Positions 1-64,000 of a DNA stretch of 64,000 bases are shown in pieces. Every line of letters begins with the position of its first letter. The first letter of the stretch is position 1. The notes beneath the pieces are model-generated. The model worked only from the letters and a program-made list of their open reading frames with translations, did not search any database and was not told the DNA's origin. Both the position numbers and the translations under genes were made by a program. Source of the stretch: Owenia fusiformis (Eukaryota > Annelida > Polychaeta > Sabellida > Oweniidae); the NCBI GenBank assembly GCA_903813345.2, contig CAIIXF020000009.1, positions 29,176,740 through 29,240,739 on the forward strand, read 5' to 3'.

Positions 1-260
1 CTTCCACTCATCAAATAAGGGACAAAACTATGCACACATTCTGTCATACGGCCTCAGTTCTAATAGATATGTTGCTATACTAGGATATTCTGAACCAAAA
101 ATTTATTGATGACGTCACAATTAATGCAAATTAGCTAATTTGCATAACTGAATATTGTAACCATATAGTAAATTTAATAAGGTTTAATCAGATACCAATA
201 TCATCTCTATAGACCAAATAATGGCGAAGCTACATTGATTCAAAACTCCAAGGTAAGACG
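1..260 (+). repeat. Dispersed repeat, copy 1 of a tandem pair
   Basis: This segment matches 373-632 almost base for base at a constant offset of 372. Shared landmarks are GGCCTCAGTTCTAATAGATA, a TGACGTCA palindrome (110-117) and a perfect 22-bp palindrome at 124-145 made of two ATGCAAAT-type octamers facing each other. The copy may continue beyond the left edge of the window. I see no coding potential; function is unknown. Confidence 0.8.
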
Positions 261-372
261 TATGTATATTATTGTCAAATAATGACATTCACAATAGCTG
301 CCTCGAAAGTTACATAACTTTCGTAATACTGATTCAATTTTGAATCTGTTTTCACTTTTATGTTGCTTATAC

Positions 373-632
373 CTTCCACTAATAGAATAAAGGACAAAAC
401 CTTTCAGAAATTTTGCCATACGGCCTCAGTTCTAATAGATACGTTGCTATAGTTGGAAATTCTGAACCAAAAATAGATTGATGACGTCATAATTTATGCA
501 AATTAGATAATTTGCATAATTGAATATCAGAAATTTATTGGAAATTTAACGAGGTTTAATTTGGTACCAATATCATTTCTATAGACCAAATAATGACAGA
601 GCTACAAATGATTTAAGATACCAAGGTAAGAT
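373..632 (+). repeat. Dispersed repeat, copy 2 of a tandem pair
   Basis: Second copy of the unit at 1-260, separated from it by about 110 bases of unrelated sequence. TGACGTCA is kept at 482-489, and the octamer palindrome at 496-517 has one central change. The surrounding bases are more diverged than these two palindromes, but two copies are too few to argue for constraint. Confidence 0.8.
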
Positions 633-2683
633 GTCTAAAGATGCGTAACCATGGTAACTGAATGCCGCCATAAAAGTACTATGGGACACTAGTTGGCAAT
701 GTTAACAAATGAATTCATTAAATAGACACCCTAGGGATTACAAAAATGTATGTAACTTATTCACACCTTATGGGTGCATGGGAACCCCTTGTTCCTACTA
801 TACTAATTGGCCATTGAAAAAGAGATATGACCGCTTTTTCCACCATCCATCCGAATTTTGAACGATTTTCAAGACCACCATCACAAAAAGTCAAATGTCT
901 GAAGGAAATCGAATCATTCCGTCATACTTTTAAATCTTGATTCCAGTCAACCATCAACTTGATTTCAAATTTGGATTTTTTCTCTTCTGCTTTTACCTTT
1001 TCACTAGCGCCATCTGTTGAGTATTCCCGTAACAGAACTTCTTGTGTTCCGTATCTGTTTAAATATACTGCATGATTATGATTTACAATGAGTTCTAAGT
1101 GTGAACCATAGCTACAATGAAAATGGAAATGTGACATTTGTCAAATTGTCCTGTCACTCTTTGGAATTACCATGGTGACTCCGAAGATTTGATTTATGGC
1201 CCGATCTACGCTGTCCATTTATAATGAATCGTAGTTAGCACGGAGACCAGAATCAGTCAGCAACCATTGGTTTTGATTAATCACAGATAAATTGCAGAGA
1301 CAGGCAATTTATTTTTGCTTATAAGTTCTTTGCATTCAAATTAGATCGGACGTTATCAGGGCAAAGAAATACACACGTGTGTATAATAATAGATCTGATA
1401 CCAGAGGGAATGTACATTGAGGTTAGTAACAGTTTTTAAAGATTGATTTGAAGATATATTAGAATTAGCAAAGGAATAACTATCATAACTGTTTGTATCA
1501 TGCACATCAATATTTCAGTTCCAAATGCCACAATGTCTAAGTCATCATTATTAACTTTGTCATGCGTGTCATATGTAAAGGTTTCAACGATATATCATCA
1601 AACGATTACAGCCATTTTGATGCAATCATTATTGATAGGTTCTAGTAAATCAATTCTCCTCAACCAGATTGCTTATTATTATCCCAACGAAAAAAGCTCA
1701 TTTGGGGTATTATAGTGAAATCGTATCTCTACGTTCGTCCGTCCTTCCTAAAAGATTTATTGCCCAAATCCAAAATGTTGGTTGGGATATGGTACATTTT
1801 GTCATTTTGTCTTTTGGCATGAACATGTTCCGTTTAAGAGTGTAGTTGATTTGGATGATTATACGTATTAAAAGTAACTCCTCCAAATGATATAAGAAAC
1901 TCGAGGATAAAGAGCAATTTGGCCAAAAGATGTGGACATTGTTTCCACACAGGCTTAAATACTGCAGAGTCAAACTTGCCTTGCGTCTTCACTTGCGTCT
2001 TCCGTTAAAGGCCATTACGATATGTTAAAACAAAACAGCTGCAAGTGATAGGCAGGACAAATTTAGGGAAACAATTAATCAGATTTGACTCCCTGTCTAT
2101 GAGATATAAATCATGTCATTTTTAATTTTACCTAATGAAACATTGTTTCCCCTCTATGTAACGAACGCTAATCGCTCTCAAGTTCTATAAAAATTGCTTT
2201 TAGCCCATTATTTCCACCCACATATATTTTTTAGATCATTACTTTTAACCATTTGTCTCCCGAGGTGAACTCAAGCTATGGTGTAAAAAAGATAAAAAGA
2301 GAGGGGAAAATTTCAAAACATTTGACAGACCTTTTCCTATCTTAAATGTCGTATCTAATATAGTTTACATAGCTAAAGTAAGAATTTAAGTAATAGAGCA
2401 AAGGAAGAGCGAAAGTATAGCAACAGATTTTGGAGAGTCATATGTAGGATTTTGGCTATTTTCAGAGGATTTCAACAGGTGCATATGTTAGGCCAATGCA
2501 TTACCTCCAGGAAAAGCACTCCTAGAGATAATGTAATACTTTTTTTGAGATGGGGAAGCTTCAAACAACCCAATCACATGTTTTTTCTGAAATGTTTTCC
2601 TGGTTTTCAACCCCTTTCACTCCTGCTTTTTTATTTTTTCTTGCAACAACAATATGTTGCGTTTTGACACACAGTTAACCCCT
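633..2683. other. No gene or repeat recognised
   Basis: A+T-rich sequence with only short open frames (under 90 codons) of no recognisable family. I see no inverted or tandem repeats of note. Confidence 0.5.
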
Positions 2684-2842
2684 TTAAAGGAATAAGTAAT
2701 TCCTTTTAGAGAAAGTGGAAAACAATATTTCCCATGTTATTTTCCCTTAGGGAAAACTCATACGATCCATTGCTTTCAGCTGATTTTGGTCATCCATAAT
2801 GGATATCTTAAAAATTCCTGAAGGAATTACTTATTCCTTTAA
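2684..2842. mobile_element. TTAA-flanked MITE, 151 bp body
   Basis: The body (2688-2838) starts AGGAATAAGTAATTCCTT and ends with the exact reverse complement, an 18-bp perfect inverted repeat. It is flanked by TTAA at 2684-2687 and 2839-2842, as expected for a TTAA target duplication. TTAA duplications are typical of piggyBac and Kolobok-type elements; the AGG start is more Kolobok-like, but that assignment is an inference. There is no internal open frame, so it is non-autonomous. Confidence 0.75.
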
Positions 2843-5800
2843 TACTGGATAATCAGGAGCTGGATATGGCCAGAATACCTATATGTCCTCAAAAACACTT
2901 GGCCATCGCCTCGCCCAATATTCTTTTCTCGAATGGTATTCTGCCATACCCAGCTCCTGACCATCCAGTTTATGTTTAATATGTCCTTGTGGTTTCGGAG
3001 ACCGGGAACTGAGACTTTTAACTCTAAGTTACAACTTGCGGTAGCTACACAAACGTGCAAAAATCATAATTAGTTGTAAATATATATTTTTAAACACCTG
3101 AGAAAAATGACAATCAAATGACCAAAACCAATCCGAGAATAACTTTTGTCTTCCCTTCTGTAAAAAAATATTTGTGCTTGAATGGGTACAACACTCTCAA
3201 GCCTCATGCCAACAAGGTTATAGGTTGAAGTCATCATGAACCAAATAAATTATAATCAGGTCATCAAGTGTAGGAGCTAACAGGCACAGGAATATCCATG
3301 AAATGTCAAATCAATACAAAATTACTTTACCTACATGTAATGTCAACTATTAAAACAGGTGTGGCATCCGGAGGTGACAATGCTTGTGCAACTATGGCAA
3401 ATTGACGTAATCTCTGGTCAAATGTGGCGCTATCAAGATGCTATATGCATTCACCATTGTTGAGACAAATGAACTGTACGTTCGGAAATCTTGCCGGTGT
3501 CGGAGTCCTGTCTTATGTGTATGACAGGCTATAGATACGTTGACAACAGTGAAAGAATGGATAATCACGAGACAGTTCCAGTCGACTATTTAGCTGTCAA
3601 ACATGGTATAACACTTGGTATAATACTGGGTTTTATTAAAAGAAAATGTTATATGGGATGTTCCTTTTTAACGTATTCTAGTTTCGACTGCGTCACAATG
3701 GAATATTACAAGACTGGACGCTTAGACCCAGTGTTGTTACAAAAAGTATAATCATAAATAACGTCAACTTCGTCTGTAAATTCAAAACGTAACAAGAATT
3801 CAGAAAATAATGCTGAAAATCGGAATCAAGATTAATGAGAAGCGTGTAGAACACTAAATAAAAACCAATTTCTTTTATTAAACCGTTTCATAAGGCAACA
3901 TTGAAACATGCGCCCTTGGCATATTCCGATAATAAATAATAGGATGGTAAGACATTACACAAAATGAAAACAGACGAGACAGATATATCAAAAATACACT
4001 TTGACCATAATTCATTTAAGACAATTTCTTCTTCAATTTCATGGAACTAGTTTTGTGTGATGACATTGGTATCGTTCCGATAAATAACTCCAATATTATC
4101 GATCAGAGAGTTTGATATGTAAAATTTGAGAGTACAAGTTTAAAATATAGAACATGTCAAGATGCCACACTGAAACAAATGCGTTATTCTCATTTCAACT
4201 ATTATTACCAGGAATGTTATAAATCCCCTCCTCATGACGTATTCACAAAAATTGATGACGTCATTTATATGTAAAATTTTCAGAATCATGAACGCACATC
4301 ATTCCTAAATAGCAATTGGTTTATTTGTTGCATGGGGGTTACTACTGAAGAACGAGAGGGGGCAGGATGACTACGACTTGTTCATTTTGTTTGATTTATT
4401 CAAGTAAGGGGGAAGGGATCAACGTAAACAGTTCTAGGCTGTTAGTTCTAAATGATTTAGATGTAGTGAACATACTATGAGCAATTCTATAATCAAGTGG
4501 CCGTAAGCTTAATGGTTGCCATAAGTCGAGTGGGTTTGTGTTAATTAGCGCAAATCTCGACGAAAACGTGACATTTTACGATTTTTTCACATGGAGCTAC
4601 CAAACCTTTACAGTGTGAATACTAATCAGGCATAATGGCCTTTCTTCTCAAAGTGTTTTATTTGATTGATATCTTATTGTTATTGTTGTTTTTATCGAGT
4701 TGAAGTTGATCGGCGGGGGAGTAAAGGGAGCGAGCAGGTGAAGGATCTTCATTGATCAATAATAACTGGATTAACACCAGCGAAAGTCAAATGGTGACGT
4801 GTGTTTAGTGTTACCATTGTATAGTTAACAATCTGAGCAATAACAATTAAATGATATATTACGCCAATATATTATTTTAACAGAGGTGTGGTGGTATATC
4901 CTTGCAACATTTAAAAGCTGGAATATCTGTTTTAAAGTATTATATCGCTTTGAGTTATGTTAAACAATCTACGTAACTATCTAAATGAATTCTGGACCAT
5001 ATCGATGAAGAAAATGAAGGAAGGCTTACTGTACCTTTAAATTTTTTATGGAAGTACTGTTTCATTTCAGGGTTAAATAGTCAGCGAGATTTTTAAAGAA
5101 ATAACTAACCATAACGTTGCACAGGGACAAAAAAGCAGCAGAGCTTATCAGATAGAAATGCTTCTACGATCTTGACTTGTCAAAGTAGTTGCTAATAAAG
5201 GTAGCGGAGAGCTCAATATAGTGTTTTATCAAACGGAAACTTGAATTTACAACATCGTTGCAGTGTTTAACACAAGGAAACAAGATAACATTAAGGTAAC
5301 CCATTCATTGTTTGTTGATAACAATGAATTATGTTTACTATTTTATTTAGTTATTTCGAGTTCCATGCTGAAAAATAGAACATCTAGAATTATATACACG
5401 TTTTCTTTCACGTTGTTATCATGCCTCTGGTTAAACGACTACACCCTGAGGTTTAAACGAACATACACGCCCACGATTGTATGATGTCTTAATTTACATA
5501 TGCAAAATATTCAATTGTCAAACATTGAGAAAATGACGACTGATACCTATTGTTGTTCAAAGCAGTCACCTATTATACAAGCCAGAGGTTTATGGTACAC
5601 AATCAATCAATGCCGCCCTTAATAGGGTGTATACAATAATTACGACAGAATGTTAATTCTCTGCTTGTGTATTTGTCATATTACTTCACTAACTACCAAC
5701 ATTTTCCATACCAAAAAAACTCTAACATACGATTAATTATTCTAGGCACACATTACCTGATATGAAATGTCAATTTTGCAAACATTTAATATCAGAGGAA

Positions 5801-6723
5801 TTAATTTCAGTTATGTTCATCGTGAGAAGTATAAAACTCAGTCACGTCATTGAACTCAACAAAATGTTGCTTTTTTCTGATGATGGACGGTGGGGAATGG
5901 TTGCAAAACATTTTCATAATTTTGGGATATTGGGGCGTGTTAGCCTTATTAACGATTTGTGCTCTTATATGCTTATTTTTGTTTTTTTAATGCTATTTGG
6001 TCTTAATCCAAGTCTCTAGCACTTTCATATTTAAAGACAAGACAAAAGTTTGTATAAGAACCATGCTTATTGTTTGTAATGTTTGGTTAATAGATGTCAC
6101 TTGTGATTCCTATAATTCAAGACGACGTGCACATTTCTCCCTAACTACAAAATGATGAATTTTTTTATGTCTTGATACTGGAAAAGTCAATGAAAAAGAT
6201 TTGCGCACTGGTCTAGTTGTCAATGGGTTTTATTAAAACGCAGCGTCTTAGACTGACCATCGTAACCCCGGGGATCGCGGTGTCTACACTCACACCCCTC
6301 CCGGCGATGACCAGTCTAACAGACAAGCTTATGCCATCTAACCAACCGCACACGCCTTGTTTTGTTACTTTATTGGGAGAGGGACCCAGGACATTAAATC
6401 AGAATTTGATATATTAAGGTCTGTGTACTTAGAAACTCTATTGATTGTGATGCTAACCTATCATATAATTGTTTTATTACATTCTCGTAATTCCATTATA
6501 TCGTTTTACACATTCAATCTTTAGTCGATAATGCGATAATAACTCTTTATCATATTTACGTTTTTATGGACTGTTGTGGTATAACTATCAATATAAAAGA
6601 AGATCATAAATGTGTTTTATCGCCCAATGCATCAGTGATGCTTAAACCGTTCTATGCCGTAAGTAACGGTCGTGTGTTACCCTTTATAATAATAGTTAGA
6701 GAGCTTTATCTGCACTTTTACCT
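2843..6723. other. No gene recognised
   Basis: Long A+T-rich stretch. An 86-codon open frame at 3491-3751 has no recognisable domain. A faint resemblance around 3130-3240 to 13440-13570 (AACAAGGTTAT context) may be an old repeat but is too weak to annotate. Nothing else stands out. Confidence 0.45.
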
Positions 6724-6725
6724 AT

Positions 6726-6873
6726 AAGGCCCCAGTCACATTTTATCTACGACGTACGGCGGCAGTATATTATATATTCAGCATAAAGAGGGATTTTTTA
6801 GTGCAATCTAGATATTTTATATATCGATTGTAGAAAGCTAAGTCCGCCGTAGAGCAGGCGTGACTTTGGCTTT
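6726..6873. mobile_element. Probable MITE, inverted ends
   Basis: The left end AAGGCCCCAGTCAC (6726-6739) is the imperfect reverse complement of GTGACTTTGGCTTT (6860-6873). An inner pair repeats this: CTACGACGTACGGCGG (6747-6762) against CCGCCGTAGAGCAG (6844-6857). The body is very A+T-rich with no open frame. No clear target duplication is visible, so the superfamily is open. Confidence 0.5.
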
Positions 6874-6876
6874 AAA

Positions 6877-8011
6877 AGATTGATTATCCATTTCTCTAAC
6901 CTTGCCCAAATTGTATACCAAGAATCAAAAGTTCAGTTACAGAATTCTATGTGTTTATACATTTTATGTTCAAACTCTCATTGAATGCCATGACCGCTAC
7001 ACGTACTTTTGGGGTATAACATCTTACCAGGACCGATACTTTTTATCTGTTTGTTCTAAATTGAGAGCCTAGTTCTAGACTGTTTGCCTTGGGGTAGGCA
7101 TTTGTAATATGTGTAATATCAGTCAGCCGATTCTAGATGCTATTTCGAACATATCATTTCTTGATTTCCTATTCTAGTATTTTCTCTGCATATAATAATA
7201 GCCTTAATTGGAAAATATGATTTAACATTGAGTCAGTTGTGGGTGTTTTTGCTTGGGCAGGGATTGATCGAATCATGTTGTTTTCTTAACTTTTAGACTG
7301 ATTGATTAACACATGGTTAAAGTATAGCTCATATCAGATTGTTTATATAACTGTCCTGACACCATACCTGTTAATTGCATTGTATTAAACACACAACGTG
7401 TTATTGACTACGTTTTTGAACTGCTCGCGGCGCAAGTATATTGCATAATATTTGATTAGTTTGGTAAAATGGAAAGGTACAATTAATGAGCCCATGCGTT
7501 GCATATTACATGCTCACACGTTTCCAACAAAAGCAGTTCATCCAAGCGCACTTAATCCGCTAATTACGCTGAGGCAAGCTTGTCAACTGCTCGCTTGTGT
7601 CAACCGCGGCTGCTCGTTGCTAGAACACCGCAGATTCTCCACTGTTATAAACCATGGTATCTTTACGCTTGGATAAGGTATTTTTGTTGAAAACATATGA
7701 GCATGTAATTTGCACTACATGGTTTAATGTTTTTTAGTCATAACTGGGGAGAAGCCTCATTAAAATATTACGCAATTCACTAGCACCGCGGGCATACAAA
7801 AATGAAGTTAAGAAATTTGACGTAATATGTCGTGCAAATCGAACGCATTACAATGCATAGAATAAATTGTAAATTAATCACATGGGTACAGGGTGGACTA
7901 AAGGTTTCGAGGGACCTCGATTCCACCTACTTAATGGCACATTCTGTATACGTAGATGCATGAAGATCTATATTTTGTAATATTGAAATAATCAAGTAGA
8001 TATACCATATA
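6877..8011. other. No gene; one orphan mariner-like end
   Basis: Otherwise featureless. At 7887-7906 the sequence TACAGGGTGGACTAAAGG looks like the end of a mariner-type inverted repeat with its TA, but no matching opposite end is present nearby, so it is either a solo end or chance. Confidence 0.4.
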
Positions 8012-8176
8012 TACAGGGTGGGCCAAAAAAACAATACCCAACTTCAAATCAGAATAAAAATAGTTACATTCAATATGGTTCATTGACTTACATATCATTT
8101 TAAAGGTTATACAATTTCAAACAATTTGGTATGTCATGAAATCAATAGTAACGTTTAATTATACTTATTTGGGAGG

Positions 8177-8327
8177 CCGGTGTAAAAGGGTAGGAGGTCC
8201 TTTCAAATTATGGTCCTACTCTCCATTGATTTATATGGTGACCTAAATACAACACTTTCCCTCATTATCTTATACGCAATCAGGGCCAGTAAGGGCCGTT
8301 AAGAAACCATTATTTCTTTCACACCGG
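8177..8327 (+). mobile_element. CCGG-flanked MITE nested in a transposon end, copy 1
   Basis: The body (8181-8323) begins TGTAAAAGG and ends CTTTCACA, with CCGG on both sides (8177-8180 and 8324-8327). The right inverted repeat of the host transposon keeps the uninterrupted sequence with a single CCGG at 9395-9398, so the empty site can be read directly and shows a 4-bp duplication. A second copy is at 13996-14174 in the opposite orientation; shared landmarks are the GGACCTCCTACCC block, ATCAATGGAGAGTAGGACCA and ACTGGCCCTGAT. No open frame is present. TGT...ACA ends plus a 4-bp duplication resemble Ginger-type elements; that is an inference only. Confidence 0.85.
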
Positions 8328-8452
8328 GTTGCTATTTAAGGTCTCCAGATTTAAGGGAGAAAATAGTAAATCTGCGGAATTATGTTAATTTTTTATTTAT
8401 AGAATATCATTCTTTGGTTAGGTGAATACATGTTTCAATGTTTGGATATTGA

Positions 8453-8750
8453 TATTCACTGCTACCCACCTAATTACACAGACGTATCGTCGGTGTATCA
8501 TGGCGGAACTTCCACCGGGACTAGGTTTCGGTAAGATTTTTTTATTTCCCGATTTACACCTACTTATAAGTCACGTTGTGGATAATAATTTGGCTCGAAG
8601 TTAAGGAAGATAGTCTAGTTTGAGAATATGTCGATGGTTTTAGGTTTTATATGTTAACAAAGACACAATTCACGTATTTAGTCCCGGAGGAAGTTCCGCC
8701 ATGATACACCGACGATACGTCTGTGTAATTAGGTGGGTAGCAGTGGATAT
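8453..8750. mobile_element. Fold-back element nested in the mariner body
   Basis: Arms of about 70 bp (8453-8522 and 8681-8750) are near-exact reverse complements, sharing CACTGCTACCCACCTAATTA, the adjoining CACAGACGTATCGTCGGTG block and ATGGCGGAACTTCC. The ~158-bp middle is A+T-rich. It interrupts the transposon between its left inverted repeat and the transposase remnant. The left arm carries ATG GCG GAA CTT followed about 40 bases later by GGTAAGA, which looks like a first exon with a donor site, but the open frame is too short to call a gene. Confidence 0.75.
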
Positions 8751-8932
8751 TTGCATCATTGTGTGACTAAATGTATTGTTTATGAATTTCAGTGTTGTTC
8801 AATAACATTTTACACTTTATTTATTTAAATAATTTCTCAATATACCCCCACCCCCTCCTCTCTGCATCAACAATAAGCTTCAAGTGGTTGCGCAATCTAT
8901 CAATAGCCTTATTGAGAGATTTCTTTTACAAT

Positions 8933-9178
8933 TCATTTCAGCACTTTAGGATTCTGTTTCAGCTCATCGATGCTGTTTATTGGATGCTTTTGATTGTACC
9001 TGTCCATTTCACTGAGATGGCTCCATGTATGGTAATCAAACACATTAGCATCGGGGCTGTTATGTGGCCAAGCATCGAGATCAATCAAATTGACACCTTG
9101 TTTGCAAAGAAATACCAATGTCTCCTTTGATATATGGTACGAGGCAATGTCTTGTTGGAAAATAAAATATGATGCTCG
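8933..9178 (-). pseudogene. Tc1/mariner DDE transposase fragment
   Basis: An 81-codon open segment on the minus strand encodes the C-terminal half of the catalytic core of a mariner-type transposase. Visible motifs are QQDIASYH near residue 8 (the second catalytic Asp, D10, in the position of the family's QDGAPAH-like motif) and WPHNSPDANVFDY at 37-49 (family form WPxxSPDLxPxD/E), with D48 as the third acidic residue. The gap of 37 residues between D10 and D48 fits the DD37D group (maT-like). A TGA at 9179-9181 closes the frame upstream, and the N-terminal helix-turn-helix part and first catalytic Asp are missing. It lies between the element's inverted repeats (8014-9571). It is a relic and not functional. 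Confidence 0.8.
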
Positions 9179-9573
9179 TCACATATATGTTTAATGTCTT
9201 TTAACAGACCCCCTTTGAGTACTTATTGATAATAAACAACACTAAAAGTCATAAACAATAAGTTTAGTCACACAATTAGCAAATATACAAGCATGTATTT
9301 ACCTAGCAAAATGATATTCTATAAATGAAAAAATTAACATTATTCCGAAGATTTACTATTTTCTCCCTAAAATCTGGAAACCTTAAATACCGACCCGGCC
9401 TCCCAAATAAGCATAATAAAACGTTAATAATGATTTCATGACATAGTGTTATATACCAAATTGTTCGAAAATGGATTACCTTTAAAATGATATATAAATC
9501 AATGTATCATATTGAACATAGCTATTTTCATTCTGATTTTAAGTTTGGTATTGGTTTTTTGGCCCACCCTGTA

Positions 9574-10669
9574 GAGGACGTTATCGGTCATTGGAAGTCT
9601 TGTACGTGTTGCAGAAAATAATTATTTATCTGTTCCTTTTCTTATCGTCCGATGCTTTCCTAAAGTGTGGGCTCCTAAGCTTGTCTTTTATTTTCAACAA
9701 AGGGCAATGGAAAGAAATTATCACATTTTAAAATGACTTATGTTAGCAATTTAATAGTAGACGTATCAACACTGTATCAATATAAATGATTTACTGAATG
9801 TAAAAATATTTGATGCTATAGATAAGGATTTGCTTGAGGACGCGCCACCTTATAGTGATTTACAACGGATTCTTTATCACTGTGTTTGACGTAAAATACT
9901 AAATATCTTGCGAACACAATAATGAGTGATGTAACTGTTTTGCGATAAATCTGACTTATGGCAATGGGAGGTGAAGTTATGAAACGCTTAGATGATGTAT
10001 GTCGTTTGCAGGTTTATAAGTGCAGGATTTATGGTAGTCAGTAATTCCGTTTACTCTTAACTGAGCTTAATAGGGATATCAGCAATGTGAAATATTTCCA
10101 TCACGTAGATACTCTGCATAAACAACTCAAGCGAAACCTTCTTGATATCATTAATTTAAAATTTATGTTGAGATATTACTCAATATCTGTTTTGGCAAAA
10201 TTAGATGATAGTTTGAAGTACAGTATATCATTTCAAATTGCCGTGAAAAAGATTAAAACGTCCAAGACACCTAATAAACGTCGATGGGTTACATTAGATT
10301 ATGTTATAAATTAATAGGACAATGTACAAACAGTTAATTGGCTAATGCATTGGAACCCGATACACTGATTTATCTTTCTGATCTATTGCCAGAAACACTG
10401 ATAAAACTGGATTAATGTCAACGTATAAAACCCACAGTAAACATATTGAGCGCATAAATCATATAATAAAGGTAGGCTAATACAATCAAGAATTGTGTAA
10501 GTAAAGAAATATTTGATTAAAACGTGAGAACAGTTATTATGGAATGGTATTTCATAAGCGTAATGGCACCGATAATGGCGTTGTGTTATGCAACATTTTG
10601 AGATAAAAAGATTACGTAATCAATTTCTATCGTCTGCTGGCAAGGAGGACTGCCTGTCGGGGATGCGAC
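9574..10669. other. No gene or repeat recognised
   Basis: A+T-rich sequence with a 75-codon open frame (10087-10314) of no recognisable family and no visible repeat structure. Confidence 0.45.
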
Positions 10670-10955
10670 TTGTTCCAACGATGAGAATGTCAGAATGTCG
10701 TTATTTTCTGAAATTCTAAATGACCGTGAATACATAATCAACACTTCAAGGATTCATACAAATATCTCGATCACTACTTGCTACGTGTGCATTGGAATTC
10801 TTCGTTTGGAAATAAAACCAAAACTCGCGATTCAAATAATGAAGTGAACAAAATGGCGGCTATTTGAAACCGAATTTTGTAATCGCGACATCTCCATATA
10901 TGGCAGAATATCGAGTTGGAAGCCTGGGATCCAATCCTCTTTGGTCTACGGGCTC
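10670..10955 (+). repeat. Dispersed repeat family A, copy 1
   Basis: Direct, diverged match to 26165-26440. Shared blocks in the same order are GTCGTTATTTTCTGAAATT, a TCTCGATCA/TCTTGATCA block, CGATTCAAAT followed by GAAGTGAACAAAATGG, and CAGAATATCGA followed by CCAATCCTC. No coding potential is apparent. Confidence 0.75.
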
Positions 10956-11288
10956 TTCAAACGAGCACTTCTATTAAGCGGAGACAATAGCATAATTAAA
11001 AACCGATTATGCGTTTATTTACATAGTTAATGTAACAATAGTGCTTGATTTATTATTATTTCAGGAAGCGTTCACAACACGATGTATTTACGAGAGCATA
11101 GCTTCGATAAGTTATCGAGCAGAACCGAAGAAACGGGAATAGTTAGACACCATTAAATCTGCACGAGACACCAACAACCAGTGACCATTGACGAACGCTG
11201 TCACCATGTTCGCCGGACCAACACATACATCTATTGATATATAGGCGAAAGCAGCAGGATCGGTAGGTATTCTTTGTTGCTAGATATA

Positions 11289-11491
11289 CAGGGTGGGTAA
11301 TAAACATCACTCTTAAAAGCATCACGATCACAGAGAAAAAAATGCATAGTACTTAAGAAGGATATAAGCCATTATGACACTTTCAGATAACAATTCAGTT
11401 TAAACATGAAGATTGTACTTGCGATGTGTACTAACAAAACTAGTTAACATGAGTTTTTAAAAATCAGCAAATCCCATTTTGGTCCAGCCTG
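11289..11491. mobile_element. Possible short TA-flanked MITE
   Basis: Begins CAGGGTGGGTAATAAA after a TA (11287-11288) and ends ATTTTGGTCCAGCCTG before a TA (11492-11493). The two ends match mainly over the first eight or nine bases, so the pairing is only suggestive. No open frame spans it. Confidence 0.4.
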
Positions 11492-11728
11492 TATGTTGTT
11501 CGTCTATTGTGATCTCATTTAGTAATTACGCAATTAACGTGGGAATGTTTATTCATTTACTGTCCAACGTACATTGCCCAAACCCTCTTTTAATTAGTTT
11601 CAATGTTAATGACATAGAATAGTATAGTCAAGCTACAAAGCCTTTTAGCACCAGTTGTTGTAAGGGTAGATAGTGCAGGACTTGAAGCAAGACTAAGAAT
11701 ACTAGAATAATTTATTGTAATAAATGTA

Positions 11729-12560
11729 CAGAGTGTCCCAAATGCGACAGAACTGACACCATCAGTTCGCTATTCTTGCTCATATCATGTTCCAATTTAC
11801 ACATAATGTGTTTTCCTGTATTGCGACTAATAATTTATATTACTAAATGCTGCAAGAATTTTGGTTGCATCGACATACCAAGAACATCATTTCAACGGTT
11901 TAATTTTACAGAGATCTGTAGTCATTTTCTAAATACACGACTTACTCTGAGAAATAATAGCTCCTATTTCAAAATAATAATTGTGCGTGACAAAATAGTA
12001 TGTGCCAAATTGCATTTCAAAATAATAATTTTGCTTGGCAAAATAGTATAATGTACCGAATTGCATTTCAAAATAATAATTGTGCGTGTCAAAATAGTAT
12101 GTACCGAATTGCATTTCAAAATAATAATCGTGCGTGTCAAAATAGTATGTGCCAAATTGCATTTCAAAATAATAATTATGCGTGGCAAAATAGTATGTGC
12201 CAAATTGCATTTCAAAATGATAAGTGTGTGTGATCAATGCATGTAAAGTTGCATTAAAAGGTAACGCACAACGTAAATTGACACTAGTTGTTGGGGTTGC
12301 TGAGCATTTAGTGTAGCCGGGAAATTTATTTTAAAGGATATATAGCTTGTTGGTGTCAATGTGTAAAGACGTCTGCCTGTTTACGTAGCACCATCCTTCT
12401 TCAAAGGACCTCATTTATGTTTAAATTAATATATAGAATATAAAATACTATACCATTGCTGCAAGGATGACGTTGCATGGAAAAAGTTTCATGTTACCAT
12501 GAAATATTTCCAAGCTTATTCTGTGAAAATTTGAACCCCGGTTTCGTTTGAGGCACCCTG
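11729..12560. mobile_element. Non-autonomous mariner-type element, 832 bp
   Basis: The left end CAGAGTGTCCCAAATGCGAC and the right end, read inward on the minus strand as CAGGGTGCCTCAAACGAAAC, match at 15 or so of 20 positions. Both ends abut TA (11727-11728 and 12561-12562), as in Tc1/mariner elements. The interior has no transposase-like frame; it holds a 48-bp minisatellite (11971-12235). Confidence 0.65.
11971..12235 (+). repeat. 48-bp minisatellite, about 5.5 units
   Basis: Units start at 11971, 12019, 12070, 12118, 12166 and 12214 (last one partial), each opening with AAAATAATAAT and closing with AATTGCATTTC. The second unit is 51 bp. Because 48 and 51 are multiples of three, several frames on both strands stay open and give repetitive pseudo-proteins of 60-100 residues; these are by-products of the period, not genes. 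Confidence 0.9.
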
Positions 12561-12916
12561 TACATAACAGAAACGCCGATGCAGTATTCAAATATAGGGC
12601 TGCGGGTACTCTTCACTTTAATTTCGGGTTTACACATCATCAAATGTAAGTATCAGGTGTTCTCAAAATGCAGATGAGACACTTTGTCAGTGTATAATTT
12701 GTTGAAAAACAAAATTGCATTAATAATACAAACTCAAACTTCCGTTGTAACACCCATTTGAAGATAATTGTTCCCCAGAGAAGCATCAACATGTCACACA
12801 ATGTCATGTTATAAAATGAATTACGAGTCTTGATTAATGGATCAAAACATACATGATTTTATGAGGTATTATCGCTCACGAACGGTCCGTCGTGGTTTGA
12901 AAGTGGTCATACTGCT

Positions 12917-13115
12917 TGCATTTGCGCGCGAATGCAACTTTCGGCTGTCGGGCTCCGGATTAATTAACCTACTATAATTTGTGACCAACTCAATATATTT
13001 TTTATTTTTTAATAGAATACTATCAGGTGTACTATTCATATTTAAAATGAGTTAACCATAGAATAGTGGATCAATCCGGTAGCCAACAGCCGAAAGTTGC
13101 ATTCGTGAATACAAG
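12917..13115. mobile_element. Fold-back element, ~200 bp
   Basis: The left arm (about 12917-12976) and right arm (about 13054-13115) are reverse complements, sharing GAATGCAACTTTCGGCTGT and CCGGATT. The middle is A+T-rich. No target duplication is clear. A 60-codon minus-strand frame (13052-13234) runs through the right arm and is unassigned. Confidence 0.65.
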
Positions 13116-13934
13116 GTACGAAAAATAGCTTGCTTCAACATGTTCAATGAATGTGTTGTTTCATTGCTTTGTAACCACGTTGACCGAAGCTCCCCGAGGA
13201 GCGCTTTACTCCATTTATAGCTGCTTTTTGTCAATTATGAGAATGTAAAAGAAAGTGGAACCCCAGACAGGAAAAAAGAAATCAGATAGCAGTTTTGGTG
13301 AGGTACACAAAAGAGTGCAACTAAACTAAAGGTTTTGATGATTGCTTGAATTATCTAAATTGTTATAGGATCAATTAAGTCATTCTTCCATAGCATAATG
13401 CCAATGGCAAGAAATATTCCGCTTCAAATTTTCATTCCGATTAGTTCATTCCAAATTGAACAAAGGATAACTTTTGTTCTTACAACTATGGTTGGATGAG
13501 TAAGCTCTGTGATGTATTTCCAAGGTGTCCTGGCAACAAGGTTATGAAGGTCAAGGTCGTCAGCATTCCCAAGAGTAAAAACCTCGATGGCCCCTGATTT
13601 TGTACACGCAATTCAAATTTTGATTCATAACTCAAGAATTGTTGCTTCGGAGTTCATTAGGCGTCCGGCAAAAATTACAATAGTGACCAATTTTGCTCTG
13701 AAAAAATCTTTGAACAACTAGTACCCATGGCACCGTTTATTCATTTGAATGCTTCATAATACCGTATAAACAATCAGTTCTAATAAAGTCAAACAATGTC
13801 ACATCATATATTAATCAGAAGGATCATGTTCTAAAGAATTTGTACCGAAAGAACCAAAATTATTCATTAGACTAAAAGCTGCCTTGTGTAGTTAATACAC
13901 AATAATGTAATTGCGAATTAATTCTTCAATTGTA
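13116..13934. other. No gene or repeat recognised
   Basis: Nothing supported here beyond the tail of the 60-codon frame mentioned for the fold-back element at 12917-13115. Confidence 0.45.
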
Positions 13935-14470
13935 CGAAGTTCGGAACGGAAACAAATAAGCCATTCGTTCGTCTGTCCTGGCGAATACTCAAGTACCGGT
14001 GTGAAAGAAATGGTGGGCCCCCAGGGATTATGGTCCCCTTTTTAACTGCCCTTACTGGCCCTGATCGCGTATAAGATAATGAGGGAAAGAGTTGTGTTTA
14101 GGTCACCATATATTTATTAAATCAATGGAGAGTAGGACCATAATTTGATAGGACCTCCTACCCTTTTACACCGGCAGTCGAATTTGGTACAAACTGTACA
14201 GCTGCAGGTATATGACAAGAGGACCTCTGCTCGAGAAGGAACTTTCAATATGGCGGCATTGTTCAAAATGGCCGCCATTTTCTTTTTTAAAGATTGAAAT
14301 ACCTGCTATCTTATTTCATTCGCCGATGCCTACAAGAATAGTACCTCTGCTTGAGAAGGATTTTTAAAGATAAATTTAAACGGATTTGGTTATGATTTTG
14401 TATGCTAATGATGGAGAGACATTAAAGCCCTACTTAAGAGGAAATTTTCAAGATAGTTTTAACTTTTGCA
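13935..14470 (+). repeat. Dispersed repeat family B, copy 1
   Basis: Matches 51010-51480 in the same orientation. Shared blocks are CGTTCGT...GTCC followed by ACTCAA(G/A)TACC, then CAGTCGA...GATTTGGT-like sequence, ACCTCTGCTCGAGAAG, TTTTCAATAT and the motif AAAATGGCCGCCATT. Part of it is internally repeated (CTCTGCT[C/T]GAGAAGGA at about 14227 and 14346). It is interrupted by the MITE at 13996-14174. Confidence 0.7.
13996..14174 (-). mobile_element. CCGG-flanked MITE, copy 2
   Basis: Same family as 8177-8327 but inverted: CCGG (13996-13999), body TGTGAAAG...CCTTTTACA (14000-14170), CCGG (14171-14174). The host repeat's other copy reads straight across this point near 51070 (ACTCAAATACC then ACAGTCGACGG), which confirms that this stretch is an insertion. 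The body is about 28 bases longer than copy 1 and starts with a run of GGGCCCCCAGG absent from it. Confidence 0.85.
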
Positions 14471-15849
14471 TATCTTTAATAGTTATAATTTAAATTGGCC
14501 GCTAATTTTTTTTATTAAAATGAGTTCTTTGAAGATTAAGACTCGCGGATTAAGAATTGGCTCAAATTTTAGAGGTATGGGGCTCCAATCGGATGTAGTT
14601 TCTAATATGGTGCAACGTCATGTCACGAGTGAAGAAGTGCCTGGTTATGTTCAAAATGACGTTTAAATTGAAAAAATATGTTTGTTTGCTAGGATTTGCT
14701 ACTCTAGGGAATTGCTGTTTTTCTAGTCTTTCGTATTTTTTATTACATTTTATGAGAGGAATATGGATTTGTGTCATTGACGACTGCCGCTGTTAAGTGT
14801 AAACAAATTTGTTCAGCTCTTTTATATTTAAGATGATAAAAAGCTCCAAGTGGACACAGGCATCAAAATGTTGTTTATGATTTCCAGAATGTGCTTTTGC
14901 CGTTACATATGTCATCATAACAATGTTCTACATGTTTAGATATCGTTGAAAATGTTGCAATTATGAAGATTTATATGTCTGGCACCTCTTTACACAATGC
15001 GTATTCAAAAGGTGATGGTGTTTTGATATCATTGCAAAGAACTGCGTCTGACCTATGAGCAATTTATGTCACAATGTCAGGACAGTAAAGAATTATTTCA
15101 AAGGCATAATAGTCTTTGTCAGGCGGATCGTGTTTTTATCAAGGGAATCATTCGAATATACTGCGAGACTAATGAAGAGAGTAATGAGAAGAAAATAAGA
15201 GAAACTGTTGGTAACTAATATCTGAAAAACAATACGATATGTTACAAGATAGAAACACAATTGTACGAGATCGCAGGTAGAATATAATCAAAGTTTGCAA
15301 GTTTGCATCTAGTTTGCAAAACAAACACCTATATCCCAACGAATTATCAAACGTTCAAAATAGCGTCAACTGAGAAAAATATTTTGATAAAAAGTTGTCA
15401 GTATTTTGATTATAGTCACATCACAAGATTTGGAGCAAAATGGAAGAAATAATACGTAAATGAAGAGGCTTGCCAAAAAGCTAATGGACAATGAGTTCGA
15501 GGTACCAGTAATTTCGCAGATTATTGGTTGACTTGCACAAATTAAACCAATGTCTGGATGTATAGAGGGCAATCTAGAAAGTTCCCATTTCTCTAAAAAT
15601 CTCTCGTATACCAGTTGCATTATTGAATTATTTAAGGTGTGTGGTGTCAGCTTATCTAATAATATTGATTCATTTATAACTGAATATGATTCACAAAATA
15701 GGTAGATCACAATGCGTTGTATGAATTGATGATTTATGAAGAATTTATCTATACTGATTACTTTAAGTAAAAGAACCATTCTAACATAAACCTGAGATTA
15801 GAAGTTATAACAATTCAAAAATGTAAAAGTATTTTTTGCACATGTTGAA
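14471..15849. other. No gene recognised
   Basis: A 137-codon minus-strand open frame (15366-15779) is the only sizeable frame. It has no domain I recognise, and a frame of that length is expected by chance a few times in 64 kb of this composition. Confidence 0.4.
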
Positions 15850-17100
15850 TAATTTTAGGTTGTTATGTCACCACCAAAAGTCGTGACATATTGTTATGGT
15901 CTCCATTTTGACAGAGGCCGGCGGTTAGTGGTTGTTGGGTGGCGGGCGACACCTGTAACAAATTCTTACATTTCCAATAACTAAACAAGTACTGTCTTCA
16001 ATCTGATTTAAGATTTAAAATTTGACCTTCAATGAGCATTTTAAGGTCAAAAATGTCGTTTTTCAACATGCTTCAAATTGACCAAAATTTCAAAAATCAT
16101 CTACAAGTTCTCAGAAGTTCACGTCTGACTCTAGATTTGAGATTTGACCTTCAATGACCTTCTCTAAGTAAAAAAAGGTAAAAAATGTCAACTTGCTTCT
16201 TTCTAGTTACTTAACAAACATTGTTTAGGTTGACTTCAAATGTTTTCAAAATCATGTCTCAAGTTCTCAAAAATTCAAATCTGATTTTTTTACCTTCAAT
16301 GACCTTCTCAAGGTAGAAAAGGTAAAAAAGGACCAGGTATTTCATCAACTTGCTTCAAATTGAGTAATTTTTAAAGTATAAACTCATAATATTGTGAGCA
16401 ACTAGGTAGTGACATTTTGTAATGTTAATGCCTTGTCTTAATCTTATTCTAAGCGTTTTAACTTCGTTTACATCGTAACCTTCCTTAAAAGTGTTGAGAT
16501 ATGGAGATAGTACTTTGTGATCGTCATCATATTTTATGTTTCGATGATTAATTTGAACACTTTGTCTTAAAGATGTAACGTTATCGCATAATGTAAGCAG
16601 TGTTCTAAATGACTGATATCGTAAAAAAGAAAAGATTACTTGTGAATAAAATCATCGAAAGAAAGATTTAAAGATAGCATTCATCATGGAAAAAACCTAA
16701 GGATTGTAAAAGATGTACCATATTATTATGATGCACCAGTTAGTATCAACACTAGTTTTAAGGGCTGGTCCAAATTTTTATGTCACCACAAGAGGTCAGA
16801 TGACATATCGTTATATACAAATGGCAGGTAGTGATATTTTGCACAATAATGCCTTGTTACCTTTTGTTCTTATTCAAATTCACTCTGTTTGAGGTTTGAA
16901 CACGAGCATGCTCCAATGAATACATTTGACACATTCATATTTGGAAAGTGTACAATTTATATTAATTTCGTAGCTTATACATTCCAATGATTACCGAAGG
17001 GACGGATGTCGCAGCTGGAAACTCAGTGAAAAATGCTTTCAAAGAAATACAAGAACTAGATATTGGAATCCAGTATCAGATATGATTAGCTATATATGAC
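15850..17100 (+). repeat. Degenerate internally repeated module
   Basis: Three diverged units of 130-150 bp lie between about 15990 and 16370, each with a TTGACCTTCAATGA(C/G) core followed by AAGGTA/AAGGTC runs and CTTGCTTC. Around them larger blocks recur: TTATGTCACCAC at about 15863 and 16778, and GGTAGTGA(C/T)ATTTTG followed by AATGCCTTGT at about 16404 and 16827. No coding frame accompanies these. Confidence 0.6.
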
Positions 17101-17244
17101 CGAAATTGAACCTTTAGTAAGAAAAGTAGTTGGATACTGATGCAACGATAGAAGTGAACTGGTTTAAAAGTATAATAACTCGACTGGGGAAATTGAACAA
17201 GTTCAATTTCAGACTCCAGATGACAGTTCTTCTGTGGTTTTAGA

Positions 17245-17460
17245 AAGACATATGGACGGACGGATGGAAGGACGGACTGGCTGGACTTGGACTGGACCTT
17301 GACTGGATTGAACCTGGGCTGGTCTTGGACTGGACTTAGACCTGGACCTGTACTGGCCTTGGAACTGGACTGGAAATTGACCTGAACCTGGACTTTGACT
17401 GGACTGGAACCTGATCTGGACTTAGACCTGGACTTGGACCTGTAAATGGACTGGACAGGT
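17245..17460 (+). repeat. (GGACTT/GGACCT)n variant simple repeat
   Basis: About 200 bases built from six-base steps GGACTT, GGACCT, GGAACT and TTGACT, flanked on the left by GGACGGATGGAAGGACGGAC. The period is six but drifts. No frame of interest crosses it. Confidence 0.8.
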
Positions 17461-17514
17461 ATTTTTTCTATTTTTTCTTCACTTCTCTTGACTTTCTATA
17501 AGGCTATCATCAGA

Positions 17515-18230
17515 TCGATTTTTCTCGAAATTCAAAATGCCATAATTTTTGAACCGCAAGTCGGATCGAAATTTGATTTGCAGATTCGGATACCTGAGAA
17601 AATTCTATCCTTAGTTCACAACTCATACGTTAAATTTGGAGAAGTTTTTATTTTGACCTACTTTTCGGACATCATATCTCAAAAGTGGGTCAAAATTCTT
17701 TCTGACGGCAAAAGGCTAACACTATAAGCACACTCTTGGCTACATGTTTACACAATTTCGAAGAATATAATTAAAATGTAGTGTCAGAATCGAAAAAAGG
17801 AAAAACTTTGAATTTGACCTAGATTTTGACCTAGACAATTTTGGTGTCCAAATTTTAAAAAAAAGAAGCTTTTTGAGATCCCCTTCTTTTATGGGCTTCC
17901 ATTATATTAAGCTGTACGTTATCTATATCTCGTATAAAACACTTCAAAAAATGTTTTTTCCCATTGAATTAACATGGGGCACCAAAGGAGCATGTAGGTT
18001 ATCGCAAACAATTTCAAATGATTCTAACTTGAATTATGAATATTTTCTGATCATGAACATGGGTGTATCTTTTAGATCCATTCATTATCTTCAAGAAAAG
18101 TTTATATATTGATAATTTAGTCAATCAGACCTAAGTGATATTGAAAGGGCAATGGACCAATCAACATGCTTTTTCAAAAATGTTGACCTAATTTTAACCA
18201 AAAATGCAACCTTTTATTATATTGTAGAAT
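17515..18230 (+). repeat. Repeat module A-B, first copy
   Basis: The A block (about 17520-17700) is in direct orientation to about 18712-18870, while the B block (about 17970-18230) is inverted relative to about 18480-18705. B encodes, in one open frame, GACRLSQTIS and SFRSIHYLQE. The inverted copy at 18572-18700 (minus) encodes GARRLSQTIS and SFRSIHYLKE, so the frame is open in both. Whether this reflects coding selection or only shared ancestry cannot be told from two copies. Confidence 0.65.
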
Positions 18231-18479
18231 GCATAATGAGAATGTGCTTTGAGACATGTTCGATTTCCTAAAAGGAAAAGTTGATTGCTCCATGGACTTT
18301 AAAGATACTGAATTCGGATGACCAAAATGAACTGAAACCAATGGATAGCATGAGATTTTTCAATGGAGAAATAACATGGGGAACACTTATCTTAAAGCAA
18401 TTAAGTTTTTCTTTCAAGAACTATTTGATACATCAAAATAGAAAATAGTAATGCATTAAACATTGTAAAAAATGATTGC

Positions 18480-18870
18480 ATTTTTGGTAAAAATGGGGTC
18501 AACATCTTTGAAAAAGTGTGTTGATGGGTTGATTGCTAGTTAAATATCTCCGAGTATGTTTGATTTTATTATTACTGTATATAATTTTCTTTGAGATAAT
18601 GAATTGATCTAAAAGATAAACCTGTCTTCATTGTCAGAAAATAGTCATTATCCAAGATATAACCTTCTGAAATTGTTTGCGATAACCTACGTGCTCCTTT
18701 AGCGATTTTTGAGCTTTCAAAAGGCCATAACTTTCGAACCGAAATTTCGTTTGCAGATTTGGATTCCTGGGGAAATTCTACACCTATTTCATAACTCATA
18801 TGTTGATTTCTGAGAACTTTTTGTTGTGACATACTTTTCGGACGCCATATCTCAAAATCGGTAAGAGATA
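18480..18870 (-). repeat. Repeat module, second copy with B inverted
   Basis: B (18480-18705) is reverse-complementary to 17970-18230. A (18712-18870) matches 17520-17700 directly (CCATAA(C/T)TTT(C/T)GAACCG, TTTGCAGATT(C/T)GGAT, ACTTTTCGGAC(A/G)(C/T)CATATCTCAAAA). A 123-codon minus-strand frame (18572-18943) spans both blocks. Mixed orientation of the two blocks implies at least one internal inversion. Confidence 0.65.
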
Positions 18871-19054
18871 TCAAAAAATTAAATCGACAGTTAGCTAACC
18901 TACTTTTTTTATGAGGAACACAATGAAAAAAAACCGGATCCAAAATATTGAAGGATGACGGAGAAAAAAAAAGTTACAAAGTACTGGATTTGACCTAGTT
19001 CTTGACCTTTGACCTAGATAAAAATCTGACAAAAACAATAGATTGACATCTGGA

Positions 19055-19475
19055 GTCTAATAACTCAGATGCCAGTTTGTAGTTACCAGTTTCACCACCA
19101 GGTGAATTATTTGGGTCAGATTACATGGCAGGTATAATAGGCAGCTCCCTTGAATGACTTGAATATTCATCTGTTTTAGTGGATCAATTTTCATATTCCC
19201 TTGTGTATTTGATAGACATATTAAAAATACCCACAGTAATAGAAAATAAATTCACTTTTTGTAATTTTATAACATGAGGTCTATGGGGAATCTCCCCGAC
19301 CAAAAAGTCATTTTCTCAAATGAAATTAATTTTCTAAAGTCGATAAACAACTTTTGAAACCATATTTCTAGATGTTATTTTACATGTAGATTTCAAATAT
19401 GATATCAGATAAAATTACTGAATTCTGAATATTGAGTGACGTAAATCAAGATTATTTCTACTCACATTTTCTCAA
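19055..19475 (+). repeat. Dispersed repeat family D, forward copy
   Basis: Reverse-complementary to 58555-58958 over about 400 bp. Landmarks are CCAGTTTCACCACCAGGTG, a block with GGTCTATGGGGAAT, CATATTTCTAGAT and GACGTAAATCAAGAT. The copies are diverged, with small indels. No coding frame. Confidence 0.8.
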
Positions 19476-19886
19476 AATCCAATGTCTTAAAATATATTTG
19501 TCATATAGTATGCACTATCATTTCATTGAATGTTGTCACATGACCTCTAGTGGGCAAAGCTCTAGTCTAGTATCACTTATCTGAAGTAAAGTGCTAGTAC
19601 TATGAGCATTGTAAAGAGAGCTCCTTGGCCAAAATACTTTCAGAGTCATGCAGTTTCCACCATTCTGAGTACTTTTCGAGTGGTTTTATGCCACAAAGGT
19701 GTCAAGCGTGAGCCCATTGATTTTTTTTGCAAAGTGATCACCTTGGCTACCATCCTGATACTCAGACAATCTCTGCCATGCAAAGGATGAAGGCTGTGCT
19801 CACGGTGCGTGGCTACACGGGCCTAAAAGGGATCCGTTGTTACGACTGAATATCACGTGCAATTAGTGCAGTCAGTTAGGACTTTA

Positions 19887-20947
19887 ATTGCACTTGCTAT
19901 ATATACGTCACCATTTTTTGATCAAAGTATCATTAATACATATATTTTTGATATATACCGAAGTGGTGTTAAAAAGTAGCCCAAGTGGATAATAATAGGG
20001 CTCGAAAATTTTGCATGTTTCCATTGAGTTCAATGTTAATTTATCAATCTTCAAAAGACCCCCTGCAGAGGAGTTCAAGAACAATAAAGTCAATCTTCCA
20101 TGTATGTAATCGTGACTTAAAAGTCTTCAAAATAAGAAATTGCCAGTTTGAGTTTTTAAAAGTCAATATATTGGCTATAGAAATCTGCAATATCAGAAAA
20201 TTCCATAGTGAACTTTTGAAGAAAATGACACTTTGGTAAAGCCATATTGATAGTAGTTTAGTAATTTTTTCCCAAAACGAAATCGTCAATATCTAACTAG
20301 ATAAATTCCAACGTGTAACCCTTCTTATTATGAAGACATTCAAGTTATGGTTACATACTAGTAAGATTGACTTTATTGCTCTTGAACTGTCCTGCAGGGG
20401 ATCTTTTGAAGATTGATAAACTAACATGGGACTCAATGGAGTTTTCGTGAGCAACTTAATAACTAGATAAATTAAAAATAAGAAATTTTTAGAAATGTGC
20501 CTGTTTGGTTTTTTGAAAGTCAATATATTGGCTGTAGAAATCTGCAACATCAGAAAATTCCATAGTGGACTTTTGGGGAAAATGACCCTTTAGTAAAGCC
20601 ATATTGAGAGTAGTTTATAATGGCAGTCAATGGGAATTTTCCAAAATTCAAACCCCAATATCTTTCGAACTAGACAAAATCTCGCTTGTAACCCTTCTTA
20701 TTTTGAAGACATTTGAGTAATTGATACATACTGGGAAGATTGACTTTATTGCTCTTGAACTGTTCTGCAGGGAGTTTTTTGAAGATTGATGAATTAACAT
20801 GGGGCTCAATGGAAACATGCAAAATTCTCGAAGCCTGTTATTATCCACTTGGGCCACTTTTTGACACCACTTCGGTGGATTTCATAAATATATGTAATAA
20901 TAATGATACTTTGGTCAAAAAATGGTGCCGTATATAAAGCAAGTAGT
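19887..20947. mobile_element. Fold-back element with ~240-bp arms and an internal duplication
   Basis: The left arm (about 19887-20129) and right arm (about 20705-20947) are reverse complements from ACTTGCT(A/T)TATATACG at the tip to CTTCAAAATAAGAA inside. A third copy of part of the arm lies at 20330-20440, and the block TCAATATATTGGCT(A/G)TAGAA recurs at about 20162 and 20520. In all three arm copies a frame reading LSxML(I/V)(Y/H)QSSK followed by SSR(A/T)IKSI stays open (19985-20239 plus, 20293-20550 minus, 20648-20857 minus). No known domain is recognised. Confidence 0.75.
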
Positions 20948-21372
20948 ATAGTTTCCATATAGCTTTTGAAATCTCGCTAAATCTCGTTTTTCGTGAGATT
21001 TTAAGAGACTTGCATATTAGACCTCTAATGTCTTACATTACCTTCTTTTAAATGGCATATTTGAATTCAGTGAAATGTTTTCTCCTTTAATAGCTTTGAT
21101 TTACACAGTTATGTAATTTGAATAATTTTCTATAACAATTTAAAAAAACTTGGGCCAAATGTCCATAGATGCAATGCTAAAATTCTTTAAATCCATGGAT
21201 TATTTGTATGTTAATCAACATTTGCATGTTTAATCACATCATGTACATAAACAGGGTCATCATGTGGTATATCATTCAAGTTTTATACAGATTCAACAAA
21301 CACACTTTGATAAATCATGAAATTAAGCCACTTTTCCAAGATTTTAGCATGTAAATGAATGGAGCTCTAGCC
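20948..21372 (+). repeat. Dispersed repeat family E, forward copy
   Basis: Reverse-complementary to 63163-63582 over about 420 bp. It opens with AAATCTCGCTAAATCTCG followed by TGAGATTT, itself a small hairpin, and closes with TTTGATAAATCATGAAATTA. It abuts the fold-back element at 19887-20947 directly. No coding frame. Confidence 0.8.
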
Positions 21373-22127
21373 CGAGTTAAAAGCTGAATAAAAGATGGCA
21401 GCATGAGATTTCCTTGATTTTTCTGCTATTTAGAAACTATCCTATTCAAGAGTTTTATTGTCATAACTGACTGCACTATATCTTAGATTTGATTACATGT
21501 ATGTATTTGAATGCACTTAGAAATTAATTACTTTCCAAGTCAGTATTGTTTCATTCATTTTGAGGCCAACAAATATAATTGGTTTATGTTTAATCAGATA
21601 CTAAATAAGTATTAAAGTAAACTGAATCCAATTTCCATGTTAACAATAACTAAGGTTACATAAGTCGTATGTGTGTTTAATAATATTGTGAATAGTGGTA
21701 TGTTAGTTTCTAATTTAATACGTTTCTATTTATCTCTTGTTAAGAATCACACGCACTCAGAATTAATTGTGAAACATGATGTCGGACACATACTCTATAT
21801 GGTGAACACTTAAATATGTTACGACATTTGATGTACTTTTATTAGAATATACTAAATTGATCCTGAGAAATATTAAATCGGGACCCCAGTTGTCATAAAT
21901 TAATTTCTGAACATGTTACTTGCTTTCTGACGTTGGTTCCAATCTCGTTTATCGCGTGATCAAAATCCTATAGTGGTCATTGAAACGGTACAAAGTGGTC
22001 AAAGCCAAAAGGTTACCAAGTACATATACTGGCGAAATTTTCAAATTAAATCAAGACTCAATATTTTTTCAATTTTACATAATCAATGTTTTTAAGGTAC
22101 CAAGTGCGATGTTTCTTTATGGATGCC
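21373..22127. other. No gene; lead-in to minisatellite
   Basis: A+T-rich sequence. Near 21990 the words AAAGCCAAAAGGTTACCAAG resemble, in part, the unit of the array that follows, so a decayed edge of that array may reach back to here. Confidence 0.45.
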
Positions 22128-22735
22128 ATAAAGTACCAAATACTTATATCTTAAAGCCAAAAGGTACCAAGTGTCATTTGGTTCCTTTTTGATTTTGATT
22201 AAAAAAGGTCAATTGTTTTTATTATGCCATAAGGTACCAAGAGGCATTTGGTTCTTTTTGGCTTTTGATAAAAAATGTTCAATTGTTTTAATAATACCAT
22301 GAGGTACCAAGAGGCATTTGGTTCCTTTTGGCTTTTGATAAAAACAAATGTTCAATTGTTTTAATTATGCCATAAGGTACCAAGAGGCATTTGGTTCCTT
22401 TTGGCTTTTGATAAAAACAAATGTTCAATTGTTTTAATTATGCCATAAGGTACCAAGAGACATTTGGTTCCTTTTTGCTTTTGATAAAAAAATGTTCAAT
22501 TGTTTTAATTATGCCATAAGGTACCAAGAGACATTTGGTTCCTTTTGGCTTTTGATAAAAAATGTTCAATTGTTTTAATTATGCCATAAGGTACCAAGAG
22601 GCATTTGGTTCCTTTTGGCTTTTATCGGAAAATGGCCTCATAATATCAGAGCATGTTTCAGGTGAAACAGAAAGATGCTATGAGTATCAGAATGACCAAG
22701 AGGCATTTGGTTCCCTTTGGCTTTTGAAATGATGA
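22128..22735 (+). repeat. ~71-bp minisatellite, hairpin in each unit
   Basis: GGTACCAAG recurs at 22233, 22303, 22376, 22449, 22520 and 22590 (spacing 70, 73, 73, 71, 70), with degenerate units on both sides. Each unit holds GGTACCAA, a 7-base spacer and TTGGTTCC, an imperfect 8-bp stem, then TTTTGGCTTTTGATAAAA and TTCAATTGTTTTAAT. The central units are nearly identical, so homogenisation is recent. A 70-codon frame (21980-22192) runs into the left edge and is not considered a gene. Confidence 0.9.
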
Positions 22736-23097
22736 ATTATCAAAACGTGTAGTAATTGTTTGCACAATATTCCATATTCCTGTATAGATCAATGGTTCCA
22801 TTGTCCAAGCATATCTCACTTCTTTCTAAGCTTCAAAGAAACAATTTTAGTTTCTTCTATAGGTACTCAAGGTTTTTTGAGTGTGGTCAATACATCTAAA
22901 TTACTGGTGAAAAGTGTATTTTAGACATATGAAAAAAATGCAATTTAACCATACATTGAGTTTCTGATGCTACATGAGTACGAACAAAACGCTTAAATGA
23001 GAAAAACCCACAACTTGTTTTATATATGTTCACAATAAAATTTGGAATTGGTTTCAACTGTTTCACTACTTCTTTTATTACTGCAAATGGTACACAT
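22736..23097. other. No feature recognised
   Basis: Unremarkable A+T-rich sequence. Confidence 0.45.
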
Positions 23098-23179
23098 GAT
23101 GTTACAAGTTCACTTATTTTCTTTTTGTTGCCATGATAACAGATATTGGAAGAATGTATGGGAACTCATAACATATTTA

Positions 23180-24835
23180 TAGGGTGGTCCAAAAAAGTGA
23201 ACCCTTGCAACCGGCTATATTTCCCTTATTACCTGCAGGAATCCTCTCATAGTTTCACGTGCGGTAGAGGAAGGTCTAAATTTATTGTTGGTTCTATACA
23301 TTTTTCTTAGTATTGAAAGAATGGGTGTCGATATGGCGAACTTTTTGAACACATGTTTCTCTTAAACCAGTCATCAACATCAATTTTAAAACAATATAGA
23401 TGAAAGTATGTATATCTATTTCAAAGGATGGGTATCAATATGGCGAACTTTTTGAACACACGTTTCTCTTAAACCAGTCATCAAAAAATTCTGAAAATTT
23501 TACACATTGTCAATTTAATGGTCATCTTTTGAATGGTATCAATAAACACAACATGTTTAGGTCTCTCAATATTGTAATTGTAAAAAGGAAATTTTGGTTC
23601 ATTTTAAAAAAGTATCTTGTTAATGAAATAAAAGGTTTATCTTGATTTCTATCTATTTTGGGGGATTTTGTTTTAATTTTTTGAATACTTTTTTAAAATG
23701 AACCAAAAATTCCTTTGTATAACTTTGTATATTGAGAGGTCTAAAAAACATGTTGTATAATTATGCTATTTTGTTCCAACAAGGTTCGGAAAGACATTTT
23801 ATTTCATTCTCAAGAATTGGTAGAGAGGAGCAAAAACAATTGCACTAGAAAAACGAAAAATGTTAACAAAAACAGTTATATAAAATATTTCTAGATAATT
23901 TTCGCATTAAATTGTTGTCAATCAGTCAACATTACATAAAATACCGTGTTTTTTTACAAAATGTTTTCAATGATTGGTTTAAGAGGAAAACATTGTTGAA
24001 TTCAGTTCTCCATATCGATACCTATCCTTTGCAGAAATTAAATTATAAGCCCTAACGAAACATCACTGAAAATGGGTAAAACGTGAACTTCAATATCTTC
24101 GATTCTTCACCCCTTCAACAATCTTCCCATGGAAATCTTTTAAGCCGGAGTCTGGGAAACCTAATGTTTTCTGACTTTGTTTGGTTTTGAATCCCACACA
24201 ATATGATGTAAAAATTAGCATCCTACCTCTGTTAGTTGCAAAGTTATTGTGATCAAAAGAAATGTTCAATGTTTCCAAAGACGAGAACATCTTCCAGTGA
24301 AATTGCAACATAACCCTATATGGTCTTAAAATGTCAATATCATCATTAATCATGGACAAATTCTCATGAGATATGGCTCAAAACACTGAATATTAGATTT
24401 CCTTTTGATTTTTGTAAGATTTTATATGAAGGGCTTCTCAGATTTTGGGTCGCAAGGGCTAACTTTGCCCCCCTCTACCCGTTTGTGTAGGTAACATGCC
24501 TCTAAACTGTTGAATGGTTAAAACAGCTTCAAAATGGTCAATAAAAATTTGATTATGGTAGGGTTTAAACTTATAATCTCTCACTGAAAGCTTTTTAAGA
24601 CCATCTAATGTGTATCAATAATTTCAATTCCGTCCATCACATTGGTGAAATTCTGAGGCATGTTTGTTTAAGTTTTGTTATTTCTTCGAAATTCAAGACT
24701 GAGAATAAATTATGGTGTCAACAAAAATTTGAGACCTTTCTCTACAGGTACAAGATGTGATAATATGAGCAAATTCATACATATATTAAGGAAAATATAG
24801 CCTGTTGCAGGGGTTCACTTTTTTGGACCACCCTG
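23180..24835. mobile_element. Mariner-type element, 1656 bp, no intact transposase
   Basis: The right end, read inward, is CAGGGTGGTCCAAAAAAGTG; the left end is the same but for the first base (T for C). Similarity continues for about 45 bp (AACCC[T/C]TGCAAC[C/A]GGCTATATTT). TA flanks both sides (23178-23179 and 24836-24837). The interior contains a fold-back unit (about 23395-24040). An 89-codon minus-strand frame (24090-24359) shows no DDE motifs. The element is probably non-autonomous or decayed. Confidence 0.8.
23395..24040. repeat. Fold-back unit inside the mariner-type element
   Basis: The left arm (about 23395-23625) and right arm (about 23683-24040) are diverged reverse complements, best seen at AAATTTTGGTTCATTTTAAA against TTTAAAATGAACCAAAAATT and at GGGTATCAATATGG against CCATATCGATACC. 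Part of the left arm is also duplicated directly (GATATGGCGAACTTTTTGAA-like text at about 23330 and 23435). A second copy of the unit is at 29310-29712. Confidence 0.7.
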
Positions 24836-25090
24836 TATATTTACAGTAAAAAGTGAAGTCAATCTAAACATTACGTTGTAAGAATTTGTTACGGACGCCG
24901 ATCGCCGATGTTACAAGTTCACTTATGTGTTGCCATGGTTACAGATATTAACTGAAATGTGTTTGCACCCATAACATGTGTACATATATGTTCCAAGTAA
25001 AACTTTTGAGTAAACTCTTAACAGTACTTGCTGAGTTGTTGGAAGTTGTAAAATTTGTTACAGACGCCGAGCGCCGCCCATCAAACGCTG

Positions 25091-25909
25091 AATACCGTCT
25101 ACAGAATAAGCGGAGACTATAACAATATGTCACCATTTCTGGTGGTTATAAAGTGACATAGTTAGTGATAACTACCTATTCATAAACAGAGATACGATGC
25201 ATGCTATGTCGTATGAACGCACCATTGTTTCTAGCTTATATTCCTAATTTATTCAATCTCATTATTGCTAATAACCTTGAAAACCATTCAGTGCGATGAT
25301 TGGTTATTTTATGCAGTGCAGTTATGTAAAATACTGTGTTCGGATTGGCTGGAATCGGACACACCTTGCTTAGTTATGTGTGAATGGCAGGCTATCGGAT
25401 CAAACATTTATACTCGTATATTCAAGAATATGTAAAACTTATGTTCTATCCCATTGTTACAGTTCACATCTGTGTAAAGAAACACATTTCCTTCTCAAAT
25501 AACCTATTAAAGTGGATTCTAAAATACGTTTTACCATACAAGTTAACATCCACTTCAATTGTTATACAGCATGTGTTATTAATTGGATAAAACAGGTGCA
25601 CAAACTAAATAAAACGCTAGTTCAATAAATTACTATTTTTCGTATTGGAATTTTAATCATTTAATTATAGCAAGTTGGTTTTATATAAGGTTGATGAAAA
25701 TCAAAGAGTAAGAATAAAAGATTCGAACAGGCATCGACAAGCCTTTACATGTCTACAGCGCATCTTACAGAGCCAGAGTACACCGCCATTATGGATTTGA
25801 AAAATGAAAATCTTTGAAAGCACAATATGAACTTGTGCGACACGTAATGACCCCAAAAGTACTTCCCTCGTGTATATTTCTGGCGAGAGGAGATTTAAGC
25901 CACATCTTG
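25091..25909. other. No feature recognised
   Basis: No repeat or gene supported. Confidence 0.45.
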
Positions 25910-26130
25910 CATGAAACCATGTCTGTCGAGGCTTGTCTACAGGTTTCCCAGCCAATCCGTTTAATGAATTCATCTGAAGATTTCAGAATTTTCTTGGTAT
26001 TAAAAGTGGTATTATCGTTTTGGGGCATTATATGGGTAAATTTTAAAGCGGCCATTTTGGACTTTTCATTCAGAAAACTGTCTATTTTATTAAGGGTTGT
26101 GATACTGTTCACTCTATGTCTTGTTCTTAT
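25910..26130 (+). repeat. Dispersed repeat family F, copy 1
   Basis: GTCTGTCGAGGCTTGTCTACA, then GTTTCCCAGCCAATCCGTTT and AAAGCGGCCATTTTGGA follow the same order as in 27150-27240 and, partly, 27240-27355. Frames open on both strands here (about 113 codons each) overlap one another and show no domain, so they are not called. Confidence 0.65.
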
Positions 26131-26164
26131 AACCACAAAGTGGATTAGTTCCTAGGATCGAAAC

Positions 26165-26440
26165 TCGATATTTTTCAACAATGGAAACGTCGAAATGTCG
26201 TTATTTTCTGAAATTATAGCTGACTGTAAATTCAAATTAAACATTTCAAAAGATTCGAACCAATATCTTGATCATTTTCTGTGAGTTTTGGAATTTTCCG
26301 GTGGTGAATATGACCAAAATTCACGATTCAAATGTTGAAGTGAACAAAATGGGGCTGTTTGAATTCGAATTTTGCATCCAGACATGACCAAATATGGGAC
26401 AGAATATCGATGTTGCACTCTGGGAGCCAATCCTCCTTGT
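26165..26440 (+). repeat. Dispersed repeat family A, copy 2
   Basis: Direct copy of 10670-10955; see that entry for the shared blocks. This copy follows immediately after a family F repeat, whereas copy 1 does not. Confidence 0.75.
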
Positions 26441-26969
26441 ATAACTAACCATTAATCAGTTTACATGTGCTTGTACGGGAAATACAAAGTACACATTTTT
26501 ACACCCACTTGCTTGTGCCTTTCTGAGTATATGATCAATTACAACATTTCACTTTCATATCATTGACACTACGATCGCATAAATAAGACTTATAACAATT
26601 ATAATTTCTTCTGCTTTATATTTATTTCACGGCTAACGTTCTAGCCATACTTATTTTAAACATAAATATCATATAAATTCGATTCGACTCATTAGTACAA
26701 ATATAAACATATCTAAAAGAATTACAATCATACTAGAAATAGTTTATTGCCTTGTTTTGACTTGTGCGAATTTATCATTTCATTACGAATCTTTCTCTAT
26801 AAAGAGTCAACGAAGATGGATGAGCTTTTAATTTAGATTGTTCCTAATGACCTTATGTTTTTCTGAAATGTCTGTCTTTTGTTCATGTTTCCATGCAGCT
26901 TAAATGATTAATATTCGTTCTTGTCTCGGTAATATATCATGTTGGCTATTTTGAACTTTCTGATTTCTA
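26441..26969. other. No feature recognised
   Basis: No repeat or gene supported. Confidence 0.45.
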
Positions 26970-27497
26970 TCGTACCTAAAAAGGTACGATATTGTCGTCA
27001 GTTCGGTTAGCGGCGAGCGCGCAGCGGCGTCTCACTTTTCTGCTTGTTTACAGGGTTCTAGCTAAACTGTTTGAGGGATTCATCTGAAATTTTTTAGGGT
27101 GTTCAAACGTATGAAAGTTTAGAACCAATTAATTTTGGGCATTCTGAAAAAATGTTAAGGCGGCCATTTTGGATTTTCCGTCCTAAAATCTTGTCTGTAG
27201 AGACTTGTCTACAGGTTTCCAGTCAAACCGTTTCATGGATTCACTTAAAAAATCAGGGATGTTTAGAATGTAACGCTCATTTAGTACTGATTAGTTTTTG
27301 GGAATTCTGGATAAATGTTAAGGTGGTCCTTTTGGATTTTCCGTCCAAAAATCGCGTTACATAAATCTTGTCATCGGGATTCAAAACACGCTTGACAAAT
27401 TACAAAATGTTTACTTATGTTACATGATAAGACGAACTAGAGCTGGTTAACGTGTCGGCGACCAGGCCATCTTGCTGCTATATTCCAGGTACGATAT
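26970..27497 (+). mobile_element. Composite repeat with TATCGTACCT ends
   Basis: It opens with TATCGTACCT, five bases, then AGGTACGATATTGTCGTCAG and closes near AGGTACGATA (27488-27497), so the two outer ends are inverted 10-mers and the left end is also a hairpin. Inside are two diverged ~160-bp family F units (about 27100-27355) and one unit of the kind tandemly repeated at 31915-32520 (27366-27487: TCTTGTCATCG, GAACTAGAGCTG, GGCCATCTTG). Non-coding as far as can be seen. Confidence 0.6.
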
Positions 27498-29309
27498 TTT
27501 TCACCCGGTGCCTTGTTTTTGTTTTTGTTTTATGTGTAATGTATGATGATTTACCGGACAGGGTATCGAAAAAGCATAAAACACCTCTGTTTTTTACACT
27601 TGCTCCTTTAATAACGCCTATTGTGTTTTAGGAAAGTAGGTTTCCAAGTCCTTTTGCATTTAATGTTTCCATATTTGTGCTTTATGAATATTGACATGAT
27701 TCAATATAGTATTCAAGTGTTCCTCCTATAACAATTGGAAATGTGAACTATTTCAATAATTCGTGCCATATCTCTTTTGTCGGTAGGCAGCCTGTATATC
27801 TCAAGGCCCATCTTTAACATGTCAATCAATTCAGTTTTAATGTTTTCTCATCAGATTCTGGTATACTTAAAATAATACAATGTAGAAAACAGCAAATAAC
27901 AAAAGATGAAAATCGAACATTTGGAAGCAATATGTATAATTACTTAGAAAGTATTATTTTACCTATTCTTAATTCCAATAACAGTTCAATAGCTCAAAGC
28001 AGTCCCCACCACTTGAAACATGGTCTTTGATAAGACTTGAAATGTTTGACATCTCTCTTTAATTATTACTTTGGAAACAGGTAGTTTATGAAAGAGATTC
28101 ATCATTGCGCTAGAGAAGTAATAATTCGTTATTTAAACCGCAAACCAAGGCAGGTTATCTTTACACTCGACGTACTCTAGTAACACGCCACCTTACTGAC
28201 AAACCAATATAATCGCAAAGCTTTTGTTCTTGCCACAAAAGAAGCATTTAACACTTATATATAAATATTATTTTTATTGAGGAGGTATATAGGATCTTTA
28301 TTACAAGAACTACCGCATAATGTGAAACATTTTCCTGTTTTGGGCGTAGGATAAAATAACACAAACAAATATTACCATTACATAAGATCGTTATGTTTAC
28401 ACAAGGATGTCCGAGATGAGACATTTTAAAAAAGTTTCAATAAACAATGGTATCATATCGGGAATATGATCGTTAACTATTGTGGTCCAAGTGGCACTCA
28501 TAATGAGCGGATGTGTTTGTCTTGCCTCCCAAACAATGACTACCGATCTCAAATCATTATTAAATGGCTCGAGTTTCACTTATTGTTGAGAATGTGCCTC
28601 GGGAAAAATCATTTTGTGTAAAATACAGGTAATGGTTTCTCACATTGAACATTGATTTGGGGAAGTATCAGTTTTGTTTGCTCGATACAACTGGAGGATT
28701 AGCATAATACTTGTTCTGCTTATGACAGCGGATCAATCTTATCGGGTCCAGTGTCCCTAATCTAGCGCGCACTAACATGAATAAACAAGATCTTGCAGTT
28801 ATAAGTTTCTTTAGGTACTTTGTTGACCACCGTAATGATATACCCCGACACTACAAGCAAATGAGTTACCATTTGTAAAATCTTCGTAAAAATTGCCGGG
28901 CAAAGTGACACGTGGTTCATATCAACCAATCAAAATTAACTTCTAGTGTCATCGCATTGAGCGATCCTGATATCGAACGCAGTTGTGTTTGTTGCTTGAC
29001 TAGAACGATAGACTGCTCCTAAAATAATGATATTTATACTAGAATGAAATTAAGAAATGTACTAGGCTTCTCAAAACCTGACCTTTTGCATCTAGATCGC
29101 ATAATCGTCAGACATTGCCTCCCCGGGTCCCTAGTCCCTACCATGTGACCAACAACACGTTTGCTCTCCAAATTGGAGGAAATAAAGGATCATATCATAT
29201 CGTTTTGGTGAAGAACTGCAATTTTACCCCGCCTGGCTCAAACATTTGTCACATGTCGTAACTGTTTTACTTATTCATCCCACCTGTCTCAAAAGGACCC
29301 CTCAATATT
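27498..29309. other. No feature recognised
   Basis: A+T-rich with no repeats I can pair and only short frames. Confidence 0.45.
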
Positions 29310-29712
29310 ATAGTTATTCAAGGGAAAGTCTGGTTCATATAACAAAAAGTATTCAGAAAATTAAAAACAAAACCCCCCAATAAGATAAGAATTAAAGTAA
29401 ACCTTTTATTTCATTAAGATCTACTTTTTTTAAATGAACCAAACTTTCCTTTTTACAATACAAAATTGAGAGTCTAAACACGTTGTGTCTATGTCATTTT
29501 GTTCCAATGAGGTTCGGATAGATGTTTCATTTCATTCCGAACATATGATACCAAGAACAAAAGAAGTGACGTGTTTTCTAAAACAATATACCATTCAAAA
29601 GATGATCATTAAATTGACGATGTGTAAATTTTTTGATGACTGGATTAAGAAAAACATGTGTTCAATTCAGTTCGCCATATACCAACCCTTTGTGTACGCA
29701 GTTTCGTTGTGA
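29310..29712 (+). repeat. Second copy of the fold-back unit of 23395-24040
   Basis: 29400-29712 matches 23640-24030 in direct orientation (AAATGAACCAAA, TTTTGTTCCAA(T/C)(G/A)AGGTTCGGA, ATTCAGTTC(G/T)CCATAT). 29310-29395 forms the start of the opposite arm (GAAAGTCTGGTTCAT). The left arm is cut short, so this copy is truncated, and mariner ends are absent around it. Confidence 0.7.
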
Positions 29713-31154
29713 AACACCCCTTTTTTAAGTTTTGTCAATTTTTCAGATTTATATAGGTACACAGATATATCAATTGTCAATAAATGCGTAAGCCTAATCG
29801 TCCATTACGAAATGGATCGATTTTTTCATTTCAAAATCTGAATCAAAATTACCACGAAACACACACTATTTGAGCACTCTCTAAAACATATACATATAGT
29901 TATATGTGATTGACAATTGGAAATACATGGAGTTGACTCAGACCCACTGGTTTCTATTCTCTATCATACCTTCTACAAGGATACTGGACGTTATCTATCA
30001 GAGGCCATATCTAGGAATTAATATATAGAGATTATCCTATATGAGGTTTAGTATATTGGGATTATCCCGAGGCCAATATAATATATCTGCCCGAGGGCCG
30101 TAGGCTGTAGGTCCAAACCTGCTTTACGTACCTGTTACACATCCAAGTATAAATAGAAGTATATATATAAAGCCTCATTTCACTATCTTCTGGTTGGCAT
30201 TGTAAATGTGGGCTAAAATAGATGGTAGATCACAATTGAGTTTCTTTTCAATTTCTAATCCATTATTAAAGCAGGTATAAACGTAGCTCTAAAAAGTCAC
30301 AATAATCAAACTAAAGGTTTCTTCATTATTCTGTTCACGATATAAAAATATTCGGTAAAGGTATTCGTGCTCAAATGCCAATAGGTAACTCAGCGATGGC
30401 TAATTGAGGAATATCGTCGAGAAATTAATGTACTTTGCATTGATTCTTACTTATTTAATTTGTTACTGAAACTTAAAGCATATCATATTACTTAACATAA
30501 TGTATCACTAACTTAATAGCTTGCTTGACATACAGATTGGTCATAACAAACTTCTGCAATTTCATTAACAAAAATCAATTACATCCAAATATGGTTTGTT
30601 GGATGCTCAAGGAAAAATATACCTGGTTCCGATTCAGTTGCACCGTACCTACTTTTCTGTTGTGAAAAAATATGATAGCTTATGACAGAGGTGATCGGAA
30701 GATAAGTAAAATTTTAATAAATCATAAGCCTTGATATTCTAAGTTAGCAACGCTTTTCATTGTATTAAAATATTGTCATTGTTCTCTAACTGGCAAATAG
30801 TTTTCAAGTATCCGCGGCCGAATAAATACTATTCCACGGCGCATGGGGTATTAAAGAATGAAGATATAATCAACATATACAGCCAGAGATATAAATCAAA
30901 TTGGTGATAAGAAGGCACTTTTGAGTATTGGCTATTGATTTAAAGTTAAGAAACATTGTTTCTTTGTACACGGGGGTAAAGCAGACCCGATGATGCAATG
31001 AGCTTGCCCGGCGGTATCATGACTGTGTAACGGGTCTTAATGTATAAGTGTGCTCGGCGGTAGGTTCAAACAACGCGGATCCTCAAAGCATGTGCTCATG
31101 GTATATTCGTGTTTTAACACCCGTGTTTGTACGTCAAATTATAAATTGGGATAA
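29713..31154. other. No gene; small hairpin near 30055-30083
   Basis: Mostly plain sequence. TATATTGG and CCAATATA face each other across a 13-base loop near 30055-30083, followed by CCGAGGGCCGTAGGC (30092-30106), which resembles the centre of the hairpin at 43220-43317. Confidence 0.45.
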
Positions 31155-31262
31155 TACTAGTGGCGGTTTGTTTTCCTGGCGTTTTCTCTTTTTCTTGCTG
31201 TGTTCTATAACAATTTTTAGTCCTTTTCTTTTGGCACTTGTACATACGTTTTTAAAAAGAGA
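31155..31262 (+). repeat. Dispersed repeat family C, short copy
   Basis: TCTTTTTCTTGCT, GTTC(T/C)(A/G)T(A/T)ACAA(T/C)TTTTAGTCC and TT(T/G)GC(A/G)CT(T/A)GT follow the same order as in 49250-49315 and in the minus strand of 46510-46600. Frames through the three copies are open over short distances and broken elsewhere. Confidence 0.6.
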
Positions 31263-31857
31263 GTAGGTAGGCTGGTTTTTCAAAACATGTTTAACCAAAA
31301 ACGTTAAAATTCATGGCTTCTGCGATTTGCGTTATGATTCTTTTGAGTACCCCAATAGCAAATGTTAAGAATGAAGTTTTTTAAAACTTTCTCAATAACA
31401 GTAAGCTCGGCAATTTTTTGCAAATTACAACATTCTTCATTTCCCAGGAATTTGGGGAATTTTCCCCAGACTGATTAATGTTTTCAAATCCGTTAACGTG
31501 ACATTTCAGAACGATCATTTTGCATACGTCTAATAGATACAACAAAAAAACGTTTATAATATTGAAACAGAAAACAATTATCTCAAAATCAAAAAACGAT
31601 TTTTTACATTCATGAATAAACAATGAAATGTTCTCGAAGTGTGGAATTTAATCTACACTTCCATTTTCAACGTGATATTTGTTCATTTGTCGTGCACCAT
31701 ACATGCATATGCGATACCATCGGTATTGAATTATTCACCTGATCCGTAGTAATTACGCAACGTGTAAAAGACAAGCGGTTGCAATCGACAGATAAGCTGC
31801 ATGTATGAATAGTGCTATGGTGTATAAAGATTATGATAGCTACCGTTTTACTAAATT
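31263..31857. other. No feature recognised
   Basis: No repeat or gene supported. Confidence 0.45.
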
Positions 31858-32520
31858 TTTATCGTACCTCAAAAGATACGATATTGTCGTCAGCTTTACG
31901 GACGGGTGGCGTCTCACTTTCTTGTCATCACGATTTCAGGAAAACCGCTTGACAGATTTACTTCAAATTTTCACACATGTGACATGGTAAGAAGTTCTAG
32001 AGCTGATTTACTTTTCGGCGGCCATCTTGGAAGTTATTAGATAAATCTTGTCATTGCGATTCCAGGAAAACCACTTAACGAATTTACTTCAAATGCTCGC
32101 ACATGTTACATAAGAAGTTCTAGAGCTGATTAGCTTTTCGGCGGCCATCTTGCATTCTGGTGGCCATCTTGGAAGTTTTTATTAAATACATCTTCTCATC
32201 GCGATTTCAGGAAAACCACTTAACGAATTAACTTCAAATTTTCACACATGTTCCATGGTAAGAAGTTCTAAGGCTGATTAACTTTCCGGTGGCCATCTTG
32301 CATTCTAGCGGCCATCTTGGAAGTTTTAAATAAATCTTGTAATCGCAATTCCAGGATAACTACTTGGCGGATTTACTTCAAATTTTCACATATGTTACAC
32401 GGTAAGACGTCTAAGAGCTGATTAAGCCATCTTGCATTCTGGCGGCCATCTTGGAAGTTTTTAGATAAATCCTGTCATCGTGATTCTAGGAAAACCATTT
32501 AACGGATTTACTTCAAATTT
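31858..32520 (+). repeat. Tandem repeat, five units of ~127-147 bp
   Basis: It opens like the element at 26970 (TATCGTACCTC, then GATACGATATTGTCGTCAG). Then five units follow, with the CATCGCGATT(T/C)CAGGAAAACC-type core at about 31924, 32051, 32193, 32338 and 32473. Each unit carries ACTTCAAATTTTCACACATG, GAAGTTCTA-AGCTGATT and one or two GGCGGCCATCTTGGAAGTTT blocks. The right end seen in the 27.4 kb relative is absent. Confidence 0.85.
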
Positions 32521-33223
32521 CATAGTCATTAATCACGAAATGGACGTTTAATAAATCACAAAGTCACTTTACGAAATAACTTCCACTTCTACAAAATCCA
32601 CTAATATCCCTGAAAGCATAACTAATATGGGTGATGTCATTGACAACTCATATAGATGTCGGGTCAAAAGATGGGTTGTTACTTCCTGTTGTACTGAAAT
32701 ACAATTTAGATATTAATATTCTTCTAATCATGAATACAACCAATGTTATATTAATGAGCAATTATTAATGAAACCATTATCAGTTATTTCAGAGCTTTAT
32801 GCTTATAAAGTTGCATATTGCGCGTTTAGAGGGGAAGTGTGAGAAATGAGTGTGTGTTTTTCTTTGCATTAAATTATCACACGATCAATTTCTAAGTAGA
32901 TTTTAAGCAGATCTTATAAATTACATTAATAACGTGATATATAGAACTAAGGTCAATACTAATAATTCAGGCAATTTTCCTGAATTATTACCTGCATTGT
33001 ATAATTCAATTATAAATCCAGGTACTGTTTGATATTAGACAGAGAAAATATAATAATAAGTTAGTTACAGTTACATTTTACTTTCTTCTTTTTCTTTCTC
33101 TTGCGATGTAATATTGAACGGTAGATAACCGTTTCAATGTTAAAATTTATATAGTAGTGCAAACTAGGGTAAAAAATGACACAGACATCTAGCTTTCCAA
33201 CGATGTATTGGGACTTTAGTGCA
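32521..33223. other. No feature recognised
   Basis: Plain A+T-rich sequence up to the target duplication of the next element. Confidence 0.45.
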
Positions 33224-33242
33224 GATGGCACGGTGTATAACC

Positions 33243-34509
33243 CAAACGCTCCTACATGCACGACGGAGCGTTTCATTTACGCGGAAACGCTCCGAAGCGA
33301 AATAAAATGGCGGCTAATGAAGATTCCACTATGACCGTAAGTATTGTTTCTCTCGTTTCTCTTACATATCATATGTTATGGTGAAATATTATGTACCATT
33401 CGATGAACAATATCGTGAGCAAAGATCTTATTTATTCAACTTCTGGTGGTAAACTGTTATTTGCTTGATCAAAGCTCCGTAGTGTAGATCGAACGAATCT
33501 GAAGATGACGATTTGACCACAAATTACGAATTAAACTAGTATTTGTATGAAAACGTTAATGTTTCTGTTAAAGTAGTATATCACAAACTCGTATATTCTC
33601 ATTTCTTAAAATCCCAGTCCAAATCCATTACTTGTTCTCAAGAAATCGCTTGTTTTCCTCGAAACGCTCCGTCGATTTAGAACACAATTTTAGAAACGCT
33701 CTTACCATTTTGTTTTGATATCATTTTCAGATTATTAGAGAAGAGTTCCGAATCGAATCTATCTCTCAAAAACGTGTTGTACTTGTTAGGCAAATTGAAA
33801 CATCTGAACCTGGTGGTGCTAAACGTGCAACTAGCTGATTTAAGCCTACATTAGATGATGTCATGCCTACATGTGTGCTAGATCATAAAACTATAGAAAA
33901 AAACGAAAATTAATATGTGAATTAATCTTTCTTCTTTTGATGCCAAGGGGTATAATAGATCTTAATTTCTTTCTCTTCCTGAAAAGGAAAGGCAAGCTAT
34001 ATATTTCCTAAACAGATCTAGACTACCGGAGCGTTTCCAGTTCACTGTGTTAACCAGATCGGAGCGTTTCTTGAATATGAGAATGTCATCATTTTTAAGA
34101 CTGGATTTTCGGTCATCAAATCAGTATTACGATAATGTATGGTGCGTTGAAGCATTGGAATTTGACTAAAATATACGTTGGTGCTCTAATCTTGGCTCAA
34201 CTAATCACATGTATCGACAAAATGGGTTTTGACCGGTAGAATGACCAATACGTTTTTGGATTTCGTTAACTATACTGCTTCGTACAGCTCTTCCTAATTG
34301 CTTCAAACGTCAACAGCCAGCCAAGTACAACATGAATATCACACCCATCGAATGGTATACTCGAAATATGTAACTCATACCTCTTGTTCCCATTATTGGG
34401 GAAATCGTCAGACGGCTCATCATTCCCACCAGCCAGTTTTCCTACTCCGGAGCGTTTCTTTGTTTAATTTCAGTACTGAAACGCTCCGTCGTGCATGTAG
34501 GAGCGTTTG
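33243..34509. repeat. Ten subterminal GAAACGCTCC-type motifs
   Basis: Positions: 33243-33252, 33265-33274 (minus), 33284-33293, 33661-33670, 33693-33702 (last bases differ), 34028-34037 (minus), 34061-34070 (minus), 34449-34458 (minus), 34478-34487, 34500-34509 (minus). Six keep the full GAAACGCTCC or its complement plus a G next to it. Within each terminal repeat two copies face each other across 12 bases, forming a hairpin. Clusters like this usually act as transposase-binding sites in DNA transposons; that role is inferred. Confidence 0.85.
33307..33838 (+). CDS. Possible two-exon small ORF inside the transposon
   Basis: Exon 1 (33307-33336) reads MAANEDSTMT from an ATG in the context AAAATGGCGG and ends exactly at GTAAGT, a strong donor. 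The intron is 33337-33730 and ends TTTTCAG. Exon 2 (33731-33838) continues in phase, starting IIREEFRIESISQKR, and stops at TGA, giving 45 residues. If the TGA is read past, the frame goes on for another 24 codons to a TAA, so the present stop may be a mutation in a longer protein. I recognise no domain; it could be the 5' remnant of the element's own transposase gene. Splice signals are seen, expression is not. Confidence 0.35.
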
Positions 34510-34528
34510 GGTTATACACCGTGGATGG

Positions 34529-36454
34529 GGTCATTTATTTTTCACTAATGAGCACTTAGAAGCTCTACTTCGCACAAGTATTTTTTGTTCGAATTAAGCA
34601 GAACACATTTTCATGTTCTACCGCACAGCTCCGTTACTAAATGAAATGTATTGCTATCGCACCAATGTGTCAATTTAGAATATATGATTTCTTTCATTTA
34701 AATAGATTGTTAGTATTATAGGGCCAGGACTTTTAATATGCTTAGGCGGATGTAGAGGTCTCGTGATTTATGCCTTGATTTTCTTGCATGGAGGAATATT
34801 GTTTATTTTGTAGCATTAATGAAGATTATATCATTGTGTCGATTCGTGTAAGCCGGAGATATAAATCAAATACATCGGCAGCCAGAAATCCTATTTAGAT
34901 AAAGATTTTTAATATTAGCTGCTTTTAATCAAATGTGTCACTGGAAAAACCTTTCCTCCATCAATCGGTGAAGCAAATTTTAAATATCTGGACATTTCCC
35001 CGGGTTTTCTTTTAATATGAATATGAAAAGATGGTCCGATGGTTGTGATATGACATGAGTTATTATCGATATACCGTCTGGATTACTAGTATGATTATTG
35101 AAGGCTTAAAAGCCCCAGGTTAGCCATTTGATATCTTCTCAAGAAATCTCGCCTGGAGATCGGAGATATCTATATCTATCGGAGCTTCCCACTAGCTGGC
35201 ATATGGTTAAGGTCAAGAATAAGAACAAGAAATAAGTAAATGCTTTATTTAGATGATACGGCATTGGAAATAAAATGTGAAGAATACCAATTGGAATACT
35301 TCTGAGGTACGTTTAATCATTTATCAAACAAAAAGGTTTGAATAAAAGTAATATCTGGTAACTACGGTACTGTTCTAGTAAAATCGAGAGGTAGATTGCA
35401 GGTTTGTTTGAAGTGATCTTTTATAGGCGATTAGACAGATTTGCCGAACTAAATATCGATTTATATGGCCTAACGGATTTGACTTTTGCTATCAACACTT
35501 ATATTTATTAACAGTTTGACTTATGTTTTCTTTCTATGATAGATGTCTTATCATTGCTAAAAAGTCTCTCCTTGCCATAACATGACCGTGAGTTTGAATT
35601 TTAACATCATTCATTTGAGATCAAGTTTTGCATATTCCCTGCCTATTTGCTTATCAATATTACAATAAGATATTACATTGGTGGGAAATTATGGGTACTA
35701 GATTAGATTAGACTAGTGTGGTTGGATGCCTTAAAAAATAGAATATGATGGAAAATTGTGTGACTCCTATGATATTATTTATATTGTATATGTTAATGTA
35801 ATTGCTTTCAAATGTTTTTTCAATGAATAAAAAAAAAGTTTTGCATATTGATAAACTGATATTGATATGGGCATCTATGGTGGTTTCGTTTGTATTTTTT
35901 ACATTCTGGACCTTTTTAAATATATTTTATGGTATCAGGGGTTTTGCCTGATTCTAAATAATCACATATAAGTTGCAAAACCTTTTTCTACAAACTTTCA
36001 ATTTCTGAAAATTGTCAAAAAACATGCGATTTTCAAATTTGAAGTTGACGTGACTCATCATTTTCACTTTTAAAGGAAATTATTTCACTTACCAGGTATA
36101 TGACCATATTTTCGATTTTCAACAAGGTGTGCTATTATTTACAATTAAACCCCACTTAGGTAGCAACACAATAGAATGAACTGTAGTTTATTTTAAAAAG
36201 TGTACAGTTGTAACGAAGAAGGGTGCTTCTTTGTTCTATTGTTTTTAAAGAATATACACTTGACACGCTATCCAAAACAAGTGTGTTACAAAAGACGATG
36301 GACAGTTTTTGATATTTTCCATTATTTAAAATCAATAATGGAACTTCGTTATTATGTATAGTTACAAAAATAAAACAATTTATCAAGTTATGCTGTTGTA
36401 TTGATCTAAGATTACTTACAAATTGTGCTCCACCCATGCTCAATGTTTACACAT
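34529..36454. other. No gene recognised
   Basis: A+T-rich. The phrase GAGATATAAATCAAAT is shared between about 34857 and 30887, too short to define a repeat. Confidence 0.45.
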
Positions 36455-36633
36455 GGACTGTGACATGCAGTGCACCGAAGCTGAACTAATTACACCTTAT
36501 TAAAGACAAAATAAATCAAATTTTAAACTGTACCTGGCCTGTAACATGCAGTGTACTGAAGCTGAACTAATTACACCTTATTAAAGACAAAAGAAATCAG
36601 ATTTTAAACTGTACCTGACCTGTTACATGCAGT
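36455..36633 (+). repeat. 81-bp tandem repeat, interrupted
   Basis: CATGCAGTG(T/C)AC(T/C)GAAGCTG begins units at 36464 and 36545. A third unit begins at 36626 but is cut after CATGCAGT by the element at 36634-37535, resuming as GTACTGAAGCTGAACTAATT (37539-37558). The spacing is 81 bases. Units share CTTATTAAAGACAAAA and TTTTAAACTGTACCTG. Confidence 0.9.
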
Positions 36634-37535
36634 GACGTGTCGCAAAAAGCTCGCGCACGCATTGTTACACATTTTGTGGCGTAATCCAGAGGATCCTCGC
36701 TTTTAACATGATAGAATGTGACGTTTTTGAGAAAAATGTACACACATGAAAATCCTTTCGTCCTCCACATTTACCTCTATATCTCAAAGCATTTTAGACG
36801 AATAACTCTGATATCATATATATATTGTTAATGGGCTAGGAGCATCATAAAACACGAATTAATTTTAGGTGAAATAAATATACGTGTTGCTGTGCTAGAA
36901 AATAGGCGAATGGCGTAAATTAGCCCTATTTTAATGAATTTTGAAAACCTTTCGTCCTCCACTTTTCCACATACAACAGAAAACACATACTTTTGTGAAC
37001 AAAATCAACTATTTATTAATAAACTAGAGTTTAGGAGCAAAATAATCATGTATGATTTATTAAAAATTGATCTCGTATTTTTTGTTTAATGTACACCTGA
37101 AAAGTTGAAGGTACCAAAAAATGAGCAAAAAAGGTCGCTGTCAACAGATTCTATTTTTCAGACTCTATGACGTCACAATATGGGACGCTTACTAAAATTC
37201 ATCCTTTGAAATAAAACTTCCATCTACCTTTATCAAGACGAAAAATAAGTATAATAGTCATATATTGTTTGAGTAATGAGCGTTTAAAGACGAAAAATAA
37301 TTCAAAATGTAACGTGTCAACGTGGGATATTTGCCAGATGTTTTGGTAAAAAACTCTTTTTTAAAAACGAACGCGCAAAAAGTGAACGGAGTGTAGTTGA
37401 TCTAAAATCTTCATCGAAACAGCTTTGAAATGATATATAACTTTAATCAGAATACTATCTTATATTCCGGGGAATCAAAGTTACATTCACGCGATACCCT
37501 TTAAAAACAAATGCGCCACCTTTTTGCGACACGTC
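36634..37535. mobile_element. DNA transposon, 902 bp, 3-bp target duplication
   Basis: Ends are GACGTGTCGCAAAAAG (36634-36649) and its exact reverse complement (37520-37535), with weaker similarity for another ten bases. AGT is present on both sides (36631-36633 and 37536-37538). The intact neighbouring 81-bp units show the empty site CAGTGTACTG/CAGTGCACCG with one AGT, proving a 3-bp duplication. CCTTTCGTCCTCCAC occurs twice inside (about 36758 and 36950). No transposase-like frame. Three-base duplications are known for PIF/Harbinger and CACTA-type elements, but the ends match neither well. Confidence 0.85.
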
Positions 37536-37559
37536 AGTGTACTGAAGCTGAACTAATTA

Positions 37560-39117
37560 CACTCACTCACTTCTTAACACACTTACCTCATGGTCAATTA
37601 AAAAGAAATCACATTTTGTATAATTGGATCACGGGTCATTTATCTTTCATAAGAGTCAGTGCGGGGTTTAAGTTAGATAAACAATTCTTACTGGGTCTTA
37701 GGAGAAGTAATAGTCTCAGACCTATCGGTATTCGGCTATTATTTCTCCTGAAACCTAGTACTCATAGTTTATTGTAACAGAAAATGTATTGTTATGTTGA
37801 TTTTCACGGTGGTTACAGATTATTTTGAATTAAATCACAGTTAGAATCAGATTTTAAAGAAGCTGGCCTTTTACTTTGAAAACATATGGTTCATATATGT
37901 TGGTGGGTTTGTGTTTTTGTTTAATAATATTGCTCTTTGTGATTGACAAAAACTCGGTTTAAATCTGTCAAATATATACGTGTACTCTATGATAGTGTTA
38001 TTTGGAAGCGATCCTACATCAATCATCCGTCTTGCTTGGGAAATATATATTTAAAGGGAGGGGTAGAAACTAATACATTACCAACACTAATGCAACACTA
38101 ATTATTTCGAGATAATAATGATGTTGCATATATTTTGCGTCATCTCCTGCTCTCTAATCTGTAAGATAAATATTTCGTATTCTTTTCAAAGATTCTGTGT
38201 ACGTTAATAAGAAATATATGTGTCTGTCAGATATCCGATTACGGCTAATATATCTCGACGTGATTTAATTATACTTCTCTCCTTGGTCATAAAGTGTTGT
38301 GACATCCCTATCGCCTGGATATTAACATCCATATATCAACCATCACAAAATATATCTCGACACCTAAATATCCAGCATTCAACATTCAAGTATAGAGACG
38401 GTCAATTATTTACTATCAATAGAGAAATGTTATTAGATAGCAAGACATTTAAAATAGGAAATATAATTGATTATAATTGATAATAGATGGGATTATTTAG
38501 TTATCGTGGGTGTTTAGGCAATCAGTGTATCATGACATGGCGCCGTGAATGACTCCCGATATCATGCGAAAATTTCAAACATAGATCATATTTGAATTAT
38601 CAAAACTCTGGGGAATAAGTAATTTGCATTAACATTCAATATCTCGTTATATTAAATACAATATTATGTAAAAAACAGGTTTGTATGTTAGGTTATGTTA
38701 GGTTAGCGATGTTAATGATTAGTATAAGAAGTGTACCAGGGGCTTTATTGAATGTAGCAGCCTTTATTGAAGAGGTGAAAAATTATCGATACCGAGCTCA
38801 GAAACATAAAGCATATGCAGCACATCATCCGTAGTCTTTGCTTTCAGAGCCTGGGTCGGAATTGCAGGAACGACTATTGGAAGCAGAAACGTGATCTTTG
38901 ATGCTAGGGAGTAGACGTTTAACCTGTGGAATAACGAAATATATGTAAGTATCAAAGAATTTTAATGATTGTTAATGGAGTCTGTGTGTATCTTATATCA
39001 AATGTATTTGCACATCATATGAGCCTTTTTGTATTGTGTTGGATAATGTCGCCTGGCACTGTGTTTTTATATCCTCTTTAGTTCTGAAAAAGTTCAATTT
39101 GATAATGTAGTTCAAAA
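37560..39117. other. No gene recognised
   Basis: No repeat or domain seen; frames of under 90 codons only. Confidence 0.45.
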
Positions 39118-39123
39118 TTTATT
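39118..39123 (-). promoter_or_regulatory. Candidate poly(A) signal AATAAA
   Basis: AATAAA on the minus strand, about 37 bases past the stop of the 203-codon frame at 39160-39771. It fits that frame, but the hexamer is common in DNA of this composition. Confidence 0.3.
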
Positions 39124-39159
39124 AAGGTAACTAAATAACCCAAAGGGCGACATCAGAAA

Positions 39160-39771
39160 TCACAACAATCCAAAAGAACACAAGTTCATTATGAACTTTA
39201 TGTAGCATGATGATTTCGAATTTATTGCGCCGATAATGGGAGTACAAGGAAAGTTACAACCAACGCAATGTACAAAGCGTATGTGAACAAAGCATACATC
39301 TAATGGTTTTGTATCATTTGGTATATCTATTTTTCTGATTTTATTACCGTAAAATGCTAAACAATCTTGTAAGTGTATTTTATAACGGTGATGCATGACA
39401 TTGTATGCAATGAAACTATTATTTACATGGCGATAGCATGTTTTCTGGAATAGTTTAATGCTCATTAGATAAATGTATTGATAATATCGCAAAATTAACC
39501 AACTAAAACGTTCAAATTGCATGCTAAAATTTTTGAATAATTGATCATCCGATATAATGCTTTTATCGTTGATCATGAATTTGTAATTCAATATAAACAG
39601 CTTTTTTCTGAGAAAGTTACTTAGCGAAATAAAAAAGGCTTCCTTGTCAATATGGGAGATAAAGGTTGGTCTGACACGATAGTTTTTGAACATATTCGGC
39701 AAAGATTCAAGGTCTTTCATGTAAACATTCATAAAACAAAATTTAAGTATATACACATTTGTTGAGATCAT
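39160..39771 (-). CDS. Hypothetical protein, 203 residues, longest frame in window
   Basis: An uninterrupted ATG-to-stop frame of 203 codons, clearly longer than any other here (next is 143). At roughly two-thirds A+T, stops should fall about once in 14 codons, so a chance frame of this size is unlikely in 64 kb. The predicted protein is basic and rich in Ile, Phe, Asn and Lys. It has no signal peptide or clear membrane segment. Cysteines cluster near the C terminus (160, 169, 172, 176, 189, 198; CVGCNFPC at 169-176), which might bind metal but matches no family I know. AATAAA follows the stop and TATATAC lies about 20 bases upstream. No neighbour suggests a role. It could be a single-exon gene, a transposon-derived frame or a statistical outlier. 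Confidence 0.35.
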   Translation of the reverse strand: MISTNVYILKFCFMNVYMKDLESLPNMFKNYRVRPTFISHIDKEAFFISLSNFLRKKLFILNYKFMINDKSIISDDQLFKNFSMQFERFSWLILRYYQYIYLMSIKLFQKTCYRHVNNSFIAYNVMHHRYKIHLQDCLAFYGNKIRKIDIPNDTKPLDVCFVHIRFVHCVGCNFPCTPIIGAINSKSSCYIKFIMNLCSFGLL

Positions 39772-39779
39772 TTGTTAAA

Positions 39780-42700
39780 CACAATAATACGTATATACAA
39801 ATAAAAAACAACATGATTTCACGAAATACAATTATACATAAAAACAATGGGAGAGGGACAATAATACTCTTGGAGCCCGGGCAGTTTCTACTAATGTTAA
39901 GACTACTATGTAGAATTTCAAAGTGGTTTACATTTTTCCTATGGCTTTTAGATTAGTTAATGAAAACAAATCTGTATAAACAATAATCTATAAAACACAA
40001 TGGACTTCATCTGAACTTAATGTAACTAACTAGTTTTTTTTCACTTATTCAACAATATAAGAATGTTCAAGCCAGAAACAAAACGTATATGTGGGATTAC
40101 AGGTAGATTACAGGTAGTTGATAAATACTAGCCCCTGCGTTGAAATGCCAGAACTGAATTTACATTCCATTTGATGTAATGTATCAATGTATAACGTATG
40201 GTATCAGTATGTTATATCCTTGTAAATTAGTCAGTTTCTACTCAGTTGGATTGAATAAGTCAGGTAACTCATTTTATACTGCCTACCTTAATTAGTTAAA
40301 TTACTTCTGTACCCGGTCCTCCTTAACTTATCTTTAACTATGAGATGATTAGTGGCTTGTCAAATTTACAAGTGGGAGTCTTGCAGCTTTAAAAAGTGTT
40401 TACAGTACTCTTATTTATGGTGTTTTACGAAGTTCATTCATGGTCTCGAGATGTAGAGCGTTCATTCCCTTTAATAATTTCAGTTTCGTCACGTTGGTAC
40501 CCATTTGCTTCCCCTTATTGATCACATTAATCTCCATGAAGGGTTGGTATCAGACTTTATGAAGTATATAATTTCAAGAACGGGCCCATGGTGAGCCCTG
40601 GTGTATATCAAAATGCAAAACATTCGCTGACGGAAAGGATGATACTTATACTTACGTGTGTCAAAATTTAAGTGCATTCCAGAGATTAGAAACATTCGTT
40701 GATAACGAATAATAATTGTTTGACAGATTTGAAAAAAATATGATATTTAATAAATCCCTCGTCCATAAGGAAAAAATGCACAGGGGTGATATTTGAAGGA
40801 AAACGAAAGACCAAATGAATAATGTGAGAACCTTTATATAACCAGAGGCCTTCAGTTAATGGCCGTTGCTAGTATTTAGGTAAATTATCCCTAAATTAGT
40901 CTTGATTCTTTACACAAAAGCTGGGATTCTTAACCATATGATGATATGGAAGGGTTTCTCAAGTACTTTTCCCTCGTATGTAGATATGAATTTTAAAAAT
41001 AATCTAGCAAGGAATGTCTTGGAGTAATTCGAACGGTAAAATAAGTAATTGAAATGTTCTATCCGTCGTTTATTATCGTGCAATAACTCTTAATCTCCAA
41101 AATTTAGAGATCCATTGCCCCGGTATCTCGACATTTAGATAAGAAATTGTCAGGTGGGTGGTGATTGAAAACACTATCTAGTTTAAGAGAATAGAGATGA
41201 AACCCTTATTGAATAGATTGTTTGTTGGAATGGCTCTGTATTATCACCAGTAGAAGTTCTTCGTCTTATGATTGATACTAAAAAGGATATTCAGCAATAA
41301 ACGTCAAAATAAACAATGTGACATATGGCGTAAATGAAATTGATTAAGACACATCGTGTCGAATAAATCCGTAATAGATGTATCGCCTTTCCGAGCACCA
41401 CATTGCCATGCTTTTAAAACTCTGCTTGATTTATAGCACGCTGGTGACGTAGTGCCTTTTTATATAGATCTTATACCTAAGAAGCATATCAGTTAAAAAA
41501 ACATAGAAGATCTAACAGATTTCACCATACAATGCACCTCTTCTTATAGCGAAAAGAAATCTTGCAGATTTGTTGGATTTCTATCAGAAATCTCCCCATC
41601 CTTTCATTTTTTCCGATTTACCGCCACGATGGCTATCTTAAAAGTAAAATGTATCATAGAACGGGGGAAGATACTTAGAACACCATTTTGATCTTTACTG
41701 TCCAAATTGATTCATTAAAAGTTGATAATCTTCTGGAATTGAAATGACAAGCCATGGTTTATTTTTATGGGTCAAACACTATCAAAAATAGCTGATGGTC
41801 CGGATCCCTACATTTGATTCTGCATTTAAGGACTAGTTTTTGGACTACACTGATGATTAGCCTAGAACATGCTCCAAGAAAATACAAAGTACTGTAACAC
41901 TTCGGAAAACATATGCCATAGATGCAAAAACATACAAATATTATACCAAGATATGTTGTGTTTACCTGGTCAGGTAAATATTTGGACATATTTCTCATTC
42001 ATTAAGTAGCTACTTGTCGATATACCTGATAGTCTATCGCATATTATTTACCAGCTACCGATGTGTTGAAAGTTTGCCTGCCATGATATGTTTTGCTTTC
42101 ACCCCTGCGATCCCTCAAAGCCTAGACATGTGTTATACAATTGTATTCAATTTCCGATATGCTCTTTTGGCTCATTATAGCGTGCTCATATACAGAAGAG
42201 GAATTCGGCCTATTGTTCAAGATAATGGAAAGGTAAAATTGATAAATATTGAGATCAAATTGACCATTGTGTTTTTTTGTCTCATTCATATTTGTAATAA
42301 TACTTCAGACAATGAGATAAATATTCCGACATTATTACCCTGTTTACATAGTATGGTAACCCGAAGCCTTTGTTTTACTACTCCACCGTTGTATCCTATT
42401 TTGTACCATCGATCACAGGCACTTCATCGTTTCTGTGTATATTAAAGTATTCGTTATAACTATGAAACCTCCCATTGCCATATACCGCTTGTATCATCAG
42501 TGAAAACAACTATATGGCATATATAAATATTATATAACCAGTCATCCTGCTTCCAAAACAAAAATTTTCTGCCAAAAAATATATTAGAAATTAGAGGCAT
42601 TATTTTCCTCCACGAGAAGCCATTCATCACTGAAAAACAGCATAAGCGAAACAGTGCCATTATATTTTTTTGGTTCTATGTTTATCTTAGTGTTCAGCAT

Positions 42701-42890
42701 TTGTGTGGTCTATTTTCAGAGAGGATGTTAAATGTGAATTGTTATCTCAGCGAGTGAGATTGAACGCACGTGCACATACCCGATGGCTTCATATTTACTA
42801 GAAGTACTAGAAGATTAACTAGTATATATACCTAAAATTGTACAAAACATGCCATGTGATTTTTGTGATTATACACTTGCTTTCCATTTT
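39780..42890. other. No gene recognised
   Basis: Includes a 143-codon plus-strand frame (42014-42445), Ile/Leu/Tyr-rich, with no recognisable motif and of a length expected by chance. No repeats paired. Confidence 0.4.
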
Positions 42891-43095
42891 TGCTCCGTGT
42901 CACGTTTGGTCCTTATCTTCTTTGTAATGAGGGTATACCACTATTTAAAGAGAGTGCTGCGAAATGAACTACCAAGAAAAGGGTACGAATGATTAAATGC
43001 AAAGTGGCATTTGCACAAGAGAATACCATTGTTGAAGTCTTTTTGCCCGTGTCACGTTTTGACCTTGTTTTCCCTGTAATAAGGGTATACAGATA
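42891..43095 (+). repeat. Diverged direct duplication, ~150-bp spacing
   Basis: TTTTTG(C)CC(C)GTGTCACGTTT-GACCTT and CTGTAAT(G/A)AGGGTATAC occur at about 42888-42940 and 43040-43093. The intervening sequence is not obviously repeated. Confidence 0.55.
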
Positions 43096-43219
43096 AAATA
43101 CTTATGAGAGGTATTACCATCACTATGTATACCACTCCATCGTATTTATGAGCTCACAATAAATTGCTGCTTTGTTCGAGTATAATCGCGATTATTTACA
43201 AAATAAACAACAACAGAAT

Positions 43220-43317
43220 AATAGTACAATAACGTCATTTCAAAGGGCAATATAGTGAAATATTGGACCAAGGGCCGCAGGCACTATTTTGCCCGCAGAA
43301 ATGACGTTATTACTATT
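43220..43317. repeat. Hairpin element, ~37-bp arms
   Basis: The left arm 43220-43257 and right arm 43282-43317 are reverse complements with a few changes and one 2-base indel (AATAACGTCATTTC, GGGCAA(T/A)ATAGTG). The centre reads CCAAGGGCCGCAGG. It belongs with the hairpins at 47979, 54026 and 61576 in layout: A+T-rich stem of 35-60 bp around a short G+C-rich centre. Confidence 0.8.
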
Positions 43318-45283
43318 ATTACCACCGTTAATGCCCAGGGCTGAAATAGCAAATTTGAAATAGAAAATCTTAAACACTGAACGATATCACTTTTCCCGGG
43401 AAACATAGCCGGGCGGATAATGTCATTATTGCCCGACTAAAGTCATTAACGCCCGACACAATATTGCTCACGTCAATATAGCAATTTAAATGCCTTCTCA
43501 ACTAGTACTAAAACCCCTAGAACAGGCCCTGCAAGGTGGTAATAATAACCAGTATAACTATTTTTTCGTTTTCTAAAATGTCTCGTTTTACAGTCAGCTA
43601 AGCTGCCGCCTAAACTATAAAAATCAGTTTTAGAAATACTGGTTTGATTAGGATTAGGCGAGAGTATCGCAGTCTTATTCGAACTCTCATTAACTATAAA
43701 ATGTTTAATCCAATATCCAACAGCAGATATTACAAATGCAGAATCTGTCATAAAAGACGAATAAACAATATATCACCTTGTGTTAGTGACAAGTATACGT
43801 TAAATTATTCTAGACGTGTCCTCGCTCATTCCCCAGAGGTACATCTTGGGTTTACGACATCTTACAATTAATGTTTTTTGAAAGCTAGAAAATTGTTTCT
43901 CTGCACGCTCAAAAATAATACATTTCATTTATGAAGTACTATACGACAAGTGGTTTATTGTTATTACTAAAACAATCGTAAGACGCTACTAGAGGGATGA
44001 TTTAAATGGGACACACAGGTTAAACGAATAAAACCTGATTTATTGATTGTTGATACTGTCCCGTAAAAAGAACATATTGGAATTGATAAAGAATAAATAA
44101 ATCATATATTAATTGATTGTTTGCTATAGTTATAGTTTGCTGTGATAACGAACAAGTATTAATTTTGTCTCCGATTTGATGTATATCAGGCGGTCGTTCA
44201 ACAGAATGCACATATCGAATTAACCAAGAACTGTGAGCAAATATGAATATTCTAAAGTGTTCTCGGCATACTATTCCATTAATACCTCAATATTTCAATT
44301 GTTTAAAGTATGAGTGTGACGCAATTCCTGTTCACTATTAATCTATTAATTAAAGCAAGTGTTAGCATACCTACATAGGATTGATCTCCTCCTCGTTGGC
44401 AAGCCTTGGTCATATTTTAGTTGTAGTCGATAAGCTAAATCATATGCCAAAATAATACTCGCTGATATTCTGTGTTAATCGCTACTTAACCTCATTTATT
44501 ACCAGATTGTCTAGCAATGAGATAATGACTATAATCACTGGTCCTCACCTGGTTATACTAACAAAATGGATGAACTTCTGTCCGATGAAATTCTTATTTT
44601 CATCATTTTCACCAAGAAGGAGGTCAATTAAATATTTTACTCGTATGTTAATAGCAACGTAACGTCATTATAAGCAGGTGGGCACCAGTGATAATGAAGG
44701 AATCTTTCCGTCCAACTAGGATATAACTAAATATGTTATTGTTAGGTTAAATCAAAGTTCTTTAATAAATTGATATGTATACTATAACTTTATCTCCTGT
44801 AAATGCGTTTCTATGTTGGGGTTTAGGGCAGGTCCCTTCAAGAAAGTCTTTGAAAATGGTTTTACGTGAACGGCATGTGGGGTCATCCGAAAGTCCGTTC
44901 TTCCGTCTTCACAATTTGTTTTTTGGAAAGATATTTTCCCCCGATATAAAAAGTTAAGACTACTCCATATCAAAAAAGTAGTTTTATAACCAATATTGTT
45001 ATCAATGTAATCCCGAAATGTTATTACATTCTTATAACTGACATTTTATACTTTCTTATGGTATATTTCGAACCCTGGGCAAATAACGTCTTTCTTTCGA
45101 CCTTTTTCGTTCAACGAAGTTGACTTAATTCAAACAAAAGATGGGACTTTATTCAGTCAAGCAATACAAACCATTACTGTTAGCAAGAAAGTAGATGTTG
45201 TCTATGTCAGAATATGTCCTTCAAGTTGTTGAAGTTAAGTGATTATGTAACATCGTCATATTTCATACAAATTGAACCAGCTC
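43318..45283. other. No gene recognised
   Basis: Just after the hairpin are several GCCCG-containing words (43415-43456: GCCGGGCGG, TTGCCCGAC, ACGCCCGAC) that may be decayed arms of similar hairpins. Otherwise plain. Confidence 0.4.
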
Positions 45284-46122
45284 TTAAAGGCCCCATATAA
45301 AGTTTAAACCACTTTGGCTTATATTGTAGTCTTACCCAATGTTATCAAAGTGTGATATGTGAAACTTTCTTTTTAAATTTCAAAAAGTGGTTTTTGATAG
45401 ATTTTTTGTTCCGAAATTTGTGAATTTATTTAAAACCAACTTTTAGAGGTCACTCATATCTTCTAATTAGCCACAATTCATACCAATGCATAGCATTCAT
45501 CCTTCCATGTTTTTTGCCGAAAAAATTAAGAAAATCGGTTCATAAATAAGCGAGAAATGAACTTATCAGTGCATGAAAATGGTTCTGAGAAAAATGCATT
45601 TCAAAATTTTAGTTCTCATAGAAACCAATGGTACAATGATATCTAAAACATAATCTGTTCTTCCTTTTAACCTGGTTAGACAATCAACATTGTTTTTTAT
45701 GAAAGTCTAGCATATTTAGGAAAGTTTGACATCGAAAAAAAATTTCAATTTTTTTCAAAAAGTTTTTGGTACCTTAGTGACATCACTAATGTTTCAAAAT
45801 ATTTTTGATATGCTAAAACATTGAAGTGGCCCATTAAATATGGCATTTTATTATTGAAATAGTGTGTCCTTTGTTCAATCTTTGCATTGGTGTTAAAAAG
45901 ATAATCTTTTTTGAAATACATTAAGAAATATTTGATGATTAAGAAATTTCAACTTTTTTTGAAAAATGGCGGGAAATTTGAATATTTGAAAAATGAAATG
46001 CTCACAACTTTTTTTTCAAAAAATTTTTTTTGTTCAAAAATCTCTAAAATCACTTTTTAAGTCCTGACAAATAGTAAATGAATGATAAAAAAATATTTTC
46101 AAACTTTAGACGGGGACTTTAA
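45284..46122. mobile_element. TTAA-flanked non-autonomous transposon, 831 bp
   Basis: The body (45288-46118) begins AGGCCCCATATAAAGTTTAA; the other end read inward is AGTCCCCGTCTAAAGTTTGA, about 16 of 20 identical. TTAA borders both sides (45284-45287 and 46119-46122). The interior is extremely A+T-rich with many T and A runs and no coding frame. TTAA plus an AG-start terminus is compatible with Kolobok-type elements (inference). Confidence 0.65.
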
Positions 46123-46509
46123 ACAGAGGCATCGATGACTTTATTGATGGCCATGGACACCTTTGTAAAAAATAAAGGTTTGTCATCAGAAGTGGATGCT
46201 CAATATTCGTGCGAGTTTTTCTTTCAAAATAATCTATATTTACTTAACGACAGAATCGGAGCTATAGGGGGTGACAAAATTTCAAGCAAACACAATTGAC
46301 CTTCCTATATATTCAAAACCATCTCAAATATCTCAAAAGATCTGCTTTATCTTATCAATTGGCTAAGTTATACGATTCAAAGTTCTCAATTTGCGACAAA
46401 TGTGTGCATGTTTCTTAATTAATAAAAGTGGTAACCACAGAGAAAGACACATTATTATAAAAAATATTTAGTGTTTCTCAAACAAAGTACGCACTTTGGG
46501 GATTTTTAG
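46123..46509. other. No feature recognised
   Basis: No repeat or gene supported. Confidence 0.45.
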
Positions 46510-46910
46510 AATGTAGATATCTAAGCACAAGTACCAAAGGGAAAGGTTCAAAAATTGTAACGGAACCTAGCAAGAAAAGCAAACTCTAAGTGTAAACCTG
46601 TCATAAGAAAAATAGACCCTATATATATCCCCAAAACCATGATATAACTTGAAAAGAAATAATGTCTAACACCCCTTTCCCCTTCGAATCGAAAGCCAAT
46701 ATCACAATCCAGGACCAGAACACCAAGGGACATTTCATTCATACAGAAGTCATTGTAATACATCTTGAAGAAAAAAAAATTATTAAGAGATGACAATTGT
46801 CGCTGATTGGTCAAATAACGAATACAAAATGGCGGATTCAAATTTTTTTTTAAAACGCTTTGAAGATGTTGATTTCTTGCGTGCCTTCCAATAGTGTAGC
46901 ATATCATTTC
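46510..46910 (-). repeat. Dispersed repeat family C, longest copy, 119-codon frame
   Basis: The minus strand matches 49075-49345 directly: ACTTC(T/A)GTATGAATGAAATG, TGGATTGTGATATT, ATCATGGTTTTGGG and ACACTTAGAGTTTGCTTTT. A 119-codon minus-strand frame (46548-46907) is open here and contains MNEMSLGVLVLDCDIGF. The 49.1 kb copy reads MNEMSLGLLVLDCDI then hits a stop. The shared frame may be the relic of a repeat-encoded protein, family unknown. Confidence 0.65.
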
Positions 46911-47821
46911 ACGTCAAAATAAAGAAAGATGTAAGGAATATGCTTACATAGATTAAAACATCACATCGGAGTGTGGTATTTAGAAACGAAATGGTGGAAA
47001 TTCGGACAAGCGAAAGTGGTAAGCAATCCAGTGAGGAAATTATAAGGTCATCTCGGGGGTTCCTTACTCTTTAGACTGAACAAGGTTTATTATTTTTCTG
47101 ATAATTCCCAAATCATATTCTCTTTGGTGTTTGCAACATTTTCTATTGTAATTTGATTTTATTGTACGAGTAGGTGCCCTTCTTTTCTGACACCATGTAT
47201 TCGTGTTGTCGTAAATTAGTATTTAGCTGAAATATTTTCGCTAATGGAATGCCTATTAGATAACAATGCCATCCGTTTACAGTAATACGGCATCATAAAT
47301 ACAATCCATTAGGCAGTTATTGTAGTTTATTTATATTAATCAGTCATGATTTACATATAACAGGTACAGCAAGTACATGTAATATGACGCCATTTGTGTA
47401 ATTATACATCTATTTAAGTTGCATTGCGCATGTTAGGTATAGATTATCAGTTTATGATCCCCCAATTAGTCTCCGTCGTTGTGTAATTATGTATTGTAGA
47501 TTCCTCATCGTCTTTATGTCGATTCAATGTTACATTGCTCCGTGCAGTGTCCATCTTCATCTGTATTGGTTTTATGACTTTGTATTGAAAATCGAACTTC
47601 TCTACAGTAGGTTTTCGTACTCTATAGACATGTTTATAAAACGTATACTATATGCACTGTTGTCTATATCAACAACCGATGGGGATTTACTCCTTTCCGC
47701 CATTGATGACAGGCTTTAGATACTTTTATTATATACCCCATATGTATTCTAGATGCTCATTGACCTATTCATGGTCACATGATATGAAATAGATGAACTA
47801 ATTCCCTGCAAAGTTCTAAAT
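46911..47821. other. No gene recognised
   Basis: A 76-codon frame (47489-47719) has no known motif. No repeat paired. Confidence 0.4.
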
Positions 47822-47909
47822 CCCTGCTATCAGGGAAGATGAAATGTACTAACCACCAGCTAGGCCAGGTGACCAGTCATTAGTATGTTTTATCTTCCCT
47901 GATAGCTGA
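47822..47909. repeat. Hairpin, ~30-bp arms
   Basis: 47822-47851 (CCCTGCTATCAGGGAAGATG...) pairs with 47881-47909 (...ATCTTCCCTGATAGCTGAG), about 25 of 29 complementary, across a 29-base loop containing CCAGCTAGGCCAGGTGACC. Confidence 0.75.
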
Positions 47910-47978
47910 GATTATAGGAGTTGAAAGGCAAAATACCTTTAAATGCCATACCCATTTGGAGTATTCAATAAACCAAAT

Positions 47979-48118
47979 AGTGACTGCCACATTTTCGGGA
48001 AATAGTGTAAAAGATTTCCCCTCGGGAATATCCTGTCCACAGACATGTTCCCTCGGCCTGCAATCTTATATTCCCTCAGGAAAAATATTTTGCACTATTT
48101 CCCTCAATACCAGTCACT
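47979..48118. repeat. Hairpin element, ~52-bp arms
   Basis: The left arm 47979-48031 and right arm 48068-48118 are reverse complements apart from scattered changes; GGGAAATAGTGTAAAAGATTT faces its complement with A(T)AT insertions. The loop holds TGTTCCCTCGGCCTGC, whose complement resembles the centre of the 43220 hairpin. It begins about 70 bases after the hairpin at 47822-47909. Confidence 0.8.
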
Positions 48119-49074
48119 ATTTCTATAACAATACTACTTCTCTTCTCGTGTAAGGCAACGTCCATAGAAAACGACTACACTAAATTTCTCTAATTACGTA
48201 CTTAATTGATACATTATACACTTAAACATAATATACAATTTAAGATGAAAAGTAAGGGGTAAGTGGGTTTAGAAGGACCTTTGAACATTAGGCATACAAC
48301 GGGCAAACAAGAGGCATGATTTAAACAACAGTCAAGCGTAAACAAGCATAGACAGCTTACGTCATGAAACAATCTCTCTATCATTCTAAACAGTGAAAAT
48401 ATAATTGATGCAGAAGTTACTGACAGACAGATCCTTCGAAATTCCTGATAAATGAACCATTTGCGTTTGATCAAGTGCTTCATGTCAAGGGTCAGATACA
48501 GACCGATAACACACGGGTATAATCTCCATGTTTTTACCAGAAAGGAACTCAATTAGAGCAGGCGCAAACTCATCTAGGGTCGAGTGTGGCGATGGTCGCC
48601 TTCAGGCTATCGTAAGTTCATATCTAATGTGATATTCACAACCATATACGCCGCCAAAGCTCTGTCAGCCCCCTCACTTTCTCTATTCGCACGGTGGGAT
48701 CACGTGAAAGTTCACATTAAATTCGATGGTAATGGCTCAATCGCATTCTGATTTATCAGAGCCCCTCTTTACCTAACGCTTTTGAGAGTCTGAACTATTC
48801 CAAAAGGATAGTAAAGGCTGTGGATCCCACAATGGCTCAATCGATGCAACTACAGTCGTTGAGTCCTAACACTCTTAGGTTCACCCAGGTCCCAATGTAG
48901 TTTACACTGAGGATGACAAATGACCCAGTTTTAATGTTTACTTTTTCAAAACATTCAAGTTTTACCACTTGAGATGCTGAAGGATGTAGGGATTGTTTAA
49001 GTCATTGGCGCTGAACTCACAATATTTTGACGTGGCACCTTTTGAGGTGGATCCCGGATACTTTTTTCCTCAAC
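48119..49074. other. No gene recognised
   Basis: 48560-48900 is noticeably richer in G+C than its surroundings and ATGGCTCAATCG occurs twice (about 48730 and 48832), but no gene or tRNA-like fold is evident. Confidence 0.4.
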
Positions 49075-49345
49075 ATGTATTGTAATGACTTCAGTATGAA
49101 TGAAATGTCCCTTGGTCTTCTGGTCTTGGATTGTGATATTAGTTCTTGAATGGGCGGGGGAAAGGGGGTATTAGACATTGTTTCTTTTCACGTTAGATCA
49201 TGGTTTTGGGCTATATGGGGTTTGTTTTTCTTGACTGGTATGCACTTAGAGTTTGCTTTTTCTTGCTAAGTTCCATTACAACTTTTAGTCCTTTCCCTTT
49301 GGCGCTAGTGCTTATATATGAATACGGGCTAATAATAATATTCCC
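49075..49345 (+). repeat. Dispersed repeat family C, second long copy
   Basis: See 46510-46910. The frame corresponding to the 119-codon one is interrupted by a stop after LDCDISS, so this copy cannot encode the same product. Confidence 0.65.
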
Positions 49346-51009
49346 ACTTGGCCACACGATTGGATTTTTAATCACTGCTCCAATTACAAAATGGATATGG
49401 ATCCCCAGATATGTCCCAGAGAGCTTCTGAAATGATGTCTGGAGTGTCTGACCCTTACCGATCCAGTATTCACTTTTGTAGGCCTTGCATTTTGCTTTCA
49501 TCACGTTGTCATTTGTTTTTGTACTTTGCAATCAATGTTGCAATTGTACAGACGGGTGGTCAGTGCAATCGATCTACATTGTGTGTATCTATCAAGTGTA
49601 AACAGAGCGGATGGGTTGATCTAATAATCATCATGACATACGGTGACTGCCTTAATAAACTGATATAATCACTCTCGCTTTATTCAACAGCATCTTGTTT
49701 TCTGGACATTTTATGATATCCTCATATCACTGGGAATATAAATTGAATTACAAACCACTGTATTTCTATTAGTCGGGTGAAACATGGATTCCTGCGAGCA
49801 ATAATATGATCAGTGAATGGAAGGCCGGTTAGAAAGCCTAAGCAATGGCTCGCTGGCGATGCGCTTCACGGGTGTACATCTGGTGCCAAACATAAAGCGT
49901 GTGTCTTTTGAGATTTGTTCATTTACTACTATGTTGTTGCAACCGACAAGGGTGTTTTTAAAGAGAAGTTATGTTTCAAAAGGCTAAATAAAATATTGAC
50001 ATGTCTATGACATAAAATGGCCATACATTTGAACTATCAATTATCCTTAAACAACGAAATATACGACACGTGACCTACCATTTATTAGTTCATCAATGTT
50101 AACATTTTTATTTGTGGAATGGATAATTGCTGGTGATCTTAAGCAATTACAGTGTGACGATGATGCCGTGCCTGAGAAAGTGCCTACTTGAGCCACTCTC
50201 AGTTTTGTTTCAATAGAGCCTGAACTAGCAGAGATAATATAAATAAGTAGTCACATCAACTACTTTTCACATTTTCTTAACGAAATAGCCCAATTTGTCG
50301 ATGATCTAAATATGTTTCTCGACACATAAGAGCAGAATATACAGATATGCAAATCTATAGTACAGCAGAAACGGAAGCTGAAGTCCCAAATAGGGATTTA
50401 GTATTGTAATTAAACACGAATTTGAAAAATCACATCCCGAGGGTCTATTACCATTTGTAATTCAGACAGTTTAAAAATGATCGTTCAATAATTAGATGAA
50501 GACTCCGAGCTTGCTCACAATAATTCTGGTGGCCATCTTGAAACTCGTTCATCCCGTTACGTCATTAGTCAGTCGTTATTTTGTGCAAAAACAGAGGTTA
50601 GATTGCATTTACAACTACATGCTTTTTGAACGAAAATACGCAATGTGTTTCCGCTTTGTGAAATACGGTCAAGACAAAAAAAAAACATTCCGAAGGACTT
50701 GAAATCACCTTTCAAGACGTTTGAAATGTTCTCACGAAGTTCTACTCGTTTCTAGGTTAGTGTATTGACGCGCGAAGTAGCATCGTTGTTGAAACATTAC
50801 ACCCTGACCATGATAGGACGATCTGAAAACGTCCTTTGACTGACTTCAGCTTTAGGTGGGTGCATTATTTTTATTCACCTAAATATATGTCTTCTGTATA
50901 AAAACTCTGAAATTGGTCGTATGAATATTTTCAGAATATGATATTTAGCCTCTATGAATCTACATAACAATCATAGTTTTGATGTTTGTAATTCCACCGA
51001 ACGAAATCC
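49346..51009. other. No gene recognised
   Basis: TTCTGGTGGCCATCTTGAAA at about 50523 is one isolated unit-like word of the 31.9-32.5 kb repeat; otherwise plain. Confidence 0.4.
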
Positions 51010-51480
51010 TGTAGGGATATTGAGAAGTCGTCCATCCATTCGTTCGTGTGTCCGGATGACAACTCAAATACCACAGTCGACGGATTTGGTTCTGAAATAG
51101 GAATTATGGTTTAAACATGAAGGTGTAGAACCTCTGCTCGAGAAGAAGAAATTTTCAATATTGCCGCTCAATTCAAAATGTAATCTTTGATAATTCAAAT
51201 ACGAGGTCGACGGATTATATGCTGATGCCTTGGGAACATTGGAGCTCTGTTCAAGAAGAAATTTTCAAGATGGCCACTGAACTTTGAAAAAGTCGCTATT
51301 ATTCATGAAAAAGATGTTTATTTGAATTTGTTCCAAATTTTAAAAGCTATCTTATCAGAAAAATGAATGCAGCCCAATGAGATATTTTCAATATGGCCGT
51401 CTATTTCAAAATGGCTGCCATTCTTCACAAAAAGAGGATTTTAAATAACTCAGATACCAGTGGGCGGATTTGATGCACAA
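51010..51480 (+). repeat. Dispersed repeat family B, copy 2
   Basis: Relative of 13935-14470, without the MITE insertion. It contains two to three degenerate internal units of roughly 110-150 bp, each with a (C/A)TCTG(C/T)TC(G/A)AGAAG, TTTTCAA(T/G)AT(G/T)GCC and CAAAATGGC-type string. Confidence 0.7.
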
Positions 51481-52226
51481 TCTGTGCTGATGTTTTCTAT
51501 TACAATTGTTGGTTCATAAATGGAATAAAAAATGAGTGAAATGTGCGATAATTTCCCTCACCATCTTGCAAATGTTCTGTACGGATGAGTTCTTGTAATG
51601 ACGTTTGCCATCAGTTAAGAAAAAACAACAACTATTTTAGGAGGGTATTGTTATTGCTTGGTCAGATGTCGTAGTTTAGCAAATATTTCAAGGTGCATAC
51701 CTCCTCGAAAGACGGATATGTGCATCCTGTAAAAATATTCCGTTGAATGGTGCAACCTAGAAATCAGTTTAACTTTCAACAGAAACAGCTGGAAAACTAT
51801 TCGGGATTTGAAAAGGATATCTAAATTCTGTTGAGTGGTTGTCTGCAAGTCAGATTGCATATTCCGTCCGGTATGTGATAACCCTTTACATTGATAAATG
51901 TGGAGTGTGTGCCAGAACGTCCACTTCCACGAAGTGAAAATTATTGTCATGGTGGAGTTGCCTTAGATACCCCCACCTGATCAAGAAATAGTAATCACTC
52001 AAATATGGGCATACGTGCCACAAGAAAAAATGACGAAATGCATAAAAATAGAGAAAGAAAAAGCAATCAAGAGACCATGCTGAAACAATCCTCGGCATCC
52101 CAAATAACCATGTAACGTTCTAAAACTACCCTTGGGTCTGTTTCCGAACGTAAAGTTGCTACTACGGTTCAACTGTGGTGGCTAGCGCTTTTGAGTCAGC
52201 GGGTCGTAACAGTGAAATGATGTAAA
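51481..52226. other. No gene recognised
   Basis: Two overlapping minus-strand frames (51651-51950, 99 codons, and 51886-52098, 70 codons) are in different phases; neither shows a known domain. Confidence 0.4.
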
Positions 52227-52365
52227 GTGTTCAAACGTACAATGACGTCAAGAGTGTCCAAAAGTACAATGACGCCAATAGTGCTCAAGCGTACCGATAC
52301 CGTGAGGAGTGTCCAAATGTACAAAGGAGTGTTCAAACGTACAATGACGAAAAGAGTTCGCAACA
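52227..52365 (+). repeat. 27-bp minisatellite, about five units
   Basis: GTG(T/C)(T/C)CAAACGTACAATGACG-type units start at 52227, 52254, 52281, 52309 and 52329 (spacing 27, 27, 28, 20), with a fragment near 52356. The period is a multiple of three, so open frames on both strands through it (52196-52387 minus, 52227-52532 plus) are expected artefacts. Confidence 0.85.
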
Positions 52366-54025
52366 TCCTTTCTTTTGAATTATTCAAGAGTAGTATTTGC
52401 CATGTTCAAATAGGTGACTTATTTCCTGTAATTAGGGCGCAAACATCAAACTTTCGTCTATCGAATGACATACAGATCATCAAACAAACTCTAAAAATGG
52501 GTACCATACACATCAGCAAATACTTAGAATAGAGAAGATCATTCCACATGTATACACCATCAAAGAACACATGTTAACATCGCTTTCCTTGTCGGATCGG
52601 AATTCTTTGAGCAAAGCAAGGAGGCAACTTCAATGGTCTTATAAATGTAAATATACTACAAAGTTCCCATCTTGGGAAGCATCAAGCAGAGAATGCTAGT
52701 TTCATATATTTTATGAAAGTTATAGAGTTAGCATCAGAATTTCGTCTGAATGGACAATATCTTAACGGAGAGAGATCACACTATTTTATAACTATTGTTT
52801 GACTTTGACTTGATGCCTTTACGACAGTATATCCAACCAAATGTCATTGTACAATCTGATTTGTTCCAAAGTCGATCACCCTGGGTGAACTATTTGACTG
52901 AAATGATATAAGAGTTTGGAGAAATAGAACACAAAACGATTTTTTAGCTAGTGGGACAAAATAATCCCAGGTTAGTTCCATGAATGTAGCCATTTTTGAA
53001 TGGCCACTGGAGAACGTTAAGAGGATCAGTGGGAGTAACACAAAATTTCCAAATCCAATTTAATCAGATTAGATTCATATTTGGGTAGAGTCCTGGCTTG
53101 AGTGGTTCCACAGTCTCCAACTGAGTGCAGATGATCTGCAGGTCTATTCTACTTATTTCAACTTATTTCAACTTATTTATTCTGTGTTGCGCACATCTGG
53201 GAGAAGGTATAAATACAAAAAGTTTGTCTTGTTTAAAGACTGTGTAGACCTCCCTCTATCTACTTCACCACACAACATAATATAAGGGAGGTGGTACAGA
53301 TGGACAGAAGGGCAGACGGACTGACGGACGGAGGACTCTACTATATACTTACCGAACTTCGTTTATTCGGATACTATTCCCAATTCTTCCAAATTATATG
53401 TACGTTTAGAAAATAACAATTTGATTGATCTGATATTAACACGATTTTTTGTATATTTATTACTGACTCAGAAAATGAAAAAAACATCGGAAAACAGTGA
53501 ATGATAGATATATTAATTTCAGTTTTCATTTATATTTATGTATATTTTATTTATATAGATTAGTGTAAGATCTAGAGTTTAACATTGTAATTGCAAATAT
53601 ATATTATTCTACTCTGTCATGACAGGATATTTATCTTATAATTCTATGCAATAATTTTATTTGCATACCGATAATATTCAATGACTACTTGTTTAGTAGA
53701 AAGGAAATGTATGTCAGTGTTTTATTATTGATCTAGGTTACATTATTATTTCATATATAAGTGACTTGTATATTTTAATAGTTAATTGGTTCTCATTTTA
53801 AGAACTTGTTCTACACGGGATTCCATTAACGACCGTGAAGAATTAAAGAAATAACGTCATTTTATGGTTTCTAAAATTAGCATTTCTGATTTAAAAGCTC
53901 GTTTTTAATTAAACAACTTATAGTTTCATTACATTCAAATTTTCATGTGTATACTGTACATTTACGAATATCAGACTAGTTTAGATATGTATACATTGTT
54001 TAAGACACGACATTTATTATTTAGC
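52366..54025. other. No gene recognised
   Basis: CTTATTTCAA is repeated three times near 53150-53170, and GACGGACTGACGGACGGAGG (53315-53334) recalls the GGAC-rich sequence at 17245. Nothing else. Confidence 0.4.
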
Positions 54026-54140
54026 AGTTATGTCCCTATCATTGAATATATGCCTGAGGTCTGTCACCAATATAGCCCGAGCTTGCGAGGGTTATATTAC
54101 GACAGACCAAAGGCATATATTCAATGATACGGACATAACT
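54026..54140. repeat. Hairpin element, 40-bp arms
   Basis: The left arm 54026-54065 and right arm 54101-54140 are reverse complements at about 37 of 40 positions (AGTTATGTCC, TATCATTGAATATATGCCT, GGTCTGTC). The 35-base centre ACCAATATAGCCCGAGCTTG... can itself fold (AATATAGCCC against GGGTTATATT). A 60-codon frame crosses it and is an artefact. Confidence 0.85.
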
Positions 54141-56086
54141 TACTGTTGTATTACATACTTTTATATCATGGCTACGTTATATCAATGACGCCACGTGTCT
54201 GTGTGCGAGTAAAATTAGGAAGAAATGAAACATGACGTCCCGATGACGTCATAAGATTGTCATGGTTAAAGGTTTGGCGGCTATACAGGAATATATAGCC
54301 GACCTTCAGCTCCATTGACTTCAATACAAATGCTTCTCTGGGTATGTAATACTTGTTGATATCTAATGTATCATATAATAAAATGTTTCATTTACTAATG
54401 TCAACTGCTAAGGACAAAACTGTCTGCAATATTGTAGAGGCCAATGCGGCTTATTACAGATCGATTTAATTCTCACAAAGAGAAGACGAAGAATAATATC
54501 ATTTACCAGCCTGTAATTAGTAAACTAATGAGGGTTTTACATTATCAGACTCTCCTATTTAACTAATAGTGCCATATCATGAGATAGAAAAAACAAGCCT
54601 AATGATCATATGACATGACGCGAACATCGACAAGGATTATATCTGGATAAAGATCCAAGCGATAAAAAATGCTCTTTGTAAATATTAAATACTTAGTGAA
54701 CGTATATCTGTTATGTTCTCTCTCATATTCCCGATCAAATCAGTGATTGATTGGTCCAAGGTACCAGAATTGGTCCATGGGGGTTTTCAGCTGGCTTTTG
54801 TGACTTAGCATTGTCATTATAAGTGCTTCATTGTTGTTCATACGCGTTGTCTTTGTTCAAACCAACTCACTACGATGAACATTTTGCATTGCAACCTTCT
54901 GAATATAATGTGCTTATTGATCTGCTGATTAGGAAAGGTTGTGGGACTTCCTCGCTTCATCAGTCATCGGGTCTCTCGAGTCTAAGGTGTCAAATGATCT
55001 TCCTGAAGCCCTAGTGTTCAGTTAATAGAAATATTTACTAATGAATTCTTTCACATCTTTATCGGGATTGTCTTGACGGGTTTCAAAGTATTTATGAATT
55101 CCGTCTGTGATGTAACAGCCACTCGGAATTAGATTTTCTAGGATTTCAAATGGTTTTGCAAATTGGCTTATTGATTTAAGGGACAATATTGCAAAATCAG
55201 ATGATTTAACTCATGATTTCTTATTGTATTCTTTTCAATAATAATGATTTACTCCAGAGAACCCTTAATTAACTTGATAAAATTAGTTCCACCAAGTGCT
55301 ATCTCAGGGAGGAAAACACTGGAGTGAACGGAAACTTACTTGAATATAAATACGATAACATATAACACAATCTGGTGGGTGAATATTTTTTAAACTCTGT
55401 TGGATCCAACACATTCTGATACTCAGACCATCTCTGCCTTGCAAGGAAGGAGACTAATAGCTATAGGAGGCTGTGATATCTCATGATGGACCCAACACGA
55501 CTTGAAGATAACATTTAAACTACTTTGTACATAACTTCCTAATAGAAGTTCATAGATGATATCACTAACTGACTGTTAGGCATGAAAATCACATTTATAT
55601 CACTTGACGACTTACTATAATTTTCTATTTTACTTTTTTCTCTCTGAATATATGTTTATGCGATACGACATAGGAATTATTGTTAGTAGCTCAGTTTACT
55701 ATGTCGTTTGTTGAAAACATCCAAACTTATTATTGATACAACGGTTGGCATGGGCCCATAACACGTACTCGACACGCATAACTCGACCATAGCTCTCGCG
55801 AATTCTCTATTAAGATAAAGAATCCAAAAAAAAAAAATGATTTTTGCACTTTTAAATTTAAGCCTGTGATGTATAAGTGAGAATCATATGAGATAGCCCT
55901 GCAATCTACTTTATCTTAGATTTCTACTAAGGTAGCGACAAATTGCAAGATCCTTAGAGAGTAACACCCGTCGCTGATTTATACTCGTGTAGAGTGAATT
56001 ATTTTACAACGTCGACAGTCCACACGAGCAATAACAAGCTTGATTAATTGAATTCTTTGAGAAAGTTGCGCATACTTTTAGATATA
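54141..56086. other. No gene recognised
   Basis: CTGATACTCAGACCATCTCT with GCC(T)TTGCAA at about 55418-55443 is shared with about 19754-19782, a short unexplained match. 54265-54295 holds a small hairpin (GGCGGCTATA...TATAGCCGA). Confidence 0.4.
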
Positions 56087-56177
56087 GAGAGGTTTCGCAC
56101 AACGGGTAGATAAAAGGTATCCGTAACCGCATCTTATTTTAATTGTACTACGCATTAAACGTTGTGCGAAACCTCTC
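56087..56177. mobile_element. 91-bp MITE, perfect 18-bp ends
   Basis: Starts GAGAGGTTTCGCACAACG (56087-56104) and ends with its exact reverse complement (56160-56177). TA lies on both sides, so it may be a minimal Tc1/mariner-type MITE. The 55-base middle has no structure I can see. Confidence 0.7.
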
Positions 56178-58554
56178 TAATGTATGTGTGTTGAGCGCAA
56201 GCATGGACTTGAAAATATTAACAATAAGTCGATCATTGACTTCAGAGAAGGCCCATTCAAGGCTCAAATCGATAAGAATGACCATGATCACGATGTTAAC
56301 GTGATGCGGGTGGAATTGTCTATGAACGTGAATTTTTACATGTATCAAGATGAGACTGCGTAATGAATTTATATTAGCATTTGCAAATCGTGTTTAAGTC
56401 TATTTGTCTTTATACAGTGTTGCTGGCTGTTGAAATGAAGGATGCACAGATAGCGTATATGATTAATCATTCTGAGATAATCATTTTAATAACACAAAGT
56501 CAATTCCAATAACAAAGTCTCTGTGACCTAATTGTTTTTTAAGAAGAACAATAGTATTCAGTGCGAGTTCGTCTTCTTGAAAGTTCATTGTACCGTGTTG
56601 TTTAAAAGTTGCAGTTCGCGCCGTTTGAAAACCGGGTTTCCCTGCTTAACGAGTATACGCCAAAACACACGTTATTGATAAATGGCAGCCGGATGATGAA
56701 AATCTAATGGATGGTCCACCAAAAGACGTTAAACTGAGTAGTCATAAGGGATAATAACAAAACTTTGGCAATCTTGTTCCAGAACACCAAAAATTAAAAT
56801 GTTGGCAAGTTTGCATTATCGGAACGCGGCATTACAAAATCCAGGAAAGCTCAGGTAACTGACAGGTACTCAGCTTGGTATGCAACATTTGCTTTGGTTG
56901 ATTAATGTCAAATTGTTCAGTGAACTAAAATAACTTTTTGAAAAACTAATAGAAAACTAATCGGGTCTAGAAGAGAAGTCAAATGTCTCATTTGTAATTA
57001 CATAGAGCTTTTCCTAGATTATATTTCATCTTACTCTTTCACGCATATAATATCTGGATTTCCATCGATGCCGATTGTGCAATGATATACTTCGGACCAT
57101 TGAACCAACTCGAGTGAGCCATGAAGAATTATTCATAGAAATTGTAATTTCGTATCACGCACAAAATTTATGGAAATCCTTCGAACTGATATTCGGATAA
57201 TGTTCATCCGTAAATGTTCAATAAATTGTTGACGTTGACTTATATTTATTAACACAGCTTTACTTGCATTGCCATTTTGGCTATCTAATCACTGATTACC
57301 CGGGAGATTACAAATATCGTCCAAACGAAGTTGATAAATTGAGTGTCAAACGTACTACTTTTTTACCACCACGCGACAAATGCAAGCTAAAATTGCGGCG
57401 TTTTATCAAGTTTATTCGCTTATCATCTGGACCTAAAAAATGATTTGTCTTTAATTTGCTTTTTCTATCGTTGCCAATCAAACTTTCATATTTTGGAGAT
57501 GTTTTGTGAAAAATGTATAGATCTCGAGAATATTTTCTAATCTGACATTGGGTTTTATTATTTGCCTTATCGATACCCTACTGATGGCACACAATTACTC
57601 CTAACCAAATTACGGCATTAAATTACTCGTTTTGGACACCTTGCGTTGGTCGTTTCTCAATAAAGTCACAATTTACGACATTCAATTCCGAAAGTACCAA
57701 CCCTTTGTGAGAGTTCGACTTGATCCTTACTCTCTAAATAAGAGATCATTTCTGGAGTAGCCTAATTTATATTTTCATTAGGAATCTGTATTGAAAAAAA
57801 CATGACTCTACGTATTCATTAGATAACATTTAATCCACATCAAACTCCCATAAACGGTCATGGAACTTCATATTCGAGGTCGTTAGAACTTTTCAGAGTC
57901 AAAACTGAGTATTATTCTTTCATAGTATAAGCGGCTAGTACAGTTAGCATATGAAAGTTTAGGGTAAAACATAACATGGTCGTAGACTTTTCATACCAAC
58001 GTAATTCCTCAACTGATATACGATAAACTCGTACAGCTTATCAGAATAAATCAGGGGATAGGGGACATCTGGGACCATGGGTTTCGCTTCATTAAACACA
58101 AACTTTTCCGTCTTGTGAACACTGCCTCCAGCAGTTGGGAATACTACCAGTTCCACACTGCAGGCGCATTGATTTGTATTCCAGGTGCATTTAGATAACC
58201 ATACCAGTTTAAACGTATTTATACTGTTACACCTTAGTTACGCTTACTTCACAAATTTCACACCTATTTGGAGCTAACTAATCCTTTTTGAATTAGAGTA
58301 TGTAGATACGATAGGGATGCAATTTATAAATATCATTTTGATACTGTACTGTTCAATTCTTGGTGTTTATCATTTCGTTTTTCCATTAGTTCTTCTGTCC
58401 GAAGTGCTATAGAAAAATGTGCATGTTTCATGGGAATTGATGATGAACTGGTCCATGTTATCCCCATTCATCCTAGGTTTTATTAACAAGGCCAAATAGT
58501 AAATAGTCCTGCTTTTGGCTATTATGTTTTAAAACTTAGGCAATAGAAATTATC
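56178..58554. other. No confirmed gene; one coding-like frame at 57959-58240
   Basis: The minus-strand open segment ending at 57959 runs back to about 58240 without a stop. Its last 65 codons have balanced composition (HKTEKFVFNEAKPMVPDVPY) and more G or C in third positions than the surroundings. CTGCAG near 58165 could be an acceptor site. No family is recognised and no partner exon is proven. Confidence 0.3.
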
Positions 58555-58958
58555 TTGATTTACGTCATTAAATATTCAAAATTCAGTCAAAGCGATGTTA
58601 TATTTGAAATCTACAAGTAAAAGTAAAATCTAGAAATATGGTTTCGAAAATTGTTTATCAACTTTTGAAAATTTAATTCTTCTAGTTCGGGTTGATTCCC
58701 CATAGACCCCATGTTAAAAAATCACAAAAAGTGAAATATCTTTTCTTGTATATTGGACAAATAACGTTTTCTTGTACTGCACATATTTTAATTTGCATAA
58801 CTATTAGATACAAAAAGAGTGTATGAAAATTGAACGACTAAAACAGATGTAATTTAAGTTAAAGGAAACGTTCTACTATGTATCTGACCCGAACGAGCCA
58901 CCTGGTGGTGAAACTGGTCACAACTTACTCGCATCTGCCTTATTCAGCTAAATACTGC
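58555..58958 (-). repeat. Dispersed repeat family D, reverse copy
   Basis: Reverse complement of 19055-19475, from ATCTTGATTTACGTCA (about 58552) to CACCTGGTGGTGAAACTGG (58901-58919). Confidence 0.8.
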
Positions 58959-61575
58959 TCTATTTGTACATCTACGACATCTGACTAGTTGGGCAACTGG
59001 ATCTGTTTTTATTGGTTATTTATTAAGTAATTCAATTTCTGACAAAAACCAGTGAAAGTCCAGGTATATTTTTTCAAAGTGTTCGCAACCATTTATGAGA
59101 ATGCTTTTCCTGGCCTGGCACATATTCTCTAGTACTACAGGGATTTTCCCAATAATAATTTTTTATGATAGATCTGATTTTAAGTATTGGTTTCATCAGT
59201 TAATATGATTTATTGTTTTTTAGTTTGTTTGTGTTGAAATGCGGGAATTCTAGTCATTCCATTTCAAGCAAAGTAAACAATGTTGAGACCTAAATAATAA
59301 TTTAATCAATATTAATGTTGTTATTTTTTGTAGTTTCTTCAAATTACCAACATAAACATGATGAATATAACAAGGTTTAAAACAAGGTCCATAATGGAAC
59401 TTCTGGCTGTAAAAGTTTTATAGACGACTCATGAGAGTACAGCTGTACGTGTATGTCTCGAAGTGATCCACTTTTAGGTACAACATTATGTGTGGGGCTT
59501 GTAGTTAGCCTACAATGTTGGTGTTCCATTTGAAGACTTTTATCCCTCGTAAATGACGACCAGATTTGGAACTACTCACACAGTGTTGTTTTTGTAACTG
59601 CCGCCCTGTGTGCTTTCTCGCTTCGTCCCTCTCTAGATCTCTCCCCTTTTATCTTTATATCGAGTGTAGTATTTCACAACACCAACATGTGCCTCTATAT
59701 GACCCTCCCGATTTCTCCCCTCCCTCTATCCTATTTTTGTTACCTTCTTCCTCTCCCCTTTGACAATATGAGGGTCCAGTTAAGAGAAACATAACAATAT
59801 TCATCTTAAGGCCTATATAATGGCTGTCACTTAGGCCATGTGGGCTTACCTTTGCCAACGTGTGAAAACATTCGAGCAGACTACTGGGCACGGCATGGAT
59901 ACACGGTGGGCAAAATTAATAGTTTTATAGCAAGATATCCCCCATTACACCATATACATAATACTTTAAGATTGTATCTTTTTCTGTTATACTTTTGTCC
60001 TTTTCCAAGAGTCTAAAATATCTCTGGATTAAACCTTTCCCTTTGAGAACCTACAACACTATCACTTTTGCCCGCATTTTTAGTTAACGTGGTAAACACA
60101 CGGGGCGACATCAGCTAGAATTTGTTCCCAAATATATGGTCGATATTCAGGGAAGTATTTATTTGAGATCGTATTTTTAAGATTTGAAGACCAATCATTT
60201 TTGGTCCGATTTTTATTTGCTGCGCTTACAGGTAGAGTCCACTCTCCGAGAATAAGGTAATGTAATATCCCATGCATCCAAAACTATTTTTCAATAATCA
60301 CAATGTGAAAATTTATAACTTAATCAGGTCCCCGAAGAGAAACCATTAATATAACTAAGTACTAATGCGGATGATAGGTTAACTTCTACCCATTATCGTA
60401 ACAATAAAATGCAACAGGATTTGTGCACGTCCCAGACTCTTTATGGCCCATTGACTGAAACGGATAATTAATGAATAGATAACACTTTTATTATCTAAGA
60501 CGCCTAGGTATTTACTATGAAGTGAGACCTGTGTATTGTGACTCGCTTTTTATAGAACCTCAAAATTTATCAGATCTATTTTGGATACCCTCTCCAACCA
60601 TTCCGATATCATTTTCAGAGTCTCTCTTTATCTAACGATTGTGGCGCTTGTAATAATATATTGATATGAAGTATATAGCATTCATGATAAAATATTTTGG
60701 CTTCAGCTTCATTTGTGAGAAGTTCAATGTTCGGTTGAGATATATTGATGATAGTATCAGACTCCCCTGAGACTGTAACTTCACCACGCCCTTCCTTTCT
60801 TAATGGTTTGTAAACATGAACATGTCTATTGTGGATATAAATATGGAGAATAGGCACGAAGCTCATACATTTTAAAACCCTATCCAGATATTTTAACAAC
60901 CGTCAGCACAATAGAATACAACTAGTGATCCGACGACAACGAGTCAACGACATTGATCTCCGCAAACGCAATGTGCCTTCATTGGTAGCCCAAGATCAAG
61001 TTTACTGCACGTTCGACTACTGTCGGGAAGTAGCTTCCATAATTATTTGGTATTACTTGGTATCAGGGGATTCCCCTAAGCGTTCCCTACATGGTCCTTC
61101 AAGCCTTGTATCTTATGGATCTGTCACATTGATATCACGTGACCCAATACCAACTCTGGAATTTTAGAAAATGCCACCCCCCTTGACAAAATTGCTTAGA
61201 AAAATACATGGAGAAATGGGCAATGGGCATAGAAAACTTTGTAACATTCATTTGGATTCTCAAAATCAGTTGCTCGCAAATCGACTACCGCATAGAAAAA
61301 AGCGTCAACATTAACAATGGTCACGGTTATATTATATGAGGTCACGGTTACACATTTTCTACCAAGCATCGCTTAGTTACAACAGAGAAAATGTTTCAAA
61401 ACTATTGCACAACAAAGTAATTTTATCTGATATGTTGCCACAGATGTCACTAATACCACTCCAATACTCCGACAATATTTAAAGAAATGCTTTGTTGCAA
61501 CACAAATAAGTCGTAGTTTTACATACCTAGTGAAGCATTTTTATGAGAGCCAAAGGACATGGGATCGGATATTGA
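58959..61575. other. No confirmed gene; pyrimidine-rich tract
   Basis: 59595-59763 is strongly C+T-rich on the plus strand with runs like CTCCCCTCCCTCTATCC. Three frames have protein-like composition but no known domain: 60080-60277 (minus, contains PEYRPYIWEQILADVAP), 60615-60899 (minus) and 60925-61167 (plus). None has convincing splice or start evidence. Confidence 0.3.
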
Positions 61576-61711
61576 ACAAATATTTCACTCTATTGAGGTG
61601 AATACCTGTACATCTTTCACAAGTGATATTCCACGAAGCCCCAAGGGCAAGTGGAATATCACCTTGTGAAAGTGCTACAGGTATTCACCGAAAATAGAGT
61701 GAAATATTTGT
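61576..61711. repeat. Hairpin element, ~60-bp arms
   Basis: The left arm 61576-61634 and right arm 61651-61711 are reverse complements with few mismatches (ACAAATATTTCACTCTAT, GGTGAATACCTGTA, GTGGAATATCAC). The loop is only 16 bases, GAAGCCCCAAGGGCAA. Longest-stemmed member of the hairpin group. Confidence 0.85.
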
Positions 61712-61712
61712 T

Positions 61713-62003
61713 TTATTATATCACTGTCTAGCTAAACATCCCTAATATTATTAATTCATTAAGTCTTCAGATATTTTTACGAATCTACTCGGTTCGTCTG
61801 CCATTTTGACTCACACTAAACTAAATTATTTACACTGACCGAAAACAAATTCTTTGAAAATTCCCGGGAGCGTGGGATATCGCTAGATATCTCACGGTTG
61901 TCTTATCTGATTAGCATTGCCATTGAATATCGCCAGATATCCCACGACATGTGACCCGGTTTTGACCAATCATTCTGTCGCTAGCTAGATAGTGATATAA
62001 TAA
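61713..62003. mobile_element. Possible fold-back element abutting the hairpin
   Basis: TTATTATATCACTGTCTAGC (from 61713) is inverted at 61982-62003 (TAGCTAGATAGTGATATAAT...). Inside are two palindromic words around GATATC (GGGATATCGCTAGATATCTC near 61876 and ATCGCCAGATATCCCAC near 61929). No coding frame. Confidence 0.55.
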
Positions 62004-62211
62004 CTTTTATTATTTGGCGTGGTAAACTCTCGGCATTCCGTTTAAACAAAAGTGATTGGGTCAAATTTCAATCGGAATCACGTAAATGCTCTTTTTTGTC
62101 ATATTTTACGCACTTCTTCCTCTTAAGCTGAAATATAATGAAATAGTCATCGTGTAGTTTTGGTATCGTAATACAACGATTATTTCCCTATCATATGGCT
62201 AGATATTAATA

Positions 62212-63045
62212 TCACAGGCTGGTATCGAAATATTTGTCCGCTGTGACGGAGTATGCTATTTTTCATAAAAACACTAAGAATACTTCACGATTTATTTTTT
62301 AACTCATATGTTTCGTTATACCATACAAAATTACTTACTCCATGCAATGGATATATCATTTGCGGGTAACTTTCACTTCTGTTTGAAGTCCAATTGCGCT
62401 GGGAAGAAAAGCTATTGAAAATGACGCCGGAGTATCATACTTCAAAATGTAGCATTTCTTGTTTAACTTTCTAATGGCACGATATAGTGACACGATAATA
62501 TTGAAACATGGTTTCAGCATTATTATTATGAAGGTATAAATGGGATTTTGGTGTATTTGGTCTTTTCAACTCTTTTATGAAAAATAATGTTTAATTTTTT
62601 TGTCCGCTGTGGCCGAGCAGTTGCAAATGTGAACTGTGAAAATGCTCCGTCACAGCGGACAAAAATATAAATATTATTTTTTATAAAAAAATTAAAAAGA
62701 CCCAATGCATTAATATCTCATTAATACATCCAGAGTTATGCTGAAAACATTATGTAAATAGTATCGTGTCACTATATCATGCCATTAAAAAGTTAAAAAA
62801 GAAATGGTACATTTTAGAGTTTGATACTCTGGCGCCGTTTTCAATAGATTTTTCCTAGCGTTATTGGACTTCAAACAGAAGTGAAGGTTACACGCAAATG
62901 ATATATCCATTGCATGGAGTAAGTAATTATCTTTGATATAACGAAACATATGAGTTAAAGAATAAATCGTGAAGCATTCTTAGTGTTTTTATGAAAAATA
63001 GCATGCTCCGTCACAGCGGACAAATCTTTCGATACCAGCCTGTGA
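62212..63045. mobile_element. 834-bp palindrome, ~400-bp arms, motif at every arm end
   Basis: 62212-62617 and 62645-63045 are reverse complements with scattered substitutions; the outer tips read TCACAGGCTGGTATCGAAA. The motif TTTGTCCGCTGTGACGGAG stands at the outer and inner end of both arms: 62233-62251, 62599-62617 (one base pair of changes, GTGGCCGAG), 62645-62663 (minus) and 63006-63024 (minus). The 27-base centre is GTTGCAAATGTGAACTGTG... . No coding frame of note. It is probably a fold-back/large-TIR MITE; a 3-bp ATA at both flanks is the only duplication seen. Confidence 0.85.
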
Positions 63046-63162
63046 ATATAAGTAGTCAGTTGTAATCTGTGTAAATACCTTGTAATTGTATAGTTTCTAA
63101 ATAGCTGAATAACGCTGGCATAATAGATGTCACCCTTGTTTGTCTTTGATTTTCTTGGACCA

Positions 63163-63582
63163 ATCCTCCATTCACTTCAATGCTTGAAACTTTCATTAGT
63201 CACTTAATTTCATGATTTATCAAAAAGTGTTGGTTGAATCTGTCTTAAACTCGAATGACATACTATTGCATGACCCTGTCAATGTACATGTTGTGATTAA
63301 ACGTGAAAATGTTGGTTGTCATACATATAGCCAAGGTTTTAATGAATTTTAGCATTGTACCAATGGAGATTTGGCCAAAGTTTTTTTGAAATGTAATGGA
63401 AAATTATTTAAATGACATTACTGTGTAAATCAAATCTATTATTGGTCAAAACTTGTCAATGTATTCAAATATGCTATCAAAAATAAAGAAAAGTAAGTCA
63501 TGAGAGGTAAAAAGTGCAAATCTCTTTAAATCTCATGAAAAACGAGATTTAGCGAGATTTCAAAGCTATTCAGAAACTTCTC
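63163..63582 (-). repeat. Dispersed repeat family E, reverse copy
   Basis: Reverse complement of 20948-21372. The AAATCTCGCTAAATCTCG word is at about 63545-63563 on the minus strand. Here no fold-back element abuts it. Confidence 0.8.
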
Positions 63583-64000
63583 TATTACAAGACCCCTATA
63601 CGTTTGTATATTTTATCCAATTTATTGAAAAAGACATAGGCTGATAAATGATAAACAGAAACTAATTGAGTTAGCTGTTATTATTACGAGTACACTAACA
63701 ATTTTTCATCTTTAATATTACTAATGACAGAAGCGAATGTCATAAGACAGAAAAGCTTACTTAGATGAGTATATTTTTCATATGTGGCATGTAACGTTTA
63801 AAACGACAAGTGAAAATCACCAGTAATTAGTAATTTTTCTTGTTTCATGTCAAAGATCATTGATGAGAATTAAGCATTTTTAAATATTACAAAAGATATA
63901 AAATGCATTATGAAGAAGACAGGTAATCATACGAAGGTCATATCATTTGTCGTAATTTGGATCATCTGTTCAAACTTGTATTAATTACATTATTGGATAT
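63583..64000. other. No feature recognised
   Basis: Plain A+T-rich sequence to the end of the window. Confidence 0.45.

Follow-up and report, generated by a model that had tools for sequence, protein, structure and literature searches.

Transib transposons carry a terminal heptamer with the consensus CACWATG, and the consensus RSS heptamer is CACAGTG. In hAT elements, subterminal and internal repeats are usual. Ends starting with CAC and target-site duplications of 5 bp have been reported for both Transib and RAGL elements (PMC7204232, PMC8355894, PMC4411706). The ProtoRAG heptamer has been given as CACTATG, and in the same account most Transib terminal inverted repeats (TIRs) are without a nonamer and a preference for G+C is reported for the duplications of ProtoRAG, Transib and RAG (PMC8289069). 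For the TIRs of protostome RAGL elements the consensus CACTWMCAAACKTYKBB has been published (PMC7204232), and a genome is described as typically containing a single autonomous Transib or a few of them (PMC4411706). The CMCT lineages are reported to have mostly CA..TG ends and duplications of 2-5 bp, and those hAT families that duplicate 5 bp and 6 bp are termed hAT5 and hAT6, hAT5 being defined by its 5 bp (PMC12730594).

The window, i.e. the whole 64-kb stretch of DNA analysed, has a G+C content of 34 % and contains a 1295-bp transposon at 33229-34523, the ends of which, read directly from the letters, are CACGGTG...CACCGTG. The target-site duplication GATGG, also read directly, is found on the left at 33224-33228 and on the right at 34524-34528. 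The left TIR (33229-33275, + strand) has CACGGTG as its first letters, and in the arm comparison it was 100 % complementary over 47 nt to the right TIR (34477-34523, - strand). The original prediction had described perfect 47-bp inverted repeats, CACGGTG termini and GATGG on both sides, all of which were confirmed. No recognisable transposase is present in the internal region (33276-34476), and an Rfam search of 33000-34800 at gathering cut-offs gave no match. The motif GGAGCGTTT occurs nine times, in both orientations, between 33244 and 34508 (at 33244-, 33265+, 33285-, 33662-, 34028+, 34061+, 34449+, 34479- and 34500+), and four of the nine copies sit within the TIRs. These are all the copies in the 64-kb window, every one within 33229-34523, compared with 0.13 expected, and at least nine were seen in 0 of 100 shuffles; the repeats are candidate protein-binding sites. 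Near the left end, AAATGGCGGC at 33305-33314 is similar to a YY1 site, with further copies at 10851 and 14271, compared with an expectation of 0.06 for the window. Lancelet ProtoRAG TIRs have been reported to bind YY1 (PMC7481187).

The genome searched comprises 498 Mb in 525 contigs, of which the twelve contigs C1-C12 are 32-62 Mb each and together make up about 477 Mb. A search with the element end had been proposed originally, and when the first 24 bp of the TIR were used with at most 3 mismatches, 344 forward and 345 reverse matches were found. The reversed pattern gave 0 matches, and the TIR is therefore not due to chance. Further families, which would keep the 13-bp start and none of the next 3 bases, were also sought and rejected, as there were 3 matches compared with 9 in the control. 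The search with the whole element gave 630 candidates, and the best 40 that were scored each had at least 94 % identity; 38 of these, including the window copy, were near full length and 2 were partial. The window copy and 39 fetched copies were aligned, four of the 40 rows covering only part of the element. The consensus of the 40 rows is 1292 bp, and the rows differ from it by 1.2-2.5 % (mean 1.65 %), the mean pairwise divergence among the aligned copies being 2.95 %. Many substitutions (505 of 842) are common to at least two rows, and some to about 12 of the 40, so that more than one source copy was probably active in the family. The identical ends of the window copy had been taken to suggest recent activity. 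This argument turned out to be weak, as the arms are perfect in 13 of 38 copies. The window copy carries 16 substitutions relative to the consensus, and 8 of these are seen in no other of the 40 aligned rows, so that it is young but not special, and particular recency does not follow for it.

Duplication of 5 bp, originally seen at one locus, proved to be a trait of the family, as it was present in 47 of the 51 copies having both ends when two sets were pooled. In the first set both ends were found by the criterion used in 38 of 40 copies, and 35 of these had a 5-bp duplication and 3 had none. The second set consisted of 18 loci, 13 with both ends and five with only one end within the fetched stretch, and 12 of the 13 had the 5-bp duplication. 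At the junctions of the four copies without it there was no repeat of 2-11 bp (the three of the first set) or 2-9 bp (the one of the second set). In a few A+T-rich cases the match at 5 bp is accompanied by one at 2, 3, 7 or 9 bp, which is how simple repeats behave. The target duplications of the family are A+T-biased: G or C accounts for 59 of the 235 bases in the 47 duplications (25 %), compared with 34 % across 7,020 flanking bases (two-sided binomial p = 0.003, bases treated as independent), and position 2 is A or T in 42 of 47. The tabulation of flanking 5-mers that had been suggested thus bore out the 5-bp length, and the bias was opposite to that reported for Transib, RAG and ProtoRAG (PMC8289069).

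A longer, autonomous copy was sought among about 100 exact TIR places listed on C1, C2 and C3 (up to 17.8 Mb), and none was found there; nor was a recognisable transposase found in any copy examined. Longer copies, which the original prediction had expected to be informative, do exist, but among the places listed the two widest TIR pairs, L040 and L041 (2.8 and 2.1 kb between the ends), were rejected as autonomous elements, being ordinary copies that hold unrelated nested insertions and no transposase. The two inserts lie at nearly one position, the similarity between them is no more than expected by chance, and one of them, as judged by eye, is a repeat whose ends resemble TATGTCCCCAC. The other, at 794-1571 of L041, is by eye a nested element that is bounded by CCGTATT...AATACGG and has duplicated TA. 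Seven unpaired ends (L045-L051) were retrieved together with some 4.2 kb on their inner side, and five were ordinary copies, while the L049 copy runs into a satellite array and the L047 copy is broken off at position 207. The satellite in L049, with units of roughly 160-170 bp by eye, begins inside the transposon copy at about 300 and fills the remaining 4 kb or so of the fetched stretch. A 524-aa glycosyltransferase family 92 frame (PF01697, 5.8e-36) adjoins the broken-off copy in L047, at 531-2102 on the - strand. The TIR was also searched for in viral contigs, with no match. Neither of the findings that had been named as speaking against the original prediction was encountered, i.e. there was no other transposase in the copies examined and no duplication of another length.

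Coding content was correspondingly small. The longest stop-to-stop frame in the window stretch is 99 aa and extends beyond the right end of the element, while the longest is 88 aa in the consensus of the 40 rows and 111 aa in L041, where it lies within the insert. Seven ORFs, four from the window and three from L040 and L041, gave nothing above the curated cut-off in a Pfam scan. An exon-like start, MAANEDSTMT (33307-33336, + strand; 10 codons from ATG), is followed by GTAAGT, and a putative second part, IIREEFRIESISQKRVVLVRQIETSEPGGAKRATS (33731-33838, + strand), follows TTTTCAG and has 35 codons and then a stop; no transcript was seen. The resulting spliced-looking frame of 45 aa reads MAANEDSTMT-IIREEFRIESISQKRVVLVRQIETSEPGGAKRATS. 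It gave 366 candidates in the genome, the best 150 of which were scored and were 89-97 % identical, and it had no match in a Pfam search. It was rejected as a selected gene, since 33 of 38 copies have preserved it, close to the 85 % neutral expectation, and there is thus no sign of selection. Possibly an ancestral gene left this frame behind as a remnant.

Taken together, 33229-34523 is very probably a non-autonomous cut-and-paste DNA transposon belonging to a family of roughly 340 copies and moved in trans. The inverted ends, the duplications of fixed length, the many copies and the lack of a transposase in the copies examined are those of a non-autonomous TIR element. We infer movement in trans because no source element or transposase was found. 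Against the cut-and-paste reading, the duplication is missing in 4 of 51 copies; no other length stands in for it there. In the proposed mechanism, a DDE transposase whose gene lies, or once lay, elsewhere would bind the TIRs and probably also the GGAGCGTTT repeats, and would cut the element out at CAC...GTG. The element would then be joined to target strands staggered by 5 bp, and host repair would create the 5-bp duplications. The original prediction was of a recent, non-autonomous RAG/Transib-like member. The non-autonomous nature, the multiple copies, the CAC...GTG ends and the 5 bp stood, while kinship beyond CAC and 5 bp, and special recency, did not.

The enzyme that moves the family may be a Transib or RAG1L transposase that cuts at the heptamer-like CACGGTG, an assignment we consider plausible but tentative. 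It agrees with the CAC start and the 5-bp duplications of the copies, and the CMCT lineages, as reported, have similar ends and duplications of 2-5 bp (PMC12730594). A missing source would be unsurprising, given the low copy number typically reported for autonomous Transibs (PMC4411706). Six RAG1/Transib searches of the genome gave no transposase; for none of them did a genome known to contain the gene serve as positive control. The PF12940 profile had no match in this genome, nor in 14 control genomes. A Transib motif peptide likewise had no match in a genome search the sensitivity of which lacks a control; the peptide itself is sound, since it retrieves HzTransib in PDB at 1.6e-15. A 136-aa stretch of the solved HzTransib, run without a positive control, did not match the genome either. 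The degenerate DNA pattern for E-E-A-x-E-x-x-N-K gave 3 matches, compared with 4 in the reversed control, and all three were rejected as transposase: one belongs to a TPR motif (PF13181, above the cut-off), another to a frame next to that of a LINE-type endonuclease (PF03372), and the last is similar to the LINE-adjacent one but is broken by stops. The RAG1L pattern E-G-x-E-x-G-N-K-[LF] gave 0 matches and its reversed control 0, with no positive control. The pattern E-x-x-E-[AGSCW]-[RS]-N-K gave 28 matches and the reversed control 28. Five of these, four E-A-R-E-C-[RS]-N-K and one E-A-L-E-W-S-N-K, were read in context, and none was transposase-like, stops being close by in each of these five frames; the other 23 were viewed as 24 letters only. 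Such DNA patterns are blind to a transposase motif that is altered or split by an intron. A Transib scan of the viral contigs also gave no match. An RSS-like 12/23 layout was rejected, as no nonamer match within the TIR exceeds 6/9, which is reached at spacer 4, and there is none at spacer 12 or 23. The missing nonamer counts only against that layout, because most Transib TIRs are reported to be without one as well (PMC8289069). The G-G of the heptamer and the 25 % G+C of the duplications also speak against a Transib or RAG1L enzyme.

Less probably, and in our view somewhat doubtfully, the mover belongs to an undescribed CAC-ended lineage that favours A+T-rich 5-bp targets and is common to this family and to a second high-copy family in the window. 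The second element lies at 62213-63044, has the ends CACAGGCTGG... and an AATAT duplication, and is nearly palindromic over its whole length, reverse-strand matches being 85-87 %. Its search gave 1,579 first-look candidates, of which the best 40 were scored. This family starts with CACAGG, so that a CACRG start is common to both families, and a 5-bp duplication was present in 19 of 20 fetched copies; when these 19 and the window's own were counted, G or C was found at 17 of 100 bases. Beyond CACRG, however, no terminal sequence was seen in common between the two families, and the CAC agreement may be convergence. No enzyme was found for such a lineage. In a more specific and rather unlikely form of this idea, both CACRG families would belong to an undescribed relative of the RAG, Transib and CACTA enzymes, one that retained the CAC cut and the 5-bp stagger but acquired a different heptamer, different preferred targets and a different version of the conserved motif that surrounds the last catalytic glutamate. 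The window also contains a small element at 8457-8745, which has inverted repeats of 57 bp and CACTGCTACC ends and is flanked on each side by the 6-bp repeat GATATT. Its left part, ATGGCGGAA... followed by GTAAG, resembles the start of the 33229-34523 element.

A hAT5-type transposase, for which the AAACGCTCC repeats would be subterminal binding sites, is an unlikely mover. The 5-bp duplications by which hAT5 is defined (PMC12730594) are in its favour, and hAT genes are abundant, the PF05699 profile having 147 matches in the genome. The CACGG-type ends of the element were however absent from the 1.8 kb downstream of all 40 hAT loci fetched of the 147 listed. Near matches to the 13-bp end at these loci numbered 2 at two mismatches and 6 at three or fewer, compared with 2 and 25 in the reversed control, and the best BLAST match of the ends had an E value of 0.059. 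For 17 of the 40 loci, 3.5 kb upstream was added and paired ends starting with CA or TA and having duplications of 8, 6 or 5 bp were sought. Six loci had such pairs, four with 8 bp and TAG ends, one with 6 bp and one with 5 bp, and 11 had none. In a control scan that used reversed, non-complementary arms, 4 pairs emerged, three with 5 bp and one with 6 bp; each had three mismatches in 14, a poorer fit than that of the real 5-bp pair (one mismatch) and 6-bp pair (none). The 5-bp pair, L092 with L135, is a hAT fragment with an AATAG duplication and the ends CAGTGGCGTAGCTA / CAGAGGCGTAGCTA, which agree at 13/14, and is possibly of the hAT5 type. The 6-bp pair, L097 with L139, is a hAT element that has CAGTGATGTTGATA at both ends (14/14) and is possibly of the hAT6 type. 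It seems from this single example that a 5-bp-type hAT element exists in the genome and starts with CAG. The 5-bp element starts with CAGTGGCGTAGC and the 6-bp one with CAGTGATG, neither of them CAC, and each is represented by one element.

That something else altogether moves the family is improbable. If a Transib-branch enzyme is behind it, the relatives of the V(D)J recombinase would gain a family of high copy number whose heptamer, CACGGTG, is close to that of the RSS. As it stands, the family is one more non-autonomous family and a reason for caution on RAG kinship, since a CAC end and 5 bp alone are no proof of it when hAT5 elements also make 5-bp duplications.

Compared with hAT5, the element is alike in its 5-bp duplications and in having a repeated internal motif, and differs in starting with CAC instead of the CAG of the single 5-bp hAT element of this genome. 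With RAGL and ProtoRAG it shares the CAC start and the 5-bp duplications, but its heptamer has G-G where ProtoRAG has T-A at positions 4-5, its TIR agrees by eye with the RAGL consensus of protostomes in 5 of 17 positions, and the searches, run without a positive control, found no RAG1L gene for it. With Transib it shares the CAC start, the TIRs and the 5-bp duplication (47 of 51 copies). Its heptamer agrees with that of Transib in CAC and the final T-G and departs from it in having G-G for W-A at positions 4-5, its duplications are A+T-biased where those of Transib are reported to favour G+C, and no transposase was found for it in searches that likewise had no positive control. We do not file the element as Transib because of heptamer positions 4-5, the 5/17 fit to RAGL and the A+T-biased duplications; it can be described as Transib-like in its stagger and its CAC end.
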